Below the pieces are notes generated by a model. The model worked only from the letters and a program-made list of their open reading frames with translations. It was not told where the DNA came from and made no database searches. From an uncultured Chitinophagales bacterium (GTDB taxonomy: Bacteria; Bacteroidota; Bacteroidia; Chitinophagales; JAHDHT01): DNA of 39,486 nt. Where the stretch lies: positions 1 through 39,486 of the forward strand of contig CALHDG010000047.1 of assembly GCA_938023075.1 (NCBI GenBank), in the 5' to 3' direction. The position numbers and the translations under genes are program-made. Shown here in pieces: positions 1-39,486 of the stretch (positions are counted from its first letter, which is position 1; each line of letters begins with the position of its first letter).

Positions 1-3000
1 AATCATGGTTTTCAAAAGAACTAAATCATTTTTATGCGGCGTTTCTATCAACACCATTTCCGTATTAATATCGTGCGCACTTGGTAAATCTTTCATATCG
101 GCATCATACAAAAAGGCAATACCGCCGCTCATACCCGCTGCAAAGTTGTTGCCCTTCTTACCCAAAACCACTACCACACCGCCGGTCATATATTCGCAAC
201 CATTATGTCCAACGCCTTCTATCACCGCTTTAACTCCGCTATTACGAACGCAAAACCGATCGCCAGCAACACCACTGATATATGCTTCGCCACTAATACC
301 TCCATACATTGCCACATTACCAATTATGATATTTTTATGCGATTCAAACACATTATCTCTATCCGGTTTAATAATTAATTTGCCACCGCTTAAGCCTTTA
401 CCGACATAATCATTAGCAGCTCCTTCCAAATCAAACGTAATACCCTTCGCTAAAAAAGAAGCAAAACTTTGCCCTGCCACCCCTTTAAAATTAAACCGGA
501 TGCTGTCATCTTCTACTCCTTCATTATTATAAATTTTAGTCAGTTCATTACTCAACATAGCACCCACTGTTCTGTCGGTACTTTTTATGGGTATGATGCC
601 TTTATAAGTAGAACGCTTCTCCACAAAATCGGTCAACGCCATCAACCGTCTATCCAATACTTGTTCTAAATTATGATTTTGTTTAGTAGAGCAATACATG
701 GTATTGTTGTATTTATTTTCTTCTCTGTATAAGATGGGTTCCAAATTTAGATTTTCGGTTTTCCAATGTGTTTCTACATTTACAATCTCCAATAAATCCG
801 TTCTGCCAACCAACTCATTCACCGTTTTAATACCTAAATCAGCCATCAACTCGCGCAACTCTTCTGCCAAAAAATGAAAATAATTGACAACGTGTTCGGG
901 CTTACCGGCATACTTTTTACGCAATTGTTCATCTTGAGTAGCAATACCTACCGGACAAGTATTTAAATGACACTTCCGCATCAAAATACAACCTTCTACT
1001 ACCAAAGCACCGGTAGCAATGCCCCATTCTTCGGCACCCAACATGGTAGCAATTGCCATATCGCGGGCAGTCCTAATTTGTCCGTCGGTTTGTAAAACTA
1101 CTCTATCGCGCAATCCATTTTTTACTAAGGTTTGATGCGTTTCAGACAAACCCAATTCCCATGGCAAACCTGCATGACGAATAGAGCTTAAAGGCGAAGC
1201 CCCTGTCCCACCATCACAACCACTAATTAAAATATGATCTGCATGAGCTTTGGTAACTCCCGAAGCGATTACGCCAACACCTGTTTTGGCAACCAATTTA
1301 ACACTAATGCGCGCACTTCTATTAGCATTTTTCAAATCAAAAATCAATTGCGCCAAATCTTCAATAGAATAAATATCATGATGCGGTGGTGGAGAAATCA
1401 AGCCAACACCTGGTGTAGAATTTCTAACCCGTGCAATATTTTTATCTACTTTATGACCCGGCAATTGACCACCCTCGCCCGGTTTCGCACCTTGCGCAAT
1501 TTTAATTTGGAGTTCTTCCGCATTGGTCAAATAATTAATATCCACCCCAAACCTGCCACTGGCAACTTGCTTAATCGCCGAACGTTTCCAATCACCATTT
1601 TCCATTTTTGGAAAACGGTTGGCATCTTCGCCCCCTTCGCCACTGTTGCTTTTACCGCCAATCCGGTTCATCGCAATAGCCAAAGTCGTATGCGCTTCTT
1701 CACTTATCGAACCAAAACTCATCGCCCCGGTTACAAATCGTTTTAAGATATTTTGTACCGGTTCCACATCACTTAATGGAATTTTCCTATCCTTATTTTT
1801 AATATTGATGAAGCTGCGAAGTGTACTATTATTGTTATCTAAATCATTGATAACCGATGAAAACTTTTTATAGGTTTCGTAATTATTCGTTCGGGTAGCG
1901 TGTTGTAAAAGATGTATCGATTGCGGATTGAATAAATGATATTCCCCACGCTGCTTCCATTGGTAAGTTCCGGTGTCTGGCAGTTTGCCATATTCTTTTT
2001 CAAATGCCAAGCGGTGCTTTACTTCACATTCCATTTTAAAATCTTTAAAACGCATGCCGCCTATACGTGTAATAGTTCCTTTAAAACATTTGTTCACCAC
2101 TTCTTCGCTAATACCCAATGCCTCAAAAGTTTGTGCACCTTTATAAGATGCCAAAGTAGAAACACCCAATTTCGAAATGATTTTCAACAAACCTTTATCA
2201 ACTGCTTTGATGTAATTTTTGACCGCTTCTTTCGGTTCCAGATTATTTCTTTCGGCAAGGTCGGCAGCCGTTTGCAAGGCGATGTACGGACAAATTAAAT
2301 CCGCTCCAAAAGATAATAAAGTTGCAAAATGATGAGTCTCCCAAACATCGCCCACATCTAACACCAAAGTTACTTCTTTACGCAAACCTCTTTCAATCAA
2401 ATGATGATGCAAAGCACCAATCATGAGCAATGATGGAATGGATAGCCGTTTATGATTGATGTTGCGATCCGTTAAGTGAACAATTTTTTTACCGTGTTCT
2501 ACCTGCCGTTCTGCCTGCCAACAAATACTTTCTATCGCAGCTTGCAACTCAATAGTTTGGCTGTGCACTAAATCAATAGTTGCAGTTTGAAATTCATCTA
2601 ATCTATTATGGATAAGATTTGCCAATTGCTGCCCCGTCAATACCGGCGAATCGAAACGAATCGTTTTGGCTTCATTTTCACCAATGTTTACAATTTTACT
2701 GCCTCCGCCAATAGCTGTTGACAAACTCATATAATATTTTTCGCGCAAGCTATCAATAGGTGGGTTGGTAACCTGAGCGAACTGTTGCTTAAAATAATTG
2801 GCTGGATGCTGGGCAATTTTCGACAACACCGCCAATGGAATATCTGCCCCCATAGAACCCACCGGCTCTTTAGCATTTGCCGTCATCGCATTCAAGATCA
2901 GGTTTTCATCTTCTAAAGTAAAGCCAAAGGCAATCTGTTTTTGTTTTAGATTTTTTTCTTTTGGAAAGCGCACAGGGCTTACCGGCAAATCAGCAATATG

Positions 3001-4347
3001 TTTGGCATTATGTTTTAACCAACCGGCATAATCTTTCCGTTGGCAAATCATATTCTTCAATTCTTTATCTGTAATGATGCGCTTTTCCTCAATATCGGCA
3101 ACCAACATTTTACCTGGTTTTAACTTGCCCTTTTTAATGATCTTGCTTTCATCTAAGTCAATCACTCCCGCTTCGCTGGCAAGGATCAACAAGTTATCCG
3201 AAGTCATTACATAACGGGAAGGTCGTAAGCCATTACGATCTAAGCTTGCGCCAACTATCGTTCCATCCGTAAAGCAAATGGAAGCCGGACCATCCCAAGG
3301 TTCTAACACCGCATCGTGGTATTCGTAAAATGCTTTTTTGTGAGGCTCCAAATTATGATTATTTTGCCAAGCTTCCGGTATCATCATCATTATACTATGA
3401 GGAATAGAGCGGCTGGCAGTCATCAAAAAATCTACCACGTTATCAAAGTTGCCGCTATCAGAAATGAAAGGGTCACAAACGGGAAACACATCGAGCAACT
3501 TATGATCGGCTCTTGCGCGCCGTTCCATATTTTTCTCGCGGGCATTCCACCAATTGATGTTACCTTGTATCGTATTAATTTCACCATTGTGTGCAATACA
3601 TCGGAAAGGCTGAGACAACTTCCACTTTGGCACTGTGTTGGTAGAAAAGCGACTGTGGATGATGGCTATGGTCGTTGCAAATTTCCGGTCTAACAAATCT
3701 TTATAATAACTCCGCAACTGAATAGCTCGCAGCAAACCTTTGTACACAATAGTTTTAGAAGAAAGCGAGGCAATGTAACATTCATCGCGCAAGCTAAAGT
3801 CTTCACCAAAATAAATTTCTTTCAAAATTTCGTGCCGCAAAAAGTAAAACCGGTTTTCAATTGCCTTGTTGTTAAAGCGATCGGTTTTAAAAAATAGTTG
3901 ATAAATGTCCGGTTCAGTTTCCAATGCCGTTTTGCCTAAGCCAGAATTATTCACCGGTACTTTACGAATATGAAAAATTTTAAAATCGTGCTGCTTGGTG
4001 TGTTTGTGAATCACATCAAAACAATAGGCTTGCTTGGTTTCATCTTTTGGTAAGAAGGTCATCGCCACACCATACTTTCCTAAATCAGGCAACGTTACGC
4101 CTTCTTTCTCCAACTCTTTTTTGAAAAAGTCGTGTGGCAATTGCGTCAAAATACCTGCTCCATCACCTGTATTTTCTTCGCAACCACAAGCCCCGCGATG
4201 CTCCATATTTTCCAGCATCGTTATTGCCGTATCTAAAATATAGTGCGACGACTCGCCTCCCAAATCGGCAATAAAGCCAACCCCGCAACTGTCTTTTTCT
4301 AAGCTTGGGGTGTACAAGCCTTTTTTCTGTTGTTCACTTTTTTTCAT
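1..4347 (-). CDS. gltB: Glutamate synthase (GOGAT) large subunit, 3'-truncated by window edge
   Basis: The reverse-strand frame is open from an ATG at 4347 to the window edge, giving 1449 residues of a family usually about 1500 long, so only a short C-terminal piece is missing. The enzyme makes two glutamates from glutamine and 2-oxoglutarate in the cytoplasm. Cys21, in KDSCGVGF, is the expected N-terminal nucleophile of the class II amidotransferase domain after propeptide removal. The central and FMN-barrel domains follow (KPGEGGQLPGHKV, CDGGTGASPLSS). The 3Fe-4S ligands are Cys1120, Cys1126 and Cys1131 in C-x5-C-x4-C spacing. The end of the visible sequence is the GXGXG beta-helix (GGISGEAYISGVAGDRF). 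gltD would be expected further left, outside the window. The upstream 60 bp show no clear promoter and soon run into a dispersed repeat. Confidence 0.97.
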   Translation of the reverse strand, partial: MKKSEQQKKGLYTPSLEKDSCGVGFIADLGGESSHYILDTAITMLENMEHRGACGCEENTGDGAGILTQLPHDFFKKELEKEGVTLPDLGKYGVAMTFLPKDETKQAYCFDVIHKHTKQHDFKIFHIRKVPVNNSGLGKTALETEPDIYQLFFKTDRFNNKAIENRFYFLRHEILKEIYFGEDFSLRDECYIASLSSKTIVYKGLLRAIQLRSYYKDLLDRKFATTIAIIHSRFSTNTVPKWKLSQPFRCIAHNGEINTIQGNINWWNAREKNMERRARADHKLLDVFPVCDPFISDSGNFDNVVDFLMTASRSIPHSIMMMIPEAWQNNHNLEPHKKAFYEYHDAVLEPWDGPASICFTDGTIVGASLDRNGLRPSRYVMTSDNLLILASEAGVIDLDESKIIKKGKLKPGKMLVADIEEKRIITDKELKNMICQRKDYAGWLKHNAKHIADLPVSPVRFPKEKNLKQKQIAFGFTLEDENLILNAMTANAKEPVGSMGADIPLAVLSKIAQHPANYFKQQFAQVTNPPIDSLREKYYMSLSTAIGGGSKIVNIGENEAKTIRFDSPVLTGQQLANLIHNRLDEFQTATIDLVHSQTIELQAAIESICWQAERQVEHGKKIVHLTDRNINHKRLSIPSLLMIGALHHHLIERGLRKEVTLVLDVGDVWETHHFATLLSFGADLICPYIALQTAADLAERNNLEPKEAVKNYIKAVDKGLLKIISKLGVSTLASYKGAQTFEALGISEEVVNKCFKGTITRIGGMRFKDFKMECEVKHRLAFEKEYGKLPDTGTYQWKQRGEYHLFNPQSIHLLQHATRTNNYETYKKFSSVINDLDNNNSTLRSFINIKNKDRKIPLSDVEPVQNILKRFVTGAMSFGSISEEAHTTLAIAMNRIGGKSNSGEGGEDANRFPKMENGDWKRSAIKQVASGRFGVDINYLTNAEELQIKIAQGAKPGEGGQLPGHKVDKNIARVRNSTPGVGLISPPPHHDIYSIEDLAQLIFDLKNANRSARISVKLVAKTGVGVIASGVTKAHADHILISGCDGGTGASPLSSIRHAGLPWELGLSETHQTLVKNGLRDRVVLQTDGQIRTARDMAIATMLGAEEWGIATGALVVEGCILMRKCHLNTCPVGIATQDEQLRKKYAGKPEHVVNYFHFLAEELRELMADLGIKTVNELVGRTDLLEIVNVETHWKTENLNLEPILYREENKYNNTMYCSTKQNHNLEQVLDRRLMALTDFVEKRSTYKGIIPIKSTDRTVGAMLSNELTKIYNNEGVEDDSIRFNFKGVAGQSFASFLAKGITFDLEGAANDYVGKGLSGGKLIIKPDRDNVFESHKNIIIGNVAMYGGISGEAYISGVAGDRFCVRNSGVKAVIEGVGHNGCEYMTGGVVVVLGKKGNNFAAGMSGGIAFLYDADMKDLPSAHDINTEMVLIETPHKNDLVLLKTMI

Positions 4348-4407
4348 GTTATCTATGAATTATATAGGGTGATAGATCAACTCAATTTAGGGATTAAAAG
4401 CAAAAAT

Positions 4408-4572
4408 CGAAATTCATTATTCGTTAATTGATATTCGTAGTTCATTAAATGGTCATCCAAAAAAATATCGAATATCGAACACCTAATTTTGAATGACGAA
4501 TTTTTCCATTCGAAAAACAATACTTAGCCGCTAAACAACCCAATGCACTTTAGTGCTGTTGGCTTGGAAATC
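4408..4572 (-). repeat. Dispersed repeat family A, single copy
   Basis: This is a reverse-orientation copy of the unit found three times in tandem at 19049-19748. Shared blocks include CCAAGCCAACAGCACTAAAG, GAATGGAAAAATTCGTCATT, TTCGATATTCGATATT and TTAACGAATAATGAAT. It ends at GGAAATCGGGGCTA, so the ATCGGGGCTA end seen in family B lies next to it. It starts about 60 bp upstream of gltB, so part of the gltB leader or promoter could lie in the repeat. Confidence 0.8.
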
Positions 4573-4612
4573 GGGGCTATGATTGCCGGCTTCGCTCCCT
4601 CATGTTACATTT

Positions 4613-4704
4613 TTAACTACCCCGACCTTTCTGTTTGAGAAAGCTCACCTACCGATGTGTCGGTACAGGCTCTTCACATATGAAGGGAAATTAGTCCGGC
4701 TTAC
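4613..4704 (+). repeat. Dispersed repeat family C (ACTACCCCGACC...TTAGTCCGGCTT)
   Basis: The ends AACTACCCCGACCTTTC and GAAGGGAAATTAGTCCGGCTT are shared with 9368-9440. Between them lie three small hairpins: CTTTCtgtttgaGAAAG, TACCGatgtgtCGGTA and CTTCAcatatGAAG. The other copy has different inner hairpins. Confidence 0.7.
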
Positions 4705-5384
4705 TTTTGAATTAGAAGATCAAAGATTTAATTTATAATCTGAAATTGAAGATACACCATGAAAAGTTGGTTGAAGCTTGTTTAGTGCTTGAAAATTTGA
4801 TTTCTAAAGTGAAACAAATGAGTTTAAGTGTTTGATTGTCAGCTGGTTTCTGCGGATTAATATATGATATCTATCTTTAGAAATTACTTACACAAGACAG
4901 GCTAAATAATACACGCCTTTAAACTTGCCCGTCAAAACCTATAAAAATACATTAATTAAAAAGGGAAATTGAACCAAGTTTATTATTCGACTTAAACTTT
5001 GATAATTGGCTTAAGTTTCGATGTTAGTTCAAAACTTAAAAATCGCTGATGTTTCCTGTAATTTCTAGTCAAACGAGCTATCCTAATACTAAATAACATG
5101 TAAATCAATTCATTAGGAAGGTACTTTCCTGTTCAGTTGTTTTGGTTTTGTATTTATTAAAAGAGCCCAATAAAAAACCCTCATACTGGAAAATTGTGGA
5201 GTGATACAAAGCATTTATCCAGTATCCCCTTTTTATTTCAACTGAAATGTAAAAACCAACCTCACCCATTTCTGACGGGGATACTGGATATTTTCTTACA
5301 CTGCGTTTTAGATACTGGAGCGAGTCCAGCACAAGTTCCAGTATAACGGTATTGGATTATTATTCGTGGCACGAATATTTTTTG
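4705..5384. other. Gene-free AT-rich interval with repeat debris
   Basis: No convincing gene is present. The stretch near 4980-5050 resembles ends of the MITE-like family E (GGCTTAAGTTTCGATGTTAG). A 75-residue open frame at 5105-5332 reads through the DAGSSI-like repeat at its right end and is not believed to be a gene. Confidence 0.5.
5311..5344 (-). repeat. Short dispersed palindromic repeat (CTGGACTCG.TCCAG type)
   Basis: On the reverse strand this reads ACTTGTGCTGGACTCG followed by CTCCAGTATCT, with CTGGA/TCCAG arms. The same core with one change (GATCCAG) occurs at 24491-24526. Short repeats of this kind are scattered in many bacterial genomes. Confidence 0.6.
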
Positions 5385-8075
5385 CTAATCACAATCCTCA
5401 ATGTAAGCCGAAAAGCGCGCTCCAGGTTGTACTTTAAATCCACTTTCTAAGCGAATACGTTCGCCGGCTTCAAAATGTACTGCATCCCCTTCGGGAATGA
5501 GGGCGTTGGATTGCAAGTTGATGTTGGCATTGTATAAACCATCGGGGCTTACACCACTTGGCTCTAAATAATCGGGGCAGATGCTGCCACACAGTAAATT
5601 GCCGTTGGCATCGTAAATGGGCGTTTGCCCGTTAATTTGAAAAAATACCGAATTACTTTCACCATCTGCATCAGTTACAGTAACGGAATAGATGCCTGAA
5701 CTTAAGTTAGCAGCTTCATTACCGGATGCTACAGTACTCCACGAATAGCTGTAAGGAGCTACGCCGCCAATTACTTGTGTTTTTGCTGAACCAAGCGTAT
5801 TACAGCCTTCGTGCATAGTAGAAACATTAACCGAAAAATTTGGACTGAAGCCATCACCGGTAAAAGAACCATAAAAAGAAGTATTACCAACCGCAACCAT
5901 ATTACCATTAGCAGACATCATACTGCCATTGTTAAGTTGTATTTCAAAAGGGTCGCCAATCTGAACATCTTCAATACCAACAATAATACGGGCAACCGAA
6001 CCATCTAAAGTTTGGTTGTTGTTATCGGTGCGGGTAAGAGCGAGGTCTAAACGGTTTTGGGCATCTAAATAAATATCAATAGACTCATCGGGCATTAGCG
6101 CGGAGTTGCTTAGATCTACACTAACACTATTGATGGGTAAATCATCAAAATCAATACTGCAAGCCAAACCGTGGGTACTTACCGGCGCACCGGTTATTGA
6201 TTCTGCATACAATTCATAAGTATTGGTCAGGCTGTTGGTGTTGCCGTTGGGAATGCTACTAATTAGTTCTAAACGATATTGTATTGCACCTGCAAAGTTC
6301 ATTACAGGAGTGAAATTATGGGTATTGCCATAGTTTTGAATTAGGGCAATGAGGTCGTTACTATTAACAATACCATCACCATCACCATCTTGATGTTTGG
6401 AGTTGATGCCGTTGACAGATAAAGCCCAATCCGGGCAATCTTGTGCAGACCAGTTGAAAGTAGCATTTGGGCGGGTAGCTCCTGTAAAACCTTCGGCTGC
6501 TCCCCAATAGAGCAAGTCTTGAATATCTGCAATGCCATCGGTATTGAAATCGCCGGGCCAAACCGGTTTAGGAGCTGAACCGTCGCAACTGCCTGCACCG
6601 TTTAGGCAGAAATCTTCCCAAGTTGCATCAAAGTCATTATCATCCGATACAGCTGAATTTTTGTTATATATATCTTCAAGTTGGGTGCATAACTCTAACA
6701 AATTGGCAGGATAACAGCCACTAAAATTATTATCATCAGTACCTAAAAGAGAAAGATTATTAAGGTTACCTAACCAATTAGGTAAACTACCACTTAATTT
6801 ATTGTGGCTTAAAATCAACCAATTTAAACTAACTAAGTTACTTAACTGAGAAGGTAAACTGCCGCTTAAGTTATTACTTTGTAAACCCAGCCGATTCAAA
6901 TTGTTCAAATTGCCAATGCTATTGGGGATATTGCCAATTAACTTATTATTAGATAAAAACAAATGTGTTAATTTACTTAAATTACCAATCTCTGGTGGTA
7001 TATTACCTGTTAAGTTATTAAAATCTAACCTCAAATCAATCAAATTAGTTAAGTTGCCAATTTCTGGAGGTATGTTGCCACCAAGATTAGGGTTACTATT
7101 TAAACGCAACGTTCTTAAACTGTCAAGGTTGTCTAACCATGTAGGTATACCTCCGATAAAGTTATTGTCGTTTAACCATAACCAAGTTAAATTATTCAGG
7201 TTGCTGAGTTCAACGGGCAAACTACCAGTTAGCTGATTTTGATATAGAACCAACCTTTCTAATCGGCTTAAGTTGCCCAGTTCCTTGGGCAAGTCACCAC
7301 TTAATTGGTTGTTGGGCATTAGTATTCCTTTTAAATGACTTAAATTACCCAATTCAGGTGGTAAACTGCCCACTAAATTATTGCCATATCCTGTAATTGT
7401 ATTACAATTATTATCTCCACCGAAATCTAAACAGCTAACACAACCGAATTCATTTAAGCCCACTCCATACCAAGTATTGATTGGCTGATTCACATTCCAG
7501 GTATTCGTCCAATTAGGTCCATTGGTTGTAATATACAAAGCTATCAAAGCCAATGAATCGGTCAATCTATTACAAGTGCCAGTAGGTGGATCCTCTTCAT
7601 CTGGTGGAGTAGTGGTATCACAAATTCCTACTCCCACAGCACACCAAGCTGCAATTACCTGTTCCACATCAGTTGGTGTTAATATACCCGCATCTTGTAA
7701 TTCTACGGCAGCAGCAATCGAACCATTTCTTGCATCGGCATAATTAGAATTAGGAGTCAGATAAAAAGTAAGATTTTGATAAGCAATTGAAGCGGCTTTA
7801 TTCATTCCTATGGCATTCACAGAAAAATAGTCTTCATTATCATTAACTCCGCTACCACCTTCACTAAGTAGGTAAAACCAATAATTCTGTACGCCACTAT
7901 TGTAATGAACCCCGCCGTTATCGCCGGAACCGGTGTACCAAAAATCACCTTCATATGTATCCGGTTGTTGGGTCAAAGCATTGGGGTCGTTTGGGTTGCT
8001 CATATTTCGGAGGCTTGTTTTACCTGGTGCTACGGTAAAGTCTGCGCCCATTAACCAATCGTTGCTGCCTTTCAT
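5385..8075 (-). CDS. C-terminal part of a frameshifted M4 metalloprotease with LRR, dockerin-like and SprB-like domains
   Basis: This 896-residue frame continues the protein begun at 9256. A missing T in the TTTT run at 8097-8100 moves the reading from one frame to the other; with one more T the join reads SDIFGEVAEHYMKGS, the normal M4 sequence. Residues 1-150 are the rest of the peptidase domain, including GDNGGVHYNSG with the His expected to act as proton donor. About nine LRRs of the LxxLxLxxNxLxGxIPxx type follow (about 240-470), then two dockerin-like Ca-binding segments (DFNTDGIADIQDLL, DGDGIVNSNDLIALI), a cohesin-like beta region (about 600-740), a SprB-like repeat (about 755-815) and a C-terminal block like the '3-coathanger stack' of Saprospiria secreted proteins (SGVSPDGLYNANINLQSNAL). 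Its ATG overlaps the upstream stop as ATGA, but separate translation would give a protein without HEXXH. Confidence 0.85.
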   Translation of the reverse strand: MKGSNDWLMGADFTVAPGKTSLRNMSNPNDPNALTQQPDTYEGDFWYTGSGDNGGVHYNSGVQNYWFYLLSEGGSGVNDNEDYFSVNAIGMNKAASIAYQNLTFYLTPNSNYADARNGSIAAAVELQDAGILTPTDVEQVIAAWCAVGVGICDTTTPPDEEDPPTGTCNRLTDSLALIALYITTNGPNWTNTWNVNQPINTWYGVGLNEFGCVSCLDFGGDNNCNTITGYGNNLVGSLPPELGNLSHLKGILMPNNQLSGDLPKELGNLSRLERLVLYQNQLTGSLPVELSNLNNLTWLWLNDNNFIGGIPTWLDNLDSLRTLRLNSNPNLGGNIPPEIGNLTNLIDLRLDFNNLTGNIPPEIGNLSKLTHLFLSNNKLIGNIPNSIGNLNNLNRLGLQSNNLSGSLPSQLSNLVSLNWLILSHNKLSGSLPNWLGNLNNLSLLGTDDNNFSGCYPANLLELCTQLEDIYNKNSAVSDDNDFDATWEDFCLNGAGSCDGSAPKPVWPGDFNTDGIADIQDLLYWGAAEGFTGATRPNATFNWSAQDCPDWALSVNGINSKHQDGDGDGIVNSNDLIALIQNYGNTHNFTPVMNFAGAIQYRLELISSIPNGNTNSLTNTYELYAESITGAPVSTHGLACSIDFDDLPINSVSVDLSNSALMPDESIDIYLDAQNRLDLALTRTDNNNQTLDGSVARIIVGIEDVQIGDPFEIQLNNGSMMSANGNMVAVGNTSFYGSFTGDGFSPNFSVNVSTMHEGCNTLGSAKTQVIGGVAPYSYSWSTVASGNEAANLSSGIYSVTVTDADGESNSVFFQINGQTPIYDANGNLLCGSICPDYLEPSGVSPDGLYNANINLQSNALIPEGDAVHFEAGERIRLESGFKVQPGARFSAYIEDCD

Positions 8076-9256
8076 ATAATGTTCGGCAACTTCGCCAAAA
8101 TATCTGAAAAAGATTCGTTGAGTGCGCCTGATTCGTAGCTGTAAATTAAGTCGGCAGAAAAATCGGTTACGCCATGCATCATTTCGTGGGCTACTACATC
8201 GGGTGAAGTCAATGCGCTAAAACGGTTATTGTCGCCATTGCCGTAAGTCATCCACGAGCCATTCCAAAAAGCATTGTTATAGTTTTCGCCAAAGTGTACC
8301 CAGCTTAGCAAAGCCATTCCATTGTCATCTAAGCTGTTGCGGTTATGGGTGTTTAAAAAATATTCGTAAGTCTTTTGGGTTGCCCAATGTACCTCGTTGG
8401 CGGTTGGGTCGCCTTCAAAAAAGTTATTGGTATCGGTAAAAGGAATTTGTGGATTGCTTCTCGTATTATTGGCATTAAATACTTGCATTCCACCGCCCAT
8501 ATTGTTTTTCAAAGTATAGATTCCGTTTTCCTGGCAAGCTGTAAAATTGCGATTACCAGAGTAATTGGTAGTGCCGGAAGCAGCCACATTGGTACAGTCG
8601 TGGATTTTTGATAAGGTTTTTAAAACGGTCGCATCTAAAGCATCTACATAAACCACTTGACGGGTGTAAGGTTCTATTGCATAAATGTCGAATTTGTATG
8701 CGAGGTGGTGGTTGGCTGCTTGTTGTTTAAACTCCGGGTCCACAATTACCAATTCGCCTTTGGGGTAAAAAGTGGCATCGTCTTGGTTTTTTACTTGTTT
8801 GATGCTTTGTTCGTGAGCGGCATCTTCCCATGCATATAAGATGGCATTGAGGTGAGTGAGTGCAGCTTTTAAGGCTTCGGCTTCGGTAAGGGCAGGTTTT
8901 GTAGATAGCTTAAGGTCGTGTACCAGTTTGCCATTAGCCTGTTTCACTGTATGGTTCTTTTCGTGTATTAGGTAAATCGCACTTTCCACCGGAATACCTT
9001 TGTAGGTTTGTTGGTAGCGGTAATGGCGATAGCCTAATGCGTCGTTGTTGGTTTTGAGGAGTTGTAGCTCGTCTTCGGGTTGTAGTTTTAAAAGGCTTTT
9101 ATTGGTTGCCAGTTGTTTGGCTGAGACCTGTTGGTTATTATCTAACTTGAGCCATTGTGTTGATTCTTTAGCAAAATCTTTTTTTGAAAAATTGGGTTGT
9201 GCTTGTGTGGAAATGAATATTCCGACAACTAAGCAACAAGTGATCATTGTTTTCAT
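8072..9256 (-). CDS. N-terminal part of a frameshifted secreted M4 (thermolysin-like) metalloprotease
   Basis: This is the 394-residue first half of a secreted zinc endopeptidase. Residues 1-19 form a Sec signal peptide (cleavage after STQA). A FTP/PepSY-type propeptide covers about 30-190, and the M4 catalytic domain starts near 215. HEMMH at 357-361 supplies two zinc ligands and the catalytic Glu; Glu381 in GALNESFSD is the third ligand, 20 residues after the second His as in thermolysin. The frame then runs out of register (ILAKLPNII, stop), and the family sequence resumes in the other frame. As written, this half lacks the downstream catalytic His and would be inactive. The cause may be a real mutation or a homopolymer sequencing error. 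The intact gene would span 5385-9256, about 1290 residues. Confidence 0.88.
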   Translation of the reverse strand: MKTMITCCLVVGIFISTQAQPNFSKKDFAKESTQWLKLDNNQQVSAKQLATNKSLLKLQPEDELQLLKTNNDALGYRHYRYQQTYKGIPVESAIYLIHEKNHTVKQANGKLVHDLKLSTKPALTEAEALKAALTHLNAILYAWEDAAHEQSIKQVKNQDDATFYPKGELVIVDPEFKQQAANHHLAYKFDIYAIEPYTRQVVYVDALDATVLKTLSKIHDCTNVAASGTTNYSGNRNFTACQENGIYTLKNNMGGGMQVFNANNTRSNPQIPFTDTNNFFEGDPTANEVHWATQKTYEYFLNTHNRNSLDDNGMALLSWVHFGENYNNAFWNGSWMTYGNGDNNRFSALTSPDVVAHEMMHGVTDFSADLIYSYESGALNESFSDILAKLPNII

Positions 9257-9323
9257 AACTTTTATTTTTTGTGTGATTAAAATATTTCAATAGTTCTATT
9301 GTCATTTCAATGAGTCTAGTTTT

Positions 9324-9440
9324 GGCTTTCAACTACCCCGACCTCTTTTTTTTGCAAAAACGGTTTCGGCTTTCGACTACCCCGACCTTCACCGAAGGTG
9401 AAGCCCACCCCTTCACAAGTGAAGGGGAATTAGTCCGGCT
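9324..9440 (+). repeat. Dispersed repeat family C with a duplicated left end
   Basis: The left end GGCTTTC.ACTACCCCGACC occurs twice, at 9324 and 9368. Between the second one and the right end (AAGGGGAATTAGTCCGGCTT) lie the hairpins TTCACCgaaGGTGAA and CCCCTTCACaaGTGAAGGGG. The partner copy at 4613-4704 has the same ends and different hairpins. The unit sits in the gap between divergently transcribed genes, so it may lie in promoter or leader sequence. Confidence 0.75.
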
Positions 9441-9568
9441 TTCCTCTTGCTTTACAATTCTATGTGCAAATATATTGGGCATTTATTATATTTTTATACA
9501 CTAATTGAGCTTTAAATCAGTATTTTTATCTTAGTCAAATTTCATAAAATTCTGTAAATCATTTATTT

Positions 9569-11047
9569 ATGATTATTAAAACGAAACTGAAATCAGGTCA
9601 CCAACCATTTTTGTGTATAGAAATGCTGCAACAATTTTCTGCTAAAGAAATAAGCAGTTTTACCAACTTTGTAGAAAGCCGGTACTTTAACGGCGATGTG
9701 TTGGTGATTAAGTTATTAGCGGTTTTAAAACAACGGGTGTTAGGCTTATCATATATAGAGCAAGCTTTATTAGTGGAAGTATATCGAGAAACCTTTAATG
9801 AAAAAGTATCGAAAACCGGTTTAACTATGCAACAAAAAAAACAGTTGAATTATAAGTTGTGTGCTTTGCTGCGTTTAGCCGAACGGTTTTTGGTAATTGA
9901 AGGTTTAGAAGAACATTCAGCGTATTACTATGATATTTTATATGAAAAAATGTTAACCAAACGGCAATTCAAACTGTTTAACCGGCATATTAAAAAACAT
10001 CAAAAACAGTTTTTCAAGCCATCTCAAAAAAACAATAGGCATTATGAACAACAAGAAAAATTAGAAAAGCAAATATTGCATTATTTATTCATCAGCAACC
10101 AGTTAAACAAGCAAGATAATTTATCTGAGTTAATTTACAATACGGATTTGAATTACCTTATCAACAAACTAAAGCTAAACAGCACTTTACTTTTCCTTGA
10201 AGCAGTAACTGATAAAAAATACGATACTTCAAGTATTGAAGCTATGGCAGCACTTCTAAATTTACCTCAATATGCCAATCATCCATTAATTCAAATATAT
10301 TTGGCAGCCAATCAATTGACAAAAACACAAAGTGAAGCAGTTTATCGGAATTTGTTAGTTTTATTAGAACGGTACAGTTCAAGCATTATTAAATCTGATT
10401 TGAAGGGTTTTTATATAATTGCTGTCAATTTTTGTTCACGGCAAATACAAAAAGGACAGTTTGATTTTCAACATTTATTTATTCTATTCCAAATTATGGA
10501 TGAGCAAGAGTTGCTAATTGATAAGAACTTTATATCTGTTGATGAGTTAAAAACCATTGTGACGGCAGGTTGTAGAGTAGGTGAATTTAAATGGACGGTA
10601 CAAATGATCAAAAAGTATCAACCCTTTATTGAAAAAAAGGTAAGGGAAAGTGTGTATCACTTTAACCTCGGTGGAGTAGCCTTTTACCAGCAAGATTATG
10701 AAAAAGCCTTGCATCATTTTATTAGAGTAGAAAGTGTGAATTTGAATTACGATGTCAATTGCCGGGTAATTATGATGAAAGCCCATTACGAATGTGATCA
10801 GGAGTATGATGAGCGTACCATCCAAATTTTTCGCTCTGCCGAAAAGTATTTTAATGAAAACAAACAACTCACACCCAAAAACAAAAAAGCCTACAAAAAT
10901 TTTATTCGCACTTTAATAAATGTGTATCGCATCCGTTTTGGGGCAACTAAAATGAAGTTGGAGGATTTGAAAGCCAAATTGAAAAACCAGGAAGTGAATA
11001 GTGATAAGGCTTGGTTGTTGGGGAAGATTGGAGAACTTTTGCAATAG
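9569..11047 (+). CDS. Helical-repeat protein of unknown function (Bacteroidota type)
   Basis: A 492-residue cytoplasmic protein with no signal peptide or membrane segment. It is strongly helical and rich in Lys, Gln and Leu, with TPR/SEL1-like stretches toward the C-terminus (for example HFNLGGVAFYQQDYEKALHHF near 365-385). The N-terminal part (MLQQFSAKEISSFTNFVESRYFN) resembles the start of the protein at 13024 in layout (a short helix, 'S..E...F..F..S', then helical hairpins), so the two may be distant relatives. The first ATG is used; a start at the internal Met (MLQQ) would shorten it by 18 residues. No function is recognised. Confidence 0.8.
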   Translation: MIIKTKLKSGHQPFLCIEMLQQFSAKEISSFTNFVESRYFNGDVLVIKLLAVLKQRVLGLSYIEQALLVEVYRETFNEKVSKTGLTMQQKKQLNYKLCALLRLAERFLVIEGLEEHSAYYYDILYEKMLTKRQFKLFNRHIKKHQKQFFKPSQKNNRHYEQQEKLEKQILHYLFISNQLNKQDNLSELIYNTDLNYLINKLKLNSTLLFLEAVTDKKYDTSSIEAMAALLNLPQYANHPLIQIYLAANQLTKTQSEAVYRNLLVLLERYSSSIIKSDLKGFYIIAVNFCSRQIQKGQFDFQHLFILFQIMDEQELLIDKNFISVDELKTIVTAGCRVGEFKWTVQMIKKYQPFIEKKVRESVYHFNLGGVAFYQQDYEKALHHFIRVESVNLNYDVNCRVIMMKAHYECDQEYDERTIQIFRSAEKYFNENKQLTPKNKKAYKNFIRTLINVYRIRFGATKMKLEDLKAKLKNQEVNSDKAWLLGKIGELLQ

Positions 11048-11156
11048 CTCAAATCAACCATCTAAAAATTTGATTAAGTTGGTTTTCATCAATAAAATTA
11101 TGATCTTTGCTGCCCTTAAAAAATAAGCATCCATACTTAAAATTGATGATAGATTT

Positions 11157-12497
11157 ATGATTACTGCTTTAATTGTTGTATTTATATTAGGATATTTAGC
11201 GATTGTTTTTGAGCATCCTTTAAAATTAGACAAAACTGTACCGGCTTTAATTATGGGTGGCATTTGCTGGGCACTCATTTCGTTAGGACATTTAGAGGTG
11301 GTGGGCTACGATCACCAACTCGGCGACCAAAAAGATGTGTTACTGCACCATATTGGTAAAATAGCCGAAATATTGCTCTTTCTAATTGGTGCTATGACTA
11401 TTGTGGAATTAATCGATTTACACAAAGGCTTTTCGGTTATTACCAATAGAATACAAACCACCAACAAAACCAAGATGCTTTGGTTAATCTGTATCTTAGC
11501 CTTTTTCTTATCCGCTACTTTAGATAATCTGGCATCAACCATTGTGTTGGTATCGCTGTTGCGTAAATTAATACCGGATAAAACAGAGCGGCTTTGGTTT
11601 GTATCGATGGCAGTAATTGCTGCCAATGCCGGTGGTGCTTGGTCACCTATAGGCGATGTAACAACCACCATGCTGTGGATTGGCGGAAAAGTATCCACCG
11701 GAGGCTTGATAACCCGCTTAGTGTTACCATCAATAGTGTGCATTTTGGTGCCATTGCTAATTGCTTCTAACCTTAAAATTTTTAAAGGTAATATTACCCT
11801 TCCGTCAGACAGAGATTTTGATGCCAAAATCAAGGAAGAAAAACTGTTGAGTAGTAAGGTGATGTTGTTGGTTGGGGTCGGTGGTCTCATTTTCGTGCCA
11901 ATATTTAAAACACTTACGCATCTTCCACCGTATATGGGTATGATGCTGTCGCTTGGTGTAGTGTGGCTCGTATCAGAATATATTCATCCGGAAGAAGAAT
12001 TTGATACAGAAACCAAACATTTATACTCAGCGCACCACGCACTTTCACGAATTGAAATGTCGAGTATATTATTTTTCCTTGGCATATTAGTAGCCGTTGC
12101 TGCTTTAGAAAGTGTTGCCGTTATGGGGCACGATGGAACGCACAAAGTAGGCTTCCTTATGTCCATTGCAGAAACCATGCAAGAAGCCATTCCAAGCCAA
12201 AACATTGTCATTATTATTCTCGGCTTTTTGTCGGCTATTATTGATAATGTACCTTTGGTAGCCGCTTCAATGGGTATGTATACTTTCCCAACCGACGATT
12301 TTCTATGGCATTTCATTGCTTATTCTGCCGGCACCGGAGGCAGTATGTTAATCATCGGATCGGCTGCAGGGGTAGCCGCTATGGGTATGGAAAAAATTGA
12401 TTTCATCTGGTATTTGAAAAAAATATCCTGGTTGGCATTAGCCGGTTTTTTGGCAGGAGCAGCGGTTTGCATAGCCATGCAATCAGTGTTTGGTTAG
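11157..12497 (+). CDS. nhaD: Na+/H+ antiporter, NhaD type
   Basis: A 446-residue integral inner-membrane protein of the ion transporter (IT) superfamily with about 11-13 hydrophobic segments. It is expected to expel Na+ (or Li+) in exchange for protons and to support pH and salt homeostasis. The inverted-repeat fold is visible as two matching Asp-Asn motifs in hydrophobic segments: LDNLASTIV (Asp123-Asn124) in the first half and IIDNVPLVAAS in the second. AANAGGAWSPIGDVTTTM and the C-terminal AGTGGSMLIIGSAAG are also family-typical. The length fits the family. It stands alone, 109 bp after the preceding gene. Confidence 0.92.
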   Translation: MITALIVVFILGYLAIVFEHPLKLDKTVPALIMGGICWALISLGHLEVVGYDHQLGDQKDVLLHHIGKIAEILLFLIGAMTIVELIDLHKGFSVITNRIQTTNKTKMLWLICILAFFLSATLDNLASTIVLVSLLRKLIPDKTERLWFVSMAVIAANAGGAWSPIGDVTTTMLWIGGKVSTGGLITRLVLPSIVCILVPLLIASNLKIFKGNITLPSDRDFDAKIKEEKLLSSKVMLLVGVGGLIFVPIFKTLTHLPPYMGMMLSLGVVWLVSEYIHPEEEFDTETKHLYSAHHALSRIEMSSILFFLGILVAVAALESVAVMGHDGTHKVGFLMSIAETMQEAIPSQNIVIIILGFLSAIIDNVPLVAASMGMYTFPTDDFLWHFIAYSAGTGGSMLIIGSAAGVAAMGMEKIDFIWYLKKISWLALAGFLAGAAVCIAMQSVFG

Positions 12498-12603
12498 TTC
12501 AATCTTTTATAACACGCAAATCATTGCGAAATAAAATATTGTAGAACTTGTTCCGAGTATTACGGTAATTTTGGAAGCGAAACGAAAGGAGATATTTGCA
12601 AAC

Positions 12604-12687
12604 GGGCTGCCCGCCATCCGCTCAAATGCCGCAGCTTGGCTTCAAAAGCCTTGCTTCAGGCGGCATAACCACTGCTGTCGGGGCTAA
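12604..12687 (+). repeat. Variable-stem palindromic element, family B, copy 1
   Basis: The conserved left flank is GCCCGCCATCCGCTCAAAT and the conserved right flank is ATAACCACTGCTGTCGGGGC. Between them the arms ATGCCGC (12626-12632) and GCGGCAT (12660-12666) pair perfectly. The three other copies have the same flanks with different but still complementary arms. Confidence 0.85.
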
Positions 12688-12752
12688 TTTGCCAACTTCG
12701 CCCGGGTTTAATAACTTTCCAAATATCGTATCTTGTTCAATAATTACCGCTC

Positions 12753-12915
12753 AGTAGTCTGTCAAGTTCATGGTGTCGGATAAATTTAAGTAAAATTCGG
12801 AGGAGTACGAGGCGGAGGTTATCAAGCATAGCCTAAGCTATGGTTGATATTCTCCAACGAAGTAATCGTTCTAATTTTACCAAATTAACCGACAGTATGA
12901 GCTTGACTGACTACT
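12753..12915. repeat. 163-bp imperfect palindrome (MITE-like hairpin)
   Basis: The two halves match almost end to end: AGTAGTC at 12753 with GACTACT at 12909, TGTCGG with CCGACA, GTAAAATT with AATTTTAC, TATCAA with TTGATA, and the central ATAGCctaaGCTAT. Arm differences are scattered. ACGAGGCG and CAACGAAGTA near the centre also occur at equivalent places in family D. No coding sequence is inside. It lies between nhaD and the next gene. Confidence 0.8.
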
Positions 12916-12961
12916 CAATAATAATTTTATGAAAAGTCAGCAGTCTAAAGTTAAAAAAGGG

Positions 12962-12969
12962 TATATTTG
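12962..12969 (+). promoter_or_regulatory. Possible Bacteroidota -7 element (TATATTTG)
   Basis: It matches TAnnTTTG 54 bp upstream of the ATG at 13024. No TTG is present at the usual 19-nt spacing, so the call is weak. Confidence 0.3.
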
Positions 12970-13023
12970 AGCTTTCAATCTATTGTTTAATAGTTCATTA
13001 AAACCTTTTTACATCAACAGTCT

Positions 13024-14052
13024 ATGTCGAAATTAGATAAAACCTTCGAACTACTAAAGTCTTTAAATAAATCAGAAAAACGTTTTTTTAAAATTTACTC
13101 GGGTCGCCACGTTATTGGTGATCAAAACAAATATGTACAATTGTTTGATGCGATGGACAAACAAACGGTATATAATGAAGAACAGATTAAAGAAAACTTT
13201 AAAGACTACAAATTTGTAAACCGCATGCCGGTAGCCAAAGCTTATCTGTACGATTTAATGTTAAAAAGTATGAGTGCTTACCACAACCATCATAGCATAG
13301 AAGCCCAATTATATGACAATTTAAAGCAAATTCGTTTTCTATATAATAAAAAACTATACCAACAAGCCGAAATTTTGTTAGATAAAACCTTAAAGCTATC
13401 AAAAGATCAAGATTATTTAGAATTGATGCCCGAAATTATGCGTTGGAAGAAAAAGCTTATGGACTTAAATAATTATGCCATTACGCATCAAGAGTTAAAA
13501 CAACTTTGTTTTGACGAAGTAGATCAAATAGACCAATTAGAATTGGTGAATAAATTCTGGAAGTTACAAGCAACTTTATTAATATCTACCAACGAAACCA
13601 GCTTGTCATCGGATGCCATTAAAGCCATGGAAGACGTGTTTAACGAACGCTTTATGCAATTACCGGATAAGCAGTTGCCCTTTAGAGCAAGGTTTTTGAA
13701 GAATAAAATTTATGCTACTTATTTTTATCAGATTAACGATATTCAAAGCAGCTATAATTATCTGAAAGAAATGATGCACTTATTAGATAGTGTAAATTAT
13801 AAAACGGAGTTCTACTATAATGAATACATAGAGACGATTCATCGTTTATTAAATACAGCATCTAACCTTCATTTGCAAAAAGAACATCAATTTTATGTTG
13901 ACCGTTTGAGTGAATTATTTACTTCCAAAAACGATTTCAAATCAGGTCATATCAAAACTAAAATATCTGAAATTTACGAATATCATCTTACCCAAAAAAG
14001 CAATAAAAAAGAAAGTAAGCAACCGGCTATGGAAAAAATGGCTGCTGCTTAG
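13024..14052 (+). CDS. Helical-repeat protein of unknown function, upstream of recR
   Basis: A 342-residue, Lys/Gln/Leu-rich, almost wholly helical cytoplasmic protein with TPR-like hairpins and no signal peptide. The N-terminus (FELLKSLNKSEKRFFKIYSG) resembles in plan the N-terminus of the 492-residue protein at 9569. The last 20 residues are polar and low in complexity (KKESKQPAMEKMAAA). It ends 18 bp before recR, so the two are probably cotranscribed. That association is the only functional hint; no activity is claimed. Confidence 0.82.
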   Translation: MSKLDKTFELLKSLNKSEKRFFKIYSGRHVIGDQNKYVQLFDAMDKQTVYNEEQIKENFKDYKFVNRMPVAKAYLYDLMLKSMSAYHNHHSIEAQLYDNLKQIRFLYNKKLYQQAEILLDKTLKLSKDQDYLELMPEIMRWKKKLMDLNNYAITHQELKQLCFDEVDQIDQLELVNKFWKLQATLLISTNETSLSSDAIKAMEDVFNERFMQLPDKQLPFRARFLKNKIYATYFYQINDIQSSYNYLKEMMHLLDSVNYKTEFYYNEYIETIHRLLNTASNLHLQKEHQFYVDRLSELFTSKNDFKSGHIKTKISEIYEYHLTQKSNKKESKQPAMEKMAAA

Positions 14053-14070
14053 TTGATGTGATTGTAAAAT

Positions 14071-14694
14071 ATGGCAGACTATTCATCGAGCTTAATTGAA
14101 ACAGCGGTCAACGAGTTGGCACGTTTGCCGGGTATTGGCAAAAAAACAGCCTTACGGTTGGTGTTGCATTTGTTGAAACGTCCCATTCTTGAATCGGAAA
14201 ACTTGGGTAATGCCATTATTCAATTGCGACGAGATATTCAATTCTGTAGCCGGTGTTATAATGTTTCCGATGAGTTTATTTGTGCCATTTGCAACAATCC
14301 CTTAAGAAATAAAAAAACGATTTGTGTAGTTGAAAATATTCGAGACGTAATTGCCATTGAGCGCACCAATCAGTATCAGGGAGTTTATCATGTTTTAGGA
14401 GGCGTCATTTCTCCCATGGATGGAATTGGACCTGAAGCCTTAAAAATTGATGCTCTATTAAAACGAATTGAGAATGATGGAGTGGAAGAATTGATTATGG
14501 CTTTAAACCCAACTATGGATGGCGATACAACCATCTTTTACATTTCACAAAAAATTGAACATTTTAAAATAAAATTAACCACCCTTGCAAGAGGTGTTGC
14601 TTTTGGTGGCGATTTAGAATATGTAGATGAGCTAACTTTAGCCCGAAGCCTTGCCACCCGTACCAACTACGAAAATTATCTGATAAAAGAATAA
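14071..14694 (+). CDS. recR: Recombination mediator RecR
   Basis: A 207-residue protein of normal RecR length. It works with RecO (and RecF) to load RecA on gapped DNA during RecF-pathway repair. The helix-hairpin-helix is LPGIGKKTALRLV (19-31). The zinc finger is Cys59, Cys62, Cys71 and Cys74 (CSRC, CAIC). The Toprim domain starts with ICVVENIRDVIAIE, and the YHVLGGVISPMDGIGPE and ALNPTMDGD motifs are intact. The following gene starts 11 bp downstream, which suggests one transcript. Confidence 0.97.
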   Translation: MADYSSSLIETAVNELARLPGIGKKTALRLVLHLLKRPILESENLGNAIIQLRRDIQFCSRCYNVSDEFICAICNNPLRNKKTICVVENIRDVIAIERTNQYQGVYHVLGGVISPMDGIGPEALKIDALLKRIENDGVEELIMALNPTMDGDTTIFYISQKIEHFKIKLTTLARGVAFGGDLEYVDELTLARSLATRTNYENYLIKE

Positions 14695-14705
14695 GCATAG
14701 TAGCA

Positions 14706-16667
14706 GTGACCAAATTATCTATCATAATTGTTAACTACAACGTTAAGTATTTTTTAGAACAAGCCTTACGCTCTGTTCAAAATGCAATGCAAAATGTGGA
14801 GGAAGGTGAAGTGGAGGTTTTTGTAGTGGATAATAATTCGGAAGATGACTCGGTATCTTTTATTCAAGAAAAATTTGCTTGGGTACAATTAATTGAAAAT
14901 AAAGAAAATACGGGTTTTTCAACGGCAAACAACCAAGCTATTGCCTTAGCCAAAGGCGAATATGTGTTGCTGCTCAATCCTGATACGGTTATTGAGGAAG
15001 ATACTTTAAGTAAGGTGCTCCATTTTATGGATGCGCATCCAAAGGCGGGAGCTTTAGGCGTTAAAATGATTGACGGAGGCGGTAATTTCTTACCCGAATC
15101 TAAACGTGGATTGCCTAGCCCATTTGTAGCTTTTTGTAAAATATTTGGGCTGTCTGCTTTGTTTCCAAAATCAAAAAAATTTAATCAATACCATCTTGGC
15201 TTTTTAAGTGAAGACGAAACCCATGAAGTAGATGTGTTGTCCGGTGCTTTTATGTTGTTGCGCAAAACGATTTTAGATGAAGTAGGTTATTTAGATGAAA
15301 CCTTTTTTATGTATGGAGAAGATGTGGACCTATCGTACCGCATTCAACAAGCAGGCTTTCAAAATTATTATTTCCCCGAAACCACCATTATTCATTATAA
15401 AGGAGAAAGTACTAAAAAAGGCAGCTTAAATTATGTGAAAATGTTTTACAAATCGATGAGCATTTTTGCCGATAAACATTTTTCATCGGGTATGGCAGGC
15501 ATCTACCATTTTGCCATTCAACTTGCCATTATTTTTAGAGCCATCTTATCCGTAACCCACCGGTTTTTAAAACAACTATGGCAACCGGTTGTAGATGTGG
15601 TTATCATTTGGGGCGGTATACTTTTCATCAAAAAGCAATGGGTATTGTATATGAAAGCGGGTATTACTTACCCGGAAAATTTACTTTGGATCAATATACC
15701 ATTATATATATTGGTTTGGATAAGCAGTATTTTTTTAAGTGGCGGATATGATAAACCACTGAAAATTAATGCGGTTATAAAAGGGCTGCTAATTGGCACT
15801 GTTTTAATCGCAGCTTTATATGGTTTTTTACCGGAAAGTCTTCGTTTTTCGAGGGCAATTATTGTGTTAGGTGCAATTTGGAGCGTGTTTATGTTGGTGG
15901 GTTGGCGGTATTTGTTCAACTTCATTTTTCCTTCTGCTATTCCTTTTTTCTCAAAACAACTCAAACGGGTGGCTATTGCCGGTACTCATGAAGAGTCCAT
16001 CCGGGTGCAAGACTTGTTAAATCAAGTGGGTATTCAGTATCAATATGCGGGTAATATTCTGCCGGCTACCTCAGCCACTAAACATTCTGATAGTATTGGA
16101 CATTTAAATGATGTAAAAATCATCACTAAAAAATTACAGTTAGACGAAATTATATTTTGCAGTAAAGATATTTCGAGCAATAAAATTATTGCAATAATGA
16201 CCGGTTTGGGCGAACAAATGAGCTATAGAATAGTGCCTAAAGAAAGCAGCAGCATAGTTGGCAGCAACTCAAAAAACACGGCAGGCGATTTATATGCTAT
16301 TGACGTAAGTTTGAACATTGCCTTACCTGCGCAAAAAAGAAACAAAAGAGTTTTGGACTTAGCCGTCTGTTTGATTACCGCGATCTTATCTCCAATATTG
16401 CTTTTTTTATTTGATCGCCCTATGCAATTTTTTGCCAATTGGTGGAACGTTTTTATCGGACAATTTTCTTGGGTAGGTTATGTACCGACTGCTAATTACA
16501 ATTTGCCCAAGTTGAAAAAAGGGGTTTTAAAACCGGTAGAAAGCTCCTCTGAATTGACTAAGCAAACCCTTTATCGCCTCAATTTTTTGTATGCCAAAGA
16601 ATATACTACCCTCACCGATTGTAAGATTGTTTGGTATAATTGGCGCAAGATGGGGAGAAAGATTTGA
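14706..16667 (+). CDS. GT2 glycosyltransferase fused to a degenerate polyprenyl sugar-phosphate-transferase-like half
   Basis: A 653-residue protein starting with GTG; an upstream in-frame stop excludes a longer form. Residues 3-260 are a GT-A family 2 glycosyltransferase: SIIIVNYN, DNNSEDDS (42-49), the metal-binding region LLNPDTVI (NPD 91-93) and GEDVDLSYR (204-212). The rest resembles a sugar-phosphate transferase of the WcaJ/WbaP type: five hydrophobic segments (about 266-400), a Rossmann-like domain (420-515, RVAIAGTHEES) and a short KRVLDLAV + TM + GQFSWVGY tail (547-592). The usual catalytic stretch between the last TM and the 'SLVGPRP'-like motif is almost absent, so the second half is probably a membrane platform, not an enzyme. 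It likely adds a sugar to a lipid-linked or surface glycan at the inner membrane; donor and acceptor are unknown. Confidence 0.85.
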   Translation: MTKLSIIIVNYNVKYFLEQALRSVQNAMQNVEEGEVEVFVVDNNSEDDSVSFIQEKFAWVQLIENKENTGFSTANNQAIALAKGEYVLLLNPDTVIEEDTLSKVLHFMDAHPKAGALGVKMIDGGGNFLPESKRGLPSPFVAFCKIFGLSALFPKSKKFNQYHLGFLSEDETHEVDVLSGAFMLLRKTILDEVGYLDETFFMYGEDVDLSYRIQQAGFQNYYFPETTIIHYKGESTKKGSLNYVKMFYKSMSIFADKHFSSGMAGIYHFAIQLAIIFRAILSVTHRFLKQLWQPVVDVVIIWGGILFIKKQWVLYMKAGITYPENLLWINIPLYILVWISSIFLSGGYDKPLKINAVIKGLLIGTVLIAALYGFLPESLRFSRAIIVLGAIWSVFMLVGWRYLFNFIFPSAIPFFSKQLKRVAIAGTHEESIRVQDLLNQVGIQYQYAGNILPATSATKHSDSIGHLNDVKIITKKLQLDEIIFCSKDISSNKIIAIMTGLGEQMSYRIVPKESSSIVGSNSKNTAGDLYAIDVSLNIALPAQKRNKRVLDLAVCLITAILSPILLFLFDRPMQFFANWWNVFIGQFSWVGYVPTANYNLPKLKKGVLKPVESSSELTKQTLYRLNFLYAKEYTTLTDCKIVWYNWRKMGRKI

Positions 16668-16711
16668 TTCTTTTTTACATCTTACTAAACATAAATTAAA
16701 ATTCAGCTGTC

Positions 16712-18073
16712 ATCAAAACAACAAATAAAAAAATAGCAATTATTGGAGCAGGAATCAGCGGGTTGTCCCTCGCATGGTTTCTTGAAAAAAAAGGTTATCA
16801 AAACATTCACCTCTTTGAAAAAAACGCAACCATTGGAGGCATCTTGCAAACCGATGTTTTCAAAGAAAGTATTATAGAGCAAGCAGCGGAGTCGGTTGGT
16901 ATGTATCCAAAAACTATTATGCAATTATTGGAAGCCTTGGGTTTGTCTAACGAAATCATCTATCCTAAAACAGCACAATTTCAAATTTACGTAAATTGCA
17001 AATTACATAATCCACCACAAGGTTTACGATTTATGGTACCTACCCAAGTTGAACTTTTTAATAACAGTCCATTTTTTTCAGAAGCAGGAAAGTTGCGCAT
17101 TGTTGAGGAATTGAATGTTGCACCAATCACAACCCATAAAGAAGAGTCATTAAAAGATTTTGTACTCCGCCGTTTTGGTGAAGAAATGTATACCCGTTAT
17201 GCTGCTCCGGTATATGGAGGTATTTTTGGCTATGCTGCTGAGCAATTGAGTATTCAATCGGTTTTACCACAATTGCCGAAGTGGGAGAAAACATATGGAT
17301 CTATTACGAAGGCAGTTCAAACGCTGTATCCCGATTCTTTTTTGAATCAATCGCAGGCTTCAAAGTCAAGCTACAATTTTTTTAGTTTAAAAAATGGGAT
17401 GCATAGTTTACCCAAAACCATCGCTGAACAGCTAAATTATACACGCATCTTTTTAAATCATCCCATACAACAATTAAATTATAAAAATACTATTTGGAAA
17501 ATAGAAGAAGATAGTTTCGATTCAGTTTATATAACAACTGCTGCACCAATAGCATCTAAACTATTAGTCACCTCCTATCCTACCTTGAGCAAGCAGTTAA
17601 ACAAAATTCCCTTTAAGTCGGCAGGTATTGTAACCTTTATATTTAATCAACACGATATTGTTTTGGATAAAAACATCTCTGGAATTTTGTTGCCGGTTGA
17701 AGATTTCCCGGCATGTTCTGCCATTACTTTTAGTGCGAACAAATGGGCAAATAGAGTTGATGACTCTAAAGTAATGTTACGGCTTTATTTAAGGGATACT
17801 CCTTTGTTAGATCAACCAAAACGACAAATTGTTTCAATTGCTTTACAAAGTTTACAGCAATTAGTGCAGGTGAATAATCATCCTTTAAAGTCCCATTATA
17901 ATTTATGGCGTCATAGTCGACCGCTATATAAAATAGGGCATCAAGCCATGTTGCAAGAAATTGAACTTACCTTGAACAAACTGCCGGGCTTACAGTTATG
18001 TGGTTGCAGTTATAAGGGTAGTGGGCTTGCTAGCTTAGTTCATCAGTCGAAGGTTTTGGCTTTAGATGCTTGA
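16712..18073 (+). CDS. hemY: Protoporphyrinogen oxidase (FAD-dependent, HemY/PPOX type), no standard start codon
   Basis: The enzyme oxidises protoporphyrinogen IX to protoporphyrin IX in haem synthesis. The FAD-binding motif KKIAIIGAGISGLSLAWFLE and the following acidic turn (HLFEKNATIGG) are intact, as are YAAPVYGGIFGYAAEQLS and the C-terminal CGCSYKGSGLASLVHQS. About 453 residues fits the family (also called hemG in some schemes). The frame contains no ATG, GTG or TTG before the dinucleotide fold; the first standard option, TTG at 16763, would delete the GAGISG loop. ATC at 16712, giving (M)KTTNKKIAIIGAG, is the best candidate start; an in-frame stop lies at 16697. The gap to the preceding gene is 44 bp. 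Confidence 0.85.
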   Translation: MKTTNKKIAIIGAGISGLSLAWFLEKKGYQNIHLFEKNATIGGILQTDVFKESIIEQAAESVGMYPKTIMQLLEALGLSNEIIYPKTAQFQIYVNCKLHNPPQGLRFMVPTQVELFNNSPFFSEAGKLRIVEELNVAPITTHKEESLKDFVLRRFGEEMYTRYAAPVYGGIFGYAAEQLSIQSVLPQLPKWEKTYGSITKAVQTLYPDSFLNQSQASKSSYNFFSLKNGMHSLPKTIAEQLNYTRIFLNHPIQQLNYKNTIWKIEEDSFDSVYITTAAPIASKLLVTSYPTLSKQLNKIPFKSAGIVTFIFNQHDIVLDKNISGILLPVEDFPACSAITFSANKWANRVDDSKVMLRLYLRDTPLLDQPKRQIVSIALQSLQQLVQVNNHPLKSHYNLWRHSRPLYKIGHQAMLQEIELTLNKLPGLQLCGCSYKGSGLASLVHQSKVLALDA

Positions 18074-18152
18074 TTCAAAATTTAATGAAATTTAATAATA
18101 TGGGTGGAATAAGCGATTTACAATCTTCGTTCTTGTATCTAAAGTATAGCAG

Positions 18153-18923
18153 ATGCATCATTCAATATTTTGGAAGAACCATTTTCAAGACAATCTAAAA
18201 AAGCAACGAATAGATTGGAGCATTTCACCCACAATAACGGATGAAGAAAAAAAGAAAGTACTGAATTCTTTAAGCGCATGGCAATTGGGGGAAACGAGTG
18301 ACGGAAAACATTTGTTGTTAGCTGCGGCCCAATATGCCAAGCGAATAGAGGATACAGAGTATGTAGAAGCTGTAAAATTATTTATTAAAGAAGAACAAAA
18401 GCACGGGAGTAATCTGGGAATTTATATTGATAAAATTGGGGAACAGCGCAAGCAAAAAGATTGGGGAGACACTTTATTTAGACAGGTCAGGTATTTTAAT
18501 CGAAGTATGGAGTTATGGACAATTTCAGTAATTATAGTTGAAAGTGCAGCTCAAATTTTTTACCAAGCACTGTTAGATGCGACCAACTGTCAACTATTAA
18601 AATCAATATGTAAAGATATTATTATTGATGAAGCGCATCATATCAAATTTCAAAATGAACGCTTGTATATATTGTTTCAAGAAAAAGGATTTTACAATAA
18701 AGCTATTAGTATAGGTTTATATGGGCTTCTGTTTTTTGTTACCATCCACGCTATTTGGTTTGGTCATCATACTGCTTTTAAAGCCGGTGGAATTCATAAA
18801 AAAGAATTTATGCGTCAAATGTATTTCAAGTTTTTTAATAGTATGAAATATGTTCACGCTACCTTTCCAAAAATTTCTGATAAACGAATACGTAAAGATG
18901 TTCAAACTTTTCCGGCAACTTAA
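18153..18923 (+). CDS. Ferritin-like diiron protein of unknown activity
   Basis: A 256-residue protein with a four-helix diiron signature: Glu81-x2-His84 in KEEQKHG, Glu130 in IIVESAAQ, and Glu160-x2-His163 in IDEAHHIKF. An earlier Glu (47 or 66) could complete the site. A hydrophobic stretch at about 184-204 may attach it to the membrane. The metal site suggests an oxygen-using oxidase, hydroxylase or desaturase, but the substrate cannot be read from the sequence. It follows the haem gene at 79 bp on the same strand and is the last gene before the repeat island. Confidence 0.75.
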   Translation: MHHSIFWKNHFQDNLKKQRIDWSISPTITDEEKKKVLNSLSAWQLGETSDGKHLLLAAAQYAKRIEDTEYVEAVKLFIKEEQKHGSNLGIYIDKIGEQRKQKDWGDTLFRQVRYFNRSMELWTISVIIVESAAQIFYQALLDATNCQLLKSICKDIIIDEAHHIKFQNERLYILFQEKGFYNKAISIGLYGLLFFVTIHAIWFGHHTAFKAGGIHKKEFMRQMYFKFFNSMKYVHATFPKISDKRIRKDVQTFPAT

Positions 18924-18954
18924 TTAACTCCGCTTAACTTTGGCTCTTATAATC

Positions 18955-19026
18955 ATCCTCGTTTGCTACAAGGATGGCTAAGAAGTGCGTTTGCAACGCA
19001 CAAAAAACAGCCTGCTAACGAAGGAT
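18955..19026. repeat. 72-bp imperfect hairpin element
   Basis: Outer arms ATCCTCGTTTGC and GCTAACGAAGGAT pair with one bulge. The inner stem GTGCGTTtgcAACGCAC (18985-19001) is perfect over 7 bp. It sits just after the ferritin-like gene, so it could also stop transcription, although no T tract follows. Confidence 0.6.
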
Positions 19027-19048
19027 CGAATTTTATAAGCTAGCCCTG

Positions 19049-19748
19049 ATTTCCAAGCCGACAGCACTAAAGCGCATTGGGTTGTTTAGCAGCTAAGTGT
19101 TGTTTACTGAATGGAAAAATTCGTCATTCAAAATTCGGTGTTCGATATTCGATATTCGATATTTTTTTGATGATTATTTAATGAATAACGAACATCGATT
19201 AACGAATAATGAATGTTGATTTATTTTTTATGTATAAATAAATAACATTCAATATACCGAAAGACACTTAGATTGAATTTCCAAGCCAACAGCACTAAAG
19301 CGCATTGGGTTGTTTAGCAGCTAGGTGTTGTTTACTGAATGGAAAAATTCGTCATTCAAAATTGGGTGTTTGGTGTTCGATATTCGATATTTTTCGGATG
19401 ACTATTTAATGAATAACGAATATCGATTAATGAATAATGAATGTTGAATTATTTTTAATGTATAAATAAATAACATTCAATATACCGAAAGACACTTAGA
19501 TTGAATTTCCAAGCCAACAGCACTAAAGTGCATTGGGTTGTTTAGCAGCTAAGTGTTGTTTACTGAATGGAAAAATTCGTCATTCAAAATTCGGTGTTCG
19601 ATATTCGATATTCGATATTCGATATTCGATATTTTTTTGATGATTATTTAATGAATAACGAACATCGATTAACGAATAATGAATGTTGATTTATTTTTTA
19701 TGTATAAATAAATAACATTCAATATGCCGAAAGACACCTAGACAGAAT
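19049..19748 (+). repeat. Three tandem copies of a 228-bp unit (family A)
   Basis: Copies begin at 19049, 19277 and 19505 with ATTTCCAAGCC.ACAGCACTAA, a period of 228 bp; the third is slightly longer. Each contains GAATGGAAAAATTCGTCATT, a run of the 7-mer TTCGATA whose number differs between copies, TTAATGAATAACGAA, and TATAAATAAATAACATTCAA. Single or partial copies occur at 4408, 24748, 30140 and 34941. No open frame spans the unit. Confidence 0.9.
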
Positions 19749-19818
19749 TGCAGCGGCTATACCATGATTTCGCGCGGATATTGCAGCCTAGCCATGGCAT
19801 TTGAGCGGAAAGCGGAAC
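19749..19818 (-). repeat. Variable-stem palindromic element, family B, copy 2
   Basis: It directly follows the third family A unit. Flanks are TTGCAGCGGCTAT and ATTTGAGCGGAAAGCGG. The arms ATACCATG (19759-19766) and CATGGCAT (19793-19800) pair with one A-C position on this strand, which is a G-U wobble on the reverse strand. Confidence 0.75.
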
Positions 19819-19891
19819 GAGTGTTTTTTCATTGCTTTCTGTATTGCTTCAAAAAAATATTTTCAAAAAAAAACGGTTCATAGGCTGTTGC

Positions 19892-19995
19892 AAAGATGTC
19901 ACCTTTTTAAAGATGATGCCTTTTCGAAAGATAACACCTTTTCGAAAGATGGTGTCTTTTCGAAAGATGACACCTTTTTTAAAGATGTCACCTTA
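19892..19995 (+). repeat. 18-bp minisatellite, six units
   Basis: Units of the form AAAGATnnnnnnCTTTTCG start at 19892, 19909, 19927, 19945, 19963 and 19981 (the first is 17 bp). The central hexamer varies: GTCACC, GATGCC, AACACC, GGTGTC, GACACC, GTCACC. GGTGTC in unit 4 is the exact reverse complement of GACACC in unit 5. A short remnant of family A (TTTAGTGTTG...AATTCGTCATTGG) follows. Confidence 0.85.
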
Positions 19996-20049
19996 TATCG
20001 TTTAGTGTTGTTTTTCGAATGGGAAAATTCGTCATTGGTATAACACATT

Positions 20050-20769
20050 TTAAACCATAAAAATATTATCTTTTTCAATTAAAGGTTGCTGCTTAAACCG
20101 AAGCATTACCTGTGCTACCGTAACTACATCTTTTTTACAATAATTTACAATCCGTTCTAAATTATCGTCTTCCCAAAATACTCGAGCAACGTCCTTTCCA
20201 TCAATATCATCTTTTGGTGTGGCAATATTTAATATCTGTGCTAAAAGATTTAAGGAGGTATAATGTTTTCGATCGCCAAATTTCCATAAATCCAAAGTAT
20301 CAATATGGTTAACTTCCCAAGGTTTTAGCCCACTCAAATTTAAGGCGTTTGGCAGTGGCAAACCGTTTATAATTAATCGTCTGCAAATGTAAGGAATGTC
20401 AAATTCTTTAATATTATGTCCGCAAAAGTAAAATTGATGAATGTTTTGAAAAGACTGATTTAACAATTGGATAAATGATTGCAATACTTCTGCTTCATTT
20501 TTTGAGGCAAAAGCTTTTATCCGTATTTGAAAAGGTGGTTTATTGCCAGCAATAAAACCAACGGCAATACAAATAATTTGACCAAATTCTGCGAGAATAC
20601 CTGCTCTTTTTTCGTATAACGCTTCTACATCTATAGTATCGTTTTGGTAGCGATTTACCTTATCTGCCCACAATTTTTGTTGAGTTGTTGAAAGCTGATG
20701 GAAATAAGGAGCGGCAGGCACTGTTTCAATATCAATAAACAAAAGCTGCTTGACGAGAATATGGTTCAT
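20050..20769 (-). CDS. DEDDy-type 3'-5' exonuclease (PolB-proofreading-like)
   Basis: A 239-residue RNase H-fold nuclease. The first acidic motif is Asp13-Ile-Glu15 in LLFIDIETV. The second is in FCGHNIKEFDIP. The third is YCKKDVVTVA, with Tyr four residues before Asp as in the DEDDy class. The protein resembles stand-alone 'predicted 3'-5' exonuclease related to PolB' proteins of Bacteroidota; the role is probably DNA trimming or repair. It starts 11 bp after the methyltransferase gene, so the two form an operon. Its 3' end runs into a family A remnant and the minisatellite. Confidence 0.85.
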   Translation of the reverse strand: MNHILVKQLLFIDIETVPAAPYFHQLSTTQQKLWADKVNRYQNDTIDVEALYEKRAGILAEFGQIICIAVGFIAGNKPPFQIRIKAFASKNEAEVLQSFIQLLNQSFQNIHQFYFCGHNIKEFDIPYICRRLIINGLPLPNALNLSGLKPWEVNHIDTLDLWKFGDRKHYTSLNLLAQILNIATPKDDIDGKDVARVFWEDDNLERIVNYCKKDVVTVAQVMLRFKQQPLIEKDNIFMV

Positions 20770-20780
20770 TGGTTTAGATA

Positions 20781-21356
20781 TTATTTTATAAATTTAATAA
20801 ATAATTCTGTACCGGCTCTTGGTTCAATAGAATTTTTACAATTTTCAATAATATCTAAATCAAATTGAGGTTTAAACAACTCTATGTATTCATTTTTGCT
20901 GCCCCCAAATGGCGGTCCTTCTTTCTCAAACTTTATGTTAAACAGCAGCCCAACCAACTTTCCACCATCTAATAATAAGTCACTTATTTTATTTACATAA
21001 GTTTTTCTTAAAGAAGGCTGTAAGGCGCAAAAAAAAGTTTGTTCAATAATTAAGTCATATTGAGTTTTATGATCAAAAAAATCCGCTTGAATACAGTTTT
21101 CCGTTGGAAATGCTGTACACCGGTTTTTAAAGTTTTGTAAAGCTTGTTCTGCCCAATCTAAAATATACACGTTTTTAAAACCTTTTTTAAAAATATATTC
21201 GGCTTCGTAAGCATTACCTGCTCCGGGTATTAAAATTTTCAACAATTTGTTGTCAACTTGGTTAATATAAGTTATAATTGGGGTAGAAGGCCTGCCAACA
21301 TCCCAGCCAATTTCATTTTTAATGTATCTTTGATTCCAATAATTTTTTCCCAACAT
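20781..21356 (-). CDS. SAM-dependent methyltransferase, TPMT-like
   Basis: A 191-residue cytoplasmic class I methyltransferase. The start NYWNQRYIKNEIGWDVGRPS is typical of the thiopurine S-methyltransferase family, and the SAM-binding motif I follows as ILIPGAGNAYEAEYIF. YDLIIEQTFFCAL and GGKLVGLLFN match later family blocks. Bacterial members often methylate thiols or metalloid anions; the substrate here is unknown. It is transcribed divergently from the gene at 21394, with a 37-bp shared gap and an exonuclease gene behind it. Confidence 0.85.
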   Translation of the reverse strand: MLGKNYWNQRYIKNEIGWDVGRPSTPIITYINQVDNKLLKILIPGAGNAYEAEYIFKKGFKNVYILDWAEQALQNFKNRCTAFPTENCIQADFFDHKTQYDLIIEQTFFCALQPSLRKTYVNKISDLLLDGGKLVGLLFNIKFEKEGPPFGGSKNEYIELFKPQFDLDIIENCKNSIEPRAGTELFIKFIK

Positions 21357-21393
21357 TTTAATTTGTTTATTTGTATCTCAATATATTAAAGAT

Positions 21394-22464
21394 ATGGAAA
21401 ACACAGGCATTGTAAGTAATAATAAAAGAGTTTTTCTTTTTGCGATAATCGGTTTATTAGCTTTGCTTAATATTGCACTATTTGTATGGAACCGTAATAT
21501 GAATAATGAAAACACCCAGCTTAGGGCTAATGTTAGTGATATTGAGCATGCTCGCACCAATCTTCAAACTGCCTACCAAAATGCGCTGAACGAGTTGGAT
21601 GTTTATAAGGGAGAAAATGCTAGTTTAGATAGCTTGTTGACTTTAAACAAAACCGAATTAGAGGTTCAACAAGCCGAAATTAAAAGAATATTAGGGCAGC
21701 AACAAATTACTGCTCTTGAATTGGATAAAGCTCAAACCTTAATTAGCAATTTGAAGTTAAGAACACGAACACAGGTAAATACTTTAGATAGTTTATATAT
21801 TATTAGTCAAGCATTAGCAGAAACCAATTTAAACTTACAACAAGATCTAAAAACTGAAAGAACCATATCTGACCAATTGGTTGATATTACGAAAACCTTA
21901 CAAACCCAAAACGACACCTTAGAAATTCAGGTAGAACAATTAGAAATTGAAAAGGAAGAAATTGCTGCAAATGCTGAACAATTAGAATTAGAAAAACAGA
22001 CTTTGTTAAAAGATAATATAATACTTAGCGAAAAAGTAAATAAGGCAGCGATTTTAAATACAACCAATATTTCGGCTGTTGGTGTACGGTTTAAAAATAA
22101 TGGAAAAGAGAAAATCACTAAAGATTATAGAAAAGCCGAGAAAATAAAAATTTGCTACGATGTGTTAGAGAATCCTATTGCAAAAAGTGGTATTCAAGAA
22201 TTGCTTATTCGCATTACTCATCCTGAAGGCTTTACTTTATCGCTAGCCGAATCTGGCTCAGGTCGTTTTACCAATGCTTACGATATAGAAATGCAATACA
22301 CCACAACCGCTGATATTGATTATAAAAATGATGAAGTACAAAGTTATTGTACTTATTGGGCTTATGATAATGAGTTATCTCCCGGTGTTTACAAGGCAGA
22401 GATTTTTCATTTAGGCTATATGGTTGGGCAAACTACTTTCGAATTAAAGAATACGCTGTTTTAA
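21394..22464 (+). CDS. Membrane-anchored coiled-coil protein of unknown function
   Basis: A 356-residue protein with a short cytoplasmic N-terminus, one membrane segment at about 13-32 (VFLFAIIGLLALLNIALFVW) and a long coiled coil at about 36-215, full of Leu/Glu/Gln heptads. The C-terminal domain (about 220-356) is beta-rich (VGVRFKNNGKEK, LLIRITHPEGFTL, ELSPGVYKAEIFHLGY) and probably lies in the periplasm. No family function is recognised; proteins of this plan occur across Bacteroidota. There is no operon partner on the same strand within 180 bp. Confidence 0.8.
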   Translation: MENTGIVSNNKRVFLFAIIGLLALLNIALFVWNRNMNNENTQLRANVSDIEHARTNLQTAYQNALNELDVYKGENASLDSLLTLNKTELEVQQAEIKRILGQQQITALELDKAQTLISNLKLRTRTQVNTLDSLYIISQALAETNLNLQQDLKTERTISDQLVDITKTLQTQNDTLEIQVEQLEIEKEEIAANAEQLELEKQTLLKDNIILSEKVNKAAILNTTNISAVGVRFKNNGKEKITKDYRKAEKIKICYDVLENPIAKSGIQELLIRITHPEGFTLSLAESGSGRFTNAYDIEMQYTTTADIDYKNDEVQSYCTYWAYDNELSPGVYKAEIFHLGYMVGQTTFELKNTLF

Positions 22465-22585
22465 AACCAAATAATAGCTTCTATTAGACAAAATTTTGCG
22501 ACGCCAAATTTACTCTTTCGGTTAAATATTGTTGACTGCCGTAAAAGATTGGCTTCTCAGTTATTTTCTAATCAACCACATACAT

Positions 22586-22616
22586 TTGTTGTTTACAATC
22601 CAAAACATTATGTTTG
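22586..22616 (+). promoter_or_regulatory. Probable Bacteroidota promoter of the zinc-ribbon gene
   Basis: TTG at 22586 and TATGTTTG at 22609-22616 match the -33 and -7 boxes, with 20 nt between them in place of the usual 19. The predicted transcript would start about 20 nt before the ATG at 22646. Confidence 0.5.
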
Positions 22617-22645
22617 ATTTTTAAAAAATCATAAACTGACAAATT

Positions 22646-22879
22646 ATGACACACTGCTATTCTTGCGGAGCAATTGTTGAGAAAAAAGTACCTAAAGAAA
22701 AAGGCTATTGTGCTTATTGTATAGATAATGAGGATAAGTTAAAAGATCGTGATACCATTAAAATTGGAGTTGCCGGTTGGTTGCAGCAATGGTCGCCTGA
22801 AGAGCTAAGTGATGAAGTAGCCTTAAAAAGGGCAGAATTGTACTTATTGTCTATGCCAGAATGGGCTAGTAAAAATTAA
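22646..22879 (+). CDS. Small zinc-ribbon protein
   Basis: A 77-residue protein with two Cys pairs, Cys4/Cys7 (CYSC) and Cys22/Cys25 (CAYC), a zinc-ribbon knuckle pair. The rest is a helical tail ending EWASKN. It resembles the 'putative zinc ribbon domain' proteins often found as short stand-alone genes; no function is known. It ends 7 bp from the convergent GH3 gene. Confidence 0.78.
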   Translation: MTHCYSCGAIVEKKVPKEKGYCAYCIDNEDKLKDRDTIKIGVAGWLQQWSPEELSDEVALKRAELYLLSMPEWASKN

Positions 22880-22886
22880 AGTAAGA

Positions 22887-24404
22887 TTATTTTCTGTTCA
22901 TTATCAGCTTTTGTTCAATTTGTAAAATCTCCTCTAAATAAATACGATTGTTTGCTAAACGAGGTATTTTATGCTGCCCACCAAGCTTATTTTTTTGTTT
23001 AAGCCAGTTATAAAAAGTATTGTATTTTGCCAGGTGAATTAAAGGTTTATCTAATACTAAATTATGTGTACGTTTAGCGGCATAATCTGAATTTAAAGAC
23101 TGTAAAGCCAAATCCAATTCTTCAGAAAATATATTAATGTTTGATGGTTCTTTAGCAAATTCAATTAGCCATTCATGCCTGCCAGAATTTTGATTATTCA
23201 TAAAAACGGGAGCGGCGGTGTATTCCCTAACTTCGGCGCCAGTAATTTTGCAAGCTGTTGCAATGGCTTTATCTGTATTGTCAACAATTACTTCTTCTCC
23301 AAAGGCATTTATAAATTGAACATCTCTACCTACTACTTTTAAACGATAGGGTTTTGTGGAAGTAAAGCAAACCGTATCCCCAATTTTGTAACGCCATAAG
23401 CCACCATTAGTACTGATAATAATAGAATAGATTTTACCAATTACCACCTCCTCCAATGAACATGTTGCTCGAGTAATAGCATCATAAAATTCATAAAAAA
23501 TACCGTAATCTAACATCAATAACATATCTGTTCTATTTGGTAAATCTTGTATTGCAAAAAAACCTTCGGAGGCATTATAAGTTTGCACATAATTGATCGG
23601 CTGATGATTTAATAATTGCTGATACTGATTTTCGTAGGGCGTAAAACTGACTCCACCATGTATAAATAATTCTAAGTCTGCCCAAATTTCATTAATGTGT
23701 TCAGCACCAGTAATTTCTAAGATATGATTGATTAAAACCAAGGTCCACGAAGGCACACCTATTAGCATAGTTACATTTTCTTGCAGAGTGGCTTTAGTGA
23801 TGTAGTCAATCTTTTTTTCCCAATTATCCATTAGGGCAATGGCTTTTGGTGGTGTGTTGAATAGCTGCCCCAGAAACGGCATATTTTCCATCATTACAGC
23901 GGAGACATCACCTACATAAGCATTTTTGTTGAGCGGACTGATTTTATGGCTACCGCCCATCGTTAAACCTTTACCACTAAAAATTTTACTTTCAGGGAAA
24001 TTATGACAGTAAAAACTCAACACATCCCGTCCGCCTTTAAAATGGCAATCTTCTAAAGATTGATAAGTAACGGGTATAAATTTGCTTCGTGCACTAGTGG
24101 TTCCGGAAGATTTGGCAAACCAATTAATTTCACCTGCCCATAAAACATTCTGCTCTCCTTGTATGGCTTTTTCAATTAATGGCTGTAAGCTTTCGTAGGT
24201 ATTTATAGGTATGCTATTTTTAAATTGTTCATAATTTTTTATGGACGCAAAATTAAATTGCTGCCCATACTGAGTTGGTGCTGCTCTTTCAAGCAGCTCG
24301 CTTAATGTTTTATGTTGTAATTTGATTGGATGCGTATAATGATATTCCAGTTTTTTATAGCGTTGTTTAAAATACCAATTAACAATCGACTGTAGTATTT
24401 TCAT
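22887..24404 (-). CDS. GH3-family acyl-adenylating enzyme
   Basis: A 505-residue protein of the GH3 auxin-responsive-promoter family, which adenylates a carboxylic acid and passes it to an amine such as an amino acid. The ATP-binding loop is KSSGTTSARSKFIP (about 97-110). IGVPSWTLVLINHIL, QTYNASEGFFAIQD, and WRYKIGDTVCFTS with the downstream GEEV loop follow in family order. The length is slightly below plant GH3 (about 600) and fits bacterial members. The bacterial substrate is not known. It stands alone, convergent with the zinc-ribbon gene. Confidence 0.9.
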   Translation of the reverse strand: MKILQSIVNWYFKQRYKKLEYHYTHPIKLQHKTLSELLERAAPTQYGQQFNFASIKNYEQFKNSIPINTYESLQPLIEKAIQGEQNVLWAGEINWFAKSSGTTSARSKFIPVTYQSLEDCHFKGGRDVLSFYCHNFPESKIFSGKGLTMGGSHKISPLNKNAYVGDVSAVMMENMPFLGQLFNTPPKAIALMDNWEKKIDYITKATLQENVTMLIGVPSWTLVLINHILEITGAEHINEIWADLELFIHGGVSFTPYENQYQQLLNHQPINYVQTYNASEGFFAIQDLPNRTDMLLMLDYGIFYEFYDAITRATCSLEEVVIGKIYSIIISTNGGLWRYKIGDTVCFTSTKPYRLKVVGRDVQFINAFGEEVIVDNTDKAIATACKITGAEVREYTAAPVFMNNQNSGRHEWLIEFAKEPSNINIFSEELDLALQSLNSDYAAKRTHNLVLDKPLIHLAKYNTFYNWLKQKNKLGGQHKIPRLANNRIYLEEILQIEQKLIMNRK

Positions 24405-24490
24405 CAGTTAAAAATTTCACATCTAATATAAGTAAATCGATCTTAAGTGATGAAATTTTTTGGCTAAAATTAGAATACTTAACAGCCGTC

Positions 24491-24526
24491 ATGCCAGAAA
24501 CTTGTGCTGGACTCGATCCAGTATCT
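24491..24526 (+). repeat. Short dispersed palindromic repeat (CTGGACTCGATCCAG)
   Basis: The perfect-arm core CTGGActcgaTCCAG is followed by TATCT. The same block, inverted and with one change, occurs at 5311-5344. Confidence 0.6.
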
Positions 24527-24607
24527 GAACTCGTAGAGCAGATTATCCGGCATCTCTACTATAAACACCCTGCTAAACCTTAAAATTTGGGGAAATCCAT
24601 AGAAGAG

Positions 24608-24649
24608 ATCGCCGGTAAATGTTCCGTTACTCTCCACATTTTCGGCGAT
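24608..24649. repeat. Isolated hairpin ATCGCCG/CGGCGAT
   Basis: Seven-bp perfect arms at 24608-24614 and 24643-24649 in an AT-rich gap. No T tract follows. The role is unknown. Confidence 0.35.
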
Positions 24650-24747
24650 GACGACGGTTGTTTTTGGGCTTCCAATAGTGTCTTTATATTGAAAATATCA
24701 AAAAAGTGTCAACTACTTTTATTATTTGGATGAACTTGTCACGAGTA

Positions 24748-24805
24748 ATGATTGATTTTTAACGTATAAATAAATAACATTTAAAATGATGAAAGGCACT
24801 TGGAT
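24748..24805 (+). repeat. Partial family A repeat (right part only)
   Basis: It matches the end of the tandem unit: TTTTTAACGTATAAATAAATAACATT, then GAAAGGCACTTGGATTGAATT. As at 19505-19800, a family B element follows, here about 70 bp later. Confidence 0.65.
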
Positions 24806-24873
24806 TGAATTGTTCTTGTTCAATTTTTACGGATCATTATTTGGAAAGGTATTGAACCCAAATGAGCTTGGAC

Positions 24874-24967
24874 TATTAGCCCCGATAGCAGCGGTTATAC
24901 CATTTTTGGCGAGGGCATTGCAGCGAAGGCAAAATGGTATTTGAGCGGATAGCGGGCTGCGCCTTTC
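24874..24967 (-). repeat. Variable-stem palindromic element, family B, copy 3
   Basis: Ten-bp perfect arms ATACCATTTT (24897-24906) and AAAATGGTAT (24931-24940) lie inside the family flanks ATTAGCCCCGATAGCAGCGG and TTGAGCGGATAGCGGGCTGC. On the reverse strand the flanks read as in copy 1 (12604) over some 35 positions with few changes, while the arms are unrelated to those of copy 1. Confidence 0.88.
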
Positions 24968-25010
24968 CATATAGCTTGGTTGGTTCGCTTCAAAAAAAAA
25001 TGTAAAATCA

Positions 25011-25150
25011 ACTTAATTTAAGAATTTAAAGTATATAGTCATCCAAGTGAACTTGTTCACTTGTTGTAGCCATATGATTTTGCTTTTATTGACACAATGG
25101 AACAAGTTCCATTGGAACAGCAATTATTTTACTACCGAAACTTAAGTATT
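25011..25150 (+). repeat. Truncated MITE-like element, family E
   Basis: It is the same as 25895-26035 except for scattered changes and lacks the left terminal inverted repeat. Two internal palindromes are AAGTGAACTTGTTCACTT and CAATGGAACAAGTTCCATTG. The right end, TACTACCGAAACTTAAGT, overlaps the pgsA stop codon region. Confidence 0.8.
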
Positions 25151-25721
25151 AAGCTATATTATGAACGTGCTTGACCAATCGCCAGTTTTTTCTGAAAAAT
25201 ACAAAACCGGATTGCAGCGTAACGAATAAAGTAACCGACAAAGCGACATATAAAATATACCAATAGTAACTATGAAAATATTCAGGAAAATGTTTGCTAG
25301 TCATAAAGATTAGATAGGCGATGAAAATGGTGAGCATTTGCAAGACCGTTTTTATTTTACCACTTTTAACAGCTGCCACCACCGTGCCTCTTTCTAAAAA
25401 GATAAACCGGTAGGTAGTAATTACAATTTCGCGAATAAAAATTGGTACGACCCACCAAATAGAAATGGTGCCTAAATAAACTAATACCGAAAGACAAGTA
25501 AACACAAAGGCTTTATCGGCAATAGGATCTAAAATTTTACCTACTTTGGTGACCATATTAAATTTGCGCGCATACCAACCATCTACCCAATCGGTTAATA
25601 CTGCCAATGTACAGATAGCACCAGCTATTATACGAACTTCGAGAGAACCGTGAATTACATAGAACGGCACAATTAGCGCTACGAGTATTCTTATAGAACT
25701 TAATATATTTGGCACATTCAT
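25149..25721 (-). CDS. pgsA: CDP-diacylglycerol--glycerol-3-phosphate 3-phosphatidyltransferase
   Basis: A 190-residue inner-membrane enzyme making phosphatidylglycerophosphate from CDP-diacylglycerol and glycerol 3-phosphate. The CDP-alcohol phosphotransferase motif is complete: Asp44, Asp47-Gly48, Ala51-Arg52, Gly61, Asp65 and Asp69, in DWVDGWYAR and GKILDPIAD. Four to six membrane segments are visible. A TACTTTTG box (reverse strand, 25727-25734) lies only 5 bp from the ATG, which would give a very short or leaderless mRNA if used. Its stop codon touches one family E repeat; a full family E element lies 88 bp upstream. Some members of this family make other phospholipids, but PgsA is the simplest reading. 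Confidence 0.9.
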   Translation of the reverse strand: MNVPNILSSIRILVALIVPFYVIHGSLEVRIIAGAICTLAVLTDWVDGWYARKFNMVTKVGKILDPIADKAFVFTCLSVLVYLGTISIWWVVPIFIREIVITTYRFIFLERGTVVAAVKSGKIKTVLQMLTIFIAYLIFMTSKHFPEYFHSYYWYILYVALSVTLFVTLQSGFVFFRKNWRLVKHVHNIA

Positions 25722-25808
25722 TTTGACAAAAGTACGAATTTTATTTGGTTAGTGATTGACGGGTTTTTGACTATTTTACGTATTAAAAGTTACTTAGTTC
25801 GAAATTAT

Positions 25809-26035
25809 TAACTTAAGTTTCGGTAGTAGTATTCATTTTATAATAACTTGAATATAAATTATTTATGGAAATTGAAGTACTCTATAAGGTTAGGTTAACT
25901 TAATTCAACATATAAAGCATAAAATCATTCAAGTGAACCTCTTCACTTGTTGTAGTAAAGTGCCCTTGCTTTTGTTGACACAATGGAACAGGTTCCATTG
26001 GAACAGCAATTATTTTACTACCGAAACTTAAGTTA
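25809..26035. mobile_element. 227-bp MITE-like element with perfect 20-bp terminal inverted repeats
   Basis: The ends are TAACTTAAGTTTCGGTAGTA (25809-25828) and its exact reverse complement (26016-26035). There is no coding capacity. Inside are the palindromes AAGTGAAcctcTTCACTT and CAATGGAACaGGTTCCATTG. Flanks are AT-rich (ATTATT, ATTAATTAAT), so a target-site duplication cannot be fixed. A transposase that would recognise these ends is not in the window. Confidence 0.82.
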
Positions 26036-26066
26036 TTAATTAATAATTATTTATTAATTAATTTCA

Positions 26067-27134
26067 TCATACATCATAATCGATAATTACTTCATCGGAT
26101 ATTGGCAAGGCTTGGCAGGTTAAAATATAGCCTTCATCAATTTGCTCTTGTTCTAAACCATAGCTTAGTAACATATTCACCTCTCCTTTTACTAACTTGG
26201 CGATGCAGGTTGCACAAACCCCACCTTTGCAGGCATAGGGTAAATCGGCGGCATTATTTAAGGCTTCGTCCAGAATATTGCTGGCTCCTTTGGCAGCTTG
26301 AAAACTAATTTCTTTGCCACCTTCAATAACCGTAATGGCGCATTGTTCTCCTTCAAATTGTGCTTTAATGGCAGCTGCTTTTTGTTGCGTTTCGCCAGTG
26401 TTGGTGCCAAATAATTCGTCATGAATTTTTGATTGGTCTACACCGGCATTTAATAAATAGGCTTCAATTAATTTAATCATGGCTTCTGGTCCGCAACTGA
26501 AAAAATGATCGACCTGACCAAATCGGCATAAATTTTTACCGATCAAATCTAATTTGGCTTCGTCCAATCTTCCATTAAACAAGTCAATGGCGCGGCGTTG
26601 CCGGGTAAAAAAGTGGTAGACTTCAAAGCGATCAATATATTGGTTTTTGAGGGCTTCTATTTCTTCTCTTAATATAATAGAAGGGATATTTTTATTTACA
26701 TAAAACAGCTTAAAGGTTGAAAGCGGCTCGACTTGTAAGTGGGTTTGAATAATGGAGTAGATGGGCGTAATGCCACTGCCCGCCGCAAAGGCTACATAAT
26801 TTTGTCTCGTTTCGGGTTGAACTGCTATATGAAAATGACCATCGGGTGGCATGGTTTGTAGTTCGTCTCCCACTTGCAATACATCATTTGCGAAAGTAGA
26901 AAATTTACCCCCTTCAATTTTTTTGATGCCTACTTTCCATTCTTTTTCGTTGGGGTTAGAGCATAAAGAATAACATCTTCTAACTTGTTCGCCATTAATA
27001 GTATGCTCAAAAGTTAAATATTGCCCGGCTTTGTAAGCAAAATTATCATGTAAATGTGCTGGAATTTCTAACTCAATAATAGAGCAATCATCCGTTGTTT
27101 TTTGTATAGATTGTACGCTTAAGGTATGAAACAA
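26067..27134 (-). CDS. paaE: PaaE-like ferredoxin reductase (phenylacetyl-CoA epoxidase reductase family)
   Basis: A 355-residue three-domain oxidoreductase. The FAD domain has RCYSLCS (53-59). The NAD(P) domain begins with AAGSGITPIYSII and ends with FFSCGPEAMI. The plant-type 2Fe-2S domain is C-terminal with Cys302, Cys307, Cys310 and Cys340 (CKGGVCATC ... C). This order and length match PaaE, which passes electrons from NADPH to the phenylacetyl-CoA epoxidase. None of paaA-D is in the window, so the partner may be encoded elsewhere or may be another oxygenase. A strong promoter match precedes it. Confidence 0.85.
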   Translation of the reverse strand: MFHTLSVQSIQKTTDDCSIIELEIPAHLHDNFAYKAGQYLTFEHTINGEQVRRCYSLCSNPNEKEWKVGIKKIEGGKFSTFANDVLQVGDELQTMPPDGHFHIAVQPETRQNYVAFAAGSGITPIYSIIQTHLQVEPLSTFKLFYVNKNIPSIILREEIEALKNQYIDRFEVYHFFTRQRRAIDLFNGRLDEAKLDLIGKNLCRFGQVDHFFSCGPEAMIKLIEAYLLNAGVDQSKIHDELFGTNTGETQQKAAAIKAQFEGEQCAITVIEGGKEISFQAAKGASNILDEALNNAADLPYACKGGVCATCIAKLVKGEVNMLLSYGLEQEQIDEGYILTCQALPISDEVIIDYDV

Positions 27135-27155
27135 ATTCTCGTTTTATGATTCGCT

Positions 27156-27185
27156 CAAAAATACTATTTATGTACAAATAAACAA
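27156..27185 (-). promoter_or_regulatory. Bacteroidota-type promoter of the paaE-like gene
   Basis: On the reverse strand this reads TTG, exactly 19 nt, then TATTTTTG: a full match to the TTG-N19-TAnnTTTG consensus of the main Bacteroidota sigma factor. The expected start of transcription is about 15 nt before the ATG at 27134. Confidence 0.75.
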
Positions 27186-27203
27186 ACGAGACTTGCCAAG
27201 CTT

Positions 27204-27247
27204 TTGGAATTTGGAAATTGGATTTTGAAATTTGGAATTTGGAAATT
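27204..27247. repeat. AT-rich simple repeat (GGAATTTGGAAATT type)
   Basis: Imperfect repeats of TTTGGAATTTGGAAATT and TTTTGAAATTTGG immediately follow the DinB-like gene's stop (reverse strand). Similar short runs occur at 28668-28712 and 31826-31850, each just beyond a stop codon. Confidence 0.5.
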
Positions 27248-27252
27248 CAGTA

Positions 27253-27708
27253 TTATTTATTCAACAAAGCCACTTGCCCTAAGTGATACAAATCGTGCTG
27301 AATGCTGTTTTGTAACATGGTAACATAAGAATAGTTGCCTTTTGGAATAGGATTTGCCAAAAATTCATCGCTTTTAGGTTCAATTAATTCTATTAAGGTT
27401 GCTTGATTTACTTTTAAGGTCTCTATCAATTGATGCCATTCTTCAATCGTGTATTGCTTGTCTTTACGCCAATCTTGTGTAGAGTTAATTTCAATTTTAA
27501 AGTCGGCATTCCCTTTTAATTTTTCGATAGCAAAAGTTCTCCAGGCAATCATATGTTGTAAAATTTGGGCTATGCTATTGCCTTGCTTGTACCTATTGTT
27601 GATGTGGGCTTCGGGAATAGATTCAACAATTTTTATGATTGGATAACCGTACCAGGGATGCCCGTTAAATATGGTTTGCAAATCGGAAAGAATGGTTTTC
27701 TTATTCAT
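27253..27708 (-). CDS. DinB-like four-helix metal-binding protein
   Basis: A 151-residue protein of the DinB/YfiT-like superfamily, four-helix bundles that bind a divalent metal with three His. Candidate ligands are the His of ILQHMIAW and the two His of QHDLYHLGQ near the C-terminus. Members include bacillithiol- and mycothiol-dependent transferases as well as damage-induced proteins of unknown activity. ATG at 27708 (MNKKTILSDL) is preferred to the TTG at 27717 because it overlaps the stop of the decayed gene upstream as ATGA, the arrangement of translationally coupled genes. Confidence 0.82.
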   Translation of the reverse strand: MNKKTILSDLQTIFNGHPWYGYPIIKIVESIPEAHINNRYKQGNSIAQILQHMIAWRTFAIEKLKGNADFKIEINSTQDWRKDKQYTIEEWHQLIETLKVNQATLIELIEPKSDEFLANPIPKGNYSYVTMLQNSIQHDLYHLGQVALLNK

Positions 27709-28095
27709 TTGTTGCAAGATATTGAATTTTCCATGAATGAATTAAAGGCTGTTTTTAAAATACGTTCATCTAAAGATTCACCGCTTTCATCATAAGCCAA
27801 AATTTCACGGCTTTCATTATTTAAATCTTACAAACAAACTCATTTTGATTGGTTGAAATCAACATATCTTTGGGCATATAAATATTTTCTTTGCCAAATA
27901 AACAAAAAAAATCTTCGGCTTTCTTCTGAATTTATATGAAATAATCAATATCCCCGTTTTCTTCATCGGTATAGGTTTTTGAGGTTTGCGATGATCTATA
28001 TTTATATGCAAAAATGCTTTTCGTTCATGGGTCTGTCTTAACGAATAATATTCAGTATCCTCATTGTTCGCCGCAGTATAGACTTTAACAGGTAA
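27705..28095 (-). pseudogene. Decayed gene of unknown function upstream of the DinB-like gene
   Basis: Reading the reverse strand with two frame changes and one stop gives one continuous protein-like text: KVYTAANNEDTEYYSLRQ, a frame change near ERKAF, YKYRSSQTSKTYTDEENG, a TAA after IDYFI, KKAEDFFCLFGKENIYMPKD, a second frame change at FVCK, and ESREILAYDESGESLDERIL to the end at TGA. No start codon is evident. Three lesions in 390 bp point to decay, not single sequencing errors. The last stop overlaps the DinB-like gene's ATG. No family is recognised. Confidence 0.5.
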
Positions 28096-28138
28096 TCAAG
28101 AAAAAATATTTGGTATTGATATGGAAAGATTTGTGTGC

Positions 28139-28618
28139 TCACTCCACCAACTCCTGCTCCCCATAATACAAATCATCGGCAACTCCATCACCATCCCAAT
28201 CAATGGTGGTTTTAAAGGTAGCTTTGTTGTCTTTTACTTGGCACAGGTAAAAGTTAAGTTCATCTTTGGGTATTTGGGTATGTGCCCAAAGTGTATCGCC
28301 ACTTTGCCACCATTTGCCAGAAGTTACCGAAGTGGCTTTACCCGACAAATCAAAATAGGTAGATTGCCAGGTGCTATCTGCCGAGTAGTTGGTTTTAATG
28401 GGTTTCATCTTTAACATATCTTCCCAATTTTGTTGAGTGATTACAAAAGAAGAATCTTTACCTGCTACACCTTGGTAACTTTTTAACTCAACCTTTAACA
28501 AAGTGTTTTGCCATGTACCAATCAGGCTGTCTTTTTGAGATGCCTGTTTCGTTTGGCAAGCCAACAAAACACCAACAATCAATAAAAGCAGCAGATAAAT
28601 TTTATACATTGTTTTCAT
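28139..28618 (-). CDS. Lipoprotein of unknown function
   Basis: A 159-residue protein with a lipoprotein signal: a Lys-flanked hydrophobic stretch and lipobox VLLAC with Cys21. The mature part looks beta-rich (LIGTWQNTLLKVELKS, GKWWQSGDTLWAHTQ), recalling lipocalin-like small lipoproteins, and ends with DWDGDGVADDLYY, an Asp-rich turn that could bind calcium. It is expected at the outer or inner membrane facing the periplasm. It is the first of a run of reverse-strand genes for exported proteins. Its upstream gap holds a perfect 14-bp palindrome. Confidence 0.72.
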   Translation of the reverse strand: MKTMYKIYLLLLLIVGVLLACQTKQASQKDSLIGTWQNTLLKVELKSYQGVAGKDSSFVITQQNWEDMLKMKPIKTNYSADSTWQSTYFDLSGKATSVTSGKWWQSGDTLWAHTQIPKDELNFYLCQVKDNKATFKTTIDWDGDGVADDLYYGEQELVE

Positions 28619-28640
28619 AATTGATTATGCTAATTTAATA

Positions 28641-28654
28641 CTAAGTATACTTAG
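28641..28654. promoter_or_regulatory. Perfect 14-bp palindrome CTAAGTATACTTAG
   Basis: It is centred about 30 bp upstream of the lipoprotein start codon. The size and place suit a dimeric regulator or a short hairpin; no regulator is identified and AT-rich chance symmetry is possible. Confidence 0.3.
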
Positions 28655-28717
28655 CTTTTATTTTCGAATTTGAAATTTGTTTTTTGGATTTTGAAATTTT
28701 GAATTTGAAAAAGTGTT

Positions 28718-29731
28718 TTATTGTTTCAAAACCTTTTGTTGAATCCGTTGACCATGCTGCTCCACTTCAATCAGGTATAAACCAGTAGTTAAGTGGCGCA
28801 CATCTATTTCTTGAAATTGATTAAACGACGCGTTTATCCATAACTTCCCTTGTGTGTCGTAAATTTTTAACTGGGCTATTTCAGCATTCGGCAATCTCAG
28901 ATGCAAGCTATTTTCTACCGGATTTGGAAAGGCTTGTAACACCGTTTGAACACTTTCATTTATACTCACCGGCATGGCAAATTCACCGGCTCTGGTTACT
29001 TCTGCCTGTATCACTGCTTTGGTCTCTTCATCTTGTAGCATAATAAAACTAAACAGTTCATCGTCCTTCCATGTTTCATTTATTGGCAGAATAAAATTGA
29101 GCTCGATTACGGCTCCTTCATTTTTATCTAAGCGAATAATTTCTCCTTCTACATCGGTAAAGGATTTTCTGAATACGTCAAAATGTTCTTTTTCGCCATT
29201 GCGGGCATCAAATTCTACCAACCGCTCTGCTAAGCCGCCAAACAGTTTAACGGCTGTTAAATCATGGTCTACCGCATTGGTAATTTGTAGCTTCACTTCT
29301 ACCGAACCATCTTCAAGTTTAAACTGTTCTATCACAACACTAAGGGGAGAAGTCTGATTTTGATAAGGTTCAAAAATAGCTTGGTCTGAGTAGTCTGTAT
29401 CTCTTGAAAGTGAGGTGCCTTGAATAACCAAGCGCGGGGTGCTTCCGTAAACATTATAATATTTTGTACGTCCGTCATTTTCTGCTGGATTCGTTTTGTG
29501 CAACTCACAATTTGGGTAAGGTCTGCTAGGGTGGTAGGTAATATGTAAAACTCCTTCTTGTTTATTTAAGGTTTCATAAATTACCGGATTGGTGAAGGTG
29601 CAAATGTCACACCAAGTATTGGTAAAATGCTCCACTATTATTTTTTTAGGAACTTGCGCAAAGGCATCATACCCAAATAACAAAACGATTAAAGATAGAA
29701 TGATTGACTTTATAAATGTAGACATATTCAA
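28718..29731 (-). CDS. Omp28-like secreted protein with thioredoxin-like CxxC and T9SS tail
   Basis: A 337-residue exported protein. Residues 1-25 are a signal peptide (cleavage after DAFA). The mature start, IIVEHFTNTWCDICTFTNP, has Cys41-x2-Cys44 in a thioredoxin-like setting typical of the Omp28 family of Bacteroidota. A beta-sandwich-like middle region follows. The C-terminal 75 residues are a type A T9SS sorting domain (QAFPNPVENSLHLRLP, IYDTQGKLW, LTTGLYLIEVEQ, KVLKQ), so the protein should cross the outer membrane and be anchored or released there. Whether the CxxC is redox-active is not known. Confidence 0.85.
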   Translation of the reverse strand: MNMSTFIKSIILSLIVLLFGYDAFAQVPKKIIVEHFTNTWCDICTFTNPVIYETLNKQEGVLHITYHPSRPYPNCELHKTNPAENDGRTKYYNVYGSTPRLVIQGTSLSRDTDYSDQAIFEPYQNQTSPLSVVIEQFKLEDGSVEVKLQITNAVDHDLTAVKLFGGLAERLVEFDARNGEKEHFDVFRKSFTDVEGEIIRLDKNEGAVIELNFILPINETWKDDELFSFIMLQDEETKAVIQAEVTRAGEFAMPVSINESVQTVLQAFPNPVENSLHLRLPNAEIAQLKIYDTQGKLWINASFNQFQEIDVRHLTTGLYLIEVEQHGQRIQQKVLKQ

Positions 29732-29847
29732 TTTTTATGGAGTAAAAATAATGGAAAATGATTGATTATATAGCTTATAAATAAAAGATTTCAACCCATA
29801 AAATATTTTAACTTTTTGTGCTTTTTGATAAATAAGAACGATGAGAA

Positions 29848-29979
29848 AATAAATTTATCAACTCTGATAAAGTCATTTTTTGATAGACGAGTTGAAAAAC
29901 GTAGACTTAGTGGGGAACCAAGACGAGGCTTTTCAAGGAAGTATATCGGAAAATGGCAAAGTAAGATGGTAAATTTATT
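29848..29979. repeat. Long-hairpin element, family D, copy 1
   Basis: A 132-bp imperfect palindrome. Outer arms are AATAAATTTA and TAAATTTATT. Inner pairs are CATTTTTTGATA with TATCGGAAAATG, GTTGAAAA with TTTTCAA, and CTTAG with CAAG around TGGGG. The copy at 37568 has the same centre with different outer arms. Confidence 0.8.
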
Positions 29980-30139
29980 TTTTTATCGTTCCATAGAAGA
30001 AAAGGACACACCGCTTATCATTTTGGGTATTTATACCCGGTGAGCAATTTGCATTTTTGGGAACGGGAGGAAGCACAATTTAAACGAATCCGTTGGGGCA
30101 TTTTAAGGACAACTTCAAACATTATTTTACTGCCGAAAC
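29980..30139. other. Gene-free AT-rich interval
   Basis: It contains the hairpin GGGTATttATACCC (30025-30038) and, near 30120, a fragment of the family E right end (ATTATTTTACTGCCGAAACTTA). Nothing else is seen. Confidence 0.45.
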
Positions 30140-30235
30140 TTATGTGAATAATGAATATCGAACACCGAATAATGAATGTTGATCGATTTTTAATGCAAAA
30201 ATAATTGATATTCAATATGATGAAAGACGTTAAGA
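30140..30235 (+). repeat. Partial family A repeat
   Basis: It matches the right part of the tandem unit (AATATCGAACACCGAATAAT, GAATGTTGATCGATTTTTAA, GATATTCAATATGATGAAAG). It stops 8 bp short of the decarboxylase stop codon. Confidence 0.65.
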
Positions 30236-30243
30236 TGTTCTGC

Positions 30244-31005
30244 TCAATCAACCACCTTAATACCAACCGAGCCCAATTGTTCAACTTCGGCTGAAATATA
30301 TTGGTTTGGTTGGATGTACACAGCAGGCGTTGCCGCACCGGCGAGAATGATATGTCCGGCTTCAATGGTTTCGCCATATTGATGTGCTAAACGGGTTGCC
30401 GCAGTAAAAGAACGAAGCGGGTTACCCAAAATGGCAGCAGAGGAGCCAAGCTGTACCGGCTTTTGATTAATACTTAAAGCCATACCGAGATTGCTAAAAT
30501 CGATTGTTGGTTTGTGCCACTTCCCAACAATTACTCCGGCAGATGAACAATTATCGGCTATCACATCTTCTAAAGAAAATTTAAAATTTTTGAAACGGGA
30601 ATCGATAATTTCAATAGCCGGTGCAATGGCTTCAATATACTGTTTGGCTTCCAGCAGGTTGAGTTGCCGGTCTATTTTTTGTTTAATTAGAAAGCAGATT
30701 TCGGGTTCTGCCCTTGGGTGAATAAATTGATGAAAGGCTAGGGTGTCACCTTCTTCAAATAGCATAGTATTGGTTAATCGACCCCAAATCATATCGTGCA
30801 CGCCCATTTGTTTCATTTTTGCCCGGCTAGTAAAACCCAACTTTAATCCAATCAAATGTTCCCCTCTGTTATAACGGTTTTGTATAGAAGCCGCCTGAAT
30901 TTGATAGGCTTGTTGTTCGGTAAAAGATTGCTGTTTTGTTAACTGCTCTATGGCGGTATGCTTATAAGCGGCTTGATCTATTTGTTTGGCAAGTGCATCA
31001 ATCAT
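30244..31005 (-). CDS. 2-oxo-3-hexenedioate (4-oxalocrotonate) decarboxylase-like enzyme
   Basis: A 253-residue member of the hydratase/decarboxylase family of meta-cleavage pathways (DmpH/XylI-like, FAH-fold relatives). The metal-binding acidic residues are in PRAEPEICFLI and IEIIDSRFKNF, and the LGNPLRSFTAATRLAHQYG and GHIILAGAATPAV blocks match. It would remove CO2 from 2-oxo-3-hexenedioate to give 2-oxopent-4-enoate, the substrate of the hydratase encoded 22 bp upstream. The best-scoring family cannot be told from the sequence alone; a decarboxylase is preferred because the pair is normally one of each. Confidence 0.78.
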   Translation of the reverse strand: MIDALAKQIDQAAYKHTAIEQLTKQQSFTEQQAYQIQAASIQNRYNRGEHLIGLKLGFTSRAKMKQMGVHDMIWGRLTNTMLFEEGDTLAFHQFIHPRAEPEICFLIKQKIDRQLNLLEAKQYIEAIAPAIEIIDSRFKNFKFSLEDVIADNCSSAGVIVGKWHKPTIDFSNLGMALSINQKPVQLGSSAAILGNPLRSFTAATRLAHQYGETIEAGHIILAGAATPAVYIQPNQYISAEVEQLGSVGIKVVD

Positions 31006-31027
31006 TTCTTTTATTCAAGGTTTGTAA

Positions 31028-31807
31028 TTATATTTTGTTATTTGAAAATTGAACACTAACTGAACCCAAACCTGAAATACTGGCTTTAAAATAATCACCC
31101 GCTTTTACGCTTACCATTGGTCCAAGTGCGCCACTTAAAATAAGATCTCCGGCTTTTAGGGGAGCACCAACTTCAACCATTTTGTTAGCCAACCATACCA
31201 CCGCGTTTAAGGGGTTGCCTAAACAAGCCATACCCATACCGGTTGAAACTACTTCTCCATTACATTCCATTTTCATACCACACATCTCAACATCTACTTT
31301 TGAAAGCGATACGGGCTTACTCCCCACTACATATAACCCCGATGAGGCATTGTCTGCCACCGTATCAATAAATTGAATATCCCAATCTTTTATGCGGCTA
31401 TCTATTATTTCAATACAAGGCAACACATAAGCAGTTGCATCAATAACATCAGCATAAGTATGTTTTTGGTAAGATAAATCTTTTTTTAAGACAAAAGCAA
31501 TTTCTGCTTCTGCCTTAGGTTGAAGTAAGGTGGTGCAATCAATTACTTCTCCACTGCCAAAAGCACAATCGGCAAACAAGGCTCCAAAATCTGGTTGGTT
31601 TACCCCAAGTTGCTGTTGTATTGCCTTTGAGGTCAAGCCAATTTTTCTACCAACCAATCGTCTGCCTGATTGAATCCAAAAATCCGTATTAATTTGTTGT
31701 ATAGCATAAGCCGCTGAATTATCAGTGACTTTGTTTCTAACTGGATCAATCACTCCTTTTCCATAAGCATTTCTTATGCTAAGGGCAATGTCTTGCTGTT
31801 TGCTCAA
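31028..31807 (-). CDS. 2-oxopent-4-enoate hydratase-like enzyme
   Basis: A 259-residue MhpD/DmpE-like hydratase. Conserved blocks are GRKIGLTSKAIQQQLGV, PKAEAEIAFVL, IEIIDSRIKDW and GDLILSGALGPMV, with the metal-binding Glu/Glu/Asp set. It would add water to 2-oxopent-4-enoate, giving 4-hydroxy-2-oxovalerate in aromatic ring degradation. The listed start is TTG; no in-frame ATG exists. ATC at 31831, eight codons upstream, would give (M)KTTDTNQLSKQQDIAL and lies 17 nt after the upstream gene's stop. The decarboxylase gene follows at 22 bp. The aldolase, dehydrogenase and ring-cleavage genes are not in the window. Confidence 0.8.
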   Translation of the reverse strand: MSKQQDIALSIRNAYGKGVIDPVRNKVTDNSAAYAIQQINTDFWIQSGRRLVGRKIGLTSKAIQQQLGVNQPDFGALFADCAFGSGEVIDCTTLLQPKAEAEIAFVLKKDLSYQKHTYADVIDATAYVLPCIEIIDSRIKDWDIQFIDTVADNASSGLYVVGSKPVSLSKVDVEMCGMKMECNGEVVSTGMGMACLGNPLNAVVWLANKMVEVGAPLKAGDLILSGALGPMVSVKAGDYFKASISGLGSVSVQFSNNKI

Positions 31808-31848
31808 CTGGTTTGTATCTGTTGTTTTGATCTTTGGAAATTCAGTAT

Positions 31849-32988
31849 TTACTGTCGTTCAATCTTATCACTATATAAGAGTATACCATCTTTATTGAAA
31901 AGATTAATTTGATACAAGCCTTTCTCTACATGAGATAAATCAATTTGATAGCTTGCTTTAGCTTCTAATCCAAATAAACTAACTACTTGTTGACCCTGTA
32001 AATTATTAACGCTTATCGAACTTATTGAATGATTGGAATCTTTCAACTGCAAATTAATAATGCCACTAGTTGGGTTTGGGAACAGCGCCTTGCTTAACAA
32101 ATTAAATTCTGCTATATCTACAAATTCTACGCAAGTACAGGCATCATCGTAAACACTTTCGTTGCCATTTACATCGGTACACGCACTACCTGCTAAAGCA
32201 CTACCACCACATTCACCTGCGCAATCTTCATCTGTTAAACAATTACCCTCACAATCTACATTTTCATTGGCTGGAAAGGTACACGAATCATCATCTTCGG
32301 TAGCTGATTCGTTATAATTGCAGGCGGTGGCATCGGTACAACCGCCAATAACAACAGCGGCTTCAACACACGCACAAGACTCATTGAGCATGCCTTCATT
32401 ACCATTTTCATCTAAACAAGCATCATTTACAAAAGTGCATGAACCATCGTCATTATTTGCGGTTGTTTCGTAATTACATGCATCAGCATCTGTACAACCG
32501 CTTATTTCTGAGGAGCTATCAATTATTTTTAAATTTGCTGTAAAAGAAGTGGTTTCGGTTTGATCTGCAATATTAGTAACGGTTAAGGTAACACTGCCCT
32601 CACCTAAAACCCACTCGTAGCCCAACCAAAATGCAGAAGTCACGTTAAATTTCCAATCATAGGTATCTTTTGGAGGAATAACGCTTTGAGCTTCAGGATA
32701 ACTATGACAAAGGACCTCATCACAAAGTAACACTAACCAAACTGCTTCTAAACGATTTTCATTATCGGGGTTTTCTTGTGTAGGTATATCCAAGGTAAAA
32801 TTCCATGCTACTTCAATCGTATCTTCGTTTTCATTTTTCATAGGTATAATATCGGTAGTTAATAGCACCCCATTAGCAATATCCAAAATGAGTTCAGGCT
32901 CTGAATCTTCAAAATAAATTTTGCTTTGTGCTTGACTGAAAAAAGAGAAAGTACAGGAAAAGATGATTATTATGACAAATTGTTTCAT
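31849..32988 (-). CDS. Secreted Cys-rich repeat protein with T9SS tail
   Basis: A 379-residue exported protein. Residues 1-20 form a signal peptide (FSFFSQA). About 25-155 is a beta-rich region of unknown type. Two Cys-rich units follow, GCTDADACNY...DDGSC and GCTDATACNY...DDDSC, a repeat common in Saprospiria and Cytophagia surface proteins, then a Cys-rich linker (CEGNCLTDEDCAGECGG). The C-terminal 85 residues are a T9SS sorting domain (ALFPNPTSGIINLQL, VNNLQGQQVV, VEKGLYQINLFN). It is probably a cell-surface or released structural protein. Confidence 0.82.
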   Translation of the reverse strand: MKQFVIIIIFSCTFSFFSQAQSKIYFEDSEPELILDIANGVLLTTDIIPMKNENEDTIEVAWNFTLDIPTQENPDNENRLEAVWLVLLCDEVLCHSYPEAQSVIPPKDTYDWKFNVTSAFWLGYEWVLGEGSVTLTVTNIADQTETTSFTANLKIIDSSSEISGCTDADACNYETTANNDDGSCTFVNDACLDENGNEGMLNESCACVEAAVVIGGCTDATACNYNESATEDDDSCTFPANENVDCEGNCLTDEDCAGECGGSALAGSACTDVNGNESVYDDACTCVEFVDIAEFNLLSKALFPNPTSGIINLQLKDSNHSISSISVNNLQGQQVVSLFGLEAKASYQIDLSHVEKGLYQINLFNKDGILLYSDKIERQ

Positions 32989-33352
32989 ATCTATTATTAT
33001 TGAAGATCAAAATTAATTTATTTTTGCAATACTCGAAATTATATCAACTTTTAACCAAATAATTATTCGTTTTTTCAATCGGTTTAGTCGTGTATAAGCA
33101 TTTGTTAATAACTATACGGTCGAAAGATTAAATTGGATGGACAATCATAAATATACCAATGATTTTGAAGAAAGCGTTTTTAGATAAACACGCAATTGAA
33201 GATTTCATTTATTCTTTTGTAGAAAAATTAATAATTATTTGAAAAGAGCATACCAATATTTCATTTTTGTGCAAGCCTCTTTCTTAAACTTAAGTTAATA
33301 AATGCATCTTTTCATAACCAAATTATGTAATTTTGGCTTTTAATTAAGTCCT
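32989..33352. other. Gene-free gap between divergent genes
   Basis: AT-rich, with TAATTTTG at 33328-33335 as a possible -7 box for pdxH. A 27-codon frame (33159-33242, MILKKAFLDKHAIEDF...) is open but cannot be supported as a gene. No repeat family was found here. Confidence 0.4.
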
Positions 33353-34003
33353 TTGACCAACAACAATAATATTAGCCAACAAAGAGAAGAGTATGGCAAA
33401 GCTACTTTAAATCGTAGTGATTTAAATCCTGATCCTTTTCAACAATTGGAGCTTTGGTTAAACAATGCCTATGCCAGCAAAGTCAAAGAGCCGAATGCTA
33501 TGAGTGTTTGTACGGTTAATAAAGATGGACAGCCTTCTTCCAGAATGGTTTTAATGCGCGGTTTTGATAACCGGGGCTTGGTTTTTTATACCAATTATAA
33601 GAGTAAAAAGGGCAGCGAAATTGAACAACATGCCAAGGTAGCACTATTGTTTTTTTGGGCAGATTTGCAGCAACAGATTAGAATTGAAGGAACTTGTGAA
33701 CGGGTTTCCGAAGAGCAATCGAATCAATATTTTAAATCGAGACCCTTGAAAAGTCAGGCTGCCAGTAAAGTCTCTCCGCAAAGTATAATTATTGAAAACC
33801 GGAAGATGTTGGAAGACCTGTACGAGAACGAATGGAAACAAGCAGAGGCTATACAACAGGTAGAACGACCGGAACATTGGGGAGGCTTTTTAGTACAACC
33901 AAATTATTTTGAATTTTGGCAAGGGAGACCTTCGAGGTTACACGATCGCTTTCAGTACGTCTTAAATAAAACAGTATGGAACATCAATAGATTAGCTCCC
34001 TAA
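33353..34003 (+). CDS. pdxH: Pyridoxamine 5'-phosphate oxidase
   Basis: A 216-residue FMN enzyme that oxidises pyridoxine or pyridoxamine 5'-phosphate to pyridoxal phosphate. Family blocks are present in order: EPNAMSVCTVNKDGQPSSRM, FYTNYKSKKG (FMN phosphate), VALLFFWADLQQQIRIEG, FKSRPLKSQAASKVSPQS, FWQGRPSRLHDR and the terminal INRLAP. It starts with TTG (an in-frame stop 12 nt upstream excludes a longer form); the length is normal. It stands alone with a possible -7 box about 18 bp upstream. Confidence 0.95.
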   Translation: MTNNNNISQQREEYGKATLNRSDLNPDPFQQLELWLNNAYASKVKEPNAMSVCTVNKDGQPSSRMVLMRGFDNRGLVFYTNYKSKKGSEIEQHAKVALLFFWADLQQQIRIEGTCERVSEEQSNQYFKSRPLKSQAASKVSPQSIIIENRKMLEDLYENEWKQAEAIQQVERPEHWGGFLVQPNYFEFWQGRPSRLHDRFQYVLNKTVWNINRLAP

Positions 34004-34108
34004 AAAAATTATGAATAAAAAATGGCACGTTATACAGGAATTGATTATTCACCTGTTTAACAATTCATTCATTTTCTTCGATATCAAATAAAATAAAAAT
34101 AAATAACC

Positions 34109-34858
34109 ATGAGATTAAACTTAATCATAATCATTAGTTGCGCACTCCTTTGGATGTGTAGTTGCAATTCATCAAAAAATACCAAAACCGCCAAAGAAGA
34201 GGCGGCTTCAGCAGTGGAAAACACGATTGAAAACGCAGATAAAAAGACAGCCGAAGTAAAGAGTGACCTTGTTAAGAAGAAAGAAGAGGCTACAACAAAA
34301 CTGAAAGAAAATACGGAGGAAACCAAAGAAGTACTCCAATCGAAAATAGAAAACACAGAAAGCCAGGAAGTGACTCCATCAAAAATGGAAAAAGCCGATA
34401 GCCAAGAAGTGATCCAATCAAAAAAAGAAATAGCGGAAACAGAAACCAAGTCGAACGCTCCGGTAAAACAGGTAAATGTTAAAAATATCGATACGGGTAA
34501 AACAAAAGCAGCAGCATCTAAAAAGATGCAAGATGAACGAGCATCTTTAGTCGGAAAATATAAATGGTTAAAAAGAGAGTGTTGTGGAAGAATGCGAAAA
34601 GTAACCTTACCAGAAGAAGGACAAGAAAGTTATATGACTTTTACAGAAGATGGAAAAGTGCTATACAGTGGAGCGGCTTTAAAAAATGCAGAAAATTGCA
34701 ACTATACGTTAGATATGAATTTCAGAAGTTTTCCAGATAGACCCATGCTTAAAATGGGCTTTAAAATAGCTGCCTTGCTACATCATAAAGGTGATACCTT
34801 GGTAATTGACAGAGGTTATATTGATTTGGATAAGAATTATTGGTTAAAAGTAGAATAA
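34109..34858 (+). CDS. Lipoprotein with a charged helical stalk
   Basis: A 249-residue protein. The signal ends in ALLWMCSC, so Cys19 is the likely lipidated residue. Residues about 25-145 are Lys/Glu/Ala/Thr-rich and helical, with an internal repeat (ENTESQEVTPSKMEKADSQE, then VIQSKKEIAET). The C-terminal domain (about 150-249) has a Cys pair (KRECCGRMRK) and beta-rich text (ESYMTFTEDGKVLYSG, KGDTLVIDRGYIDLDKNYWL), recalling small lipocalin-like lipoproteins. It is probably a surface or periplasmic lipoprotein with its domain held off the membrane; function unknown. Confidence 0.72.
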   Translation: MRLNLIIIISCALLWMCSCNSSKNTKTAKEEAASAVENTIENADKKTAEVKSDLVKKKEEATTKLKENTEETKEVLQSKIENTESQEVTPSKMEKADSQEVIQSKKEIAETETKSNAPVKQVNVKNIDTGKTKAAASKKMQDERASLVGKYKWLKRECCGRMRKVTLPEEGQESYMTFTEDGKVLYSGAALKNAENCNYTLDMNFRSFPDRPMLKMGFKIAALLHHKGDTLVIDRGYIDLDKNYWLKVE

Positions 34859-34940
34859 TTGCCTTTAATTAATTGTGCAGTTTTATATTTGGAAATATTT
34901 TAAAACTGATATTGGAAATTTATCCTTGGCGTTTGGAAAT

Positions 34941-35094
34941 ACTGCGCTAAAGTGCATTTTATATTATTTATGGTGTTGGTTACAAAAGGAAAAAACTTCA
35001 GCATTCAAAAATCGGTGTTCGATATTCGACATTTTGGCTTGACTATCATATTAATGAATAACAAACATCGATTAACGAATAATGAATTTTGAAT
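34941..35094 (+). repeat. Diverged family A copy directly upstream of glpD
   Basis: It matches the tandem unit in TTCGGTGTTCGATATTCG, ATTAATGAATAAC.AACATCG and ATTAACGAATAATGAAT, with more changes at the left. It ends about 20 bp before the glpD ATG, so the glpD promoter must lie inside or before the repeat. Confidence 0.7.
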
Positions 35095-35114
35095 GATTGT
35101 ATATATATTTTTAT

Positions 35115-36725
35115 ATGAAAAAATTTAGTGTATTAGACCGTGCGGCTTGGTTAGATGAAATAAAAGACACTCACTATGATTTGGTGATTGTTGGAGGAGG
35201 CATTACCGGAGCCGGTATTTTATTAGATGCCACAACCAGAGGTTTAACTTGTTTGCTATTAGAAAAAGGGGATTTTGCCAGTGGTACGAGCAGCCGGTCT
35301 ACTAAGTTAATTCATGGTGGCTTGCGTTATTTAAAACAATTAGAATTTGGCTTGGTACACGAATCCGGTACTGAACGTGCTTTGATCTATAACAATGCTC
35401 CTCACGTGGTGTTACCTGAAGATATGTTGTTACCTATTTACAAAAATGGTTCGCTTGGCGAGTTAACTACTTCCATGGGTTTGCGGGTCTACGATTTTTT
35501 AGCAGGAGTGGATAGCGAAGAAAAGCGCAAAATGCTTAAAGTAGAAAAGGTGAAAAAGATGGAGCCTTTGTTAAAAACGGAAGGCTTAACCGGCGGCGGC
35601 ATTTACAAAGAATATCGAACTGATGATGCCCGTTTGGTTATTGAAATCATAAAAAAAGCAGCACATTACAATTCGAAATCATTAAACTATGCGAGGGTAA
35701 CTAATTTTGTTTATCAAAACGAACAAGTTGCCGGAGTAGAGGTGCACGATGAAATATTGAATGAACAATTTACCGTGAAAGCCCGTTGTGTAATTAATGC
35801 CACCGGACCATGGGTAGATGACTTGCGGATGAAAGACAATGAAAAAGGTGAGCAAAAATTACAATTGACCAAAGGTGTTCATTTGGTGGTTCCATTTGAA
35901 AAATTACCTATTCAACAGTCCATTTATTTTGATGTATCTGATGGTAGAATGATCTTTGCGATTCCGAGAGATCAAATTACGTATATTGGCACTACCGATA
36001 CTTTTTATGAAGGCGCCAAAGAAGAACCCGAAGTTAGTGAGGCTGATATTGATTATTTATTAGCAGCAGTACAAGATATGTTCCCAACTGTTGAATTGAC
36101 TAAAAATGATATTGAATCCACTTGGTCAGGTTTGCGCCCCCTCATTCATAAAGAAGGGAAAGGACCTTCTGAGCTATCGAGAAAAGATGAAATATTTATT
36201 AGCCAAAGTAAGTTGATTTCTATTGCGGGTGGCAAGTTAACCGGTTATCGTAAAATGGCTGAACGGGCTGTTGATGAAGCCATTGAATTATTGAAAGAAC
36301 AGTTTAACTTAACATTTGAACCCTGCATTACGAAACAGATAAAATTGTCTGGCGGAGATTTTAAACATCCTAAAGATATTCATTTATTGAATGCAGACTT
36401 GCAGAAAATTTTTCAACATAAAATTCCGAATAGGCGTATTCATCAATTAGTTTTCCGCTATGGTTCAAATGCCCCAGCAATCTTTAAAAAAATTGAAAAT
36501 GATATTAATGAAGAAAATTTATGGAAAGCCGAATTAGCTTATGCGGTAGATTATGAAATGATTACCAATTTAAGCGATTTTTTTGTGAGAAGAACGGGTA
36601 TGTTTTATTTTGAAAAACCCAAAATTGTAGATTTGCACGCTACAACCAAAGCAACTATTAATGCTCTTTTACCTAAGTTTAAAGGTCATATAAATAAGGA
36701 TGTACTTGATTTTAATAGAGCTTAG
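35115..36725 (+). CDS. glpD: Glycerol-3-phosphate dehydrogenase, FAD-dependent
   Basis: A 536-residue membrane-associated flavoenzyme that oxidises glycerol 3-phosphate to dihydroxyacetone phosphate and passes electrons to the quinone pool. The FAD-binding fold is LVIVGGGITGAGILLDA (Gly27-Gly29, Gly32). SGTSSRSTKLIHGGLRYL is the family signature, and CVINATGPWVDDLR, GTTDTFYEG, GLRPLIHKEG and IAGGKLTGYRKMAE follow. The ATG at 35115 is chosen; a TTG six codons upstream would add MYIYFY. The gene stands alone, and no glpK or glpF is in the window. Confidence 0.93.
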   Translation: MKKFSVLDRAAWLDEIKDTHYDLVIVGGGITGAGILLDATTRGLTCLLLEKGDFASGTSSRSTKLIHGGLRYLKQLEFGLVHESGTERALIYNNAPHVVLPEDMLLPIYKNGSLGELTTSMGLRVYDFLAGVDSEEKRKMLKVEKVKKMEPLLKTEGLTGGGIYKEYRTDDARLVIEIIKKAAHYNSKSLNYARVTNFVYQNEQVAGVEVHDEILNEQFTVKARCVINATGPWVDDLRMKDNEKGEQKLQLTKGVHLVVPFEKLPIQQSIYFDVSDGRMIFAIPRDQITYIGTTDTFYEGAKEEPEVSEADIDYLLAAVQDMFPTVELTKNDIESTWSGLRPLIHKEGKGPSELSRKDEIFISQSKLISIAGGKLTGYRKMAERAVDEAIELLKEQFNLTFEPCITKQIKLSGGDFKHPKDIHLLNADLQKIFQHKIPNRRIHQLVFRYGSNAPAIFKKIENDINEENLWKAELAYAVDYEMITNLSDFFVRRTGMFYFEKPKIVDLHATTKATINALLPKFKGHINKDVLDFNRA

Positions 36726-36827
36726 TTTCAAAAACGAATTGGATGGCTTAATAAGCATGCTATGGTTAAAGTATGTATACCAAGCATATGATGTTCTTGA
36801 TTTAAACAACACATCAATTGCCAATAA

Positions 36828-36998
36828 TTACAGTGCCACAGATTTAAAATAAACCAAGCCAAATTGGTTGTACCAAATATTTATTGACAAGGTATCTTTG
36901 CTACTATTTTTCTTATCAGCGTCTTTCAAATTTAAGTCCTTAAAATATTGCATTTTTGATTCACTTTTCATTTTTTCTATTTTAGTTTTAGCGTTCAT
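36828..36998 (-). CDS. Possible small protein (doubtful)
   Basis: A 56-codon frame (MNAKTKIEKMKSESKMQYF to the stop at 36828), Lys-rich at the start. A TACATTTG box (reverse strand, 37013-37020) lies 14 bp before the ATG, which is the only support. The frame could extend four codons to a GTG at 37010. It has no recognisable domain and sits in a gene-free stretch. Confidence 0.25.
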   Translation of the reverse strand: MNAKTKIEKMKSESKMQYFKDLNLKDADKKNSSKDTLSINIWYNQFGLVYFKSVAL

Positions 36999-37020
36999 TT
37001 CTTTTAACACTACAAATGTA

Positions 37021-37290
37021 GAACGACTATGTAATACTTTTTTCTACAAATTTGGCTGAAAATAACATTAAATATTGATAATTTAATTTTGTAAAAAATT
37101 GATAATTATCTTTTTGTTAAGAAATTAAATGATGAAAAGTTTTTTAAAATTAAAAATTAAAGATTTAGAAACCATATAATTAATTGATTTTTGCTATCAA
37201 ATATTGACAAATTGTTCCAAACAATAAAGTTATTGACATCTTTGTACTGTTTTTTTTGAAGCGAAATTTTGTAACATTATAAAAACTTTG
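37021..37290. other. Gene-free AT-rich interval
   Basis: Very AT-rich, with no open frame, repeat family or clear hairpin recognised. Confidence 0.4.
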
Positions 37291-37371
37291 GGTCCCGCTT
37301 TCCGCTCAAATGCAATTGCTAGGCTTCAAAATCTGCGCGGCAAAATTGCATAACCGCTGCAATCGGGGCTA
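37291..37371 (+). repeat. Variable-stem palindromic element, family B, copy 4
   Basis: The flanks are CCCGCTTTCCGCTCAAAT and ATAACCGCTGCAATCGGGGC. The arms ATGCAATT (37310-37317) and AATTGCAT (37344-37351) pair perfectly and differ from those of the other three copies. Confidence 0.87.
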
Positions 37372-37567
37372 GTTTAAAAACTTCGGTTCTTCGTAGAAAA
37401 ACAAATAAAACACCGGCACTCTAAAACAAGAAAGTATTAACCACTTTCATAAACTTGTCCAAATGTTTGGCATTTTAATGAAATTTAAAAGATTACCACT
37501 GCTCAATACAGCGGTAATCTTTAAACAAAAACTATTTTATCTAAAAATATACATTAGTAATGCGGAG

Positions 37568-37702
37568 AAAATAAATCTACTTTTTATGTCAAAGTCATTT
37601 TTTGATAGACGAGGCGAAAAACGCAGGCTTAGTGGGGCTAAGACGAGGCTTTTCAACGAAGTATATCGAAAAGTGGCAAAGACAGAAATGTAGATTTATT
37701 TT
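37568..37702. repeat. Long-hairpin element, family D, copy 2
   Basis: Perfect 13-bp outer arms are AAAATAAATCTAC (37568-37580) and GTAGATTTATTTT (37690-37702). The centre (CATTTTTTGATAGACGAGGC, AGTGGGGCTAAGACGAGGC, TTTTCAACGAAGTATATCG) matches copy 1 closely. It lies 24 bp from the 3' end of the next gene. Confidence 0.85.
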
Positions 37703-37725
37703 TGTAGCATTACTTAGTTACATCC

Positions 37726-39486
37726 TCAATTAATAATCAGTTTTTCTACAAAATATAAATCTGCAGTAGTAACAGACAGTAGATATATCCCTTTGCCAAA
37801 TTCAGAAATGTTTACCGGTATAAGATTACCCGAATTCTCAATGGTTTTCAATAACTTACCTTCCAAGTTATGCACTTGAATTATGCTTTCATTTGCATCA
37901 TACTCCTTATTGTTTAACTTTATGGTAAAATGACCTCGGTTTGGATTAGGGATAATTTCTATCTCAATAATTATTTTCTTTGGTTGAATGCCTGTGGAAG
38001 ATGAAGAAGATTTATTAGCTAGCCCATTACAATTCCATACACAAGGTGCCCCATCCGGTAAATAAAAATCAATGCAAGAATCCCAATCGCAATAAAAAGT
38101 GCCATTGGTTAAGTACAAATTGCGTGTTCCATCCATTTCAATAATAATAAATGGATTACTCAAACTAATTGTTGCTCCGTTACAGTTGTTGGGGTCAACA
38201 ATGGTTTCTAAAAAAGGGTAGTTGTTAAATATCGTTCGGTCTTGATCGCACGATGGCTCATCATCAAAAACTTCTCGTATACAAATTACATCAACTGCTT
38301 TATCAGAATTGGAGCAAGGTGTATCTTCTCGTAGTGTATAAGTAAACTCAACAGTTGCTTCATCAGGATAATCAAAAAATACACCTTCGGTGTTGTAAGG
38401 GTCAACAATAGTTCCATCATTAAGCCGGATGAAATAATATTCATCGCCATCATTTACACATACTTCGTAAAAAACAGTGCCTTTCGCAGCATAATCACAA
38501 ACAGTAGGATTTGGTACACCGCTTTCATTAATGCAAACAATAGTCACTGCTTTTTCAGCATTAGAACAGGGCGAATCTCCTCTATTGATATAGGCAAATT
38601 TTACGCTTGCCCCATCCAAATAATTGAAATTTACCCAATCGGCATTATAAGGATCGATCACACGACCGTCCGGTAAACGGATGAAATAATAAATTTGTCC
38701 ATTATCACATGCTTCATAGAAAACGGTTCCTGAATTTTCTTCACAATCAATTTCACTAATACAAACTATAGTTACGGCTTTGTCTGCAATAGAACAAGGC
38801 GAATCTCCTCTTTCAATATACCCAAATTCTACAACTGCACCGTTCGGGTAACTAAAGTTGACTCCTTCGGCATTATATGGATCGATAATAGTGCCATCGG
38901 ATAATTGTATAAAATAATAGTTCCGCCCATCATCGCAAAGTTCGTGGAAAACCTTGCCGGTGAAAGAATTGAAATAGGTACAACTCCCATCGCTTTGGTT
39001 AGCATTGGCATTGTAGTTACATGCAGTTTCATCAATGCAGCCGGTTATAACCTCACCATCTCCGCAAGAACATTCATTTATTTTATCTTGATCTGTAAGA
39101 CTATAAGATGATAAGCAATTGGTACACATTTCATATCCTGTATAGTAATATAGGGTAGCTGAATTAGGCGAAATTACTTCAACAAAAGTATTTTGATAAA
39201 ATTGAGAATAATATTCTTTGATTTTTACTCGGCTACAATTGTTTAAATCTATAATGTCACTTAGCCAAGCGTAAGTATTAAAAATGCCTTCATTTTCATT
39301 GCAGATATCTGTTTGATTTGGTGGAGGTATTGGATCGCACATAGAATTATCTGGACAATTAACAGTTGGGTCATAATTTGGAGCTGCCGGATTAGCACAA
39401 CCAATATTAGTTGGTTCAATTATTGCACATTCACAATCTTCATTGAGCATTTGAACGCCACCATCAAAGCAAGGGTCGGTATTGCA
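37726..39486 (-). CDS. Secreted Cys-rich protein with a triplicated module and T9SS tail, 5'-truncated by window edge
   Basis: The frame is open to the window edge, with 586 residues visible (codons CNTDPCFDGGVQ precede the first internal Met at 39450). The visible part begins with Cys-rich text (GCANPAAPNYDP) and a GCIDETACNY...SDGSC repeat. Three copies of a module of about 67 residues follow (DNA 38758-38958, 38530-38730, 38278-38481), each with a 'C...YYFI.L.DGTIIDPYN..GV.F.YP' core and ending 'SPCS.A.KAVTIVCI'. A last Cys-rich region precedes the T9SS tail (IIPNPNRGHFTIKLN, VHNLEGKLL, FGKGIYLLSVTTADLYF). It is probably a cell-surface protein; no enzymatic motif is seen. Confidence 0.83.
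   Translation of the reverse strand, partial: CNTDPCFDGGVQMLNEDCECAIIEPTNIGCANPAAPNYDPTVNCPDNSMCDPIPPPNQTDICNENEGIFNTYAWLSDIIDLNNCSRVKIKEYYSQFYQNTFVEVISPNSATLYYYTGYEMCTNCLSSYSLTDQDKINECSCGDGEVITGCIDETACNYNANANQSDGSCTYFNSFTGKVFHELCDDGRNYYFIQLSDGTIIDPYNAEGVNFSYPNGAVVEFGYIERGDSPCSIADKAVTIVCISEIDCEENSGTVFYEACDNGQIYYFIRLPDGRVIDPYNADWVNFNYLDGASVKFAYINRGDSPCSNAEKAVTIVCINESGVPNPTVCDYAAKGTVFYEVCVNDGDEYYFIRLNDGTIVDPYNTEGVFFDYPDEATVEFTYTLREDTPCSNSDKAVDVICIREVFDDEPSCDQDRTIFNNYPFLETIVDPNNCNGATISLSNPFIIIEMDGTRNLYLTNGTFYCDWDSCIDFYLPDGAPCVWNCNGLANKSSSSSTGIQPKKIIIEIEIIPNPNRGHFTIKLNNKEYDANESIIQVHNLEGKLLKTIENSGNLIPVNISEFGKGIYLLSVTTADLYFVEKLIIN

Follow-up and report, generated by a model that had tools for sequence, protein, structure and literature searches.

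Four Hairpin Copies in an Intergenic Setting

The window, by which we mean the whole 39,486-nucleotide stretch of a contig from an uncultured Chitinophagales bacterium, contains four copies of a dispersed inverted-repeat element, designated A to D (Table 1). All four were present on re-inspection at the places given in the original prediction, with the arm sequences described there, and each is intergenic, lying between ORFs of real size. The copies were scored with a subfamily covariance model derived from 35 copies of the source genome, in which A, C, and D were included and B was left out. The outer flanks said to be common to the four copies are shared in general, but copy B lacks the left part because an insertion splits its core. 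The single imperfect position of copy B was confirmed; it is an A·C on the strand that carries the G·A mismatches and a G·T on the other strand.

Two further repeats were observed in the window. Just left of copy C, at approximately 24460-24744, another MITE type is represented by its right end and interior (interior ...GTCATGCCAGAAA..., end GATGAACTTGTC); full units that are related to it and carry 8-bp duplications occur at L097 6695-6988 and L113 2792-3083. An end of the same MITE type (GACAAGTTTATCTAA...) lies at L111 744 (- strand) beside an apparent P-loop NTPase coding sequence. Positions 19894-19977 hold short repeated AAAGATG.CACCTTTT units, with a chance-level Rfam match to mir-722.

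Table 1. Positions of the hairpin copies and associated features in the window
Feature	Position	Strand	Evidence
Core hairpin of copy A (TAGCCCCGACAGCAGTGG...AGCGGATGGCGGG), stem ATGCCGC/GCGGCAT	12610-12686	-	subfamily model 90.4 bits; Flavo-1 24.5 bits
3′ box of copy A (GTTTCGCTTC), GCT able to pair with AGC of TAGCCCC	12574-12583	-	covariation, co-change on tree
Left half of split core of copy B (TAGCCCTGATT)	19041-19051	+	
Three tandem site-specific inserts, each TCCAAGCC...GAATT, splitting core B at GATT^GCAGCGG	19052-19749	+	
Insert units within core B	19052-19279, 19280-19507, 19508-19749	+	
Right half of split core of copy B, stem ATACCATG/CATGGCAT, one A·C	19750-19816	+	subfamily model 53.7 bits (match at 19739-19815)
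3′ box of copy B (GTATTGCTTC)	19841-19850	+	
Core hairpin of copy C, stem ATACCATTTT/AAAATGGTAT	24877-24956	+	subfamily model 84.2 bits; Flavo-1 36.6 bits, E 2.5e-4
3′ box of copy C (GGTTCGCTTC)	24982-24991	+	
Core hairpin of copy D, stem ATGCAATT/AATTGCAT	37294-37371	-	subfamily model 92.6 bits; Flavo-1 38.9 bits, E 5.5e-5
254-bp MITE unit around core D, outer inverted repeats GACAAGTTTATG.../...GACAAATTGTTCC	37206-37459	-	
Target duplication of copy D unit, first copy (CAAATATT)	37198-37205	+	
Target duplication of copy D unit, second copy (CAAATGTT)	37460-37467	+	7/8 identical

Compensatory Changes in the Hairpin

The consensus, TA-GCCCCGATTGCAGCGG-TT-ATGC...GCAT-TTG-AGCGGAAAGCGGG, forms an imperfect hairpin in which Watson-Crick steps alternate with invariant G·A/A·G mismatches and the apical stem and loop change fast. 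Across 35 copies of the source genome, 99.6% of the cells in 15 pairs are paired, and changes on both sides are seen at 10 of these pairs. An independent counter gave a covariation score of 0.468, vs 0.200 when shuffled and ≤0.132 when slid. The top covarying pairs among 120 aligned copies are those of the consensus fold, and on a tree of these copies built from the unpaired columns, paired columns co-change on 119 branches over the 15 pairs (mean 7.9 per pair), as compared with a mean of 0.83 co-changing branches for wrong-partner column pairs. Pair counts, the tree, and the shuffled control agree that the covariation proposed for the arms is real, stronger than claimed, and beyond both chance and shared ancestry; a folded form therefore is, or was, selected. 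Arms pairing no better than shuffled sequence and one stem decaying at random, which had been named beforehand as outcomes that would speak against covariation, were looked for and neither was seen.

The outer parts, which had been taken for constant flanks, are themselves helices that covary around invariant G·A mismatches. Among 127 copies, the pair T8-A6 is TA in 103, AT in 21, and GC in 3, with zero exceptions, and C13-G1, G12-C2, and C4-G10 also vary in step, while the mismatches A6·G8, A11·G3, and G14·A0 never vary and G9·A5 is found in 126. The same mismatches are invariant in the source genome and in Flavobacteriia alike. The pairing extends beyond the core to a further pair that joins TAGC to the GCTTC following it some 30 nt downstream; this pair is GC in 115 copies and AT in 5, with four co-changes and no single change. 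Of 133 Flavobacteriia copies, 121 have a GCT(T/C/A)C box 4-5 or 29-35 nt past the right motif. The hairpin is maintained by compensatory changes, and the downstream GCTTC box belongs to it.

Covariation of this kind might instead be a by-product of quasi-palindrome correction by template switching, with no selected function. Such a process would account for the observation that the two arms change with hardly any intermediates, and for apical parts that differ between species where the flanks are ~95% identical, both versions being able to pair (e.g., L212/L213). It would, however, have erased the interspersed G·A mismatches and the T·T columns, which are kept in 126-127 of the 127 copies; moreover, the outer pairs covary between mismatches, as does a pair 107 columns apart (46-153). 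We consider correction an unlikely source of the pattern.

Membership in the Flavo-1 Family

At gathering thresholds, Rfam returns no match in the window. When matches are listed by E-value, copies A, C, and D are assigned to RF01705 (Flavo-1) with scores that all fall below its 42-bit cut-off (Table 1), and copy B is not listed. In the source genome, Flavo-1 matches 143 of 150 scored candidates, 72 of them above the cut-off and with up to 65.9 bits, and the subfamily model in turn recovers, at E<1e-5, 46 of 50 Flavo-1 loci from Flavobacterium, Chryseobacterium, and relatives. Motifs, helices, and mismatches are common to the two, with the same columns conserved. Judged by sequence and predicted fold, this cross-detection means that the window copies are a divergent subfamily of Flavo-1; the suggestion of an undescribed element type fails, since the family is already catalogued.

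Aligned Flavobacteriia loci, which were fetched because they bear the element, hold it at matching positions, with apical stems that have been exchanged and yet pair. Candidate empty sites among the Flavobacterium loci proved to be orthologous copies and were rejected. Canonical Flavo-1 copies (TATCCTTTTTGTGGA...AACAAAAAGATTT) were also seen clustered within about 4 kb at L058 11582-15867 (contig C102).

High Copy Number and Carriage by a MITE

The 16-mer left motif GCCCCGATNGNAGCGG has 370 matches at ≤1 mismatch in the 6.12 Mb source genome (288 contigs; 189 forward and 181 reverse), vs 1 match for the reversed pattern. In a sample of 1.29 Mb, made up of 81 stretches that include the window and were partly picked for element density, paired left and right motifs occur 143 times, vs 0 in the reversed sequence. 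A chance origin of the matches is excluded. The next-richest of 247 genomes of the class holds 39 copies, vs at least 370 here, which makes the source genome an outlier in copy number. An exact-pattern scan of viral contigs gave no match, nor did a blastn search of plasmids and phages with a single canonical copy, which is weak evidence with a short, diverged query. The literature on Bacteroidetes repeats yielded nothing specific that resembles the hairpin.

A recognizable outer inverted repeat (GACAAGTTTATC...) is present in 44 of the 127 copies in the sample, at both ends in 31, delimiting units of ~250 bp (mostly 246-255 bp); seven of these 31 are bounded by perfect 8-bp target duplications and three more by duplications matching at 7/8 positions. 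Copy D, with a 7/8 duplication, and similar copies thus combine the terminal inverted repeats and target duplication of a MITE. The left-end pattern of the MITE has 116 matches in the genome and zero control hits. Because units with the same ends enclose different interiors (L097, L113, and L050), the hairpin is cargo, and part of the copies in the source genome have spread as cargo of this MITE. The 83 sampled copies outside the MITE show no target duplication above the shuffled level, so mobility of their own is not supported. The proposed use of the copies in movement is supported for part of them. No autonomous element sharing the MITE ends was found in the 1.29 Mb sample of the 6.12 Mb genome.

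A Fixed Insertion Point and the Question of a RAYT Partner

Three units in tandem, 228, 228, and 242 bp long, separate the halves of core B, and the same insert splits several other cores at exactly the same point, GATT^GCAGCGG; the hairpin serves a second small element as a fixed site of insertion. The insert in copy B is a tandem ~230-bp AT-rich unit that contains TTCGATATTCGATATT and AATAACGAATATCGATTAACGAATAATGAATGTTG and has no obvious inverted repeats. At L068/L031 other sequence takes over after a split left half, and an IS110-family gene (PF02371, PF01548) lies downstream, L068 being seen at the left junction only. IS110 and other families are known to target REPs (PMC1525189), and the fixed-point insertions therefore mean that the hairpin acts as a target in the manner of a REP. 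The insertions at one exact point, the IS110-family gene, and the precedent of REPs as IS targets would also suit a recombination target, attC-like or of IS110 type, that is maintained as a landing site. Most copies are unsplit, however, no cassette arrays were seen, and a hotspot need not explain conservation; we regard a maintained landing site as highly improbable.

The original prediction suggested a link to a RAYT/Y1 transposase, for which we tested and which was not found. The element is structured, intergenic, and present in high copy, as would be expected of REP/REPIN sequences moved by a RAYT (TnpA-REP, Y1) transposase, and Y1 genes exist in the source genome. A survey of HuH enzymes notes atypical structures on the flanks of TnpA subclass 2.6 in Bacteroidetes, and this subclass is said to be without the GTAG/GTGG foot too (PMC6006769). 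However, no element lies within about 1.5 kb of the nine Y1_Tnp matches of the source genome, three elements in total lie near the Y1 loci of 16 Flavo-1-bearing Flavobacteriia genomes, and the element-rich genomes G061 and G068, with 41 and 59 left-motif matches, have no Y1_Tnp match. The GTAG/GTGG foot is absent from the window family, whose foot is TAGCCCC. Movement by a RAYT, perhaps of subclass 2.6, is thus very unlikely, and linkage to RAYT/IS200 was rejected. An IS200-like gene was noted at L032 927-2408; it has a YILNQPEHH motif, which resembles TnpA subclass 1.2, and is flanked on each side by an array of a short tandem repeat with several open frames.

RNA or DNA Hairpin

Rfam files Flavo-1 under the type "Gene; sRNA", Weinberg et al. 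2010 described the motif as "probably" RNA and not cis-regulatory (PMC2864571), and Flavo-1 matches in F. psychrophilum overlap a number of 5′ transcribed regions (PMC9723704), all of which would fit a transcribed structured RNA, whether a trans-acting sRNA or a cis element. In that same transcriptome, however, Flavo-1 matches lie indistinctly sense or antisense, and many are outside transcribed regions (PMC9723704). The presence of hundreds of copies in a single genome also speaks against an RNA, as does the near absence of G·U pairs. We count 11 G·T and 5 A·C among 1905 pair cells in the source genome and 7 G·T and 13 A·C over eight outer pairs in Flavobacteriia, whereas the 208 pair cells of tRNAs from the same loci, a small control of 9 genes, include 22 G·U and 0 A·C; the element finder favors paired stems, which bears on this comparison.

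Gene configurations, from ORF-based and therefore crude gene calls, are -- 40, +- 35, -+ 19, and ++ 13 in the source genome and -- 46, -+ 24, ++ 24, and +- 20 in Flavobacteriia. Antisense copies outnumber sense copies at tandem genes in both sets (40 vs 13, p 0.0003; 46 vs 24, p 0.012), an orientation that does not suit a leader or 3′UTR RNA. We judge a transcribed RNA to be rather unlikely. In predicted DNA folding, the TAGCCCC strand is more stable than its complement in 3/3 intact window copies (-13.8/-8.3, -11.9/-10.2, and -19.3/-15.3 kcal/mol), while predicted RNA folding gives a mixed order of the two strands. The low G·U, the orientation, the predicted strand folding, and the F. psychrophilum transcriptome favor DNA over RNA, short of proof; the low G·U may stem from hairpin-arm correction instead of DNA folding.

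Interpretation and Comparison with Known Systems

On balance we lean toward the view that the copies belong to a dispersed structured repeat of Bacteroidota, Rfam Flavo-1, that is partly spread by a MITE and whose selected form is a DNA hairpin. As to the function of the hairpin family, we infer that the TAGCCCC strand would form this selected hairpin, rather than an RNA, and that a putative protein or recombination machinery would recognize it; no partner protein was found. A bolder proposal, which we offer only tentatively, is that Flavo-1 might be a widespread Bacteroidota DNA-hairpin repeat with its own non-RAYT recognition protein, which underwent explosive amplification here after capture by a MITE. 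Flavo-1 has been a candidate RNA without a function since 2010, and the way it pairs, its orientation to genes, and its carriage by a transposon suggest that it deserves testing as a DNA structure, which the hundreds of copies in the source genome make practical. The near-total absence of G·U pairs could also help to tell whether the motifs of other orphan Rfam families are ssDNA or RNA.

The family resembles REP/REPIN sequences with RAYT in consisting of short imperfect palindromes that are intergenic, number in the hundreds, and serve as targets of insertion elements, and differs from them in lacking both the GTAG/GTGG foot and a linked RAYT. With bacterial MITEs it shares units of ~250 bp that are non-coding and have terminal inverted repeats and 8-bp target duplications; unlike them, only about a third of the copies lie inside such a unit, and the hairpin also occurs outside, both here and in Flavobacteriia. 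The closest relative is the Flavo-1 RNA of Weinberg et al. (PMC2864571), with which the window subfamily has the left motif TAGCCCCGATNGNAGCGG, the right motif AGCGGANAGCGGG, the helices, and the mismatches in common, and detection between the Rfam and subfamily models works both ways. The stem base of the window subfamily is TTAT.../...ATTTG, whereas that of Flavo-1 is NATCCTTTT/AAAAGATA; the inner part, mostly 44-49 nt, has other sequence, the window copies score under the 42-bit cut-off, and the 3′ GCTTC box is absent from the Rfam model. MITE carriage and copy number likewise set the subfamily apart. What is new here is the subfamily itself, its carriage by a MITE, its copy number, the 3′ box, and the DNA-like pairing.
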